In this document: positions 1-45,970 of the stretch, piece by piece
Layout of the letters: every line of letters begins with the position of its first letter
How positions within the stretch are numbered: position 1 is the first letter of the stretch
Origin: Actinomycetota bacterium
GTDB lineage: Bacteria; Actinomycetota; CADDZG01; JAHWKV01
Direction: 5' to 3'
Assembly: GCA_035759705.1 (NCBI GenBank)
Contig: DASTUJ010000019.1
Span: forward strand, 1-45,970
DNA: 45,970 bases
Made by a program: the position numbers and the translations under genes
The notes under the pieces: model-generated
Told to the model about the DNA's origin: nothing
The model's database searches: none
What the model saw: the letters and a program-made list of their open reading frames with translations, nothing else

Positions 1-3
1 CCT

Positions 4-2307
4 CTAGATTCCGGGAACGGGCAGGTCCACAAAGGGTACCTCCGGCACGATCTGGGACGGCAACTCGGGCGCCGGCGCTTCCAACATCGAAGGCTCAGGC
101 GCAACGGGGGTGGGAGGTCGCCGCTTTGGCCGAACCACCGCCGGCTCTCCCGCCGGCGCGGCGAACTTCGCAGGATTGGTTCCCTCCAGCGCCTTGGTCA
201 TGAACCCGGCCCAGATGGTCGCCGGGAACGACCCGCCCGTCACCCGCCTGCCGTGCACGTTGGTCATCAGCGGGATTTTCCCCGAGGAATCCGGGGGGAA
301 CCCGACCCACACCACTGCGGTCAGATCCGGCGTGTAGCCGGCGAACCAGGCGTCGGCATGGTTCTGGGTGGTGCCGGTCTTGCCGGCCGCGCTGAAACCG
401 GTCTTTGCGCCGGTTCCTGTCCCTCTTTGAATAACCCCCTGAAGTACGGAGGTGACCTGGTGCGCGGTTGCCTCGGCCATGGCAGGCCGGCTACTGGGCT
501 CGATCTCCTTCAGGATCTCTCCGGTCGGAGATTCGACGCGGCTGATGACAATGGGTTCGGGACTGGCGCCCCCTGCGGCGAAAGTGGTGAACCCCCGGGC
601 CATCTCCAGCGGTGTGACCGGCGTGGTGCCGAGCGTGAGAGCGCACCCCTTGTCGGCTTCGGGGATCGCGATGCCGGCTTTTCCGGCAAGCTTGATGAAG
701 TCATCGGGCGAGACCAGCTTGTTCATGATCTGGGCGTACACGGTGTTGACGGAGTTGATGGTTGCGCCCGCCACGTCGAGTGTTCCGAATCCTGCGCCGC
801 CGAAGTTGGAAACCTTCCAGGGCGTACCGTCCCCGTTCCGGCAACGGGGAGAGCCGATTGTTGTCTGCGAGGGCCCGGAGAACGTAGAACGGATCGAGCC
901 GCCGTTTTCGATGAGGGCGGCCAGAGCGAACGGCTTGAACGCCGACCCTGCCTGACGGCCGCTGCCGTCGTCGGGACGGGAGTTGGCGGCGAAGTTGTGT
1001 CCGCGGGCCCTGGCCGGGTCTGCAACGTCCCGGCCGCCGACCATCGCCCTCACATTGCCCCTGGTGTCCATCGCCACCAGGGCCGCCTCGGGATCGCCCT
1101 CGAGGTTCAGCGTGGAGCTGACCGATGCTTCGGCTGCAGCCTGCATCTTGGGATCCAGGGTGGTGTGGATCACCATGCCACCGGTCGTCACCTCCGCCTT
1201 CGTGTAACCAAATTCCGGCGTTTGAAGAAGTCGCCGGACGTGCTCGATGAAAAACCCCGCCCGGGCGGTGTCGAACTCGCCGGGACCGAACCTGAACTCA
1301 TTCACGATGTCTTCCGCCCTGGCCTTCCTAGCGGCCGCCCCGTCGATGAACCCGGCTCGCTCCATGTCGCTCAACACCTCGTTGCGGATCTGAACGACCG
1401 CCCCCGGGTTGTCCTCGACCTGGAAACGGCGGGGTGCCCGCAGCACTCCCGCGAGATATGCGGACTGGCCGAGAGTCAGGTCCAAGGCCTTCTTTTTGAA
1501 GTAGGTCTGAGACGCCGCCTCAACTCCGTAGGCCCGGCGTCCGAAAAAGGCGTTGTTGAGGTAGAGCTCGAGAATCTCGTCTTTGGACAGGCGCTCCTCG
1601 ATCTTTTTGGCGGCATCGATTTCTTTAGCCTTGCGGGACATCGAGCGGCTCGTGCCGACCTCCTCCACATAAGCGCTCCGAGCGTACTGCTGGGTGATGG
1701 TGGAGCCTCCCTCGGCAACGCGCCCAGAGACAACGTTCGCCCAAAGCGCCCGCAACATGCCCCGGTAACTAACGCCATCGTGTTCGTAGAAGGTTCGATC
1801 TTCGGTCGCGACCACTGCGTCGCGAAGGTAACGGGAGACCTTGTCGAGCGGGATGTCTTCACGGTTCTGCTCCCCCCGGAGGATCCCGATCACGTTCCCG
1901 TCCTTGTCGAGCACCCGGCTGGCCTGCACAACCGGGGCGGCGGAAACCGATGAAGCCGCCGCAACGTCGACGGCGGCAAACATCACCACGGGGATCAAGA
2001 GGGCGACCGCCAGCACGATTGTGGTTCCGGCGAGGAGCCAACCCCACTGGGTAGGCCTGCCGGCGACAACCAACCGCGTCTGCACCTGGGCGAACGCCGG
2101 CCGGGCGTACTCCTCCACCTTTGTCCAGGCGGCGGGGCGGGGCCGGGCGACGGGCAGGGGCGGCTGCCCGCGTTGAGCCGCGTCCTTCGCAACGGGTGGA
2201 CTGTAGCGCAGCGGCAAAGACATCGACGACCGAGCACCCGGTTCTTTGGGGGTGCTTGCAGCGCCGAGCGTGGGATTCGAACCGTCCGTTGTGACGTTGC
2301 GCCACAT
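4..2307 (-). CDS. Class A penicillin-binding protein (glycosyltransferase/transpeptidase)
   Basis: Bifunctional peptidoglycan synthase of the PBP1A type, which polymerises lipid II and cross-links stem peptides on the outer membrane face. About 767 aa: a proline-rich cytoplasmic N-terminus, one membrane segment near residues 88-113, a GT51 domain with the catalytic Glu in TEDRTFYEHDG (about residue 169) and GGSTITQQ (about 200-207), then a transpeptidase domain with SAFK (Ser about 455), SVN (about 519) and KTGT (about 643), and a proline-rich tail. The ATG at 2307 is chosen because GGAGG lies 6 bases upstream; a GTG at 2325 and an ATG at 2223 lack this. It is a close paralogue of the PBP at 22658-24949. 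The fold and active sites are clear; which wall process it serves is not. Confidence 0.95.
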   Translation of the reverse strand: MWRNVTTDGSNPTLGAASTPKEPGARSSMSLPLRYSPPVAKDAAQRGQPPLPVARPRPAAWTKVEEYARPAFAQVQTRLVVAGRPTQWGWLLAGTTIVLAVALLIPVVMFAAVDVAAASSVSAAPVVQASRVLDKDGNVIGILRGEQNREDIPLDKVSRYLRDAVVATEDRTFYEHDGVSYRGMLRALWANVVSGRVAEGGSTITQQYARSAYVEEVGTSRSMSRKAKEIDAAKKIEERLSKDEILELYLNNAFFGRRAYGVEAASQTYFKKKALDLTLGQSAYLAGVLRAPRRFQVEDNPGAVVQIRNEVLSDMERAGFIDGAAARKARAEDIVNEFRFGPGEFDTARAGFFIEHVRRLLQTPEFGYTKAEVTTGGMVIHTTLDPKMQAAAEASVSSTLNLEGDPEAALVAMDTRGNVRAMVGGRDVADPARARGHNFAANSRPDDGSGRQAGSAFKPFALAALIENGGSIRSTFSGPSQTTIGSPRCRNGDGTPWKVSNFGGAGFGTLDVAGATINSVNTVYAQIMNKLVSPDDFIKLAGKAGIAIPEADKGCALTLGTTPVTPLEMARGFTTFAAGGASPEPIVISRVESPTGEILKEIEPSSRPAMAEATAHQVTSVLQGVIQRGTGTGAKTGFSAAGKTGTTQNHADAWFAGYTPDLTAVVWVGFPPDSSGKIPLMTNVHGRRVTGGSFPATIWAGFMTKALEGTNPAKFAAPAGEPAVVRPKRRPPTPVAPEPSMLEAPAPELPSQIVPEVPFVDLPVPGI

Positions 2308-2447
2308 GTGTTGCCTCCGATGCACATCTAGGATGCGTCACCGGGTACCAGAGTGCGCTTGGCCAGCAAGCCAGGACCTGGGGTTAGTCTTTGGGCGCTT
2401 GGGGATTACTCCAAGGGTAGCGCACAAATCGATTTGGGAGGCCGCAG

Positions 2448-3227
2448 CTACCCGGACCGACCGGCCCGGATTGCCCGGGCCTCCTCCACGTAGGTGACAA
2501 CCGCCGTCAGCCGCCGGGGGTCGAACCCCATCGCTCCACCGACGTGAGCGCTTACGGCCTCCTTTTTTTCACTCCAGAGCCGGGCGGCGGACTCCAGCAG
2601 GTCCGGGTCCCGGCCGGTGAAGCTCGTGCCGATCTCGTCCCACCGGGCCGACATTGCCTGGACCTCGGCGTCCGCCGCCGGGGTGCCTGCCTGAAGCTTT
2701 TCGTTCAGGTCCTTGAACAGGGCCACCCACTCGGCCCTGAGGCCGGCGTCCTTTTCGGTTCCCAGGCTCTCGCGCCGGTCGACGATCCTCTGCTTTTGTT
2801 CGTCGGTGAAGTATCCCTCCAGCATCGTGTGTACCTCCATGCTTTTGAGTAGCAGGTCCGGTCCGGCCCTGCGGCCGTCCATCCGGTTCAGCAGCTTGCG
2901 TACCTCGGCGATCGTGCCGGCCAGCTCCACGGCCTTCGACTCCATCCGGTCGAGCTCCGCCCGCAGCACTCCCTGAAGCGCTTCAGGGTCATCGGCCGGG
3001 GCCTCGAGCACCCGTCTTACGTCCTCCAGCGACAGCCCCAGGCGCCGGAGCGCCCGGATTCGAAGCAGCCGCCACAGGTCGTTCTCCGAGTAGCGGCGGT
3101 GGCCGGAATCGGTTCTCTCCCGTGCCGCCAGCAGACCAATTTGGTCGTAGTGTCGTAGCGTTCGAACCGTCAGCCCGGCGTCCCGGGCCATCTCGCCGAT
3201 GCTCCAACGCCGATCGTGCACGCTCAT
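2448..3227 (-). CDS. TipA-like MerR family regulator
   Basis: 259-aa transcription regulator. The N-terminal winged helix-turn-helix of the MerR family (WSIGEMARDAGLTVRTLRHYDQIGLL) is followed by a dimerisation helix and a TipAS-like all-helical ligand-binding domain (EGYFTDEQKQRI, then acidic helices ending near RLTAVVTYVEEARAIR). TipA-type proteins bind thiopeptide or multidrug ligands and activate promoters with long spacers, usually including their own. There is no Shine-Dalgarno sequence. The predicted transcription start coincides with the ATG, so the mRNA is probably leaderless (see the promoter entry at 3234-3264). The gene is divergent from the LCP ligase. The ligand cannot be read from the sequence. 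Confidence 0.9.
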   Translation of the reverse strand: MSVHDRRWSIGEMARDAGLTVRTLRHYDQIGLLAARERTDSGHRRYSENDLWRLLRIRALRRLGLSLEDVRRVLEAPADDPEALQGVLRAELDRMESKAVELAGTIAEVRKLLNRMDGRRAGPDLLLKSMEVHTMLEGYFTDEQKQRIVDRRESLGTEKDAGLRAEWVALFKDLNEKLQAGTPAADAEVQAMSARWDEIGTSFTGRDPDLLESAARLWSEKKEAVSAHVGGAMGFDPRRLTAVVTYVEEARAIRAGRSG

Positions 3228-3233
3228 GGGTCG

Positions 3234-3264
3234 ATGGTAGAACCGGACGTTACGTCAGGTGCAA
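3234..3264 (-). promoter_or_regulatory. MerR-type autoregulated promoter with 19-bp spacer
   Basis: Reading the minus strand, a -35 box TTGCAC (3264-3259) and a -10 box TACCAT (3239-3234) are separated by exactly 19 bases, the overlong spacing typical of MerR-activated promoters. The spacer carries a near-perfect palindrome at 3242-3260 (plus strand ACCGGACGTTACGTCAGGT). The -10 ends 6 bases before the ATG at 3227, so transcription should begin at or next to the start codon. That the regulator acts on its own promoter is inferred from position and family habit. Confidence 0.8.
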
Positions 3265-3325
3265 GTGCTTTCTCGAAAAGTACGGTGCTGGTAACAAAAC
3301 GCGATCCGGGGGACACTGAGGGCCC

Positions 3326-4780
3326 GTGACGTACCCGCCCTTCGAGCCCCGCGACCCCAGGTTCGACCAGACTGCGGTCCTCTACCCCGACCGGCCGGAC
3401 CTGTACCCCCCGGGCCCGCCTCCCCCGCCCCTGCCCCCGTACCGCCGCCGCCGCAACTGGGGCCGCCGGGTCGTGACGGGCATTACCATCCTGCTGCTGG
3501 TTGCTCTGGTCGCCGTGACGGCCGGCGGGTTCTACTTACAGTCCCGCCTCAAGGACGTACGTCGCGTGACCCCCGCCGGCCTGACACCGGCCTCGGGCAG
3601 GGCGATGACGGTGCTGATGGTCGGGTCCGACAGCCGCACCGGCCTGGAGCCCGGGCAGGAAAGCTTCGGCACGATCGCCGGGCAGCGCAGCGACGCGATC
3701 ATGCTGCTTAGGGTCGACCCGTCGGTCGACCAGGCCACCGTGCTCTCCATTCCCCGGGACCTCTACCTGCCGATCGCTGGGACCGGCAAGAGCAACCGCA
3801 TCAACACCGCCTACGCCGGGGGACCGGACCGGCTGATCCAGACCATCACCGCAGGGCTCGGAATCCCCATCGACCACTACGTCGAGGTCAACTTCGACGG
3901 GTTCCGGGGCATCGTCGACGCGATCGGCGGCCTCAACATCAACTTCCCGGCGCCGGCGCGGGACATCCTCGCCGAGCTGAACGTCCCCACCGCCGGCTGC
4001 GTTCACCTCGACGGCAGGCAGGGGCTTGCCTACGTGCGAAGCCGGCACTACGAGTTCCTCGAGAACGGCAGGTGGAAGACCGACCCCACAAGCGACTTCG
4101 GGCGCATCAACCGCCAGCAGGACTTCATCCGCCGGATGATCAAAAAGGCGATCTCCGCGGGAGCCCGCAACCCGTTCACCGCCAACAAGCTGCTGAACTC
4201 CTTCGTCGAGGAGGTGGTCCTGGACAGCGAGATGGGGACCACCGACCTCCTCCGCCTGGGCATGAGCTTCCGCTCGCTGGGGGACGGCGGCATCGAGATG
4301 CTGACCATCCCAACCGTGGGCGCCCGGGTGGGCGGGTCGTCGGTGCTCAAGATGAAGGAGCCCGATGCATCAGGCATGATCGACAGGTTCCTGAACCCGC
4401 CGCCCAAGGTCGAGGCGCCGGAGGCGGAGGCACTGAGTCCGGGCGACGTGAAGATCCAGGTCCTGAACGGCTCCGGCCGGCCGGGCGAAGCGGGCGCCAC
4501 GCTGACCAAGCTGGGCAAGATCGGATTCGTGGGGGCCGGCACCAGCGACGCGCCGGCCCGCACCAACAGCCTCATCCGGCACGCCAAAGGGGCGGGGGCC
4601 AAGGCGGCGCTGCTCCAGGGATACGTGGTCGGAGCGAGCGAGATTCAGGAGGACGTGTCGGTTAAAGGAAGTGATGTGGTGCTGGTGACCGGCAAGAGCT
4701 TCGGCGGCATCCGCACCACACCCGAGGCGCCGGCAGCCGCTGCTGCGCCTCCCGACCCGGCTGCGGAGTGCCTGGCGTAG
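3326..4780 (+). CDS. LytR-CpsA-Psr (LCP) family wall-polymer ligase with LytR_C domain
   Basis: 484-aa membrane-anchored LCP protein. Family members transfer lipid-linked glycopolymers to peptidoglycan outside the membrane. It has a proline-rich cytoplasmic tail, one membrane helix near residues 48-70, an LCP catalytic domain (GSDSRTG, RSDAIMLLRVDP, SIPRDLYLPI, INTAYAGGP, YVRSRHYE, DFGRINRQQDFI with the usual Asp and Arg residues) and a C-terminal LytR_C domain near residues 395-475 (KIQVLNGSGRPG). The start is GTG. It neighbours a class A PBP and is divergent from the MerR regulator, which fits envelope assembly but does not show co-regulation. Confidence 0.92.
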   Translation: MTYPPFEPRDPRFDQTAVLYPDRPDLYPPGPPPPPLPPYRRRRNWGRRVVTGITILLLVALVAVTAGGFYLQSRLKDVRRVTPAGLTPASGRAMTVLMVGSDSRTGLEPGQESFGTIAGQRSDAIMLLRVDPSVDQATVLSIPRDLYLPIAGTGKSNRINTAYAGGPDRLIQTITAGLGIPIDHYVEVNFDGFRGIVDAIGGLNINFPAPARDILAELNVPTAGCVHLDGRQGLAYVRSRHYEFLENGRWKTDPTSDFGRINRQQDFIRRMIKKAISAGARNPFTANKLLNSFVEEVVLDSEMGTTDLLRLGMSFRSLGDGGIEMLTIPTVGARVGGSSVLKMKEPDASGMIDRFLNPPPKVEAPEAEALSPGDVKIQVLNGSGRPGEAGATLTKLGKIGFVGAGTSDAPARTNSLIRHAKGAGAKAALLQGYVVGASEIQEDVSVKGSDVVLVTGKSFGGIRTTPEAPAAAAAPPDPAAECLA

Positions 4781-4794
4781 GGGGTGCTACCCCC
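4780..4794 (+). terminator. Short perfect hairpin after the LCP gene
   Basis: GGGGGT-GCT-ACCCCC forms a 6-bp perfect stem beginning at the last base of the LCP stop codon. No T-run follows, so termination is likely weak. It lies just upstream of the mazE-like promoter. Confidence 0.35.
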
Positions 4795-4807
4795 GGTCGT
4801 ACCGTGG

Positions 4808-4813
4808 TAGCAT
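4808..4813 (+). promoter_or_regulatory. Candidate -10 box for a leaderless mazEF transcript
   Basis: TAGCAT ends exactly 6 bases before the TTG start at 4820, and no Shine-Dalgarno sequence is present. The same spacing recurs at other starts in this window, so a leaderless transcript is likely. No convincing -35 hexamer is seen. Confidence 0.45.
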
Positions 4814-4819
4814 CATCCC

Positions 4820-5053
4820 TTGAAACTGAGCGTCAGCCTTTCCAAAGAGGACGTCGAGTTCCTCGAAACCTATGCTCAGGCACAGGGCCTTCCGTCACGT
4901 TCCGCCGTGTTGCATAAGGCGATTTCCGTACTCAAGTCCAGCGTCCTTGGTCCGGCATACGATCAAGCTTGGCAGGAGTGGCGGGATGACGAATCGGGTG
5001 AAGTCTGGGATACCGCCATTGGGGACGGTCTTGCAAATGATGCGGCGCGGTGA
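4820..5053 (+). CDS. MazE-like antitoxin (ribbon-helix-helix)
   Basis: 77-aa protein with a TTG start. The N-terminus (MKLSVSLSKEDVEFLETYAQAQGL followed by SRSAVLHKAISVL) reads as a ribbon-helix-helix DNA-binding fold, a beta strand and two helices. The acidic C-terminus (EWRDDESGEVWDTAIGDG) is typical of the disordered toxin-binding tail. It overlaps the start of the MazF-type toxin by 14-17 bases, the usual antitoxin-first arrangement. Type II antitoxins of this sort neutralise the partner and repress the operon. Identity rests on fold pattern and gene order. Confidence 0.82.
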   Translation: MKLSVSLSKEDVEFLETYAQAQGLPSRSAVLHKAISVLKSSVLGPAYDQAWQEWRDDESGEVWDTAIGDGLANDAAR

Positions 5054-5387
5054 AATACGGTGGGTCGACATGAATCCCTCGAAGGGCTCTGAAGCGTCAA
5101 AGCGGCGACCAGCGGTTCTCGTAAGCAACGACGCTGCCAACTCGACGGCGAGTCGCCTGGGCCGGGGGGTCGTCACGATCGTTCCGATCACTTCCAACGT
5201 CGAGCGGATCTACCCGTTCCAGGTCCACCTCAATGCTGGCCCGTGCGGTCTATCCACTGATTCCAAGGCTCAGGCGGAGCAGGTTCGCAGCGTGTCGGTT
5301 GAACGGGTTGGGTCGGTTCTTGGAACCGTCCCTCCACAGTTGATGCAGAAGGTCGACGATGCCCTGAGGCTCCACCTGGCTCTGTAG
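5040..5387 (+). CDS. MazF/PemK-type endoribonuclease toxin
   Basis: 115-aa toxin of the MazF/PemK family, which cleaves mRNA at short sequences. Family hallmarks are RRGEIRWVDMNPSKGSEASKRRPAVLVSND, VVTIVPITS and DSKAQAEQVRSVSVERVGSVLG. The Arg in the KRRPAVLVSND strand and the Ser/Thr in VPITS match the usual catalytic area. Two consecutive ATG codons (5037 and 5040) could each start the protein; both lie inside the antitoxin reading frame, indicating translational coupling. It ends 4 bases before the convergent qcrB gene. Its cleavage site cannot be predicted. Confidence 0.9.
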   Translation: MRRGEIRWVDMNPSKGSEASKRRPAVLVSNDAANSTASRLGRGVVTIVPITSNVERIYPFQVHLNAGPCGLSTDSKAQAEQVRSVSVERVGSVLGTVPPQLMQKVDDALRLHLAL

Positions 5388-5391
5388 AACC

Positions 5392-6768
5392 TCAGACCTT
5401 CTCCGGCTCCGCCGTCTCGTATGAGCCGTCGGCGGTCCGCACGATGACGTGGCCGTGCTCGTCGCCGGTCCTCGGGGCCCGTCCCTTCAGCTCCTTGCAG
5501 ATCTTGTAGGTGGCGATGCCGGCCACCAGCGGGAAGACGAATGCCATGACCTGCAGGCCCTGCGTGACCCTCTCCAGCGGCAGGTTGAACAGGCCGGCTA
5601 TGACGTCGTTGCCTCCGGCGACGAAAAGCACCGCGTAGAACGACAGGCCCGCCACACCCAGCGCCGTCCGGACGGGCACGTCCCGCGGCCGGTTCAACAG
5701 GTTGTGCGGCTGCCTGTCCTTGGTGAACTTCGCCTCGATCCACGGCCAGGCGTACAGGATGTTGAATGTCAGGCCGGGGATCAGCAGTCCCGGGAAGAAC
5801 GGGTTCGGGATGGTGAACCCGAACGCCCTCACCTCCCACGGCGGCATCAGCCTGAGCGCCCCCTCCAGCCATCCGAGGTACCAGTCGGGCTGGGCCCCGG
5901 CGCTCACCCGAGCGGGGTCGAACGGACCGTAGATCCACACCGGGTTGATCTGGAACAACCCGGCCAGCAGGGTCACCGTCGCCCCGGTCAGGAAGAACAG
6001 CGCTCCGGCCTTGACCGCGTAGGTCGGCCACATCCGGGTGCCGACGATATTCTGCTCGGTTCGCATCGGTCCCGGGAACTGGGTGTGCTTCTGCCGCCAC
6101 ACCATCGCCAGGTGCAGTCCCAGCAACAGGCCGATCGCCCCTGGGATGATCAGGATGTGGATGACGTAGAGCCTGGAGAGTATGTTGCCGAACGGGAACT
6201 CTCCCCCGAACACCAGGAACGCCAGCCAGGTCCCCACGACCGGGATCGAAAGGGCCACCGAGTACGCGATGCGCAGGCCGGTCCCACTGAGCAGGTCGTC
6301 GGGCAGGCTGTAGCCGCTGAACCCGGCAAGCAGGCCGAGGGTCAGCAGGGTCAGACCGATGATCCAGTTCAGCTCCCGGGGCTTGCGGAATGCGCCGGTG
6401 AAGAACACCCGCAGCATGTGCACCACCAGGACCGCCATGAACATGAGAGCCGACCAGTGGTGGATCTGGCGCATGACCAGGCCGGATCGGACCTCGAAGC
6501 TGATCTCGAGGAGCGACTCGTACGCCTGCGACATGTGGACGCCCCGAAGCGGCGTATAGGGCCCGCTGTAGATGACCTCCCGGGCCGAGGGCGAGAAGAA
6601 GAACGTCAGGAAGATGCCGGTCCCGATAAGGATCAGGAACAGGTAGAGCGCGATCTCGCCCAGAAGGAACGACCAGTGGTCGGGGAAGATCCGCCGCAGC
6701 GTCTTCTTCGAGAACCCGGTGATCCGCAGCCGTTCGTCCAGGAACCGGACCGCCTTTTGGACGATCAT
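5392..6768 (-). CDS. qcrB: Cytochrome bc1 complex cytochrome b subunit
   Basis: 458-aa multi-pass membrane protein of the menaquinol:cytochrome c reductase, which oxidises menaquinol and pumps charge through two b hemes. Heme-ligand histidines sit in two pairs with the usual 13-14 residue spacing: HHWSALMFMAVLVVHMLRVFF and HILIIPGAIGLLLGLHLAMVW. The quinone-site PWE motif lies in LMPPWEVRAFGF. The ATG at 6768 overlaps the qcrA stop as ATGA. The extended C-terminal part with further membrane helices is typical of actinobacterial QcrB. It is the last gene of ctaE-qcrC-qcrA-qcrB. Confidence 0.96.
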   Translation of the reverse strand: MIVQKAVRFLDERLRITGFSKKTLRRIFPDHWSFLLGEIALYLFLILIGTGIFLTFFFSPSAREVIYSGPYTPLRGVHMSQAYESLLEISFEVRSGLVMRQIHHWSALMFMAVLVVHMLRVFFTGAFRKPRELNWIIGLTLLTLGLLAGFSGYSLPDDLLSGTGLRIAYSVALSIPVVGTWLAFLVFGGEFPFGNILSRLYVIHILIIPGAIGLLLGLHLAMVWRQKHTQFPGPMRTEQNIVGTRMWPTYAVKAGALFFLTGATVTLLAGLFQINPVWIYGPFDPARVSAGAQPDWYLGWLEGALRLMPPWEVRAFGFTIPNPFFPGLLIPGLTFNILYAWPWIEAKFTKDRQPHNLLNRPRDVPVRTALGVAGLSFYAVLFVAGGNDVIAGLFNLPLERVTQGLQVMAFVFPLVAGIATYKICKELKGRAPRTGDEHGHVIVRTADGSYETAEPEKV

Positions 6769-7610
6769 CGGTTCATGTTCCAAAAGGCCGGGCCGACCGG
6801 CTCGGGAAAGTCGTCGGTGGCCACGATGTAGCCCTCGTCGTCGACCTCGATCGGCAGTTGGGGCAGCGGACGGGTCGCCGGGCCGGCGATCGGCTTGGCG
6901 CCGTCCAGGACGTCGAAGGTCGACTGGTGGCAGGGGCAGAACAGGTCGTGGGTGGCCACCCGGTAGAGGCCGACGGGGCACCCTGCGTGGGTGCAGATCT
7001 TGGAGTACGCGATCAGGCCTTCGGCCGTCCCCTCCTGCGATGAAAGCTGGGCCGGGTCGACCCGGATCAGGACGGTTTGCGAGTCCGCCTGGTCGGTCTG
7101 CCCCTCGGGGAACACCGTCAGAACGCCCTCGACCGCCAGGTCGGTGGCCCTGACCAGCTGGCCGTCCTCACGGACCAGGCGGCTCCCTTTGCGCCAGGCC
7201 GTGCGCAGTAGCGAGGTGCCCGGGCTCGGCCCCAGCGAGCGGATCGGGAAGACCAGCGCCAGGCCCATCGCCCCGGCGGCTGCGCCCAGCATCCGAAACA
7301 GGAACTTGCGGCGCCCGAACGACTCCTCCCAGCCCTCGGCGACCACCTCGGCTACCTCGTCCTCGTCGCCTGGGGGCGGGGCGTCCTCGTAGTCGCCGAC
7401 CTCGGGGCCCTTGGACATAAGCTTCCCCGCCCACTCGGCCAGGCCGTAGCCCAGGCCGCCGAGCGCGAGGGCGAGCAGGATCCCCTCCGCCTGCACGTTT
7501 CCGCCGAGGATGTAGACCACCGCCAGGGCCAGGCCGGCCAGCGTGCTCAGGCCGAACGCCAGCGCAATCCGCCGTACCGCCCGGACCTCTTCCCTGCTCG
7601 TCTCGTTCAC
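6765..7610 (-). CDS. qcrA: Cytochrome bc1 complex Rieske iron-sulfur subunit
   Basis: 281-aa Rieske protein passing electrons from menaquinol to cytochrome c in the bc1 complex. The 2Fe-2S ligands are in CTHAGCPVG and CPCHQSTFD. Three membrane segments precede the cluster domain (IALAFGLSTLAGLALAVVYIL, then ILLALALGGLGYGLAEW, then FRMLGAAAGAMGLALVFPI), the actinobacterial arrangement rather than the single anchor of proteobacterial proteins. The GTG at 7610 is chosen for its GGAGA five to six bases upstream and its GTGA overlap with qcrC. A longer upstream reading has no support. Confidence 0.95.
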   Translation of the reverse strand: MNETSREEVRAVRRIALAFGLSTLAGLALAVVYILGGNVQAEGILLALALGGLGYGLAEWAGKLMSKGPEVGDYEDAPPPGDEDEVAEVVAEGWEESFGRRKFLFRMLGAAAGAMGLALVFPIRSLGPSPGTSLLRTAWRKGSRLVREDGQLVRATDLAVEGVLTVFPEGQTDQADSQTVLIRVDPAQLSSQEGTAEGLIAYSKICTHAGCPVGLYRVATHDLFCPCHQSTFDVLDGAKPIAGPATRPLPQLPIEVDDEGYIVATDDFPEPVGPAFWNMNR

Positions 7611-8341
7611 TCTTTTTCTCCGACAAACCGGCAGATCAACACAAACAACCCGATGCCCACCAGCCACGCCACCGCGCCCTCGGCGATGGGTCCGATACGC
7701 CGCATCCCGAGTCCGCCCGGATCGGGCACATCACGAAGATAGTCCAGATAGCGGGCGATGGAGTTGGCATCCTTCTCGCTGAGGGTCTGCTCCTGGAACA
7801 CCGGCATGGCGCCGGGCCCGATTCTCATGGCCTCGACGACCTCCACCGGCGTCGAGTGGCTGAGCGACGGGGCTTCAAGGCCGGCTCCGACCGCCCCGCC
7901 GGCGCCCGCCGAGCTGTGGCAGGCCCCGCAGTTCTCGGAGTAGAGCTGCTGGCCGAGGACTAGGTCGCCGTCGTCAACGTCCACGTCCGGGATCTCCGGA
8001 CCGTTCCCCAGGGAGGCGACGTAGCTGGAGATCTGCCCGATCTGCTCCTCGTCGAAAGCCGCCGGCTTGCGCACCGGCTGGCGTCGTGGGTCGTCCAGCG
8101 GCATACGGCCGGTGGAGAGCATGAAGTGTGCGCCGGCGGCCCCGGAGTCGGTGACCGCCGGACCGAGGTTGGTTCCGACGCCCCCTGCGCCGTGGCAGCT
8201 TGAGCATGCGTTCTCGAACAGGGCCCGGCCCTCCTCGACCTCGTCCGGGTCGGGTGTCGCCGCCGAGGCCACGCCGGCAAGGCTGGTTAACAAGATCGCT
8301 CCGGAAAACACCAGAGCCGTCACCCGTCGAGCGGCCCTCAT
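7607..8341 (-). CDS. qcrC: Di-heme cytochrome c subunit of the bc1 complex
   Basis: 244-aa protein with a cleavable-looking signal (VTALVFSGAILLTSLAGVASA), two class I cytochrome c domains with CSSCH and CGACH heme sites, and a C-terminal membrane helix (VAWLVGIGLFVLICRFVG). This di-heme, C-terminally anchored form is the actinobacterial QcrC, which passes electrons directly to cytochrome aa3 in a bcc-aa3 supercomplex without soluble cytochrome c. The ATG at 8341 overlaps the ctaE stop as ATGA. The candidate axial methionines lie in STGRMPLDD and GAMPVFQE. Confidence 0.95.
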   Translation of the reverse strand: MRAARRVTALVFSGAILLTSLAGVASAATPDPDEVEEGRALFENACSSCHGAGGVGTNLGPAVTDSGAAGAHFMLSTGRMPLDDPRRQPVRKPAAFDEEQIGQISSYVASLGNGPEIPDVDVDDGDLVLGQQLYSENCGACHSSAGAGGAVGAGLEAPSLSHSTPVEVVEAMRIGPGAMPVFQEQTLSEKDANSIARYLDYLRDVPDPGGLGMRRIGPIAEGAVAWLVGIGLFVLICRFVGEKE

Positions 8342-8907
8342 TGGACGAAGAAGAGGGTAACGAAGAGCAGGATCCACACCACGTCGACGAAGTGCCAGTA
8401 GTAGGAGATTGCCTCCAGCGGTCCGTGCTCGACCCGGCCCGAGCGGCGCATGAACGCCAGCATCAGCGCCATAGCAGCCAGGCCGCCCAGCACGTGCAGG
8501 CCGTGGAAGCCGGTCATCAGGTAGAAGAGTGAGCCGAAGGCGTGGTCGGACATCTCGAACTCGAGGTTGGACCACTCGAACGCCTGGTTGGCGATGAACA
8601 GCCCGCCGAGGACCAGGGTGACCATGACCCAACGGACGACGCCGTTCAGGTCGTTGCGGACCGCGGAACGTTCCGCCAGGTAGATGGTGAGGCTGGATGC
8701 GACGAGGACCAGCGTGAAGATCGTCCCGAGGGTGGGTTCGAGGTGGACGCCCTCCCCCGGCCAGGGCTTCGTGTTGGCCTTGAGGGTGAAGTAGGCGGCG
8801 AACAGGCCGCCGAAGAACATGACCTCCGACCCGAGCCAGATCACCATCCCGGCTGTGGTCAGCCTGGGCCTGGTGGGTGCGTGGTCGACAGCTTCGGCGG
8901 AACTCAA
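8338..8907 (-). CDS. ctaE: Cytochrome c oxidase subunit III
   Basis: 189-aa subunit III of aa3-type cytochrome oxidase, five membrane helices, with family motifs SEVMFFGGLFAAYF, FEWSNLEFEMSDHAFGSLFYLMTGFHGLHVLGG and SYYWHFVDVVWILLF. It heads the ctaE-qcrC-qcrA-qcrB cluster; 4-base overlaps join all four genes, consistent with assembly of the bcc-aa3 supercomplex. Translation appears to start at TTG (8907), since no better in-frame start is seen. Other oxidase genes (ctaC, ctaD) are not in the window. Confidence 0.94.
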   Translation of the reverse strand: MSSAEAVDHAPTRPRLTTAGMVIWLGSEVMFFGGLFAAYFTLKANTKPWPGEGVHLEPTLGTIFTLVLVASSLTIYLAERSAVRNDLNGVVRWVMVTLVLGGLFIANQAFEWSNLEFEMSDHAFGSLFYLMTGFHGLHVLGGLAAMALMLAFMRRSGRVEHGPLEAISYYWHFVDVVWILLFVTLFFVQ

Positions 8908-9025
8908 AATTGCTACCGGGGCACCTTTCTGGCGTACTGACTACTCGTCCACGACGATCGTACCAGCGTGCGGCGGCCCCCACCGTTTAGGCTGGTCGGA
9001 TGCGCACAGCCGAGTTAAAATTCCC

Positions 9026-12000
9026 ATGGGTCTGACCGAACAGCTCGGCGCCATCGTCCCATCGACCATCCGGGAGCGGGGCCGGGAGCTCCACCACCGC
9101 GGGGCGGTTCACATCTACCGGGCGAACGACCTGGAGGTCAGGGCCTACGTGATGGGAAGCCGGATGTACCCGGTCGACATCTCCAGCGAGGACGGCGAGC
9201 TCCGCGTCGAGTGCGGCTGCCCCTACTTCGAGGGCGACGCCGGCATCTGCAAGCACCTGTGGGCCGCCTTCCTGGCCGCCGACGCCGCCGGCTACCTGTC
9301 GACCGAGACAGCTCTGGACACCGACGACCTGGGGGACCTGGAGCTGGGCGACGAGGACCTCGCCCGCACGCTGGAGACCTTCCGACAACAGACGCCTCCC
9401 GGCCCCCGCTACGACGCCTGGGCGACCCAGCTCCGGGCGATCCAGGCGGCGCAGGACCGGCTGTCCACCGGCAAGGTCACCAAACAGCGGGAGATCTTCT
9501 ACCTGGTCGACGTGAACAGCACAGTCACCGCCAACCAGCTGACCGTCGACATCGTCTACCGGGAGGCCCGCAAGGACGGCTCCTGGACCGCCCCGAAGCC
9601 GTTCTCCATCGCCGCCGCCAAAATCGCCGCCCTCAAGAACGGCCAGGACCGGCAGGTCCTGTCGATGATTCTCGGCACCGCCGACCCCTGGTCAAGCAGC
9701 CACGGCTACTACGGCTACAGCCGCGACCGCTCGATTCCGGGGACCGGGGTCACGATCCCCGCGTCGATGACCGACGTGGTGATCCCCCTCATTTGCAGAA
9801 CCGGCCGGGGCCGCCTGCTGACCGTCCTGGCGGACGAGCCGGTGACGCTGACCCTGGACGAGGGGCCCCGCTGGGAGCTGTGGATCGAGATGAAGGGCGG
9901 GTCTGAGGAGGACGGCTTCCGGGTGCAGGGGTCGCTCCGGCGCGGGGAGGAGACCATGCCGCTCACCGAGCCGGCCCTGCTGCTCCCCGGCGGGTTCGTG
10001 CTCGGCCGGGACGGCGTGGTCGCCGGGTTCGAGGACTTCGGGGCGTTCAGCTGGGTCCCCCTCCTGCGCCGCCAGGGAGCGATCCTGGTGCCGCCCGGCC
10101 AGGCCGACGAGTTCTTGAAGCAGCTGGTCAAGATGCCGCGGGTGCCTAAGGTCAAGATCCCGCCCGACCTGGAGTACGCCGAAGTCCAGGGCACCCCGAT
10201 CCCCTACCTACAGATCAAGCGGCAACCCAAGAACGCCTGGTCGAGCAAGCAGGATCTCGTGGTGACCCTGAGCTTCGAGTACGAAGGCGAGGTCATCTCC
10301 GGCCGGGACGCCGTCCGGGGGGTGCTGAAGCGCGACCCCAGGCGGCTGATCCTCCGGGACCGGGAGGCGGAGGAGGCTGCCGGCATCACCCTGAAGGAGC
10401 TGGGCGTAAAGCCCAACTCCCGCGGCGAGCTGCAGTTGACCGCCCGGAACATGCCCGGCACCGTCAGATCCCTGACCCAACTCGGCTGGCGGGTGGAGGC
10501 CGAAGGCAACCTGTACCGCACCGCCGGCCTGTCGCAGGCGAACATCAGCTCCGGCATCGACTGGTTCGAGCTCCAGGGGCAGGTCACCTTCGGCGACCAG
10601 GTCGCAACCCTGCCCCAGCTGCTCGCGGCCGTCCGGCGGGGAGAGGACTTCATCCGGCTGGGCGACGGGTCGATCGGACTGGTTCCGGAGGAGTGGATCG
10701 AGCGGTTCGCCACGGTGGCCGGCCTCGGCACCATCGAAGGCGACGGCCTGCGTTTCAAGCTCACCCAGGCCAGCCTGCTGGATGCGCTGCTGGCCGCCCA
10801 GCCCGACATCGAGGTCGATCGGGTCTTCGGCCGGATGCGGGACCGCCTGCGCTCGTTCGACGGGGTCGTGGCGCTGCACGAACCGCCCGGGTTCCAGGGG
10901 GAGCTGCGCGAGTACCAGCGGGAGGGACTGGGCTGGTTCGGCTTCCTGCAGGAGTTCGGGTTCGGCGGCTGCCTGGCCGACGACATGGGCCTCGGTAAGA
11001 CGGTGCAGGTGCTCGCTCTGCTGGAGGCCCGCCGGGAGATGCGAGAGACCGGCTCCCTGACCGCCGGCCCCTCGCTGATCGTCGTGCCCCGGTCGCTGGT
11101 CTTCAACTGGCAGGCCGAGGCCCAGCGGTTCGCCCCCAAGCTTCGGATCCTCAACCACACCGGCGCCCGGCTGGCGCCCGGGTCGCACTTCGAGGAGTAC
11201 GACGTGATCCTCACCACCTACGGCACCCTGCGCCGGGACGCCGCCCTGCTAACCGAGGTCCAATTCGACTACGCCATCCTGGACGAGGCACAGGCGATCA
11301 AGAATGCCACCACCGCCTCCGCCAAGGCCGCCCGTCTGCTGAAGGCCGACCACCGGCTGGCCCTCAGCGGCACGCCTATCGAGAACCACCTCGGCGAGCT
11401 GTGGAGCCTCTTCGAATTCTTGAATCCGGGCATGCTGGGTGCTGCGAAGGTCTTCGCAAACATGGTCTCCGACCGCACGCTCGACTCCGGCGGCAAAAAG
11501 GCCCTGGCCCGGGCGCTGCGGCCGTTCATCCTGCGCCGCACCAAGGAGCAGGTGGCCAAGGACCTACCCCTGAAGACCGAGCAGACCCAGTTCTGCGAGC
11601 TGGACGGGCCGCAGCGCAAGCAGTACGACGAGCTGCGTGACCACTACCGGAGGGATCTGTTGGAGCGGGTCGACCGCGAGGGGATGGCCAAGTCGAAGAT
11701 GTTCGTCCTCGAGGCTCTCCTTCGGCTGCGCCAGGCGGCCTGCCACCCGGGGCTGATCGACCCCAGCCGGGCAGGCGAGTCCAGCGCCAAGCTCGACGTG
11801 CTCCTGCCGCAGCTGATGGAGGTCGCCGAGGAGGGGCACAAGGCGATCGTCTTCTCCCAGTTCACCAAGATGCTCGGCATCGTCCGGCCGAAGCTGGACG
11901 AGGAGAAGATCGTCTACGAGTACCTGGACGGCCGGACCCGTGACCGCCAGGCGCGGGTCGAGCGGTTCCAGAACGACCCGGACTGCAAGTTGTTTCTGAT

Positions 12001-12289
12001 CAGCCTGAAGGCGGGCGGCCTGGGGCTGAACCTCACCGCCGCCGAGTACGTCTTCCTGCTGGACCCCTGGTGGAACCCGGCCGTCGAGGCGCAGGCCATC
12101 GACCGGGCGCACCGTATCGGCCAGGTGAACCCGGTCTTCGCCTACCGGCTGATCGCCAAGGACACCGTGGAGGAGAAGGTGCTGCAGCTGCAGGACTCCA
12201 AACGGGCCCTGGCCGATGCGATCATCGGCGCCGACAACAGCCTGATCCGGCAGATCGGCCGGGAGGACCTGGAGCTGCTGCTCTCTTAG
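9026..12289 (+). CDS. SNF2-family DNA translocase with N-terminal SWIM zinc finger
   Basis: 1087-aa SWI2/SNF2 ATPase. The N-terminal SWIM domain has the CxCxnCxH pattern (VECGCPYFEGDAGICKHLW, from about residue 62). A long middle region resembling bacterial SNF2-associated domains follows. The helicase core has DDMGLGKT (about 652), DEAQ (about 752), LSGTPIENHLGELW, ILRRTKEQVAKDLP, KAIVFSQFT and a C-terminal motif block ending RAHRIGQ (about 1029). Such proteins move along duplex DNA and remodel protein-DNA complexes; the bacterial role is poorly known. The ATG at 9026 is the first plausible start after the divergent ctaE; no Shine-Dalgarno sequence is obvious. It ends 3 bases before the convergent TerB-like gene. 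Confidence 0.93.
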   Translation: MGLTEQLGAIVPSTIRERGRELHHRGAVHIYRANDLEVRAYVMGSRMYPVDISSEDGELRVECGCPYFEGDAGICKHLWAAFLAADAAGYLSTETALDTDDLGDLELGDEDLARTLETFRQQTPPGPRYDAWATQLRAIQAAQDRLSTGKVTKQREIFYLVDVNSTVTANQLTVDIVYREARKDGSWTAPKPFSIAAAKIAALKNGQDRQVLSMILGTADPWSSSHGYYGYSRDRSIPGTGVTIPASMTDVVIPLICRTGRGRLLTVLADEPVTLTLDEGPRWELWIEMKGGSEEDGFRVQGSLRRGEETMPLTEPALLLPGGFVLGRDGVVAGFEDFGAFSWVPLLRRQGAILVPPGQADEFLKQLVKMPRVPKVKIPPDLEYAEVQGTPIPYLQIKRQPKNAWSSKQDLVVTLSFEYEGEVISGRDAVRGVLKRDPRRLILRDREAEEAAGITLKELGVKPNSRGELQLTARNMPGTVRSLTQLGWRVEAEGNLYRTAGLSQANISSGIDWFELQGQVTFGDQVATLPQLLAAVRRGEDFIRLGDGSIGLVPEEWIERFATVAGLGTIEGDGLRFKLTQASLLDALLAAQPDIEVDRVFGRMRDRLRSFDGVVALHEPPGFQGELREYQREGLGWFGFLQEFGFGGCLADDMGLGKTVQVLALLEARREMRETGSLTAGPSLIVVPRSLVFNWQAEAQRFAPKLRILNHTGARLAPGSHFEEYDVILTTYGTLRRDAALLTEVQFDYAILDEAQAIKNATTASAKAARLLKADHRLALSGTPIENHLGELWSLFEFLNPGMLGAAKVFANMVSDRTLDSGGKKALARALRPFILRRTKEQVAKDLPLKTEQTQFCELDGPQRKQYDELRDHYRRDLLERVDREGMAKSKMFVLEALLRLRQAACHPGLIDPSRAGESSAKLDVLLPQLMEVAEEGHKAIVFSQFTKMLGIVRPKLDEEKIVYEYLDGRTRDRQARVERFQNDPDCKLFLISLKAGGLGLNLTAAEYVFLLDPWWNPAVEAQAIDRAHRIGQVNPVFAYRLIAKDTVEEKVLQLQDSKRALADAIIGADNSLIRQIGREDLELLLS

Positions 12290-12292
12290 GAC

Positions 12293-12775
12293 TCAGTACG
12301 GGGTCTGCCCCCCGAATACCAGGTCGATCCGCCGCTTCTTCAAGGCCCGCTCGTCGTCGCACAACTGCTCGATCTCCGCGACCACGTCGTCGGACACCCC
12401 CAGCGCCGACGCGATCCGCCGCACGGACGCCCGCTCCTCGTCGTCGTAGTCGTGGTCGGCATGGGAGGCTCGAATGGCGTCGAAGACGGCCACCCTCCCC
12501 CACGTGTTCGCCACCGGCATGTTGCGTGCGAGGATGTCGGCGACGTTTTCGCCGGCGTCGTATGCCTCCAGGGCGTCGACCGTCGCCTGGGGCGCTCCGC
12601 ACGCGGCCCCGTAGCCGATTACCCACTCCTTCTCGGCTTGCCCAAGCTCCCCGTCGGCCCGGGCGGTAACCATGATGGTTTTCAGGTAGTCGACCCGGTC
12701 GTCCTCGGGAACCCCGTCCGGGAAGTCCCACATCTCCCGAAGCAGCCACAATCCGCCGGCCCGGTGTGCGTCCAT
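12293..12775 (-). CDS. TerB-like helical protein of unknown function
   Basis: 160-aa soluble, helical, acidic protein. Segments such as MVTARADGELGQAEKEWVIGYGAACG and DYDDEERASVRRIASALGVSDDVVAEIEQL have the repeated ADGE-(x)n-E pattern of TerB/DUF533-type helical domains, sometimes linked to tellurite or metal stress. No catalytic motif is visible. The start at 12775 has a strong upstream GGAGGTAGGAGG. It is divergent from glgB and convergent with the SNF2 gene. The TerB relation is a pattern judgement. Confidence 0.75.
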   Translation of the reverse strand: MDAHRAGGLWLLREMWDFPDGVPEDDRVDYLKTIMVTARADGELGQAEKEWVIGYGAACGAPQATVDALEAYDAGENVADILARNMPVANTWGRVAVFDAIRASHADHDYDDEERASVRRIASALGVSDDVVAEIEQLCDDERALKKRRIDLVFGGQTPY

Positions 12776-12905
12776 CCTCCTACCTCCGATCAGCCGATTT
12801 GGGGCACAGAACCTACCGCTATTCGCCAGGCTGCTCAATGCCCCGAGGCCGCCCGCGGCGGTTAAATTGCTTGGTAATCTGACGTCCGGGGTAGGAAACA
12901 AGGAG

Positions 12906-15146
12906 ATGACACCGATCATTAACGCGCCCAAAGCCGCCACCAACGGCCGAACCACCGTCCCCGGCAACTTCTCGGCGGACCTGGCTGTGGTGGCAAGAGG
13001 CGAACACCACGACCCCCACACCGTCCTCGGGCACCACGTCTCCGACGGGCGTTCCTACGTCAACGCCTTCCGTCCGGGCGCAACGAAGATGCGCGTTTTG
13101 ATCCCCGGGGCCAAGCCGGTCGAGATGCAGCGCCTGGAGGAGGGGGTCTTTGCCGCCGAGGCCACCCCGGCCTGGGACAACCCCGAGCCCTACCTGCTCC
13201 AAACCGAGTACCCGGACGGAACCGTCGTCACCATCGACGACCCGTACCGCTTCCCGCCGACCGTCGGTGAGCTCGATGTGTTCCTGCACGGCGAGGGCCG
13301 CCACCACGACCTGTGGAACGTCATGGGCGCCCACCCCCGGGTCCACCAGGGCATCGCAGGGACTTCGTTTGCCGTCTGGGCGCCCAACGCCCGCTCGGTA
13401 CGGGTGATCGGAAGCTTCAACCTGTGGGACGGGCGTATCCACCCGATGCGCTCGCTCGGCGGCTCCGGAGTCTGGGAGATCTTCATCCCCGCGGTACGCC
13501 CGGGCGACCTGTACAAGTTCGAGATCCTGAACGCCGCCGGGCACCTGACGACGAAGGCCGACCCGTTTGCCTTCGCCGCCGAACTGCCGCCGGGGACCGC
13601 CAGCATCGTCACCGAGTGCAGATTCAAGTGGTCCGACGCCGAATGGCTGGACCGCCGGGACGCCGAGAGCGCCCTCAACCAACCTCTTTCGATCTACGAG
13701 ATGCACCTGGGTTCCTGGAAGCGCAAGCCGGAGGACGGCGCCCGCCCGCTCACCTACAACGAGCTGGCCGCCGAGCTGCCCGGTTACGTCAGGGAGATGG
13801 GCTTCACCCACGTCGAGTTCATGCCGGTCGCCGAGCACCCATTCAGCGGCTCGTGGGGCTACCAGGTCACCGGCTACTACGCCCCGACCTCACGATTCGG
13901 CTCGCCGGACGACTTCCGGGCCCTGGTCAACGCCCTCCACGAGCAGGGCATCGGCGTGATCCTCGACTGGGTCCCCGGCCACTTCCCCCGCGACGAGTGG
14001 GCGCTGGCCCGCTTCGACGGCACCGCCCTATACGAACACGAGGACCCCCGAAAGGGCGCCCACCAGGACTGGGGCACGCTGATCTTCAACTACGGCCGGA
14101 ACGAGGTCCGCAACTTCCTGCTGGCCAACGCGCTGTACTGGCTGGAGGAGTTCCACGCCGACGGAATCCGGGTCGACGGCGTGGCCTCCATGCTCTACCT
14201 CGACTACTCCCGCGAGCCGGGCGAGTGGGTCCCCAACGAGTTCGGGGGCCGGGAGAACCTCGAAGCCGTGTCGTTCCTCAAGGAGCTGAACGAGCTGGTC
14301 TACGCCAAACACCCCGGCGTGATCATGGCCGCCGAGGAGTCGACCGCGTGGCCGGGGGTCTCCCGCCCGACCTACGCCGGCGGCCTGGGCTTCGGTTTCA
14401 AGTGGAACATGGGGTGGATGCACGACACCCTCGCCTACTTCTCCGAGGACCCCATCCACCGCCGCTACCACCACAACGACCTGACCTTCAGCCTGCTATA
14501 CGCCTTCACCGAAAACTTCATCCTGCCGCTGTCGCACGATGAGGTGGTCCACGGCAAGGGTTCGCTGCTCAACAAGATGCCGGGTGACCGGTGGCAGAAG
14601 GCCGCCAACCTGCGGGCGCTTCTGGCCTGGATGTGGGCGCACCCGGGCAAGCAGCTTTTGTTCCAGGGCTGCGAGGTCGCCCAGTCGGAGGAGTGGAGCC
14701 ACGACCGGAGCGTCGACTGGCACCTCCTCCAGTACCCCGAGCATTCGGGCATGCAGAAGCTGGTCAAGGAGTTGAACCGCGTCTACGTCGCCGAGCCTGC
14801 CCTGTGGGAGAAGGACTTCGAGGAGGGCGGCTTCCAGTGGATCCAGGGGGCCGACGCCGACTCGAACGTCGCCGCCTTCCTCCGCTACTCGGCCGACGGA
14901 AGCAGGGTGCTGGCCTGCCTGGCCAACCTGTCTCCCCTGCCGCGGCCCGGCTACAAGGTGGGATTGCCGCGAGGCGGAGCGTGGCGAGAGATCCTGAACA
15001 GCGACGCCGAAAGCTTCTTCGGCTCCAACACCGGCAACGGGGGCGGAGTCTGGGCCGGCGACGAAGGCTGGCACTGGCTCCCCCACTCGGCCGAGGTGAC
15101 CATCCCCCCTCTGGGTGTCGTCTGGCTGGTTCCCGAAGGCCAGTAG
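12906..15146 (+). CDS. glgB: 1,4-alpha-glucan branching enzyme
   Basis: 746-aa GH13 enzyme that transfers maltodextrin segments to make alpha-1,6 branches in glycogen. An N-terminal carbohydrate-binding region (DPHTVLGHH) and a CBM48 domain (FAVWAPNARSVRVIGSFNLWDG) precede the catalytic barrel. Active-site regions are DGIRVDGVASMLYLDYSR (nucleophile Asp about 424), AEESTAWPGVSRP (acid Glu) and LPLSHDEVVHGK (His-Asp); a C-terminal all-beta domain follows. The ATG at 12906 is preferred to the upstream TTG at 12867, because TAGGA and AAGGAG precede it. Length is normal for the family. No other glycogen genes are nearby. Confidence 0.95.
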   Translation: MTPIINAPKAATNGRTTVPGNFSADLAVVARGEHHDPHTVLGHHVSDGRSYVNAFRPGATKMRVLIPGAKPVEMQRLEEGVFAAEATPAWDNPEPYLLQTEYPDGTVVTIDDPYRFPPTVGELDVFLHGEGRHHDLWNVMGAHPRVHQGIAGTSFAVWAPNARSVRVIGSFNLWDGRIHPMRSLGGSGVWEIFIPAVRPGDLYKFEILNAAGHLTTKADPFAFAAELPPGTASIVTECRFKWSDAEWLDRRDAESALNQPLSIYEMHLGSWKRKPEDGARPLTYNELAAELPGYVREMGFTHVEFMPVAEHPFSGSWGYQVTGYYAPTSRFGSPDDFRALVNALHEQGIGVILDWVPGHFPRDEWALARFDGTALYEHEDPRKGAHQDWGTLIFNYGRNEVRNFLLANALYWLEEFHADGIRVDGVASMLYLDYSREPGEWVPNEFGGRENLEAVSFLKELNELVYAKHPGVIMAAEESTAWPGVSRPTYAGGLGFGFKWNMGWMHDTLAYFSEDPIHRRYHHNDLTFSLLYAFTENFILPLSHDEVVHGKGSLLNKMPGDRWQKAANLRALLAWMWAHPGKQLLFQGCEVAQSEEWSHDRSVDWHLLQYPEHSGMQKLVKELNRVYVAEPALWEKDFEEGGFQWIQGADADSNVAAFLRYSADGSRVLACLANLSPLPRPGYKVGLPRGGAWREILNSDAESFFGSNTGNGGGVWAGDEGWHWLPHSAEVTIPPLGVVWLVPEGQ

Positions 15147-15148
15147 CC

Positions 15149-15313
15149 GTGCCGGAACCGGAGCCGGACCCGGCGATGACCGATTTGGACCGCGAGCGGG
15201 AAGAGTTGAGCAGGGAGAATCCGGATACCGGTCCGCTGATCGCCCAGACGCCGGGGACCGGGGAGGATCAGGAGGAAACTCAGCTCGGAACCGTGTTCGG
15301 TTCCGGATCCTAG
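15149..15313 (+). CDS. Small acidic protein, hypothetical
   Basis: Reading from GTG at 15149 (2 bases after the glgB stop) gives 54 aa; from ATG at 15176 it gives 45 aa. The product is strongly acidic and lacks hydrophobic segments (DLDREREELSRENPDTGP, then TGEDQEETQLGTVFGSGS). Its stop codon overlaps the stop of the convergent membrane gene in the shared CTAG at 15310-15313, which favours a real but unrecognised gene translated with glgB. No family is recognised; it could be chance. Confidence 0.4.
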   Translation: MPEPEPDPAMTDLDREREELSRENPDTGPLIAQTPGTGEDQEETQLGTVFGSGS

Positions 15314-15558
15314 CCGGAGCCCTTCCGGGCCTTGAGCCAGCCGGCGCCCAGAGCTATCGGCACGGCCGCCAGCATGATGATGAAAATATTGATGATGAGC
15401 CCCAGCGGCCCGGGGACGCCCCCGATCAGCAGCGAGCCCAGTATCAGGACTACGACGGTGCCGCCCCAGTAGGCGGCCAGCAACCCGGGTGAGCCAAGCT
15501 CCTGCTTGGCCTTCTCCATCTCAGCGCGCCAGTCCGGTTGGTCGTTCACTAGTGCCAT
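15310..15558 (-). CDS. Small two-helix membrane protein, hypothetical
   Basis: 82-aa protein. A short charged N-terminus (NDQPDWRAEMEKAKQELG) is followed by two membrane segments (LLAAYWGGTVVVLILGSLLIGG and LGLIINIFIIMLAAVPIALGAG) and a basic end (WLKARKG). The ATG at 15558 is favoured over a start at 15588 because GAGTGG precedes it and the N-terminus then fits. Its stop overlaps that of the small acidic ORF. Function unknown. Confidence 0.6.
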   Translation of the reverse strand: MALVNDQPDWRAEMEKAKQELGSPGLLAAYWGGTVVVLILGSLLIGGVPGPLGLIINIFIIMLAAVPIALGAGWLKARKGSG

Positions 15559-15609
15559 TGTAGCCACTCGAAGTAGCAAGTCAGACAAGTTGTGGAAGTT
15601 CGGCCGCCG

Positions 15610-17361
15610 TTAGGAAGGTTGTTCGACGGTAGCCCGCCGCCGGGGCGGCAGCCAGCCGGCCTGGCGCTGCTCCTGCTCGACCCTGCCCAGCCTGACCTTG
15701 AGGATGTCGGTGCGGGTGCAGATGCCGGCGAACCGGGCCTCCGAGTCCAGGACAACCAGCTGCTCCACCCCTTCCGCGAGCATCATCTCCAGCGCAAAAG
15801 CGAGCGTGTCCGAGTCCCGAACCGCTACCGGGTCCTCGTTGCAGATCTCCAGGACCTGCTCGGCGGGATTCGAGGTGTCCAGCAACAGATCGGTTCTGGT
15901 GGTCAGTCCGGCGCACCGCCCCGCCTCGTCGACCAGCGGGTAGGCGTGGTGGTTGCTGTTTTGCAGCGCGATCCGTGCCTCCGCTACGGTCGCGTCGGAC
16001 GCCAGCGTGTGGACCGCCACCGTCATGGCGTCGCGCACCAGGGTGTGCTGGAAGACGTCGACCTCAAATGCCCTGCCCACCTTCAGCCCCCGGCGGGCCA
16101 GCTTCTCCGTCATAAGGGTCTCCGCCATCAAACCCCGGGCGACAAAGCTGGCGATGACCGTGGCGATCATCAACGGAAGGATCACCTGGTAGTCACCGGT
16201 CAACTCGAACAGGAACACGATTGCGGCAAAGGTTGCTCCCGTGGCTGCGCCGAATGTGCCGGCCATAAAAACCAGCGCGACGGCGCCCGGGGACAGGTGC
16301 AGCCACGGGAGCCAGGTCTCGGCGGCCACCCCGACAACTCCGCCGAAGCAGCCGCTGATCAGCAGCATCGGAGCCAGTGTGCCGCCCGAGGTGCCGGAAC
16401 CGAGGGCGATCCACCAGGCGACCAGCTTGGCAAGGCCCAGGGTGATTAGGGTGGCCATCGCCAGCCGGTTGTGGAGGATGTCGCCGATGGCGTCGTAGCC
16501 GACGCCCAGCACCCGGGGCACCGCCAGCCCGATCAGAGAAAAGCCGACCGCGCCGATCACCGGATGCCAGAACTCGCCCACCGGCAGCCTCCGGTACAGC
16601 TCCTCGGTGTAGAAAAGTCCTTTGGCGATGCCTACCGCGAGAAGGCCGCAGAGGACGCCGACTACGGCGAAGGCCGGCAGTTTCGCCAAGCCCGAGTAGT
16701 CGTGGGCGGGAACCGAAAACAACGGGCCGGGCTGCAACAGGAGCGAGTGAACGCCCGCTGCGATGCTCGAGGAGACGATCAGCGGGATCAGGGCCCGGCT
16801 GGAGAACTCGAAGAGCAAAAGTTCGATCGCCAGCACCACTGCGGCTATCGGCGCACCGAACGTTGCGGCCATGCCGGCAGCGGCGCCGCACGCCAGCAGG
16901 ATCTTGCGTTCGGCCGGCGACACGTGGAGGAACTGTCCCATCAGGCTGCCTATGGCCCCGCCGGTCACGATGATCGGCCCCTCGGCGCCGAAGGGGCCTC
17001 CGGTTCCGATTGCCAGAGCGGCCGACGCCGGCTTCGCTACCGCAACTCCGGGGGCGATCTTGCTGTGGCGGGTGAGCACCGCCTCCATGGTCTCCGGGAT
17101 GCCGTGTCCCCGGATGGCCGGCCAGCGAAGAGCAAGCAGCGACACCGCCAGGCCTCCGGCGGCCGCGACCGGAACCAGCGTCCAGTTCGGCTGCCATCCG
17201 GCAAACGACGGAACCTCGGTTGCCCAGCGGTGAAACAGGGCGAGGTTCGTCAACAGGCCGATCAGCTTCAGGAGTGCCCAGGCTGCGCCACCGCCGGCCA
17301 GGCCCAAAAAGGCGGCCGCGCCGATCAACATTCCGACTCTGCGGTGGGTCGTGTCCAGCAT
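15610..17361 (-). CDS. ClC-family chloride channel/antiporter with CBS domains
   Basis: 583-aa membrane protein of the ClC family, moving Cl- with or without H+ exchange. Selectivity-filter regions are visible: GHGIPETMEAV, GPFGAEGPIIVTGG (the gating glutamate of the GREGP motif is kept, with Ala for Arg) and GSGTSGGTLAPMLLISG. Two C-terminal CBS domains (about residues 445-560) may bind adenine nucleotides. The ATG at 17361 has AAAGGAG 8 bases upstream. The gene is divergent from a MarR regulator across a perfect palindrome at 17393-17409, suggesting direct control. Channel versus antiporter cannot be decided by eye. Confidence 0.92.
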   Translation of the reverse strand: MLDTTHRRVGMLIGAAAFLGLAGGGAAWALLKLIGLLTNLALFHRWATEVPSFAGWQPNWTLVPVAAAGGLAVSLLALRWPAIRGHGIPETMEAVLTRHSKIAPGVAVAKPASAALAIGTGGPFGAEGPIIVTGGAIGSLMGQFLHVSPAERKILLACGAAAGMAATFGAPIAAVVLAIELLLFEFSSRALIPLIVSSSIAAGVHSLLLQPGPLFSVPAHDYSGLAKLPAFAVVGVLCGLLAVGIAKGLFYTEELYRRLPVGEFWHPVIGAVGFSLIGLAVPRVLGVGYDAIGDILHNRLAMATLITLGLAKLVAWWIALGSGTSGGTLAPMLLISGCFGGVVGVAAETWLPWLHLSPGAVALVFMAGTFGAATGATFAAIVFLFELTGDYQVILPLMIATVIASFVARGLMAETLMTEKLARRGLKVGRAFEVDVFQHTLVRDAMTVAVHTLASDATVAEARIALQNSNHHAYPLVDEAGRCAGLTTRTDLLLDTSNPAEQVLEICNEDPVAVRDSDTLAFALEMMLAEGVEQLVVLDSEARFAGICTRTDILKVRLGRVEQEQRQAGWLPPRRRATVEQPS

Positions 17362-17392
17362 CGATCAAGCTCCTTTGGGGGTGGGGGAAACT

Positions 17393-17409
17393 ATATCGTA
17401 TCACGATAT
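17393..17409. promoter_or_regulatory. Palindromic operator between the ClC and MarR genes
   Basis: ATATCGT-ATC-ACGATAT is a perfect 7-bp inverted repeat with a 3-base centre in the 65-bp divergent promoter region. A further half-like TACGAT (17415-17420) follows. On the minus strand TATAGT (17395-17390), overlapping the palindrome, is a plausible -10 for the ClC gene. MarR proteins normally bind palindromes of this size next to their own gene. Confidence 0.7.
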
Positions 17410-17414
17410 CTTGG

Positions 17415-17420
17415 TACGAT
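17415..17420 (+). promoter_or_regulatory. Candidate -10 box of a leaderless marR transcript
   Basis: TACGAT ends exactly 6 bases before the ATG at 17427, and no Shine-Dalgarno sequence is present. It sits 5 bp from the palindromic operator, so a bound repressor would cover the promoter. Confidence 0.5.
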
Positions 17421-17426
17421 AGAGCT

Positions 17427-17846
17427 ATGGCCGAACTGACCGACGAGGACTACCGGCGGCTTCTGGAGTTTCGTGACGGCGTCCGGAGGTACCTCCACCA
17501 CCTGGAGACCCAAGCCGGGCGTTTGGGGATCACCCCGGCCCAGCACCAGATCCTGCTGGCGGTTCGGGGCCACCCGGGGCCCAAACCACCGAGCATCCGC
17601 GACCTGAGCACCCACATGCTGCTCCGCCACCACAGCATGGTGGAGCTGGTGAACCGGGCCGAGGCGGCAGGGTTGGTCCGGCGGGAGCCCGACCCCGACG
17701 ACCACCGGGTCGTCAGGGTCGCCCTCACCGAGCTCGGAACCGACAAGCTGCACCACCTTTCGGCGGCGCACCTGGACGAGCTGTCCCGGCTCATCCCGCG
17801 CCTCCGCCCGCTGCTGGACGAGGAGCTTCAGGACATAGGGCTCTGA
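17427..17846 (+). CDS. MarR family transcriptional regulator
   Basis: 139-aa winged-helix regulator. N-terminal dimerisation helices are followed by helix-turn-helix and wing: ITPAQHQILLAVRGH, SIRDLSTHMLLRHHSMVELVNRAEAAGLVRREPDPDDHRVVRVALTELG. The DDHRVVRVALT wing is the MarR hallmark. It probably represses itself and the divergent ClC transporter through the palindrome between them. The ligand is unknown; the pairing suggests ionic or acid stress, which is inference. Confidence 0.92.
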   Translation: MAELTDEDYRRLLEFRDGVRRYLHHLETQAGRLGITPAQHQILLAVRGHPGPKPPSIRDLSTHMLLRHHSMVELVNRAEAAGLVRREPDPDDHRVVRVALTELGTDKLHHLSAAHLDELSRLIPRLRPLLDEELQDIGL

Positions 17847-17848
17847 AC

Positions 17849-17854
17849 TAGAGT
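17849..17854 (+). promoter_or_regulatory. Candidate -10 box upstream of the amidase
   Basis: TAGAGT ends exactly 6 bases before the amidase ATG (17861), with no Shine-Dalgarno sequence. This fits a separate leaderless transcript, although the gene could also be read through from marR, whose stop is only 14 bases upstream. Confidence 0.4.
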
Positions 17855-17860
17855 GGGCCG

Positions 17861-19000
17861 ATGAGCGACGAAGCCTGCTTTATCGGTCCCGTGTATTCCG
17901 GGGGCCCGGGCCGTGCGGTTGCGATCAAGGACCTGATCGACATGGCGGGGCTGCCGACCACGGCCGGATCTGAAGCGCTGGCCGATGCGCCCCCCGCCGG
18001 TGAGGACGCCGCATGTCTGCACGGGATTCGGGCAGGGGAGGCGGCCGGCGAGCTGCACATCGTGGGCAAGACCAACCTCCACGAGCTGGCCTTCGGCATC
18101 ACCGGCGTCAACCACTGGTCCGGAACTCCGGTCAACCCCCTGGACCCGAACAGGGTCCCCGGCGGCTCGTCCAGTGGCTCGGCGGTCGCGGTTGCCCTGG
18201 GCCTGGCCGAGATGGCTCTGGGAACCGACACCGGCGGCTCCATCCGCATCCCCGCCGCCTGCTGCGGGGTGGCCGGCCTGAAAACCACCCACGGCCGGGT
18301 CGACCTGACCGGCGTGCGCCCGCTGGCGCCGAGCCTGGACACGGTCGGGCCGATGGCCGCAACCGTTGCGGGGCTGATCTGGGGCATGGAGCTCCTGGAG
18401 CCGGGCTTTACGCTCGACGGCGTCACACCCGCTCCCCTTCTCGGCCGCCTTCGCCTCCCGGCCCATCCACTGATCGACGAGGCCATCGATCGGGTCCTGG
18501 CCGAATCCGGCATCACTGTGATGGACGTGGACCTCCCGGGATGGGAGCAAACCGCCGCCGACACCATGGGTGTCATCGCTTCGGAGGCGTTCGATGTCGA
18601 CGGCTACCTGCTGGCCACCGGCAAGGTCGGGGCCGACGTGGCGGAACGCCTGGAGGGCGGCGGCCGGATAGGCCCCGACGAACGCCGCCGGCTGGAAGCC
18701 GCCATGGTGGCGTGGAGACTGCAGTTGGGCGAGGTGCTCGGAAGGGTGGGCGTGGTCGTGGCGCCGATCCTCACCGATTTCCCACCGCTGCTGGAAGACG
18801 CCTCCCGGATGTACTCGATTCGCCAGGCGCACCCGGTCAACTTCGCCGGGGTGCCCGCCCTGGCCCTCCCGGCCCCGTCGACGGGAGCCCTGCCGGCGAG
18901 CATGCAGCTGATTGGTCCTTCAGGAAGTGAGGAGCTGCTTCTGGCAACCGGCCTCGTGCTGGAGGCGGCAAGCGGTGGACCCGTAGCCCCGGGCACGTGA
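17861..19000 (+). CDS. Amidase signature family hydrolase
   Basis: 379-aa member of the amidase signature family (GatA, AtzF and related amide or urea-derivative hydrolases). The Ser-cisSer-Lys triad is visible: Lys23 in AIKDLID, cis-Ser103 in PGGSSSGSAVAV and nucleophile Ser127 in GTDTGGSIRIPA, with the usual 24-residue gap between the serines. At 379 aa it is shorter than typical 450-500 aa members, with a reduced N-terminus and C-terminal region. No gatB or gatC is adjacent, so it is unlikely to be the tRNA amidotransferase subunit. The substrate is unknown. Confidence 0.88.
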   Translation: MSDEACFIGPVYSGGPGRAVAIKDLIDMAGLPTTAGSEALADAPPAGEDAACLHGIRAGEAAGELHIVGKTNLHELAFGITGVNHWSGTPVNPLDPNRVPGGSSSGSAVAVALGLAEMALGTDTGGSIRIPAACCGVAGLKTTHGRVDLTGVRPLAPSLDTVGPMAATVAGLIWGMELLEPGFTLDGVTPAPLLGRLRLPAHPLIDEAIDRVLAESGITVMDVDLPGWEQTAADTMGVIASEAFDVDGYLLATGKVGADVAERLEGGGRIGPDERRRLEAAMVAWRLQLGEVLGRVGVVVAPILTDFPPLLEDASRMYSIRQAHPVNFAGVPALALPAPSTGALPASMQLIGPSGSEELLLATGLVLEAASGGPVAPGT

Positions 19001-19042
19001 TTAGATAGCCGGAACTATCGCGCTCAGCCAGAGGTCCGGTCC

Positions 19043-19480
19043 GTGGCAGAACATTCGCACCAAAGCCAGGTGGAGGAGATCGTCGGGCGCATCGTCGCAA
19101 GCGGCAGGCGGCGGACGATGAGCCGGCAGGCCGTGATCCAGGTGATCGTGGACTGCCACGGGCATATCAGCGCCGACGACATCGCCACCCGGGTGCAGGA
19201 GGACTTCCCCTCGATGGACGTCTCCACCGTCTACCGCACCCTGGAGACCCTGCGGGAGCTCGACATAGTCGACCGGGTCTACTTCGCCGACGGCAGCACC
19301 GTCTACCACCTGCGTGACCACCAGCACCACCACCTGTGCTGCGAGAAGTGCGGTTCCGTGCAGGAGCTTCCGGTCTCCTTGATGAAGAGCGTGGAGGCCG
19401 ACCTGCTGGAGGAGTTCGGGTTCGAGCTTCACCAGCGCCCGTTGGGTCTGTTCGGGCTGTGCAAGGACTGCCGCAACTAG
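19043..19480 (+). CDS. Fur-family metalloregulator (possibly Zur)
   Basis: 145-aa Fur superfamily repressor. The winged helix (MSRQAVIQVIVDCHGHISADDIATRVQED, then STVYRTLETLRELDIVDRV) is followed by the dimerisation domain with metal sites: the HHHLCCEKCG motif and C-terminal CKDC supply the two CxxC structural zinc ligands, with His-rich DHQHHH nearby. The start is GTG with AGAGG upstream. A Zur-type operator lies before the znuA-like gene at 27391, so zinc sensing is the best guess, but Fur, PerR or Nur cannot be excluded. It converges on the ogt-alkA fusion. Confidence 0.92.
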   Translation: MAEHSHQSQVEEIVGRIVASGRRRTMSRQAVIQVIVDCHGHISADDIATRVQEDFPSMDVSTVYRTLETLRELDIVDRVYFADGSTVYHLRDHQHHHLCCEKCGSVQELPVSLMKSVEADLLEEFGFELHQRPLGLFGLCKDCRN

Positions 19481-19481
19481 G

Positions 19482-20708
19482 CTAAACCGGCTCCTGGTCC
19501 TTCATCTCGGCGGCTCGCCACAGGTACCAGCTCGCCACCGTCCGGTAGGGCTTCCACCGCTCGCCCCGTGCGACTATGTCGGCCGGCAGCGGCAGAGGGA
19601 CTCCGAACGCCCGGGCGAACCCGTTGCGAATGCCCAGATCGGTCGAGGGCAGCACGTCCGGCCGGCCCAACCGGAACATCAGGAGCATCTCCACCGTCCA
19701 GCGGCCGATGCCCCGAACCGGAATCAGGCGGTCTACCAACTCCTCGTCGGTCAGCAGCCGCGCCTCCGCCAGGTTCGGGATCTCGCCGGCCAGCTGCCGT
19801 GAGGCCAGGTCCCTCATGGAGAGGATCTTGTTCCGGGAGACGCCGGCGCCCCGCATCTGCTCGTCGGTCAGGGCGAGCAGCCCCTCCGCGGTGGGGCCCG
19901 CCTCCGGGTTGGCGAACAGCGCGCACAGCCGGCCGTAGATGGTGGCGGCGGCCTTGCCGCTCAACTGCTGATAAGTGATCGACCGGACCAGTGCAACGAA
20001 GATGCTCGGGGTTGCGCTCAACTTCATCTCGAACGGACCGACGGCGTCAATCAGCCGCCCCAGCTCAGAGTCGGACTCGATCAGGTGCCTGAGCGCAGTG
20101 ACCGTGTCGAACTCGAACTGCTCGCTCGGCGGAGGGGTGCTCGCAACCGCTCCGAAATGGACGCCCTCGATGCCCAGCATCCGGGTCTTGGTGCAGGGGC
20201 CCCCTGCCGCGGAGAACCCGCCGAGCTTGCCGCCGGCCGCCACCACCCGGTGACACGGCACCAGGACGGCGAGGGGGTTTCGCCGGAGTGCCGTGCCGAC
20301 CGCGCGGGCCGCCCCCGGCGACCCGGCCATCGCAGCCAGCTCGCCGTAAGTGACGGTCGTCCCGCGAACGGTTCTGCGGAGGGCCTCGTACACCCGGCGG
20401 TGGAAAGGCGAAATGCCGTCGAAGTCAAGACGGACGGCTGCGAGGTCTACCTCGTTCCCGGCCATGAGCTCCACCACGGTGTCGATGGCGGCCGACGCTG
20501 CGCCGGAAGGAACCGACTCGGCGAAGCCTGGAAACCGCTCCATCAGCTTCTCGACTGTGGCGGCGTCGGTCCCCTCGGGAAGTTGAAGGCCCACTACGCC
20601 GTTCTCGGTCCAGGCAACGCCGCACCGGCCGATGGCAGTCTCGAAGAACGTGAGGCCCTCCGGCGCGGGGCCATGCTCGGAATAAGTCACAACCGAATTG
20701 TCTCGCAT
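19482..20708 (-). CDS. Fused O6-methylguanine methyltransferase / 3-methyladenine DNA glycosylase
   Basis: 408-aa bifunctional alkylation-repair protein. The N-terminal half is an Ogt/MGMT methyltransferase: FDGISPFHRRVYEALR, TVTYGELAAMAG, and active-site PCHRVV with Cys152, followed by GKLGGFSAAG. The C-terminal half (about 195-408) is an AlkA-like HhH-GPD glycosylase: the ITYQQLSGKAA helix, hairpin VRGIGRWTVEMLLM (about 331-344) and catalytic Asp357 in LPSTDLGIRNGF. One polypeptide would therefore both demethylate O6-alkylguanine and excise N3-alkyladenine. There is no Ada-type N-terminal zinc/HTH domain. The in-frame linker TPPPSEQFEFD argues for a genuine fusion rather than a frame error. 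Confidence 0.93.
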   Translation of the reverse strand: MRDNSVVTYSEHGPAPEGLTFFETAIGRCGVAWTENGVVGLQLPEGTDAATVEKLMERFPGFAESVPSGAASAAIDTVVELMAGNEVDLAAVRLDFDGISPFHRRVYEALRRTVRGTTVTYGELAAMAGSPGAARAVGTALRRNPLAVLVPCHRVVAAGGKLGGFSAAGGPCTKTRMLGIEGVHFGAVASTPPPSEQFEFDTVTALRHLIESDSELGRLIDAVGPFEMKLSATPSIFVALVRSITYQQLSGKAAATIYGRLCALFANPEAGPTAEGLLALTDEQMRGAGVSRNKILSMRDLASRQLAGEIPNLAEARLLTDEELVDRLIPVRGIGRWTVEMLLMFRLGRPDVLPSTDLGIRNGFARAFGVPLPLPADIVARGERWKPYRTVASWYLWRAAEMKDQEPV

Positions 20709-20902
20709 TCCCGCCGGCTCGACCGGTCCCGGGATCGACCCGTCTGGAAAATAGAGGTGAATGCGAACAAGGTTTACGCCGATAAGTTACGCAGGTACCG
20801 AAGGAACAAGTGGACAAGGTGCTTTCCGCATCCACACGTTTCGTGCCGAGAGTTGATAGCTGAATCCCCCAGCCGGTCTCCTCGCCGCCGAGAGCGGTAA
20901 CA

Positions 20903-20934
20903 CCCCGAGAACGCGTCATGGACGCGGGGAGGAG
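20903..20934 (+). promoter_or_regulatory. Leader hairpin abutting the ribosome binding site
   Basis: CGCGTC-ATG-GACGCG (20912-20926) is a perfect 6-bp hairpin; an alternative outer pairing CCCCG/CGGGG (20903-20907 with 20925-20929) would cover part of the Shine-Dalgarno GGGGAGGAG (20926-20934) of the DUF3494 gene. The rest of the 230-base gap from 20709 holds no gene or riboswitch that I recognise. Regulatory action is speculative. Confidence 0.35.
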
Positions 20935-20939
20935 CAACT

Positions 20940-22019
20940 GTGAACAAGTTTCGAACCGGAGCCGTAGTCGCCCTTCTACTGGTGACGATGTCCATCCTCA
21001 CCGCAGGCAACGCGGTCGCAGCCACCGCCCCGACTCTCGGGGACGCAGCCAGCTTTGCAGTTCTCGGAGCGAGCACCGTGACGAACACCGGGCCTTCGGA
21101 GGTACACGGTGATCTGGGCGTCAGCCCAGGCACCTCGATAACCGGTTTCCCCCCTGGCCAGCAGGTCCCCCCGACGCTCCTGCCCCACTCCGCTGACGAG
21201 GTTGCGGGCGACGCCCAGGCCGGAGCCCTCGGCGCATACAACTCGCTCAGCGCCGAACCCTGCACCCAGAACCTGACCGGCCAGGATCTCGGCGGCTTGA
21301 CACTGGTCCCCGGGGTCTACTGCTTCGACTCCTCGGCGTTTCTCACCGGAACCCTCACCCTCAACGCGGTCGACGGCGCAGCCTCGGTCTTCATCTTCAA
21401 AACCGAGTCATCGTTGATCACCGCCAGCGGCAGCCGGGTTGATTTCCTGGGCGGCGGAACCTGTAACGGCATCTTCTGGAAGGTCGGAAGCTCCGCCACG
21501 CTGGGCACCGGATCGTTCTTCGTAGGCACGATAGTCGCCCTCACGTCGATCACCGCTACCACCGGCGCCGACGTCAACGGCCGGCTTCTGGCTCTCAACG
21601 GAGCAGTGACGCTGGACAGCAACACGGTCTCCGGCCCGACCTGCGGTATCGAATCCGAGCCCGAGCCCGGCCCCGAAGACTCGGATCCCTCCCCTGTCGT
21701 CGACGTTCCGGACCCGACGGATTCCACACCGATCACCAACACGACGACCGACACCACTCCCACCCCTACCGGCTCCTCAACGGTAACCGGACCGGAAACC
21801 CCGCCTACGACAGTCACGACGGCGTTGCCCCAGAAGCCGGCAACCTCCACCGGAACGAAGGTGGTCACCACCACCCACAAGCAACTGGTGAACACCGGTT
21901 TCGACATCCTCCCGCTGGGGCTGTCGGCACTCACCGCCCTGTTGATCGGTTCCGGGCTCCTTTTGGAGAGCCGCCGCCGGGCGAAGAAAGCCGTGCCGTC
22001 CCGGATACCCAACCGCTAG
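20940..22019 (+). CDS. DUF3494 (ice-binding-like) surface protein with C-terminal wall-sorting-like signal
   Basis: 359-aa exported protein. A signal peptide (VVALLLVTMSILTAGNAVAA) precedes a DUF3494 domain (LGDAASFAVLGASTVTNTG, GDLGVSPGTSITGFPPG, GVYCFDSSAFLTGTLTL, FIFKTESSLITASGS, then FVGTIVALTSITATTGADVNGRLLALNGAVTL). A Pro/Thr-rich stalk ends in LVNTG, a hydrophobic helix (LPLGLSALTALLIGSGLLL) and ESRRRAKK, laid out like a sortase signal with a non-canonical motif. DUF3494 is the fold of many bacterial ice-binding proteins but also of adhesin-like ones. The GTG start has a strong GGAGG. No sortase gene is nearby. Confidence 0.88.
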   Translation: MNKFRTGAVVALLLVTMSILTAGNAVAATAPTLGDAASFAVLGASTVTNTGPSEVHGDLGVSPGTSITGFPPGQQVPPTLLPHSADEVAGDAQAGALGAYNSLSAEPCTQNLTGQDLGGLTLVPGVYCFDSSAFLTGTLTLNAVDGAASVFIFKTESSLITASGSRVDFLGGGTCNGIFWKVGSSATLGTGSFFVGTIVALTSITATTGADVNGRLLALNGAVTLDSNTVSGPTCGIESEPEPGPEDSDPSPVVDVPDPTDSTPITNTTTDTTPTPTGSSTVTGPETPPTTVTTALPQKPATSTGTKVVTTTHKQLVNTGFDILPLGLSALTALLIGSGLLLESRRRAKKAVPSRIPNR

Positions 22020-22029
22020 GACGCAAGAA

Positions 22030-22055
22030 GGCGGTCCCCCTTTCGGGGGGCCGCC
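22030..22055. terminator. Bidirectional terminator between convergent genes
   Basis: GGCGG-T-CCCCC, loop TTTC, GGGGG-G-CCGCC forms an 11-bp stem including one G-U pair. It lies between the DUF3494 gene and the convergent SRPBCC gene, and can serve both strands. No long T-run follows on either side. Confidence 0.75.
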
Positions 22056-22073
22056 ACTTGATTGCAGAGCTAT

Positions 22074-22526
22074 TTAGTTGTTGATGCTGCCCCGCCAGGC
22101 GCCGGTCTCGGTGCCTTGCGACTCGATGAACTCCTTGAACCGCTCGAGGTCTCCCTTGACCCGGCTCTTGACGAGTCCGACCGCGTCACCGGCGGTCTCG
22201 ACGGCCCCTTCGGGCTCGTACTCCATCTGCAGCATGACCTTGCTCTTGTCGTCGCTCAGCTTGTGGAAGGTCACGACTCCAGCGTTGCGAGCGCCCTCCC
22301 TGCTGGTCCAAGCGACCCGGTGGTCCGGGTGCTGCTCGGTGATCTCAGCGGTCCACTCCCGCTTCTTGCCACCGATCTCGGCTACCCATCTAAGCGTGCT
22401 GTCCGACAGTTGTTGTACCTGCTCGACGCCCTCCATGAACTGCGGAAAGCTCTCGAACTGGGTCCATTGGTTGTAGGCGGTCCGAACTGGAACCTGGACC
22501 TCGATCGACTCTTCGACTTTGGACAT
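22074..22526 (-). CDS. SRPBCC family (polyketide cyclase/START-like) protein
   Basis: 150-aa protein with the helix-grip fold pattern: SKVEESIEVQVPVRTAYNQW, FESFPQFMEGVEQVQQL, the central strands of WTAEITEQHPDHRVAWTSREG and a long C-terminal helix (VKSRVKGDLERFKEFIESQG). Proteins of this type bind hydrophobic ligands, and many actinobacterial copies belong to general stress regulons. The start has AAGGAGG 4 bases upstream, and a stress-sigma-like promoter is proposed at 22563-22587. The ligand is unknown. Confidence 0.85.
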   Translation of the reverse strand: MSKVEESIEVQVPVRTAYNQWTQFESFPQFMEGVEQVQQLSDSTLRWVAEIGGKKREWTAEITEQHPDHRVAWTSREGARNAGVVTFHKLSDDKSKVMLQMEYEPEGAVETAGDAVGLVKSRVKGDLERFKEFIESQGTETGAWRGSINN

Positions 22527-22562
22527 ACATCCTCCTTGGTGTGTTCGTCGGTCACTTAATAT

Positions 22563-22587
22563 CTACCCGTTGGGTAGTCCACGAACC
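22563..22587 (-). promoter_or_regulatory. Candidate SigB/SigF-type stress promoter for the SRPBCC gene
   Basis: On the minus strand GGTT (22587-22584), 15 bases, then GGGTAG (22568-22563) resembles the actinobacterial general-stress consensus GNNT-N14-16-GGGTAY, apart from the last base. The predicted leader is about 29 bases. The same bases form a perfect inverted repeat CTACCC-GTT-GGGTAG (22563-22577), so a repressor site is the alternative reading. Confidence 0.4.
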
Positions 22588-22608
22588 CTTGTAATACCTG
22601 TCAACGGT

Positions 22609-22624
22609 CCCCCTCCGGGGGTTT
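22609..22624 (+). other. GC hairpin upstream of the second PBP
   Basis: CCCCC-TCC-GGGGG followed by TTT lies 34 bases before the PBP start at 22658. It could be a weak terminator or attenuator in the leader; the stem is only 5 bp and the loop is tight. Confidence 0.25.
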
Positions 22625-22657
22625 CTCCGGAGTGGCATAGGGTAGGTGAACACTGCG

Positions 22658-24949
22658 ATGAAGCCCCTGCCTGTTACGCCACGCGCCCCGAAGCTGTCCG
22701 GTGCCGTCCAGACGGTGCTCGGTTCGGCGCCGGTGCGGCGCTACCGGGCCGATCCCCTCCTTCTGGCCAAGGACATCCGGGACCGGTGGCCCTGGGCGGC
22801 GGCTTCCGCTGCCGTCAGCGTTGTCGGAGCCGTCGTCGCAGTCTTCTGGCTGGCCAACTTCAACGTCCCCGACGTGGCGCCTCAGGCTCAGTCCTCCCGG
22901 GTGCTGGCGGCCGACGGCCGGCTGATAGCCACACTCCATGGCGAGGAGGACCGGACGATCGTCGACCTTCAGGACATCTCCAAGCACCTTCGGACCGGCG
23001 TCCTGCTGGCCGAGGACCGGGAGTTCTTCGAGCACAAGGGGATGAGCTACAAGGGCATCGTCAGGGCGGCATTCACAAACTTCGCCGGCGGCGGAATCCG
23101 CCAGGGCGGCTCGACCATCACCCAGCAGTACGTCCGCAACGTCTTCCCGGCCATCGGACGTGAGCGCACGTTCACCCGGAAGATCAAAGAAGGGTTCCTG
23201 GCCATCCAGATCGAACAGGACCTCTCCAAGGACGAGATCATGCAGGGCTACCTCAACACCGTCTACTTCGGAAGGGGCGCCTACGGGGCTGAGGCCGCCG
23301 CCCGCACCTACTTCAAGGTGCCCTCGGCCGAGCTCACCATCGGCCAGGCCGCCTACCTGGCAGGCGTCATCCGGTCCCCGGAGCGGTATCAGATCGACGA
23401 GAACCCGAAGGACGCCACCGGCCTGCGCAACCAGGTGATCGACACGATGATCGACGCAAAGACCATCACCGAGGCACAGGGAAGGGCGGCGAAGAAGGAG
23501 AAGCTGGTCGAGCAGTTCAAACCCGGCGTCTCGGTAGAGGTTGAGTCCGCCCGGGCCGGCTACTTCCTGGAGTACGTGAGGCGCAACCTCAAGACGCAGT
23601 TCGGCCTGACCGATGCCCAGATCCTCCGGGGCGGCCTAACCATCTCCACCACCCTCGACCTCAACATGCAGACGGCGGCCGAGAACGCCGTGCGCGAGGT
23701 CCTGAACCAGGAGGGCGACCCCGAGGCAGCGCTGGTTGCGATGGGCCCGCAGGGGGAGATCAAGGCGATGGTCGGCGGCCGCGACGTCGAAAGCATCGGA
23801 AGGTCCCGCGGCTTCAACTTCGCCGCCGACGCCGGCGGCAACGGCGGCGGGCGCCAGGCGGGGTCGGCCTTCAAGCCGTTCGCCCTCGCGGCGTTCCTGT
23901 CCAGCGGCAAGTCGCTGGAGTCGACCTTCTCGGGGGAGTCGCCGAGAGAGATCACCTCCGGCAGGTGCCGGAACAAGGACGGCACCCCGTGGAAGGTGTC
24001 CAACTTCGAAAACGCCTCGTTCGGCAGCATGAACGTAACCGGCGCGACCCTGAGCTCGGTCAACACCGTCTACGCCGAGATCATGAACCGGGTGGTCACC
24101 CCCGCCAAGTTCATCGAGATTACGGGCAAGGCGGGGATCGAGATCCCGAAGACCGACTCCGGCTGCGCCCTGGCGCTCGGCACAACCGACGTCACCCCGC
24201 TGGAGATGGCCCGGGCCTACACCACCTTCGCCCAGCGCGGCAACCGGCCCGACCCGATCTCGGTCCTGAAGATCATCCAGCCGAACGGCAAGGTCCTGGC
24301 GGAGAACCAGCCGAAGGTCGAGCCTGCGATCGAGCGGAACGTAGCGGACACCATCAACTACGTGCTGGAGCAGAACGTGCGCTCCGGCACCGGGACCGGA
24401 GCAAAGATCGGCCGGCCGGCGGCCGGCAAGACCGGGACCACCCAGAACCACGCCAACGCCTGGTTCGCCGGGTACACGCCGACCCTGACCGCGGTGGTCT
24501 GGATGGGCTACGCCCCCGGCGAGGACGGCACGATCAAGGAGATGACAAACGTCCACGGCATCGAGGTCACAGGCGGTTCCCTCCCCGCCACCATCTGGCG
24601 CAAGTTCATGACGGCCGCCCTGAAGGGCACTCCGTCGACAAGCTTCAAGAAGCCCGAGCTGGAGGGAGTGGTGATGGACTACGGAGGCGGGGAGCCCACT
24701 GCGAAGCTGGCCGGAGCCAAACCGTCGCCCGGAGCGACTCCCTCGCCCGGCTCGGCGCTGGCCGCAGCCCCCGGTGAGACGGTGAACGGCGAAGGGGAGT
24801 TCCCGCCGAACGGCCAACCCGGAGCGGACACGCAGCCCGCCGGGCAGCCACCGGCGGAGAGGACCCCCAACCCCGAGCGGACCAGGGCGGCTCCGGCGCC
24901 GGAGCCCAGCGCGACCTTCGAGTCGTGCTTCCCGTTCTGCGACACGTAG
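22658..24949 (+). CDS. Class A penicillin-binding protein, second paralogue
   Basis: 763-aa bifunctional peptidoglycan synthase. One membrane helix near residues 46-67 precedes the GT51 domain (AEDREFFEHKGMSYKG, GGSTITQQYVRNVF) and the transpeptidase domain with SAFK (Ser about 403), SVN (about 467) and KTGT (about 591). A long Pro/Ala/Gly-rich tail ends in a Cys-containing SCFPFC. The ATG at 22658 has AGGTGA 8 bases upstream; GTG at 22646 is a possible alternative. Long motif-level identity with the PBP at 4-2307 shows a duplication. The tails and N-termini differ, so localisation or partners may differ. Confidence 0.95.
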   Translation: MKPLPVTPRAPKLSGAVQTVLGSAPVRRYRADPLLLAKDIRDRWPWAAASAAVSVVGAVVAVFWLANFNVPDVAPQAQSSRVLAADGRLIATLHGEEDRTIVDLQDISKHLRTGVLLAEDREFFEHKGMSYKGIVRAAFTNFAGGGIRQGGSTITQQYVRNVFPAIGRERTFTRKIKEGFLAIQIEQDLSKDEIMQGYLNTVYFGRGAYGAEAAARTYFKVPSAELTIGQAAYLAGVIRSPERYQIDENPKDATGLRNQVIDTMIDAKTITEAQGRAAKKEKLVEQFKPGVSVEVESARAGYFLEYVRRNLKTQFGLTDAQILRGGLTISTTLDLNMQTAAENAVREVLNQEGDPEAALVAMGPQGEIKAMVGGRDVESIGRSRGFNFAADAGGNGGGRQAGSAFKPFALAAFLSSGKSLESTFSGESPREITSGRCRNKDGTPWKVSNFENASFGSMNVTGATLSSVNTVYAEIMNRVVTPAKFIEITGKAGIEIPKTDSGCALALGTTDVTPLEMARAYTTFAQRGNRPDPISVLKIIQPNGKVLAENQPKVEPAIERNVADTINYVLEQNVRSGTGTGAKIGRPAAGKTGTTQNHANAWFAGYTPTLTAVVWMGYAPGEDGTIKEMTNVHGIEVTGGSLPATIWRKFMTAALKGTPSTSFKKPELEGVVMDYGGGEPTAKLAGAKPSPGATPSPGSALAAAPGETVNGEGEFPPNGQPGADTQPAGQPPAERTPNPERTRAAPAPEPSATFESCFPFCDT

Positions 24950-24959
24950 GTCTGGAGCC

Positions 24960-25778
24960 TTAAGCGGTAGCGGTTCTTCTCCGCCCCATGAACTGGGCCA
25001 GCATCGCAGCCAGAAAAAAGACCCCGATCGCCAGAAGCACTATCGTCGCTCCCGGCGAGGTGTCCAGCCGGAACGCAAGAAGCACCCCCGCTACCCCCAG
25101 GATTCCTCCGAGAACCATGCTCCCGAACAGGGTCGTGCGAAAGCTCGTCGACAGCTGCTGCACGATTGCCACCGGCAGGACGAGCATCGCAGAGACGAGG
25201 AGAATCCCGACCACCCGCATGGTGACCCCGACCGTCACCGCGGCGGCCAGCGCCATCAGGAAGTTCAGCTTGCGGACCGAGAGCCCGGACACCCGGGCGA
25301 CGTCCTCGTCGTAGCAGACTGCGAACAGCTCCTTTCGCCAGAGCAGGACGGTGACCAGCACCACAACCCCCGAGACGGACAAGATCATCAGGTCGTCGTT
25401 GTTCACGGTCAGCACCGACCCGAACAGGTAACCCAGCACCTTGTTCGACTGCCCGGACTTGAACGCCAGGAGGGCGCCGCCGGCGATACCTCCGTAGAAG
25501 ATCAACGCCAGCGCTACGTCACTGGCGGTCCGGCCCTTCTCCCGAAGGACCTCGATGCCGGCGCCCGCCAGCGAGGCGGCAACGATGCCCGTGATCACCG
25601 GCGAGGTCCCCAGGAACAGCCCCGCGGCTACCCCCATGAACGCGACATGCCCGATTCCGTCCCCCATCAAAGCCAGGCGCCTCTGGACCAGGAACACGCC
25701 GATCGACGGAGCCGCTATCCCGACCACCAGCGCCGCCAGCAGCGCCCGCTGCATGAACTCAAGACCGAACACGTCCAC
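24960..25778 (-). CDS. Metal ABC transporter permease (ZnuB-like)
   Basis: 272-aa multi-helix permease of the ABC-3 family that imports Zn2+ or Mn2+. Recognisable segments include FLVQRRLALMGDGIGHVAFMGVAAG, VLGYLFGSVLTVNNDDL and VVGILLVSAMLVLPVAIVQQL. The GTG start follows the ATPase stop directly (TGA then GTG), so the genes are coupled. It is the third gene of the substrate-binding protein-ATPase-permease operon and converges on the PBP gene. Confidence 0.93.
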   Translation of the reverse strand: MDVFGLEFMQRALLAALVVGIAAPSIGVFLVQRRLALMGDGIGHVAFMGVAAGLFLGTSPVITGIVAASLAGAGIEVLREKGRTASDVALALIFYGGIAGGALLAFKSGQSNKVLGYLFGSVLTVNNDDLMILSVSGVVVLVTVLLWRKELFAVCYDEDVARVSGLSVRKLNFLMALAAAVTVGVTMRVVGILLVSAMLVLPVAIVQQLSTSFRTTLFGSMVLGGILGVAGVLLAFRLDTSPGATIVLLAIGVFFLAAMLAQFMGRRRTATA

Positions 25779-26531
25779 TCAGCGCTCCTTGGGGAGTCCG
25801 CCCGAGTGGACGGCCGCCTGCGGGTGGTGGGCGTGTTCGTCCTGGTGCTCGGGACTCGGCGGGCCGTCGTAGGCGACCACGCCCTGGTCGAGGACGACCG
25901 TCCGGTGGACCAGCGGCTCCATCGCCCCCAGCGAGTGGGCTACGAGCAGCACTGAGGCCTTCGACTCGGACAGCCGCTCCAGGGTCCGGGCGAACAACTC
26001 CTGGTTCTCGAGGTCGACGCTGGACACCGGCTCGTCCAGCAGAAGGAAGTCCGGCTCGTTGACCAGCGCCCGGGCGATCAGGACCCGCTGCTGCTGCCCG
26101 CCCGACAGGTGGGACACCCGTCGTTTGCGCACGTCGGCCAGACCCATGGAGTCCAGGGACCTGAGGGCCGCCTCCTTGTCCGAGGAGGAAAATCCCCGCA
26201 TCCGGCGGGCAACCGAGATCCGGCCGGTGAGCACGACCTCCTCAACCGTCGCCGGCACCCCGGACGTAGCGCCGAATCGCTGCGGCACGTACCCGATCCG
26301 TCTCCACTCCCTGAAGCGGTTCAAAGGGGTTCCGAAGAGGCGAACCTCGCCCGAAGTGAGGTTCAACAACCCCAGGAGAGCCCGAACCAGCGTGGTCTTC
26401 CCCGAACCGTTCGATCCGAGCAGGGCTACGAACTCCCCTTCGGAGAAGGTCAGGCTGATCCCCTTGAGCACCTCCTGCTGGCCCAGCGCAACGTTGACGT
26501 CCCTGAGCTCGGCTATTGCGGGGGCGCTCAC
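25779..26531 (-). CDS. Metal ABC transporter ATP-binding protein (ZnuC-like)
   Basis: 250-aa ABC ATPase with Walker A GSNGSGKTT, Q-loop region YVPQRFG, signature LSGGQQQR, Walker B LLLDEP and switch His in LLVAHSLG. It powers the adjacent zinc/manganese importer. The GTG start overlaps the stop of the substrate-binding gene (GTGA, 26528-26531). The short His-rich tail (PEHQDEHAHHPQAAVH) may bind metal. Confidence 0.93.
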   Translation of the reverse strand: MSAPAIAELRDVNVALGQQEVLKGISLTFSEGEFVALLGSNGSGKTTLVRALLGLLNLTSGEVRLFGTPLNRFREWRRIGYVPQRFGATSGVPATVEEVVLTGRISVARRMRGFSSSDKEAALRSLDSMGLADVRKRRVSHLSGGQQQRVLIARALVNEPDFLLLDEPVSSVDLENQELFARTLERLSESKASVLLVAHSLGAMEPLVHRTVVLDQGVVAYDGPPSPEHQDEHAHHPQAAVHSGGLPKER

Positions 26532-27391
26532 CGGCAGCCCATCGCCGTCCGGAGTGCGGCAAGGTTGGCGCGCATGGCAGAGACGTAGTCACCGGTTTTC
26601 GGGGGGCTTTCGAGAGGGTCCAGCACGGCGGTTTCGGCGCCGGTCTCCTCGGCAACGGTTTCGGCCAGGTCCTCGGGCAGCAGGGCCTCGAAGAAGATGG
26701 TGGTGATGTCCTCGGCCTCGACTATCTTCGCCACCTCATCCAGGCGCCGGGCCGACGGCTCCTGCTCGGGGTCGATACCCGCGATGCCGACCTGCTCCAG
26801 GTTGAACCGGTCGGCCATGTGCCCGAACGCCTCGTGGGTGGTGACGATCTTCCGGCGGTCGCATCGGGACAGTCCGTTTGAAAAGTCGTCGTCCAGGTCG
26901 TTGATCTCAAGGATCAGCGCATCGGCGTTCTTGCGGTAGGTCTTTGCATTGGCGGCATCGACCTTGGACAGGGCGTCGGCGACGGTGTCGGTAATGCCCG
27001 CCATGAGAATCGGGTCGAGCCAGATGTGCGGGTCCTTCGCCCGGCTTCCGGGAGGCCGCACGGTCAGGACGTCGAGGGTATTCGCCACCTCGGGCACCAG
27101 CTTGTCCAGAGCCGGCTGAAAGCCCTGGCCGATATAGACCAGCAGGTCCGCCTCGCTGACCCTTCGGACCTGGGCGGCGGTCAACTCTATGTCGTGGGGC
27201 TCGACGCCGGCGGGGGTGACGCTGCTGACATCCGCCTCGTCCCCGGCCACCGCGGAGGCGATGTAGGTCAGGGGGTAGAAGGCGGTGACCACGGATCGCC
27301 GGGAGTCGTCCGCCTCCTCGTCGCCGCCTCCGCATGCCGCTGCGAGGCCCATTAGGAGGGTCAAAAGAACGAGCGTGATCGGGCGTTTCAT
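26528..27391 (-). CDS. Zinc/manganese ABC transporter substrate-binding lipoprotein (ZnuA-like)
   Basis: 287-aa lipoprotein with signal and lipobox LLMGLAAAC (Cys20). Cluster A-I motifs are FYPLTYIASAVAGD, VEPHDIELTAAQ, KDPHIWLDP, TTHEAFGHMADRF and TIFFEALLPEDLAETVAEETGA; three conserved His and a late acidic residue form the metal site. The internal His-rich loop of many zinc-specific ZnuA proteins is absent. The ATG at 27391 is supported by the lipobox position and by a good promoter with a Zur-like box just upstream, which favours zinc. Confidence 0.93.
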   Translation of the reverse strand: MKRPITLVLLTLLMGLAAACGGGDEEADDSRRSVVTAFYPLTYIASAVAGDEADVSSVTPAGVEPHDIELTAAQVRRVSEADLLVYIGQGFQPALDKLVPEVANTLDVLTVRPPGSRAKDPHIWLDPILMAGITDTVADALSKVDAANAKTYRKNADALILEINDLDDDFSNGLSRCDRRKIVTTHEAFGHMADRFNLEQVGIAGIDPEQEPSARRLDEVAKIVEAEDITTIFFEALLPEDLAETVAEETGAETAVLDPLESPPKTGDYVSAMRANLAALRTAMGCR

Positions 27392-27399
27392 CCTGTCGC

Positions 27400-27428
27400 A
27401 CGATAACGCTAATGAGAATGACTCGCAA
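27400..27428 (-). promoter_or_regulatory. znuA promoter
   Basis: On the minus strand, -35 TTGCGA (27428-27423), a 17-base spacer and -10 TATCGT (27405-27400). The -10 ends 8 bases before the ATG at 27391, so the leader is absent or only a few bases long. Confidence 0.65.
27413..27427. promoter_or_regulatory. Zur-box-like operator
   Basis: TGAGAATGACTCGCA matches the Zur consensus known from Streptomyces (TGAAAATGATTTTCA) at 11 of 15 positions. It overlaps the -35 and spacer of the znuA promoter, the right place for repression. It also lies about 60 bases upstream of the divergent GGDEF gene. Confidence 0.65.
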
Positions 27429-27487
27429 TTAGAGGGCCGATTGTTCGGGATCGAGGTGCGGTCCGGTGAGAAAGCGCATAGTGGGGT

Positions 27488-28444
27488 GTGGCGGAAGACC
27501 CTGACGATCTGACCGACGACGTTCGAGGCACCCCCTCGGTAGCGGAAGCACGGGACCTCAAGGCGAGCCGCCGGGACCTGGCCGCCGGCAAACGCGACGA
27601 CTCCGCCGGCCAACGGGATGAGGCAGCCGACCGGCGGGACCGCGCGGGCGACCTTCGTGACGTGGTGGCGGACGAGCGTGACATCGAGGCCGACCAGAGG
27701 GATGAGATCGCCGAACGCCGGGACCGTGCGGCGTCAAGATCCGAGATCACGGCGGGCAAACGCCCTCCCGATGCAGCCACTGTCAGGAAGGAAGCGGCGA
27801 ACGACAGGCAGCACGCCTCCTCGGACCGCAAAGCCGGGGCCAGCGAGCGGAACTCGGCGGTAGCGGATCGCAGCACGGCTTCGGCCGATCGTGGATCGGG
27901 AGCTTCGGAGCGAACCTCAGCAATCCGGGACCGCAACATCGCTGAGGCGGACCGGGGAGCCTCCAAGCGGGAGCGGGCCGACGCATCGCTCGATCACCTC
28001 ACCGGCGTGTTCCTGCGGGGGACGGGGTTCCTGCAACTCGATCGGGAGATTGCCCGGGCCAAGCGGGAGGACAAAACACTGGTTCTGGGATTCATCGACG
28101 TCGACCGGCTGAAGGCGACCAACGACGAGCACGGCCACGCCGCCGGCGACCGGATGCTGGTAGAGGTCGCACGGATCCTCGTGGAGAATCTGCGCTCCTA
28201 CGACCTGATCATCCGCTACGGGGGCGACGAGTTTGTCTGCGCCATCTCCGGCCTGACGATGGACGAGGCGGCAAAACGTCTGTCTTTGGTTAACACCGGC
28301 CTGGCTGAGGGCCTGGTACACGGGTCGGTGACGATGGGCCTGGCGGAGATGCGGGCGGACGACACGGCCGAGGACCTCCTGGAGCGGGCGGACAAAGCCC
28401 TTTATCTGGAACGCCAGAAAGTCCGGAGCAACGGGCGGGCCTGA
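27488..28444 (+). CDS. Diguanylate cyclase with a long heptad-repeat N-terminus
   Basis: 318-aa soluble protein. Residues 17-165 are built of about 20 seven-residue units, the first nine ending in Arg-Asp (LKASRRD LAAGKRD, DSAGQRD EAADRRD, then more), later drifting to xxxxxxD/E. This gives a highly charged helix or coiled coil. The C-terminus is a GGDEF domain with an intact GGDEF at 245-249 and an RxxD inhibitory site (RSYD, 236-239) five residues upstream, so it should make c-di-GMP with product inhibition. There is no membrane segment or recognised sensor domain. The start is GTG, divergent from znuA. Confidence 0.9.
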   Translation: MAEDPDDLTDDVRGTPSVAEARDLKASRRDLAAGKRDDSAGQRDEAADRRDRAGDLRDVVADERDIEADQRDEIAERRDRAASRSEITAGKRPPDAATVRKEAANDRQHASSDRKAGASERNSAVADRSTASADRGSGASERTSAIRDRNIAEADRGASKRERADASLDHLTGVFLRGTGFLQLDREIARAKREDKTLVLGFIDVDRLKATNDEHGHAAGDRMLVEVARILVENLRSYDLIIRYGGDEFVCAISGLTMDEAAKRLSLVNTGLAEGLVHGSVTMGLAEMRADDTAEDLLERADKALYLERQKVRSNGRA

Positions 28445-28544
28445 CGGCTCGGAGCGTCACCACACCAATTTCGTCTTCGGCCCGCGATCAATTTTCAATT
28501 TTCGAGCGTTTTTTGTAAGGAAATCAACCCTGTCCTCCTCCCCT

Positions 28545-28571
28545 TCTCGTAGGGACATCCGAGTCCCGAGA
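28545..28571 (+). promoter_or_regulatory. Leader hairpin before the secreted protein gene
   Basis: TCTCG, a 3-base bulge, then GGAC, loop ATCCGA, GTCC, CGAGA form a bulged stem just upstream of the AAGGAGG ribosome site of the gene at 28588. It may affect mRNA stability or translation. The rest of 28445-28587 is AT-richer and probably holds the promoter. Confidence 0.3.
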
Positions 28572-28587
28572 GAAAAGGAGGAACACG

Positions 28588-29817
28588 ATGTTCGCACCTC
28601 AAAGCGAAGCGGCAGAACGCCTTTCCGTCCGTCTGGCTGCCGTGCTGTTCGCCGCCCTGGCTATGGTGCCAATTGTTGCGCGCCCGGCCCAGGCCGCCCC
28701 TCCGACGATCGCCGCAAGCGATGAGGAGGTGCTCTTCGGAATCGGCGACACCGCCTCCAAGCTCACGACGATCACCTGGGATGTCGGGGATGAGGAGGAA
28801 GCCGAGATCACGCTCTCGAAGAACGGCGGCCCCAGCAGCACCTGGTCCAATCTTCCGGCAGGCAGCAAGGTTTTCGAGGTCGTGCCTGAATCCGCAACCT
28901 ATCTCTTCTGTATTCAGCAGGACAGGGATGTGTTCGGGTGCGTAACCGTCAAATCAACAATCCTGACGATCACTCCCGGCGAGGAGGAACCTCAATCCGA
29001 CCCGAAGATCGACCTGGGGTTCATCTCCAAGATTTCGTCCGACCCCTCCGGGTACTCGGCAAAGATCAGCTACACCACCGACTCGCCGACGATCCCCGTG
29101 GTCCTCGTAAGCCAGAAGAAGCCGCTGGCCTTTCCGGTCCTGTCCGCCGACCAACCCAAGGTTTTCGAGACCCAGGACGTCGAAGGTGTCAGCTTCAACC
29201 TTGTTGACGGACCCCAGACCAGCCACACGAACAAGCTGATCAACCTGGATCCGGGCACCACCTACCACTACGTGATCAGTGCCGAGAACAAGGTTACCGG
29301 CTACTGGCAGACCGAATCCGGGACTTTCAAGACGCTGCAGAGAAACGTCTCCGTCACCTACAGCCAGATCCAGGTCTTGGACGACAGTGACGACCTCAGC
29401 GCCGGCGACTTCGCCTTCACCTTCTTCATAAATGGCGGCGGGCCGAGCGGCTGGCCGAAGACGATCTTCTCCAGCGCTGGCACGGGTTCGTTCAAGGTGG
29501 TCAACCTGACGGGCACCGTGACAAACGCTCCACCCACGCTCAACCTGAAGCTCGTGGGATATGACGACGATGAACTCGAGGCGCCCTTCTCCTTGGCGAC
29601 CTGTGGAGCCAACGCCGCCGACTTCGCCAAGAACGAGGGACAGAACGACTGCGGCGAGTGGACGACGGCGAAAGACTCCTTCGACGCGGGGCCCAACGTC
29701 AATGCTGCAGACCCTGAGAACTTCACAAAGCCGTTTACCATGTCGGCCTTTCCCCAGGGCGACGACTCGGAGGTGTCGTTCAAGGTCACCGGCACGTACT
29801 CGGTGTCCTTTCAATGA
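28588..29817 (+). CDS. Secreted protein of unknown function with Fn3-like domain
   Basis: 409-aa exported protein. A signal peptide ends near ARPAQAAPP. The mature part is beta-rich: an N-terminal domain with two Cys (LFCIQQDRDVFGC), a central fibronectin-III-like domain (DLGFISKISSDPSGYSAKISYTTDSP through LDPGTTYHYVISAENKVTGYWQTESGTF) and a C-terminal domain with two more Cys. Acidic residues are frequent. No enzyme motif, repeat or sorting signal is seen. The ATG at 28588 has a strong AAGGAGG. I do not recognise a named family; surface binding is only a guess. Confidence 0.8.
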   Translation: MFAPQSEAAERLSVRLAAVLFAALAMVPIVARPAQAAPPTIAASDEEVLFGIGDTASKLTTITWDVGDEEEAEITLSKNGGPSSTWSNLPAGSKVFEVVPESATYLFCIQQDRDVFGCVTVKSTILTITPGEEEPQSDPKIDLGFISKISSDPSGYSAKISYTTDSPTIPVVLVSQKKPLAFPVLSADQPKVFETQDVEGVSFNLVDGPQTSHTNKLINLDPGTTYHYVISAENKVTGYWQTESGTFKTLQRNVSVTYSQIQVLDDSDDLSAGDFAFTFFINGGGPSGWPKTIFSSAGTGSFKVVNLTGTVTNAPPTLNLKLVGYDDDELEAPFSLATCGANAADFAKNEGQNDCGEWTTAKDSFDAGPNVNAADPENFTKPFTMSAFPQGDDSEVSFKVTGTYSVSFQ

Positions 29818-29830
29818 TCTCCCCGGCATG

Positions 29831-29858
29831 GAACCGCACCCTTAACTGGGTGCGGTTT
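29831..29858. terminator. Bidirectional terminator
   Basis: AACCGCACCC, loop TTAACT, GGGTGCGGTT is a perfect 10-bp stem between the secreted-protein gene and the convergent leuS. A short TTT follows on the plus strand. It can end transcription from both sides. Confidence 0.8.
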
Positions 29859-29869
29859 CGCGTCCGGGA

Positions 29870-32332
29870 TCAGTTCCTTACGACGACGTTCACGAGCTTC
29901 GGGGGGACTGCGATGACCTTCAGCGGGTCGGAGCCGTTGAGGAACTCCCTGACCCGGGGGCTTTCCATGGCCAGCTCCTGCATCTCGACCTTGGTGATGT
30001 CCGGGGCAACCTCAACCTTGTCCCGGACTTTGCCGTTGACCTGGATGACCATCGTCACCTTCTCGACGGCTGCCAGCCGCTCGTCGTAGGTCGGCCACGC
30101 CTCCCGGTGGATTGAGCCCTGGTTGCCGTAACGGTGCCACAGCTCCTCGGTCAAGAACGGGGCGATGGGTGACAGCAGCTTCAGGAAGGTCTCCGCCGCC
30201 TCCCGGGGCACCGGCCCGCCGGCCTTGGAGAAGGCGTTCATCAACTCCATCATCTTGGCGATCGCGGTGTTCAGGCCGAACTCCTCCATGTCGGCCGTAA
30301 TGGCTTTTACGGCCCGGTGGACCTGGCGGTTGAGGGCGTCGGGGACGGGTTCGCCGGACGGCTCCTCGAGGATCCGCCACACCCGGGACAGCCAGTTGTG
30401 CGCCACCCGGCCGATCTCGCCGAACCCGTCGGCCGGGAAGTCGTAGTCGGCCGCCGGCGGGCTGGAGAACAGTATGAAGGTGCGGGCGGAGTCGGCGCCG
30501 AACTTGTCGGTGACCGCTGCGGCCTCGATCACGTGGCCGGTCGACTTGCTCATCTCCTTGCCGTCCCAGCTGACGTGGCCCTGGTTGAACAGGCGCAGGA
30601 ACGGTTCGTCGAAGTCGAGCATCCCGATGTCCTTGAAGAACTTCGTGAAGAAGCGGGCGTAGATGAGGTGCATGACCGCGTGCTCGACCCCGCCGAAGTA
30701 GTTGTCGACCGGTCCCCAGTTGGCAACCTTGGCCGGCTCGAAGATGGCATCCGGGTTCTTCGGGTCGCAGTACCTGAGGAAGTACCAGGACGAGTCGAAG
30801 AAGGTGTCCAGCGTGTCCGTCTCCCGGCGGGCCGCTCCCCCGCACTTCGGACAGGTGACGTTGACGAAGTCAGAGTTGTTGGCGAGCGGGCTGACCGCGT
30901 CGTCGGTGGGCGTATAGTCGGCCTGCGGCGGCAGCACGACCGGCAGGTCCTCCTCCGGAACCGGCACCTCGCCGCACGCCGGGCAGTGGATGATCGGAAT
31001 CGGTGTGCCCCAGTAGCGCTGGCGGGAGACCAGCCAGTCGCGCTGTCGGTAGTTGATTTGCCGCTTTCCCTTGCCCTTCGAGTCCAGCCAGGCGATGACA
31101 CTGACGATGCCTTCCTGCGTCTGGGGGTTGACCCGGGTGCCGGTGAACTGCCCGGAGTTGACCAGGACGCCGGTGCCGGGCGCCGGCTCGGTCATCGTGT
31201 CGCCGTCCAGCTCCTCCACGCCGTCGGGCTGAACCACCACCCGAACCTCTATGCCGTGCTCGCGGGCGAATTCGAAGTCGCGCTGGTCGTGTGCAGGGAC
31301 GGCCATGATGGCGCCGGTCCCGTAACCCATCAGGACGTAGTCGGCGGCGTAGACCGGGATCTCCTCGCCGTTGACGGGGTTGATTGCGACCGCGGGCAGA
31401 CGCATCCCGCTCTTGGTCTTGCTGGCCCCCAGCCGCTCGATCTCGGTCTGGCGGCGGACCTCGTTCACGAACTCGGTGAACCGCCCCTCCATGTCCGTGC
31501 CCTTGACCATGTCGGCGGCGGCCGGGTGCTCGGCGGCCAGGACGAAGAAGGTTGCCCCCCACAGGGTGTCGGGGCGGGTGGTAAACACGGGGAAGTCGAC
31601 CTCGGCGCCGGACCCGTCGACCTTCAGCTTGAAGACGACCTCGGCCCCCTGGCTGCGGCCGATCCAGTTGCGCTGCATGGTCAACAGAGACTCGGCCCAG
31701 TCCAGCTGGTCCATGTCGTCCAACAAACGGTCGGAGTAGTCGGTGATCTTGAGGAACCACTGGGTCAGGTCGCGGATCTCGGGGACCGAACCGCAGCGCC
31801 AGCAGACGCCGGTGGAGATCTGCTCTTTGGCCAGGACCGTCTTGTCCACCGGGCACCAGTTGACCGGCGAGGTCTTGCGATACGCCAGCCCCCGCTTGAA
31901 CATCTCCAGAAAGATCCACTGGTTCCACTTGTAGTAGTCGGGCAGGCAGCTGATGACCTCACGGCCCCAGTCGTAGGAGTAGCCGAGGCGGATGAACGAC
32001 GAACGCATCTTGGCGATGTTGGCCAGGGTCCACTCCTGCGGGTGCGTTCCCCTCTTTATGGCGGCGTTCTCCGCCGGCAGGCCGAAGGCGTCGTAGCCCA
32101 TCGGGTGCATGACCTCGTAGCCGCTCATCCGCCAGTAGCGGGCCATGGCGTCGGCGATGGTGTAGTTCTCGACGTGCCCCATGTGCAGGTCACCCGATGG
32201 GTACGGGAACATCTCCATCACGAACCGCTTCGGCTTGGCCCCCGGGTCGTCGGGGACGGCGTAAACCGCGCCGGCCTCCCATTCGGAGGCCCAGCGGGGT
32301 TCAAACGACTGCGGATCGTAGCGCTCTGCCAT
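29870..32332 (-). CDS. leuS: Leucyl-tRNA synthetase
   Basis: 820-aa class I synthetase charging tRNA-Leu. The signatures are HMGH in YPSGDLHMGHVENY (about residues 50-53), a CP1 editing domain, and the KMSKS loop as EMSKS (about 594-598), followed by the anticodon-binding and C-terminal domains. Zinc-type motifs appear as CWRC and CPAC/CPKC. The ATG at 32332 gives the usual N-terminus (MAERYDPQSFEPRW); AGGAG is only 2 bases away, and TAATTT ends 7 bases upstream. Length matches the bacterial family. Confidence 0.97.
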   Translation of the reverse strand: MAERYDPQSFEPRWASEWEAGAVYAVPDDPGAKPKRFVMEMFPYPSGDLHMGHVENYTIADAMARYWRMSGYEVMHPMGYDAFGLPAENAAIKRGTHPQEWTLANIAKMRSSFIRLGYSYDWGREVISCLPDYYKWNQWIFLEMFKRGLAYRKTSPVNWCPVDKTVLAKEQISTGVCWRCGSVPEIRDLTQWFLKITDYSDRLLDDMDQLDWAESLLTMQRNWIGRSQGAEVVFKLKVDGSGAEVDFPVFTTRPDTLWGATFFVLAAEHPAAADMVKGTDMEGRFTEFVNEVRRQTEIERLGASKTKSGMRLPAVAINPVNGEEIPVYAADYVLMGYGTGAIMAVPAHDQRDFEFAREHGIEVRVVVQPDGVEELDGDTMTEPAPGTGVLVNSGQFTGTRVNPQTQEGIVSVIAWLDSKGKGKRQINYRQRDWLVSRQRYWGTPIPIIHCPACGEVPVPEEDLPVVLPPQADYTPTDDAVSPLANNSDFVNVTCPKCGGAARRETDTLDTFFDSSWYFLRYCDPKNPDAIFEPAKVANWGPVDNYFGGVEHAVMHLIYARFFTKFFKDIGMLDFDEPFLRLFNQGHVSWDGKEMSKSTGHVIEAAAVTDKFGADSARTFILFSSPPAADYDFPADGFGEIGRVAHNWLSRVWRILEEPSGEPVPDALNRQVHRAVKAITADMEEFGLNTAIAKMMELMNAFSKAGGPVPREAAETFLKLLSPIAPFLTEELWHRYGNQGSIHREAWPTYDERLAAVEKVTMVIQVNGKVRDKVEVAPDITKVEMQELAMESPRVREFLNGSDPLKVIAVPPKLVNVVVRN

Positions 32333-32351
32333 GGCTCCTAAATTACAGCAC

Positions 32352-32383
32352 CGGCCCGGCGGACGGTTCGGCTGGCCGGGCCG
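32352..32383 (-). terminator. Terminator of the GntR/membrane-protein operon
   Basis: CGGCCCGGC and GCCGGGCCG form a perfect 9-bp stem around a 14-base loop, 6 bases beyond the stop of the GntR gene and just upstream of leuS. There is no T-run, so strength is uncertain. Confidence 0.55.
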
Positions 32384-32388
32384 CGCAT

Positions 32389-32769
32389 TCACGCAACAGG
32401 GCCGTCGAAGGCTTTCCTCACAATTTCCAGAGCTTTAGTAGCATCGACCCCCAGTTGCCGTGCTTGCATGGCGAAGGTTTGAGCCGGGCCGGCCAGCAAT
32501 CCCTCTACCTCGCTTCGCCGCCGCATTCTGTCGGGAACCGGTGCCACGAAGGTGCCGTGACGGCCTCTAGGTATCAACAATCCCGAGAGCTCGAGCTCTC
32601 GGTAACTTCGCGCCACCGTCCCGCTGGCCAGTCCGAGATCTTTAGCCAGTTGCCGAATGGTGGGAACGCGCGTGCCCTCGGTGAGGACTCCAGCACTGAT
32701 CATGGTCGCAATCTGCGCTCGGACTTGCTCGAAGGGTGGAAGGGGGGACGAGGGGTCTACCTTGAGCAT
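32389..32769 (-). CDS. GntR family (YtrA-like) transcriptional regulator
   Basis: 126-aa short GntR regulator. The N-terminal winged helix is classic (LPPFEQVRAQIATMISAGVLTEGTRVPTIRQLAKDLGLASGTVARSYRELELSGLL). It is followed only by a short helical tail (TFAMQARQLGVDATKALEIVRKAF), the YtrA-type architecture, often linked to transporter or membrane operons. The ATG at 32769 shares its A with the stop codon of the upstream membrane gene (TGATG), so translation is coupled. It probably controls its own operon. Confidence 0.88.
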   Translation of the reverse strand: MLKVDPSSPLPPFEQVRAQIATMISAGVLTEGTRVPTIRQLAKDLGLASGTVARSYRELELSGLLIPRGRHGTFVAPVPDRMRRRSEVEGLLAGPAQTFAMQARQLGVDATKALEIVRKAFDGPVA

Positions 32770-33632
32770 CAAGGCGAGTGCGCCTCCACTCGAGCGTCCC
32801 ACTGCATGCGCCGTGGTCTGGTCAACGTAAACCAGGCCACGAATGCGGAGATGATCGCCAGCGCTCCAACCACTTGAGCGACCAACCCGCCTGGACCTTC
32901 AAGGGGAGCGAAGCCCATCGCCTCCCCCGCAATCGCCAGACACATCAAGCCAAGTCCTCCGGCCGTTATGGCGTGAGCTGAAGTAGAGCGGAGAACATCG
33001 TCCACCACCTTTTCCCCAGCCGACGACGCCGACTGTCGCCGGGAGACGATCAATCGCAACACCCCCTCAATCCCGGCAATCAGGAGGCCCACCGCCAGGG
33101 TTGAGGCTAAAAACCTTCCAGGGCTGGCTTCGGGGACGTTGGCGGGTGAGCCCGTGATCCGGGCGCCCACCGGAGTGAAAGCGTAGACACCCTCCAGGAC
33201 GATGAAGACCAGAGCCGCAGATCTAAAAAGGCTGAGAGCCTGTAAGGGTACGTAATCGGTGACCACCCGGGGCTTGAGCGATGCAATCCCAGATGCCTTA
33301 GCCGGACGGTTCATCAGCAACTCTGCCACCAGTGCCCCAAGCAGGTATCCCACGAATCCGAATATCGCCGCCTCCAGGGGGCCGAGCCCTTCCTGCAGCG
33401 TGAGGGACAACAAGATCCCGCCCAGGAACCCCGCAGCCCTGCACCGCCTGGTCCAGGCAAGATAGCGGCGTACCCGCGGTCCTGCACTTCCCAGGGAAAC
33501 TCCGTTAGCCTTCGCCCACCTCTGGAGGTCGCCCTCACTAATTCGCTGGGCCCGGTACAGCAGGAAAGCAACCAACAGCAAAAGCAATGGCAAAACTGCC
33601 AACTCGATCGGTCCCAGCAATCTGATATCCAT
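32769..33632 (-). CDS. Multi-pass membrane protein of unknown function
   Basis: 287-aa protein with about six to seven predicted membrane helices (for example ELAVLPLLLLLVAFLLY, LEAAIFGFVGYLLGALVAELL, LGLMCLAIAGEAMGF, LVAQVVGALAIISAFVAWF). No transporter or enzyme motif is recognised. AAAGGA precedes the ATG. It is co-transcribed with the YtrA-like regulator. By eye, this pair has fewer G/C-ending codons than its neighbours, so it may have been acquired separately. Function cannot be assigned. Confidence 0.75.
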   Translation of the reverse strand: MDIRLLGPIELAVLPLLLLLVAFLLYRAQRISEGDLQRWAKANGVSLGSAGPRVRRYLAWTRRCRAAGFLGGILLSLTLQEGLGPLEAAIFGFVGYLLGALVAELLMNRPAKASGIASLKPRVVTDYVPLQALSLFRSAALVFIVLEGVYAFTPVGARITGSPANVPEASPGRFLASTLAVGLLIAGIEGVLRLIVSRRQSASSAGEKVVDDVLRSTSAHAITAGGLGLMCLAIAGEAMGFAPLEGPGGLVAQVVGALAIISAFVAWFTLTRPRRMQWDARVEAHSP

Positions 33633-33645
33633 GACATCCCGTCCT

Positions 33646-33667
33646 TTGTATCAATGTCTTATAACAA
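33646..33667. promoter_or_regulatory. Candidate GntR/YtrA operator
   Basis: An imperfect inverted repeat with TTGT and ACAA ends (22 bp) lies 14 bases upstream of the membrane-protein gene, in an AT-rich promoter-like patch. YtrA-type regulators bind TTGT...ACAA palindromes. Only about half of the inner positions pair. Confidence 0.4.
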
Positions 33668-33669
33668 TA

Positions 33670-34020
33670 GGACGATTGTGGATTCCGCGCAAGAAAAAAT
33701 GCCCGGATCGACCCAGGGCCCTACGGATCGTCTATGCGTAAACGAGCCCATCACCCGAACCGGACAGGGGATCTGGCCGGCGAGCCAAGCGCGAGGCCGC
33801 CAAGCCGATAGTGAGGAAGCCCGGGTGACGGAGAAGGCCGGGAGATCTTTCCGGGCTGATAGGTCAAAGCCGTTGACGTCGTCCCGGACTTGTCCCGGAA
33901 GGAAGGCCTGCTGACGTACCAACCGCTCGGGTCATTGAGCCGGCGGAATGTCGGCCGGCTCCAAAGGTTCCAGTGCTCCATCGCCCCGGACCATGCTGAT
34001 CTGCATGCCACTTGCGCTTA
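33670..34020. other. Non-coding stretch with several inverted repeats
   Basis: About 350 bases without a convincing gene between the membrane-protein promoter and mntR. Short open frames exist on both strands but lack ribosome sites and family resemblance. Structures seen are a perfect 8-bp stem GAGCCGGC/GCCGGCTC (33937-33944 with 33954-33961), a near-palindrome around AGATCT (about 33842-33861), and a direct repeat GTCCCGGA (33880s-33890s). No known riboswitch or ncRNA is recognised. Confidence 0.5.
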
Positions 34021-34022
34021 AT

Positions 34023-34041
34023 TTAGATTCGCCTAAACTTA
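34023..34041. promoter_or_regulatory. DtxR/MntR-type operator
   Basis: TTAGATTCGCCTAAACTTA matches the DtxR/IdeR consensus TTAGGTTAGCCTAACCTAA at 15 of 19 positions. It ends 5 bases before the ATG of the regulator and overlaps the candidate -10 TAAACT (34034-34039), so the metal-loaded regulator should repress the whole operon. Confidence 0.8.
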
Positions 34042-34046
34042 GATTT

Positions 34047-34706
34047 ATGCAAGTCACAGATACTATTCAGGACTACCTCAAAACGATCTACTCGATCGCC
34101 CGGGCGGGCGACGGCGTGCACACCAGCGCCATCGCAGACCGGCTGAAGGTAAGCCCCGCCTCGGTCACCTCTATGGTCAAAAAGCTGAGCGGTCTCGGGT
34201 ACCTGACCTACACCCGATACCAGGGCGTGGAGCTCACCGAAAGCGGTACCGAGGTCGCCTTGGAGGTCATCCGGCACCACCGCCTGCTCGAGCTCTACCT
34301 GCACCACTCGCTCGGTATTCCGTGGGACCGGGTCCACGACGAGGCCGAGGTCCTGGAGCACGCGATCTCGGAGGACGTTGAGGACGCAATTGCGAAGATC
34401 CTCGGTAACCCCACCCACGACTGCCACGGCGACCCCATTCCGCCGAAGAGCGGCGTCTATCTGGAGACCCGCCACGACACCCTGGAGCAGGCGGAGCCCG
34501 GCCCCGCCCGGGTCGAGCGCGTGTCGGATCGGGACCCGGAAGTTTTGAGGCACCTGGCCAAAATCGGTTTACAGCCGGGAACGGAGATCGTCATCGAACG
34601 CAAAGATCCCTACGGAGGCCCGGTCTGGGTGAAGGTCGGCAAGCGCCGCCACGCCGTTGGAACCGAGCTGACCACCAAGGTCTACGTTTCGAAGGTGCAG
34701 CCGTGA
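34047..34706 (+). CDS. DtxR/MntR-family metalloregulator
   Basis: 219-aa iron/manganese-dependent repressor. Winged helix (TIQDYLKTIYSIARAGDGVHTSAIADRLKVSPASVTSMVKKLSGLGYLTY), a metal-binding dimer domain and a C-terminal SH3-like domain (ARVERVSDRDPEVLRHLAKIG). The DtxR primary-site positions M10 and C102 are occupied by Asp9 and Glu101 here, as in the manganese sensor MntR, with Glu104 and His105 kept. The ancillary-site His78, Glu82 and His97 are also present. Manganese sensing is therefore likely. It is the first gene of a four-gene overlapped operon with its own operator, and no Shine-Dalgarno sequence is seen. Confidence 0.93.
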   Translation: MQVTDTIQDYLKTIYSIARAGDGVHTSAIADRLKVSPASVTSMVKKLSGLGYLTYTRYQGVELTESGTEVALEVIRHHRLLELYLHHSLGIPWDRVHDEAEVLEHAISEDVEDAIAKILGNPTHDCHGDPIPPKSGVYLETRHDTLEQAEPGPARVERVSDRDPEVLRHLAKIGLQPGTEIVIERKDPYGGPVWVKVGKRRHAVGTELTTKVYVSKVQP

Positions 34707-35776
34707 ACCTGCGTCTGCCCCGTCGCGCCCCCCGATCCAGCGCCTCGCCCCTGACCCCGGTGATCAGCCGGCGCCAGCTACTGAAATTCGGTTCGCTGGG
34801 GGTCGCCGGCGCGGCATCCAGCACGCTGGTAGGCAAGGTCGCCGCAGCCGCCGAGCAGCACGTCCACCGGGTGGCCGGCGCCGCGGGGGTTGCGACCGAT
34901 GACCACAGCGGACACTTCGGCAACATCAGCGTGGGCGACGTCGACCTCTCCCGCTTCGACCCGATGGACTACCTGAAGGACTTCGACCCCGGCAAGGTCT
35001 CCACCACGGCCGACGGCAAGACCCTCCGGGAGTACGACATAACGGCGGTCGACGTGGAGATCGAGGTTGCGCCGGGCGTGAAGTTCGCGGCCTGGGCCTA
35101 CAACGGCAAGGTCCCGGGTCCCACCCTTCGGGCGACCGAGGGAGACCTGATCCGCATCAGGTTTACCAACGCAGGATCCCACCCGCACACCATGCACTTC
35201 CACGGCTTCCACACCGCCGGTATGGACGGCGTGTTCGAGCTGGTCGGCCGTGGGGAGACCTTCACCTACGAGTTCATAGCCGAGCCCTTCGGCCTGCACC
35301 TCTACCACTGCCACACCCCGCCCCTCAAGCGCCACATCCACAAAGGCCTCTACGGCGTGTTCCTGATCGACCCTCCCGGCGGGCGGCCCCCGGCCAACGA
35401 GATGGTGATGGTGATGAACGCCTTCGACACCAACTTCGACGCCGAGAACGAGATCTACGCGGTCAACACGGTGGCTCACCACTACATGAAGCACCCGATC
35501 CAGGTGAAGCAGAACGAACTGGTGCGGGTCTACCTCGTGAACATCACCGAGTTCGACTTCTTGAACTCCTTCCACACCCACGCCACGTTCTTCAACGAGT
35601 ACCGGACCGGGACGAAGCTGGAGCCGGACAACTTCACGGACACGATCATCCTGGGCCAGGGCGAGCGGTCGATCCTTGAGTTCACCTACAAGTTTCCGGG
35701 CGACTACATGTTCCACGCCCACATCAGCGAGTTCGCCGAGCTCGGCTGGAGCGGCATGTTCCGGGTGACGCCGTGA
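34703..35776 (+). CDS. Tat-exported two-domain multicopper oxidase
   Basis: 357-aa copper enzyme. A twin-arginine signal (ISRRQLLKFGSLGVAGAASS) directs folded export. Cupredoxin domain 1 has HTMHFHGFH and YHCHTPPLKRHIHKGLYG, carrying the single Cys-His type 1 site. Domain 2 has FHTHATFF and FHAHISEFAELGWSGMF with His ligands for the trinuclear cluster but no type 1 Cys. This is a two-domain laccase/nitrite-reductase-like architecture, active as a trimer in relatives. The GTG start overlaps the regulator stop (GTGA). The substrate is unknown; metal oxidation is suggested by the neighbours, not by the sequence. Confidence 0.92.
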   Translation: MNLRLPRRAPRSSASPLTPVISRRQLLKFGSLGVAGAASSTLVGKVAAAAEQHVHRVAGAAGVATDDHSGHFGNISVGDVDLSRFDPMDYLKDFDPGKVSTTADGKTLREYDITAVDVEIEVAPGVKFAAWAYNGKVPGPTLRATEGDLIRIRFTNAGSHPHTMHFHGFHTAGMDGVFELVGRGETFTYEFIAEPFGLHLYHCHTPPLKRHIHKGLYGVFLIDPPGGRPPANEMVMVMNAFDTNFDAENEIYAVNTVAHHYMKHPIQVKQNELVRVYLVNITEFDFLNSFHTHATFFNEYRTGTKLEPDNFTDTIILGQGERSILEFTYKFPGDYMFHAHISEFAELGWSGMFRVTP

Positions 35777-36978
35777 GCACCACTGAGAAGCTTCCCGACA
35801 CCGAGACTCCGGCAAAGGAGAAGACCCCACGAAGCCGTCCGGCGCTGATCGCGCTGCCGCTGCTGTTCACTGCCGCCATCGTGCTGTTCTTCATCCAGCT
35901 CGGCCCGGCCGGCATCTTCCCGGGCAACTTCCCGCCGGTGGAGGAACTGACCTTCGGCCGGGTGACGCTTCAGGAGGACCAGATCAAGCTGGTCGTCACC
36001 AACGGCGGTCCGTCCGACGTCCAGATCGCCCAGGTGATCATCGACGACGCCTACTGGGACTTCTCCACCAGCGTCGAAGGTTCGGTCGAGCGCCTGAAGT
36101 CGGCAACTTTGACGATCCCCTACCCCTGGGTCGACACCGAGCCGGTAAACATCCGGCTGGTCACGTCGACCGGCGTGACTTTCGACCACGTCATCGACGT
36201 AGCCACACAGACCCCTGCCGTAGACGGCCGCTTCCTGCTCACCTTCGCTTTGATCGGCATCTACATCGGGCTCATCCCGGTGCTGATCGGTTTGACCTGG
36301 AAGCCGTTCCTGGCGACGCTCTCCCGCCGCTGGCTCAACTTCTTCCTGGCGTTCACCGCCGGTGTGCTGATTTTCCTGGCGTTCGAGACCCTCGACGACG
36401 CAGTCGGCGAGGCCGCCGGCCTGCCCTCGGCGTTCGGCGGGATAGGCATCGTAATCATGGGCGCCGCCCTGGCCTTCGTCGCCACCTTCCTGATCGGGCG
36501 GGCCTTCCGGGGCCGTCCCGGAACCGACGCGGCGGTGGTCACCGCCTTCACCGTGGCTGCGGGTATCGGCGTGCACAACCTCGGTGAGGGTCTGGCGGTC
36601 GGCGCTGCCTATCGCCTGGGGGAGATCGCCCTCGGAACCTTCCTGGTGATCGGCTTCGCTATCCACAACACCACCGAAGGGCTCGGAATCGTCTCGATTC
36701 TAGGCAAGCGCAAGGTGTCGATCGGCCTGCTGATCCTGTTGGGCGTCGTCGCCGGACTTCCCACCGTGCTGGGCGCCTGGGCCGGAGCGTTCTTCTTCTC
36801 GCCCACCCTGGCCACCGTGTTTCTCGCCGTGGCGGCCGGGGCCATCGCCCAGGTTGTCGTCGAGGTGCTTGGTGTGGTCAAGAGGTCCGAGGGGGGCCTA
36901 ACGTCGGTTGAGGCGCTGGGCGGGATCGCCGTCGGCATCGCCGTCATGTTCCTGACCGGGGTGTTCGTAGCCGCATGA
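35773..36978 (+). CDS. ZIP-family metal transporter with extracytoplasmic N-terminal domain
   Basis: 401-aa protein. An N-terminal helix (ALIALPLLFTAAIVLFFIQLG) is followed by about 110 residues of beta-rich, probably external sequence (VEELTFGRVTLQEDQIKLVVTNGGPSDV onwards). The ZIP transporter core comes next, with metal-site motifs HNLGEGLAVG and HNTTEGLGI in consecutive helices. ZIP proteins move Zn2+, Fe2+ or Mn2+ into the cytoplasm. The GTG start overlaps the oxidase stop (GTGA). The extra domain between the first helix and the ZIP core is unusual and may meet the exported oxidase. Confidence 0.9.
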   Translation: MSTTEKLPDTETPAKEKTPRSRPALIALPLLFTAAIVLFFIQLGPAGIFPGNFPPVEELTFGRVTLQEDQIKLVVTNGGPSDVQIAQVIIDDAYWDFSTSVEGSVERLKSATLTIPYPWVDTEPVNIRLVTSTGVTFDHVIDVATQTPAVDGRFLLTFALIGIYIGLIPVLIGLTWKPFLATLSRRWLNFFLAFTAGVLIFLAFETLDDAVGEAAGLPSAFGGIGIVIMGAALAFVATFLIGRAFRGRPGTDAAVVTAFTVAAGIGVHNLGEGLAVGAAYRLGEIALGTFLVIGFAIHNTTEGLGIVSILGKRKVSIGLLILLGVVAGLPTVLGAWAGAFFFSPTLATVFLAVAAGAIAQVVVEVLGVVKRSEGGLTSVEALGGIAVGIAVMFLTGVFVAA

Positions 36979-37361
36979 CCAGGCTCGCCCCGGTACTCCC
37001 CCTTCTGTTCGTGCTGGCCGCCTGCGGCGGTGGCGGCTCAGCCGGCGGTGCGACCTCCAATCCGGCTGCCGCCCGCGGCGCCGATCTCTACAAGGCCAAG
37101 GCCTGCGCCAGCTGCCACACGGTCGACGGCTCGACGCTTGTCGGACCGACCTGGAAGGGCCTCTACCAGTCCGAGGTTGAACTAGAAGACGGGACCAAGG
37201 TCGTCGCCGACGATGTGTACCTCCACGAATCGATACTTAAGCCGAGCGCAAAGACGGTGAAGGGATTCCCGGCCGGCCTCATGGAGACGGTTATCAAGCC
37301 GGACTCCCTGACCTTCGAGGAGGCCCAGGCCCTCGTGGCATACATCAAGACCCTGAAGTAG
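36975..37361 (+). CDS. Lipoprotein cytochrome c (CoxB-type heme domain)
   Basis: 128-aa monoheme cytochrome. The lipoprotein signal LLFVLAACGGG is followed by a short linker and a class I heme domain with CASCH, GPTWKGLY, DDVYLHESILKPSAKTVKGFPAGLM (candidate axial Met) and a C-terminal helix AQALVAYIKTLK. The order of motifs is that of the cytochrome c domain fused to subunit II of caa3 oxidases. The ATG overlaps the ZIP stop (ATGA). It probably carries electrons between the multicopper oxidase or its substrate and the respiratory chain. Confidence 0.93.
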   Translation: MTRLAPVLPLLFVLAACGGGGSAGGATSNPAAARGADLYKAKACASCHTVDGSTLVGPTWKGLYQSEVELEDGTKVVADDVYLHESILKPSAKTVKGFPAGLMETVIKPDSLTFEEAQALVAYIKTLK

Positions 37362-37406
37362 CAGTTTCGGCCAACTCCCCTAGCTGCAGATTAGACTTCA
37401 CCTCCC

Positions 37407-38813
37407 ATGGCCAGCCCGCCCGCCCCGGGCGCTTCCGCCCCCAACTCCACCCGCGTCCGCAAGGCCGCCTTTTTTTCGCTCGTCATCACTCTCGGACTCG
37501 TGGCGGCCAAGGCAGCGGCAGCGCTGGCGACCGGGAGCCTGGCCCTGCTGTCCGAGGCGGCCAACTCGGCGCTCGACGTCGGGACGACCCTCATCACTTT
37601 CATCGCCGTCCGGATCGCCGCCCGCCCGCCGGATTCCGACCACCCGTACGGGCACGGCAAGGCGGAGAACCTCGCGGCACTGCTCCAGACAATGGTCCTG
37701 GTGGGCCTCGCCATGTACATCGCCGTGAACGCGATCTTCCGCCTCCGGACCGGCCACGCCGACATCGAAGCCGCCTGGTACTCGTTCGTGGTGGTCATCG
37801 GTTCGATGACGGTAGACGGCTGGCGGTCGACGGTCCTCAGGAAGGTCGCCCGGGAGGAGCGCAGCCCGGCCCTGGAGGCCGACGCCCTCAACTTCCGGTC
37901 CGACCTGCTCAGCTCGGGCGCCGTCCTGGTGGGCTTGATCCTGGTGAGAGCCGGTTACCCGGCGGTCGACGCCATAGCCAGCCTCGGGATCGCCGGCTAC
38001 GTCGCATGGATGAGCATCAAGATGGGCAGGTCGAGCATAGACACCCTGATGGACCGGGCTCCCGCCGGGTCCAGCGCCCGGATAGGCCAGATCGCCTCCC
38101 GGGTCGAAGGGGTGGAGGAGGTGCGCCGGGTGCGGGTCCGGTACGTCGGGGGCGAACCGCAGACCGACGTGGTAATCGCCATCTCCCGGAGGGTCCCCCT
38201 GGAGCGGGCGCACGACGTGACCGAGGAGGTCGAGCGGGTCATCCGGGAGGAGGAGCCGGGGGCCGACGTGGTCGTCCACGTCGAGCCGCTGGCCGACGAG
38301 AAGAAGGTCGCCCAACAGGTCGAGGCGGTCGCCCTGCGGCAGCCGGTGGTGGCGGAGGTCCACAACATCGCAGTGACCTCGCACCCCGAGGGCGACCACA
38401 TCTCGCTGCACGCAAAGTTCCCCGCCGAGATGGACCTGGAGAAAGCGCACGCACTGGCCGATCAGCTGGAGCGGGAGATCATGGGCGAGATTCCGGGAGT
38501 GGTCAGGGTCGACACCCACATCGAGCCGCTGGAGGAGGGCGCCTTCGGCCTGGACGTGACCGAAAGCCACATGCTTCTGGCGCAGTGGACCAAGCAACTG
38601 GCCGAGCGCCAGCCCGAAGTTCACGACTGCCACGAGGTTCTGATCACCGAGTCGGAGGAGGGCTTGGCCATAGTCATGCACTGCGAGGCGGAGCCGAAGC
38701 TGTCGGTGCTGGCCGTCCACGACGCATCGACCAGGATCGAGAATGCCACCCACCTCAGGTGGCCCGATGTGAAGCGAGTAACGGTACACTTCGAGCCGGT
38801 CGACAGCGGCTGA
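37407..38813 (+). CDS. Cation diffusion facilitator with long C-terminal extension
   Basis: 468-aa CDF exporter, longer than the usual 300 aa. The six-helix core has SLALLSEAANSALDVGTT in TM2 and LEADALNFRSDLLSS in TM5, so both halves of the transport site read NxxxD rather than the zinc-type HxxxD. DHPYGHGKAENLAAL marks the conserved loop. The cytoplasmic part contains a normal CDF C-terminal domain, then a second related block (about 290-380) and a further region with HDCHEV. TAGACT lies 9 bases before the ATG, with no Shine-Dalgarno sequence. Proximity to the MntR operon makes Mn2+ or Fe2+ a reasonable substrate; unproven. Confidence 0.9.
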   Translation: MASPPAPGASAPNSTRVRKAAFFSLVITLGLVAAKAAAALATGSLALLSEAANSALDVGTTLITFIAVRIAARPPDSDHPYGHGKAENLAALLQTMVLVGLAMYIAVNAIFRLRTGHADIEAAWYSFVVVIGSMTVDGWRSTVLRKVAREERSPALEADALNFRSDLLSSGAVLVGLILVRAGYPAVDAIASLGIAGYVAWMSIKMGRSSIDTLMDRAPAGSSARIGQIASRVEGVEEVRRVRVRYVGGEPQTDVVIAISRRVPLERAHDVTEEVERVIREEEPGADVVVHVEPLADEKKVAQQVEAVALRQPVVAEVHNIAVTSHPEGDHISLHAKFPAEMDLEKAHALADQLEREIMGEIPGVVRVDTHIEPLEEGAFGLDVTESHMLLAQWTKQLAERQPEVHDCHEVLITESEEGLAIVMHCEAEPKLSVLAVHDASTRIENATHLRWPDVKRVTVHFEPVDSG

Positions 38814-38839
38814 GAACAATGCGCCCTTCGTGATCTTGG

Positions 38840-38845
38840 TAAACT
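38840..38845 (+). promoter_or_regulatory. Candidate -10 box of the tRNA-Ala gene
   Basis: TAAACT ends 10 bases before the first base of the tRNA. No good -35 is seen at 17 bases. Confidence 0.4.
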
Positions 38846-38855
38846 CGTTGTTCCC

Positions 38856-38928
38856 GGGGCTATAGCTCATTTGGTAGAGCGCCGCCATGGCATGGCGGAG
38901 GCGAGGGGTTCGAATCCCCTTAGCTCCA
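38856..38928 (+). tRNA. tRNA-Ala (anticodon GGC)
   Basis: A full cloverleaf can be folded: acceptor GGGGCTA/TAGCTCC with the G3-U70 pair that identifies alanine tRNAs, D-arm AGCTCATTTGGTAGAGC, anticodon stem CCGCC/GGCGG around ATGGCAT (anticodon GGC), and T-arm AGGGGTTCGAATCCCCT. The discriminator is A73, and CCA is not encoded. Confidence 0.97.
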
Positions 38929-39096
38929 CAATTACAGGTATGTAATTCTCTTCGATGTAGTCCTCGGCCGCGAGACACTCACCCCTTAGCTGGGGCATAG
39001 GGGGGTCCCGAAGTTAGGCCCCATCACAAGCCGGCAATTCGTGCACCGTTCTTTCCTGACCACAAAGCAGTCCCGACCTAACCGCAATTCTTAAAT
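38929..39096. other. Gene-free stretch downstream of tRNA-Ala
   Basis: No gene is seen. A 10-bp copy of the tRNA 3' end (CCCCTTAGCT, 38982-38991; original 38916-38925) lies 66 bases downstream and forms a small hairpin CCCC-TTAGCT-GGGG. It could be a decayed attachment site or chance; no integrase is present in the window. Confidence 0.3.
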
Positions 39097-39113
39097 TTGC
39101 GTCACCGACGCAA
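39097..39113 (-). terminator. Terminator of the SPFH/NAD-kinase-like operon
   Basis: TTGCGTC-ACC-GACGCAA is a perfect 7-bp stem 41 bases beyond the stop of the NAD-kinase-like gene; on the minus strand it is followed by the A/T-rich ATTTAAGAATT. Confidence 0.55.
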
Positions 39114-39154
39114 GAAAATTCGCACGACACAACAAGCTCCCTGGTCTTCGCCTC

Positions 39155-40042
39155 CTAAATCAAACGAAGCGCTCGGTCTGAGACGCGAACCTCAACCCGC
39201 TGGCCCCAACGCAGTGTGAGGGCGTCGGCCTCGATGCCGTCCCCGAAGACGACCAGGCCGTCGGTCTCCGCCACCAGCGCCAGCTTCTCCCCGGCTTCCA
39301 GCCGTCCGCTCGTCAGCGAAGTGCCGGTCGCCCGGGACGGCCACGCCTCCCGCACGAACCAGCACAGCGCAGCGTCCGCAGGTCCCGGCATCCCCGGCGC
39401 AGACGCCCGCTCCCGGGCCACCGAGGCCAGCCAGCCGGTGGCGCCGGTTCCCGTCCCGACCAGCACGCCCGAGCTCGACTGGTGCTCGGTGCCCATTTCG
39501 CACACCAGGGCGTAGCGGGCGGACTGGTGGGACGGGTGGCCCAGGAACACCTCGTTCAGAGCGGTGAGGGTCTGGCCGTCGTCGGAGGATGCGGTGACCA
39601 TCGTCAGGTGGTCGCTGGCAGGGTTGGCCCGGATCGCCCGGTGCAGCAGGCCGGCAGCTTCGCCCGGGGCGTGGCGGACCAGGACCCCGGCGTTCCTGCC
39701 CGGCTCCGGGTCGATCCCGATCACGACCTGACCATCGAGGTACTTCGCCACGTTCGCCACCAGCCCGTCCTGACCGACCACGACGACGACATCCCCAGGG
39801 TCGAAGGCAAACCGGCTGAGGTCGCCCCGCTCGACCCGTCCCCGGCGCCAGTCCGGGGGAATCGCCGCCGCAACCTCACCCAGGCTTTCCGTCGTGAGCT
39901 CGTGGCGCCGCTTGACCTCCTCCATGCTGCGCCCTCTGGTCGAGAGGAAAAACGCAGCCTGCCCCGGGGTGCCGTGCCGGGCGACCAGCTCGTCGAACTC
40001 GGTCTGGCGGTGGACCACCACAACCCGGGGCTTCAGGCTCAC
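39155..40042 (-). CDS. NAD-kinase-like protein with altered GGDG motif
   Basis: 295-aa protein with the ATP-NAD kinase layout: an N-terminal Rossmann-like half, GQDG at 90-93 where true NAD kinases have GGDG, NEVFLGH with the conserved NE pair (163-164), and SSGVLVGTGTGATGW in place of the nucleotide-binding STPTGSTAY strand. A C-terminal all-beta part ends in WGQRVEVRVSDRALRLI. The fold assignment is good, but the altered glycine motif makes normal NAD kinase activity uncertain. The GTG start overlaps the SPFH stop (GTGA), and the pair is divergent from an NrtR-like regulator. Confidence 0.78.
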   Translation of the reverse strand: MSLKPRVVVVHRQTEFDELVARHGTPGQAAFFLSTRGRSMEEVKRRHELTTESLGEVAAAIPPDWRRGRVERGDLSRFAFDPGDVVVVVGQDGLVANVAKYLDGQVVIGIDPEPGRNAGVLVRHAPGEAAGLLHRAIRANPASDHLTMVTASSDDGQTLTALNEVFLGHPSHQSARYALVCEMGTEHQSSSGVLVGTGTGATGWLASVARERASAPGMPGPADAALCWFVREAWPSRATGTSLTSGRLEAGEKLALVAETDGLVVFGDGIEADALTLRWGQRVEVRVSDRALRLI

Positions 40043-41070
40043 GCCGCCCCTCCGAACCGCCGGATCACGTCGGTGAGCAGATCGGGCGTGATCGTCAGGT
40101 TGTCGATGGCCGGCAGGTTAGCCGCCAGCTCGTTGAGCGCAAGTGCGGTCAACAGCCGGGCGTCGAGGTCCCGGTAGACGTCGATCCGTGCCGCCTCGCC
40201 GGCTGCAGCTGCCTCACCGAGCAGGCGGGTGGACGCCGCCTCGGCAGCGCCGAGCACCTCGGCACGTTCCGCCTCCGCCGCCGCGCTCACCCGAATGCGC
40301 TCCGCTTCGGCGACGTTGGCGATGCGGTCGGCCTCCGCCTTCTCGGTCGCCCGGCTGCGGGCGTTCGCGCCGTGTTGGGCAACCAGCTCCTCCTCCCGGC
40401 GGGCCAGCTCGATCTGGTTCTGCATCTCGTTCTCCGCAATCGCCCGCTCCCGCTCGACGGCGAGGGCCCGGCGCTCGAAGGTTGCGCGGTCGGATTCGGC
40501 CTGGACCTGCTCCCGGGTCGGCGTCTGAAGCGCCCGCTCCAGGTCGTTCTCGGCCCTGACCGCCACGACCCGGACGTCTCCGATCACCACTCCCCGCTCG
40601 GCAAGGCGGGCGTCGCCCACCAGCGCATCGGCTACCCGCTCCCCCACCAGCTCAATGCCCGCATTGAGCACCTCCTCCACCCCCAGCGTTCCGATGAGAG
40701 CGAGGGCCGGCTGCTGGCACAGCTCGGTCAGGATTCCCCCGACCCTCTCCAGCGGCGCGGAGTTCCACCGGCCGGTTTTCGGGTCGATGCCGAAGTCGAT
40801 CCGGGTGGAGGCAAGGACCGGGTCGGTGAAGCGGTAGGTGATTGTTGCCTGGACCGTCACGTCCTGGAAGTCACGGGTCCGGGCGTGGAACAGAAGGGGC
40901 TGCTCCTGATCGGCGATGGGCACCTCGCTGAGGGCGCTGGTCAACGGCAGGAACCAGAACGCCAGCCCCGGGCCCTTGTGGCGCGGCCGTCCCTTCTGCA
41001 GGTGCACGACATACGCGGTTGGCTCGGCCCGCAGGTGGCGAACGAACGGTAGATGCTGAATCTCGGCCAT
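40039..41070 (-). CDS. SPFH/Band 7 domain protein
   Basis: 343-aa protein. The N-terminal half is an SPFH domain (AYVVHLQKGRPRHKGPGLAFWFLPLTSALSEVPI, then VTVQATITYRFTDPVLA). The C-terminal half is a long Ala/Glu/Arg-rich coiled coil (EREQ-like heptads from about 185 to 295), as in flotillins and stomatins. There is no N-terminal membrane helix, so it is soluble or peripheral. The ATG at 41070 has AAAAGGAG 6 bases upstream; ATG 41076 abuts that site and is less likely. SPFH proteins form ring or cage oligomers on membranes. It is the first gene of the two-gene operon facing NrtR. Confidence 0.9.
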   Translation of the reverse strand: MAEIQHLPFVRHLRAEPTAYVVHLQKGRPRHKGPGLAFWFLPLTSALSEVPIADQEQPLLFHARTRDFQDVTVQATITYRFTDPVLASTRIDFGIDPKTGRWNSAPLERVGGILTELCQQPALALIGTLGVEEVLNAGIELVGERVADALVGDARLAERGVVIGDVRVVAVRAENDLERALQTPTREQVQAESDRATFERRALAVERERAIAENEMQNQIELARREEELVAQHGANARSRATEKAEADRIANVAEAERIRVSAAAEAERAEVLGAAEAASTRLLGEAAAAGEAARIDVYRDLDARLLTALALNELAANLPAIDNLTITPDLLTDVIRRFGGAA

Positions 41071-41096
41071 CTTCATCTCCTTTTCCGGTTGTTTTC

Positions 41097-41113
41097 GTCA
41101 TTAAGACGATAAG
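41097..41113. promoter_or_regulatory. Operator copy 1 of the SPFH/NrtR divergent promoter
   Basis: GTCATTAAGACGATAAG, a 17-bp motif repeated 33 bp downstream. Its core is an inverted repeat TCGTC-ATTAA-GACGA (41095-41109). It lies 27 bases upstream of the SPFH start and is likely a regulator site. Confidence 0.65.
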
Positions 41114-41129
41114 ACCATACTGGATAAAT

Positions 41130-41146
41130 GTCAATCTGACGATTAG
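41130..41146. promoter_or_regulatory. Operator copy 2 of the SPFH/NrtR divergent promoter
   Basis: GTCAATCTGACGATTAG shares 13 of 17 bases with copy 1 and contains the inverted repeat GTCA-ATC-TGAC. It lies 9 bases before the nrtR-like start and touches its candidate -10 TAGTCT (41144-41149), which is 6 bases before the ATG. Confidence 0.65.
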
Positions 41147-41155
41147 TCTGGACAG

Positions 41156-41845
41156 ATGACCGAATCACTTCATCTGACGGCCGCGGTAGCGGTTGACCTG
41201 GTCGTGCTCACCGTTCGGGAAGGGCGGTTCCTGACCGTCGTCGTCGAGCGCGGCATCCCGCCGTTCAAAGGCCGCATGGCCCTCCCGGGTGGTTTCGTCT
41301 TGAACGACGAAACACTTGCCGAGGCTGCGACCCGGGAGCTGGCCGAGGAGACCGGGGTTGCGGCAGAGACCGGCCACCTGGAGCAGCTGGCCACCTACGG
41401 CGACCCGGATCGGGACCCCCGCGGGCGGGTGGTGGCCGTTGCCTACCTGGCCCTGGTCCCCGACCTGCCCGACCCGGTGGCCGGGTCGGACGCTGCGGGC
41501 GCCGGACTCGAGTCGGTCGACGACCTGCTTTCCGAGCCGGACCGACTGGCCTTCGACCACCACCGCATCCTGTCCGACGGCGTCGAGAGGGCCCGGGCGA
41601 AGCTCGAGTACTCGACCCTGGCCACCGCGTTCTGCCCGGAGTCGTTTACGGTGGCGGAGCTGAGGGGGGTGTACGAAGCGGTCTGGGGTTTCCCGCTGGA
41701 CCCCCGGAACTTCCATCGCAAGGTCACCTCGACCCCGGGATTCGTGGAAGAGACGGGAAGCCGCACCAGCAGGCAGGGAGGGCGGCCCGCTCAGCTCTAC
41801 CGCCGCGGTGAGGCGAAGTTCCTCTACCCGCCGTTTCTTCGCTAG
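41156..41845 (+). CDS. NrtR-like Nudix-family regulator
   Basis: 229-aa protein. The N-terminal Nudix domain has a complete Nudix box (GFVLNDETLAEAATRELAEETGV, G46 to V68, all REUxEExGU residues present). The C-terminal winged helix (LEYSTLATAFCPESFTVAELRGVYEAVWG, then DPRNFHRKVTSTPGFVEETG) is typical of NrtR, an ADP-ribose-sensing repressor of NAD genes. Because the Nudix box is intact, hydrolase activity may remain. There is no Shine-Dalgarno sequence; a leaderless start is likely. It probably controls the divergent SPFH/NAD-kinase-like operon and itself. Confidence 0.9.
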   Translation: MTESLHLTAAVAVDLVVLTVREGRFLTVVVERGIPPFKGRMALPGGFVLNDETLAEAATRELAEETGVAAETGHLEQLATYGDPDRDPRGRVVAVAYLALVPDLPDPVAGSDAAGAGLESVDDLLSEPDRLAFDHHRILSDGVERARAKLEYSTLATAFCPESFTVAELRGVYEAVWGFPLDPRNFHRKVTSTPGFVEETGSRTSRQGGRPAQLYRRGEAKFLYPPFLR

Positions 41846-41961
41846 CCGGTGTCGAACGGCCGGGTCGGCGTACCCACGGAAAGAGGAACCGACGGAATGC
41901 ATCCTAGAATCAGGACTGCCGGACCGATTTTTCCGTTCCCCAACACAGATGGGCAAACCGT

Positions 41962-43317
41962 TTGATCGAGTGGCTCCTGCTTGGGGTGGTCGTCCTGATG
42001 GTCGCCGCCAACGCGTTGTTCGTGGCGGCCGAGTTCAGCCTCGTGACTATCGACCGGCCCCTGGTGGAGAAGGCTGCCGGTGAAGGCGACGTACGGGCCG
42101 GGGGAATCCTCGCTGCGCTGAAGTCCCTTTCGACCCAGCTTTCCGGGGCCCAGCTCGGCATCACGGTTACCAGTCTGATTGTCGGTTTCATCGCCGAGCC
42201 CTCACTGGCGGCAATCCTGCTCGGGCCCCTTCGACGTGTCGGCCTGGCGGACTCCGCTACCGCGGTCGCGTTCGGAAGCGCATTCATCCTGACAACCGCC
42301 TTCCAGATGATCCTCGGAGAGCTGGTCCCCAAGAACCTTGCCCTGGCCCGCCCCTACCAGGTCGCCCGGGCAGTCGCCGGTCCCCAGCGGGCGTTCACCG
42401 CCGCCACCGGGCCGTTGATCGATTTCCTCAACGGCTCCGCCAACCGGATCCTGCGCGCCTTCGGAGTGGAGCCGGTGGAGGAGCTGGCCTCAGCCCGCTC
42501 CCCCCAGGAACTGCTCTCCCTTGTTCAGCGGTCACGCTCCGAGGGAACCCTGGAGAGCAACACAGCCAAGCTCCTGATCCGGTCCTTCAAGTTCGGCGGC
42601 CTCTCCGCCGCCGATGTCATGGTCCCGCGGCGGCGGGTGCGGACACTTAGCGTCGACTCACCCATCTCGGATCTCGTGGCGCTCGCCCGGTCCACCGGCC
42701 ACTCCCGGTTCCCGGTGCTGGGCGAGGGGGTCGACGACCCGGTAGGCGTCGTGCACATCAAGCAGGCGATTGCAGCCCCCTTCGACGAACGCTCCGTCCG
42801 CCGGATCGGCGAAGTGATGATCCCGCCGGTCCTGGTGCTGGAGTCGACCAACCTGGACCAGCTGCTCAGCGTTCTCCGGGGAAGGGGCCTGCAGATGGCG
42901 ATCGTGGTCGACGAGTACGGAGGGACGGCGGGGATCGTCACCCTCGAAGACCTGATCGAAGAGATCGTGGGCGAGATTGTGGATGAGCACGACCGGACCA
43001 ACCTGCACGCCCACCGCCGGCCCGACGGGGTCTGGTCCCTGTCCGGGTTGCTCCGCCCGGATGAGGCACGGGAGCTGACGGGCCTTGCCTTCCCCGAAAG
43101 CGACGACTACGACACGCTCGGCGGCCTGATGGCGGGCGAGCTGGGGAGGATTCCGAAGGTGGGCAACGTGGCGGCGGTCACCCTCGAAGAGGTCCCCGTG
43201 GTTCTGACGGTGCAGAGAATGGACGGATTCCGGGTGGACCGGCTGCTGGCGGACGTCCAGGCCGACCCGGCATTCGGTGGGAACGACCAGTCGTCGGAGG
43301 GTGCTGCCGATGAGTAA
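41962..43317 (+). CDS. CNNM/CorC-type transporter (DUF21-CBS-CBS-CorC_HlyC)
   Basis: 451-aa membrane protein. The DUF21 domain (ANALFVAAEFSLVTIDR, SGAQLGITVTSLIVGFIAEPSL, MILGELVPKNLALA) is followed by a CBS pair (SAADVMVPRRRVRTL; EYGGTAGIVTLEDLIEEIVGEI) and a CorC_HlyC domain (GVWSLSGLLRPDEARELTGL). Relatives export Mg2+ or modulate divalent cation efflux; many are misnamed hemolysins. The start appears to be TTG, and no better start is in frame. It overlaps the next gene, a shorter paralogue, by 8 bases. Confidence 0.92.
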   Translation: MIEWLLLGVVVLMVAANALFVAAEFSLVTIDRPLVEKAAGEGDVRAGGILAALKSLSTQLSGAQLGITVTSLIVGFIAEPSLAAILLGPLRRVGLADSATAVAFGSAFILTTAFQMILGELVPKNLALARPYQVARAVAGPQRAFTAATGPLIDFLNGSANRILRAFGVEPVEELASARSPQELLSLVQRSRSEGTLESNTAKLLIRSFKFGGLSAADVMVPRRRVRTLSVDSPISDLVALARSTGHSRFPVLGEGVDDPVGVVHIKQAIAAPFDERSVRRIGEVMIPPVLVLESTNLDQLLSVLRGRGLQMAIVVDEYGGTAGIVTLEDLIEEIVGEIVDEHDRTNLHAHRRPDGVWSLSGLLRPDEARELTGLAFPESDDYDTLGGLMAGELGRIPKVGNVAAVTLEEVPVVLTVQRMDGFRVDRLLADVQADPAFGGNDQSSEGAADE

Positions 43318-44350
43318 CGCCTCTGCCCTGCTCATCGGCGCAGCCCTCCTCATAGGCAATGCGTTCTTCGTGGGGGCCGAGTTCGCATTGATTTCGCTGC
43401 GGCGTTCGCAGATTGAGCCCCGGGCCGAGACGGGCTCCAGGCCGGCGAGGATCACTCTCAAAGCCATGGAGAACGTGTCGCTCATGATGGCGGGAGCCCA
43501 GCTTGGGATCACCATGTGCTCCCTGGGCCTGGGGGCCATAGGAGAGCCCGCGGTGGCTCACCTGCTCGAGGTTCCCTTTGCCGCGATGAACCTTCCCGAG
43601 CCGCTGCTCCACCCGATCGCTTTCACCGTCGCCCTGGGGATTGTGGTCTTCCTTCACATGGTCCTGGGCGAGATGGTCCCCAAGAACCTGGCGCTGGCGG
43701 GCCCCACGAGGTCGGCCCTGCTTTTGAGCCCGATTCTCTACGCCATTGTCCTGGTCCTGAAGCCCTTGATAGTCACCCTCAACGCCATCGGAAACGCGAT
43801 CCTGCGCCTGTTCAAGGTCGAGCCTAAGGACGAGGTGGCCTCGGCCTTCACCCGGGAAGAGGTGGCCGCGCTGGTGGCCGAGTCCAAAAAGGAGGGGCTG
43901 CTGAAAGAGGGCGAGCACGAGCTGCTGGAGGGGGCCCTGTCGTTTCCGGAGCGCAGCGTTCGCACGGTGCTGATCCCCACCTCCCGGCTGGAGGTGTTGG
44001 GCACCGGCATCACCGCCGCCGACGTGGAGGCCAAGTCGGCGGAGACCGGGTTCTCCCGGTTCCCGGTGCGCGACGCCGAGGGCCAGCTGATGGGCTACCT
44101 GCACTTGAAGGACGTCCTGGAGGAGGACCCCGCCAAGCGGGTGCGTAAGATCGCCGCCAAGCGCATCAGGCCCATGCCCACCCTGGCCGCCGACGAGCCC
44201 CTCGACTCGGCCCTTCGCTTGATGCAGGAGCGCGGCACCCACCTGGCTCGGGTGCACGAGCCGGACGGCAGGTTCATCGGCGTGGTGACCCTGGAGGACG
44301 TGCTGGAGGAGCTGGTAGGGGTAATCCGGGACGCCACCCAGTCGGCCTAG
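43310..44350 (+). CDS. CNNM-like protein lacking the CorC_HlyC domain
   Basis: 346-aa paralogue of the preceding gene. The DUF21 domain (GNAFFVGAEFALISLRRSQIEPRAETG, AGAQLGITMCSLGLGAIGEPAVAHLL, VLGEMVPKNLALAG) and two CBS motifs (RTVLIPTSRLEVL; FIGVVTLEDVLEELVG) are present, but the protein ends right after CBS2. The ATG lies within ATGAGTAA of the previous stop, with GGAGG 9 bases upstream. Tandem long and short CNNM genes probably form a heteromeric cation-efflux unit; this is inferred from the pairing. Confidence 0.9.
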   Translation: MSNASALLIGAALLIGNAFFVGAEFALISLRRSQIEPRAETGSRPARITLKAMENVSLMMAGAQLGITMCSLGLGAIGEPAVAHLLEVPFAAMNLPEPLLHPIAFTVALGIVVFLHMVLGEMVPKNLALAGPTRSALLLSPILYAIVLVLKPLIVTLNAIGNAILRLFKVEPKDEVASAFTREEVAALVAESKKEGLLKEGEHELLEGALSFPERSVRTVLIPTSRLEVLGTGITAADVEAKSAETGFSRFPVRDAEGQLMGYLHLKDVLEEDPAKRVRKIAAKRIRPMPTLAADEPLDSALRLMQERGTHLARVHEPDGRFIGVVTLEDVLEELVGVIRDATQSA

Positions 44351-44354
44351 AAGC

Positions 44355-44885
44355 TCATGGGTCCCGGCGGCGTACGAACTCGCTGAACCTGAGGAGCAGG
44401 TCGTCGGTCTGAAGCCTCACGGCCTTCAGGTCGAGGGCCATCAAATCGGTCGGAGTCCCCTCGGAGAGTCCCCGCACTTCATCGAGCCTGCCCTGCAATG
44501 CGGCAGAAAGCGGCCCGGCCGGCTCCAGCTCCAACGCCTCGGTGAGGTACCTCAGCATCGAGTGAAGCTGCTGCATCACCCCGAAGACCTCGAACATCTG
44601 CCCGGCGACCTTCGGCGAGCTGCGCCAGGTAGACCCTTTGAACGTCAGCTGAGTCACCTTCTGGCCGGCGCCGAAACAGTCGTAGGCGATACAACCCGGG
44701 AACCCCTCGGGCCGCAGGCGCTCGTGGATGCTGCAGCGAAAGTCGGTTGTGAGCTTCGGGCAGGGTTTGCCCGCCGGCTTGCTGATCGCGAAGTCCGAGG
44801 AGACCGCAAAGGCCGGGGCGACACAACAGAGCCCGCAACACTTCTCGCAGTCGGGCTTGAGGTCCGGGCCGGGGGCATAGGGCAC
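44355..44885 (-). CDS. Cysteine-cluster protein paired with the pentapeptide-repeat gene
   Basis: 176-aa protein. Its N-terminal third has nine Cys in the pattern CxxCCxxCC (13-21), then CPKL (42), RCSIH (51), GC and YDC (65, 70), suggesting an iron-sulfur or zinc site like YkgJ-type clusters. The rest is helical (MFEVFGVMQQLHSMLRYLTEALELEPAG). In my memory of streptomycete proteins, this segment is fused in front of a pentapeptide-repeat domain; here that domain is the divergent gene 43 bases away. The start is GTG with TTAACC 7 bases upstream. Function unknown. Confidence 0.75.
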   Translation of the reverse strand: MPYAPGPDLKPDCEKCCGLCCVAPAFAVSSDFAISKPAGKPCPKLTTDFRCSIHERLRPEGFPGCIAYDCFGAGQKVTQLTFKGSTWRSSPKVAGQMFEVFGVMQQLHSMLRYLTEALELEPAGPLSAALQGRLDEVRGLSEGTPTDLMALDLKAVRLQTDDLLLRFSEFVRRRDP

Positions 44886-44915
44886 GGTTGAAGGTTAACC
44901 GTGGTTTGCCGCCAC

Positions 44916-44921
44916 TACACT
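44916..44921 (+). promoter_or_regulatory. Candidate -10 box of the pentapeptide gene
   Basis: TACACT ends 7 bases before the ATG at 44929. The 43-bp gap between the divergent starts leaves no room for long leaders. Confidence 0.4.
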
Positions 44922-44928
44922 TCTGCCG

Positions 44929-45450
44929 ATGGCAGACGAGCAACAGGTCGAGATGCTTCTCAACTCCGTGGGCGAGTGGAACGGCTGGAGGGCGCGCAAC
45001 CTCAAAACCCGGCCGAACCTTCGGCACGCGGACCTGACGAAAGCCAACCTGAGGAGAGCCGATCTAAGGCGGGCGGACCTGCGCGAGGCGGTTCTCCACC
45101 GCGCGAGCCTCAGCGAAGCCCGCCTCGGCGGAGCCGACCTCACCCGGGCAACCCTCAACGAGTCGGATCTCATTGCGGCCGACCTGAGCAAGGCGGTGTT
45201 CGCCCGGGCCTCTCTCGTAGGGGCTTTGATGCTGGGGGCAAACCTCCGGGGCGCCGACCTCAGCGTGGCCGATCTCCGGGGCGCCGACCTTCGTGGTGCC
45301 GACCTGAGGGGAGCCGATCTGTCGCAGAGCTTCTTTCTGGTCCAGACCCAGGTCGAGTCGGCAACCGGCGACCTGCAGACCGGGCTTCCGCCCTCCATCA
45401 CGCGGCCGCACCACTGGGGCGACCTGGAAAATAAGGGGAACAGGCTTTAG
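44929..45450 (+). CDS. Pentapeptide-repeat protein
   Basis: 173-aa protein. A short helical cap (EQQVEMLLNSVGEWNGWRARN) leads into about 22 A(D/N)LxX pentapeptides from residue 30 to 130 (RHADLTKANLRRADLRRADL, ending GADLRGADLRGADLSQS). A tail with TQVESATGDLQTGLPPSITRPHHW follows. The repeats fold as a right-handed quadrilateral beta-helix. Some family members mimic DNA and protect gyrase from quinolones, but most have no known role. It is divergent from the cysteine-cluster gene. Confidence 0.93.
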   Translation: MADEQQVEMLLNSVGEWNGWRARNLKTRPNLRHADLTKANLRRADLRRADLREAVLHRASLSEARLGGADLTRATLNESDLIAADLSKAVFARASLVGALMLGANLRGADLSVADLRGADLRGADLRGADLSQSFFLVQTQVESATGDLQTGLPPSITRPHHWGDLENKGNRL

Positions 45451-45555
45451 GCGCGCACCTTCTTGCCGGTAGGTCGGATCTAACCTCCTGGTCGGGAAGC
45501 AGCATCACGACGCGATCGCGGCGACGTAGTGTACCGGGGGCATCCGGGTCGAAGG

Positions 45556-45567
45556 GCTTCCGGAAGC
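45556..45567. repeat. 12-bp perfect palindrome upstream of the winged-helix gene
   Basis: GCTTCCGGAAGC lies in the 160-bp gap between the pentapeptide gene and the next gene, within a larger GGGCTT/AAGCCC pairing. It could be an operator or a terminator stem for the upstream gene. Confidence 0.35.
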
Positions 45568-45598
45568 TAAGCCCACCCCGCCCTTTGATTGGCCGAAG

Positions 45599-45604
45599 TA
45601 GATT
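45599..45604 (+). promoter_or_regulatory. Candidate -10 box of the winged-helix gene
   Basis: TAGATT ends 7 bases before the ATG at 45612, with no Shine-Dalgarno sequence. Confidence 0.4.
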
Positions 45605-45611
45605 TGTGGCT

Positions 45612-45970
45612 ATGGCCGACCGGATCCAGACCCTGAGGGAGCTCAACCGGACCATCCTGGCCCGCCAGATGCTTCTGTCCCGGGACTCCGGCGCGGCAAC
45701 CGAGGCGGTCTCCCGGCTCGTCGGCCTGCAGGCGCAGTCCGCCGTGGCGCCGTTCGTCGGGCTGTGGACCCGCGTTGAGGGCCTCAGCCGGGAGGAGGTC
45801 GCCCGTCTGATCGAAGACAAGACGATCCTCAAGGCGACGATGATGAGGGGCACGCTGCACCTGCTCACGGCGGCGGACTATCTCGAGTTCCGCTCCACGC
45901 TCCAGCCGGTGTTCGACGCCGCCCTCGCCGGGATTCTCAAGGGCCGGGCGGACGGCCTCGACGTGCTGAA
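45612..45970 (+). CDS. AlkZ-like winged-helix DNA-binding protein (partial, runs off the end)
   Basis: The first 119 aa of a protein continuing beyond the window; the frame is open from ATG 45612 (or GTG 45606) to the last base. The N-terminus (RIQTLRELNRTILARQMLL, RLVGLQAQSAVAPFVGLWTRV, KATMMRGTLHLLTAADY) matches the HTH_42/AlkZ family, including a QxQ (QAQ) motif that is catalytic in the interstrand-crosslink glycosylase AlkZ/YcaQ. Most actinobacterial copies are uncharacterised. Because the rest is missing, activity cannot be judged. Confidence 0.8.
   Translation, partial: MADRIQTLRELNRTILARQMLLSRDSGAATEAVSRLVGLQAQSAVAPFVGLWTRVEGLSREEVARLIEDKTILKATMMRGTLHLLTAADYLEFRSTLQPVFDAALAGILKGRADGLDVL

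Follow-up and report, generated by a model that had tools for sequence, protein, structure and literature searches.

The window, by which we mean the whole 45,970-nucleotide stretch analysed here, carries three adjoining genes between positions 39155 and 41845. The plus strand encodes an NrtR-type regulator (41156..41845, 229 amino acids; Nudix domain and winged helix by Pfam). Divergent from it, on the minus strand, lie an SPFH/Band 7 gene (40039..41076, up to 345 amino acids; ORF call and Pfam Band_7) and a NADK2-like kinase gene (39155..40042, 295 amino acids; ORF call). The GTG start of the kinase gene lies within the SPFH stop codon, and the resulting GTGA stop/start overlap (40039..40042, minus strand) suggests translational coupling. 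This 4-base overlap between SPFH and kinase genes was exact in 74 of 106 loci (all loci read). Translation of the SPFH protein probably starts at the ATG at 41070 rather than at 41076, because the conserved start of the family corresponds to the third residue. A first-pass annotation, made from the sequence alone, had placed the three open reading frames and the overlap at these positions, and our ORF calls agree.

The annotation had also assigned the regulator to the Nudix-winged-helix NrtR type. This is borne out by matches to PF00293 (NUDIX, 64.2 bits) and PF21906 (NrtR_WHD, 58.5 bits), both over the Pfam cut-off, and by a PDB search in which NrtR/AraR structures matched over the full length. 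The score against NCBIfam NF050029 (ADPR-responsive repressor) was 125.4 bits, under the curated cut-off of 400. It was the one NrtR_WHD protein found in the window's genome, which is 96% complete. In the alignment its Nudix box is intact (G46-x5-E52-x7-REL-x-EE-x-G67), as is the catalytic box in most members among its actinobacterial relatives, whereas the box is degenerate in the gammaproteobacterial trio regulators. The common factor therefore seems to be ligand binding rather than hydrolysis. The gammaproteobacterial regulators are very close to NrtR of Shewanella oneidensis (PDB 3gz5, 362 bits), whose ligand is ADP-ribose (PMC4666351). The effectors of NrtR relatives differ, however, with arabinose for AraR and NAD for NdnR (PMC4666351), and hence ADP-ribose is not assured as the effector of the trio.

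Of 84 NrtR proteins placed in a tree, the window regulator was nested among trio regulators (support 99/87), and solo genes of Streptomyces joined those that Frankia has in its trios (91/86). Other groups were formed by a pnc-linked clade and by the majority of Streptomyces paralogues with a link to ADP-ribosylglycohydrolase; the deep branches were unresolved. Sister nrtR genes adjoin pncB-pncA (L181, L182, L187) or, in a Streptomyces sister (L191), an ADP-ribosylglycohydrolase gene (ADP_ribosyl_GH), which places the regulator group in NAD/ADP-ribose sensing.

The SPFH protein matched Pfam Band_7 with 52.6 bits, over the cut-off. In its AlphaFold model, the SPFH domain leads into a helix of ~125 residues, after which comes a conserved C-terminal segment; Foldseek matched the model to HflK/C, stomatin, erlin and flotillin alike. 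The protein thus resembles these in predicted fold, with a long helix after the SPFH domain. Unlike them, it lacks a membrane helix: the best 19-residue hydropathy in the window protein was 1.29, in agreement with the earlier description of a protein free of membrane helices, and only 3 of 101 family members reached 1.6 or more in 19-residue windows. Its attachment to the membrane is therefore uncertain. The partner gene also sets the family apart, since at every locus it is the kinase gene and not NfeD or FtsH as with known SPFH proteins.

No credible Pfam family was found for the kinase-like protein at E<1, and there was no Pfam NAD-kinase match. All of its NCBIfam matches were NAD kinases below threshold (best 24.3 bits, cut-off 260). 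The AlphaFold2 model, built with 44 relatives, had a pLDDT of 94, and its top Foldseek match was human mitochondrial NADK2 (7r4l, E 3e-17), followed by bacterial NAD kinases; all 50 matches listed were NAD kinases or entries annotated as NAD-kinase family. A sequence-profile search of PDB likewise returned NADK2 as best match (E 6e-20). The NAD kinase fold that had been read from the sequence is thus supported by both sequence and fold. With human NADK2 the protein shares the SSG..TGTG..W and REP motifs. It differs in having GQDG instead of GGDG, in being ~100 residues shorter at ~18% identity, and in being a bacterial protein encoded with an SPFH gene, whose kinase activity is only predicted.

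An alignment of 52 family members shows which residues are kept. The GGDG motif of NAD kinases is replaced by G90-Q91-D92-G93 (codons at 39764..39775, minus strand), in which D92 (52/52) and both glycines are invariant and Q91 is at least 90% conserved. N163 is invariant and is followed by Glu (E164) or, in proteobacteria, Asp; T202 is at least 90% conserved; and W204 is invariant where NAD kinases have Tyr, although the aligned residue in NADK2 is also Trp. In NAD kinase of M. tuberculosis, Asp85, Asn159, Glu160, Thr200 and Tyr202 are essential (PMC8553519), and these align with D92, N163, E164, T202 and W204, respectively. The first-pass annotation spoke of an altered kinase. This holds for the GQDG motif and the change from Tyr to Trp. 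The catalytic residues Asp, Asn and Thr, however, are retained, and NADK2 is the nearest solved relative. Since that relative is a genuine NAD kinase, the protein is more likely to be an active kinase. The two replacements might nevertheless mean that the substrate or the donor differs. It is not the housekeeping kinase, because the window's genome has a separate, ordinary NAD kinase with GGDGT.

The first-pass annotation expected similar trios in other actinobacteria, which proved correct but understated. When one genome per species was scanned, the kinase-like protein had at least 578 relatives, of which the best 80 were kept. Among these 80, an SPFH relative lay directly upstream of the kinase on the same strand in every case (80/80), and a divergent NrtR relative adjoined the pair in 42; of the 38 loci without an adjacent nrtR, 32 were from Streptomyces. 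Trios occur in Actinomycetota and in Alpha-, Beta- and Gammaproteobacteria. Plasmid records of Rhizobium, Moraxella, Methylomonas, Providencia, Cupriavidus and Proteus carry the module in the same divergent order as the window, with kinase identities of 35–40%. A looser form is found on a Treponema plasmid (spirochaete), where an NrtR-like gene lies 4 kb from the SPFH-kinase pair, and in an actinobacterial contig (L015) nrtR, SPFH and kinase genes are all on one strand. Hence, gene order differs between loci, yet the three genes stay grouped. No fourth gene crossed genera consistently beyond the trio when ORFs were clustered over 80+ loci. The distribution is patchy: strong matches were found in 11 of 396 genomes sampled from the phylum, and three genomes of the same genus had none. 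A few loci (L011, L023, L074, L087, L089) have neither an adjacent nrtR nor an operator, so the module has the SPFH-kinase pair as its core, to which the regulator is an addition. The trio is, in short, a real, conserved and regulated module.

Its regulation can be read from the region between nrtR and the SPFH gene, where two tandem palindromes of the form TTATCGTC-N4-TGACGATAA lie over the -35 and -10 elements of the predicted SPFH promoter. These two tandem operators on the SPFH promoter are new here. On the minus strand, the proximal operator TTATCGTCTTAATGACGAAAA (41092..41112) has 1 mismatch to the consensus and overlaps the predicted -10 TATCGT (41106..41111). The distal operator TAATCGTCAGATTGACATTTA (41125..41145), 33 bp from the proximal one, has 4 mismatches and overlaps the predicted -35 TTGACA (41129..41134), with a 17-bp spacer to TATCGT. 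Both promoter elements were assigned by consensus match only. Since the operators overlap both of them, a bound repressor would cover the -35 and the -10.

This geometry is conserved. With up to 4 mismatches allowed, the actinobacterial loci in which nrtR adjoins the pair had at least one operator copy in 45 of 45 cases and two copies in 40, and the shuffled control sequences for this search gave zero matches. The operator was also present in 43 of 51 loci without an adjacent nrtR. When loci that have an adjacent nrtR and loci that lack it are taken together, 77 of 93 had two copies, and among these the spacing was 33–34 bp in 67 and 44–45 bp in 7. The two spacings differ by one helical turn, which would fit the binding of two dimers to the same side of the helix. 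In 65 loci, TTGAC(G/A) of the outer copy lies 17–18 bp from TATCGT of the inner copy. Proteus, Moraxella and Providencia have three GTC-N5-GAC repeats instead, at spacings of 33–35 and 25 bp.

In Streptomyces, regulation appears to act in trans. Here the nrtR orthologue (67–70% identity) adjoins a DUF4192 gene and lies ~90–150 kb from the SPFH-kinase pair in the contiguous cases seen. One operator copy lies in the promoter of nrtR itself and a tandem pair in the SPFH promoter. Because the two promoters share the operator, NrtR seems to target the pair even when distant, in line with the earlier reading of these two genes as its apparent targets. We consider this regulatory link almost certain. 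A third Streptomyces site, TTCTCGACCACTTGACGAGTA, occurred in 11 of 15 genomes but was dismissed, because in those genomes that were read it falls within the gene for a helix-turn-helix protein, in the coding part.

Among the matches listed for 37 trio genomes, the strongest sites were the trio's own. The window's genome has one good operator, the proximal copy at the trio, and none was found at its NAD-synthesis genes. The regulator thus appears to have a single target in this genome, yet the pair is the core of the module. Near-perfect palindromes in two other genomes (G044, G438) were not counted as part of a regulon; their neighbours are unrelated genes.

The trio resembles the regulons of NrtR in Shewanella, Mycobacterium and Streptococcus, and of NdnR in Corynebacterium, in its combination of a Nudix domain with the NrtR winged helix, and in palindromic operators next to both the regulator's own gene and the target operon. 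In contrast to these regulons, its targets are the SPFH/NADK2-like pair and not genes of NAD synthesis or salvage, and it has two tandem operators. The operator itself, TTATCGTC-N4-TGACGATAA, differs from GTTTTCGA-N7-TCGAAAAC of mycobacterial NrtR (PMC6800001). A further difference from known regulons is the Nudix box, which the window protein and most of the actinobacterial regulators have in intact form. The systems centred on ADP-ribosylglycohydrolases (PMC9503650) share with the trio an NrtR-type sensor whose presumed signal is ADP-ribose, whereas the trio has no glycohydrolase, phosphatase or chaperone.

Evidence of another kind comes from a 257.5-kb IMG/VR contig (IMGVR_UViG_3300023296_000874), which carries the SPFH-kinase pair in a NAD-salvage cluster. 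The genes of the cluster are on one strand: NrtR-like, isochorismatase/nicotinamidase-like, ClpP, DUF3228, SPFH, kinase and nicotinate phosphoribosyltransferase-like, the last matching TIGR01513 (E 1e-24). Topoisomerase, DNA polymerase A and other genes of the contig match phage families (PHROG), and neither terminase models nor ribosomal L2 models gave a match. The contig is probably a jumbo phage, and only probably so because no terminase model matched. This cluster is independent evidence for a role of the pair in NAD metabolism, and a connection of the module to NAD seems likely to us.

The sequence shows the linkage of the genes, the operators, the geometry of the promoter, the folds as predicted and the conserved catalytic residues, and on these we build the model that we favour, an ADP-ribose-inducible module. 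The NrtR-type repressor would sit on the two operators, which cover both the -35 and the -10 of the SPFH promoter and also precede the regulator's own gene, and would keep both genes off. If NAD breakdown raised the level of ADP-ribose or a related product, the Nudix domain would bind this ligand, the repressor would leave the DNA, and the SPFH protein and the NADK2-like kinase would be produced together by coupled translation. From its fold and the coupled translation, the SPFH protein may form a ring or cage, probably at the inner face of the membrane, that holds the kinase. There the kinase would answer the loss of NAD locally, by phosphorylating NAD(H) or a closely related compound. Since the ligand, the complex and the substrate, like the direction of control and the physiological purpose, are those that we infer, we regard the chances of the full mechanism as roughly balanced.

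With regulation unchanged, the kinase might use another substrate, whether ADP-ribose, a lipid or a nucleotide sugar, as do other members of the wider NADK/DAG-kinase/PFK superfamily, and a link with SPFH would then point to membrane lipids. The replacement of GGDG, a motif common to diacylglycerol kinases and phosphofructokinase (PMC8553519), would fit such a change, as would the failure of any curated NAD-kinase model to pass, the housekeeping NAD kinase already in the genome and the SPFH partner at every locus. Yet NADK2 ranked first by both sequence and fold, the essential residues of NAD kinases are mostly kept and the phage cluster with the pair is one of NAD salvage, so that we find a different substrate doubtful. 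Alternatively, the altered motif, together with the strong co-conservation with SPFH and the coupled translation, might suggest a non-catalytic NAD(P)-binding sensor that gates SPFH assembly. An Asp that is invariant in all 52 members, like Asn163 and Trp204, would be unusual for a pseudoenzyme, and this explanation is improbable.

Another question is whether the module serves mainly in conflict, as a response to phages or toxins that attack by depleting NAD or by ADP-ribosylation. Its patchy and mobile distribution would agree with this, with plasmids in many genera, 11 of 396 genomes in the phylum and none in the three of the same genus, and so would the copy in the probable jumbo phage and the proposal of NrtR-type regulators for anti-ADP-ribosylation systems (PMC9503650). 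Conversely, neither SPFH nor kinase matched PADLOC, the trio has no nuclease or toxin partner and no conserved fourth gene, and its sequences are well conserved, unlike fast-evolving defence genes; a conflict role is therefore unlikely as its main purpose. A weak PADLOC match of the regulator spans the Nudix box alone and was rejected. That an ordinary NrtR simply lies beside an unrelated operon is hardly credible, given a linkage across phyla and operators kept in trans; SPFH-kinase adjacency in all of the best 80 of at least 578 relatives and a common operator that no shuffled sequence matched exclude chance. A bolder variant of our model, which we advance tentatively, is a widespread machine of two proteins that moves horizontally, with a NADK2-related kinase of new substrate housed in an SPFH cage and NAD breakdown as the switch. 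ADP-ribose, or NAD in a membrane-bound pool, are examples of such substrates. If true, this would be a NAD-damage response outside the maps of NAD pathways, of which a jumbo phage carries a copy.

The suggestion that the system lies outside the known NAD pathways agrees with the lack of operators at the NAD-synthesis genes here, and the system was undescribed in the papers searched. No literature pairing SPFH with NrtR, SPFH with NAD kinase or NADK2 with SPFH was found in a search whose scope did not include the founding NrtR papers. Surveys of SPFH proteins in prokaryotes (PMC2636767) and in Pseudomonas (PMC13086221) mention no NAD or Nudix partners, and a survey of NAD/ADP-ribose conflict systems (PMC9503650) describes NrtR-type sensors beside ADP-ribosylglycohydrolases but mentions neither SPFH nor NAD kinase. 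The module may thus be an undescribed branch of NAD biology. It would join SPFH membrane microdomains and NAD metabolism, fields that are separate in the papers searched, in hundreds of bacterial species, and NrtR-type regulators would gain a target other than NAD synthesis. Because human NADK2 is the closest solved structure, the substrate of the kinase bears on the origin of the NADK2 enzyme family. The clear operator makes ligand and regulation readily testable in Streptomyces, Arthrobacter or Rhizobium.

In the window, a tRNA-Ala gene (38856-38929) and the adjoining stretch (38930-39154) lie beside the trio of NrtR-type regulator, SPFH and NADK2-like kinase genes. Comparison with same-genus genomes showed that homology stops at the 3' end of the tRNA-Ala gene or within a few bases of it, and the trio was absent from the stretch beyond the tRNA in every relative read. 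Because homology ends there and the relatives lack the trio beyond this point, the sequence comparison suggests that the tRNA-Ala flank is an insertion hot spot. On its other side, the trio is followed by two consecutive CNNM/CorC-type transporter genes (41962-44350), which do not belong to the module in other genomes.

In Proteus and Moraxella, tet(J) or tetR(H)-tet(H) directly adjoins the trio, and the small plasmids Psychrobacter pKLH80 and pAST2 retain truncated remnants of the SPFH-kinase pair next to tet(H) (loci L025, L026, L031 and L032). This placement would make the module a passenger of a tetracycline-resistance element. The pair also occurs in a cluster (L113:1673-10192; also L218 and L219) on a contig that is probably a jumbo phage. 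This cluster unites NrtR-like, nicotinamidase-like, ClpP, DUF3228, SPFH, NADK2-like and nicotinate phosphoribosyltransferase-like genes; a class II tRNA synthetase gene comes next.

In Cupriavidus (locus L030), the actinobacterial operator is replaced by a 17-bp perfect inverted repeat in the nrtR-SPFH intergenic region, composed of GTTGTAC-GTACAAC-like palindromes. A sister NrtR gene of Streptomyces, linked to an ADP-ribosylglycohydrolase gene (L191:4887-6649), has the operator TTATAGTC-N4-TGACTATAA. In another family, sister NrtR genes reside within pncB-pncA-nrtR operons (L181, L182, L187). In Streptomyces longwoodensis, the trio-type operator ATCTCGTCAGTGTGACGATAT (L198:5051) is located near the point where a pncB-like gene probably begins; a pncA-like gene follows this pncB-like gene. 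Possibly, this pncB-like gene is an additional regulon member in some Streptomyces.

In Foldseek searches, the AlphaFold model of the SPFH protein (ma725dbf06300) also matched the cage of the major vault protein; PARP4-containing and ADP-ribose-containing entries were among these matches. This likeness of the predicted structure is suggestive, and may be read as a parallel only.
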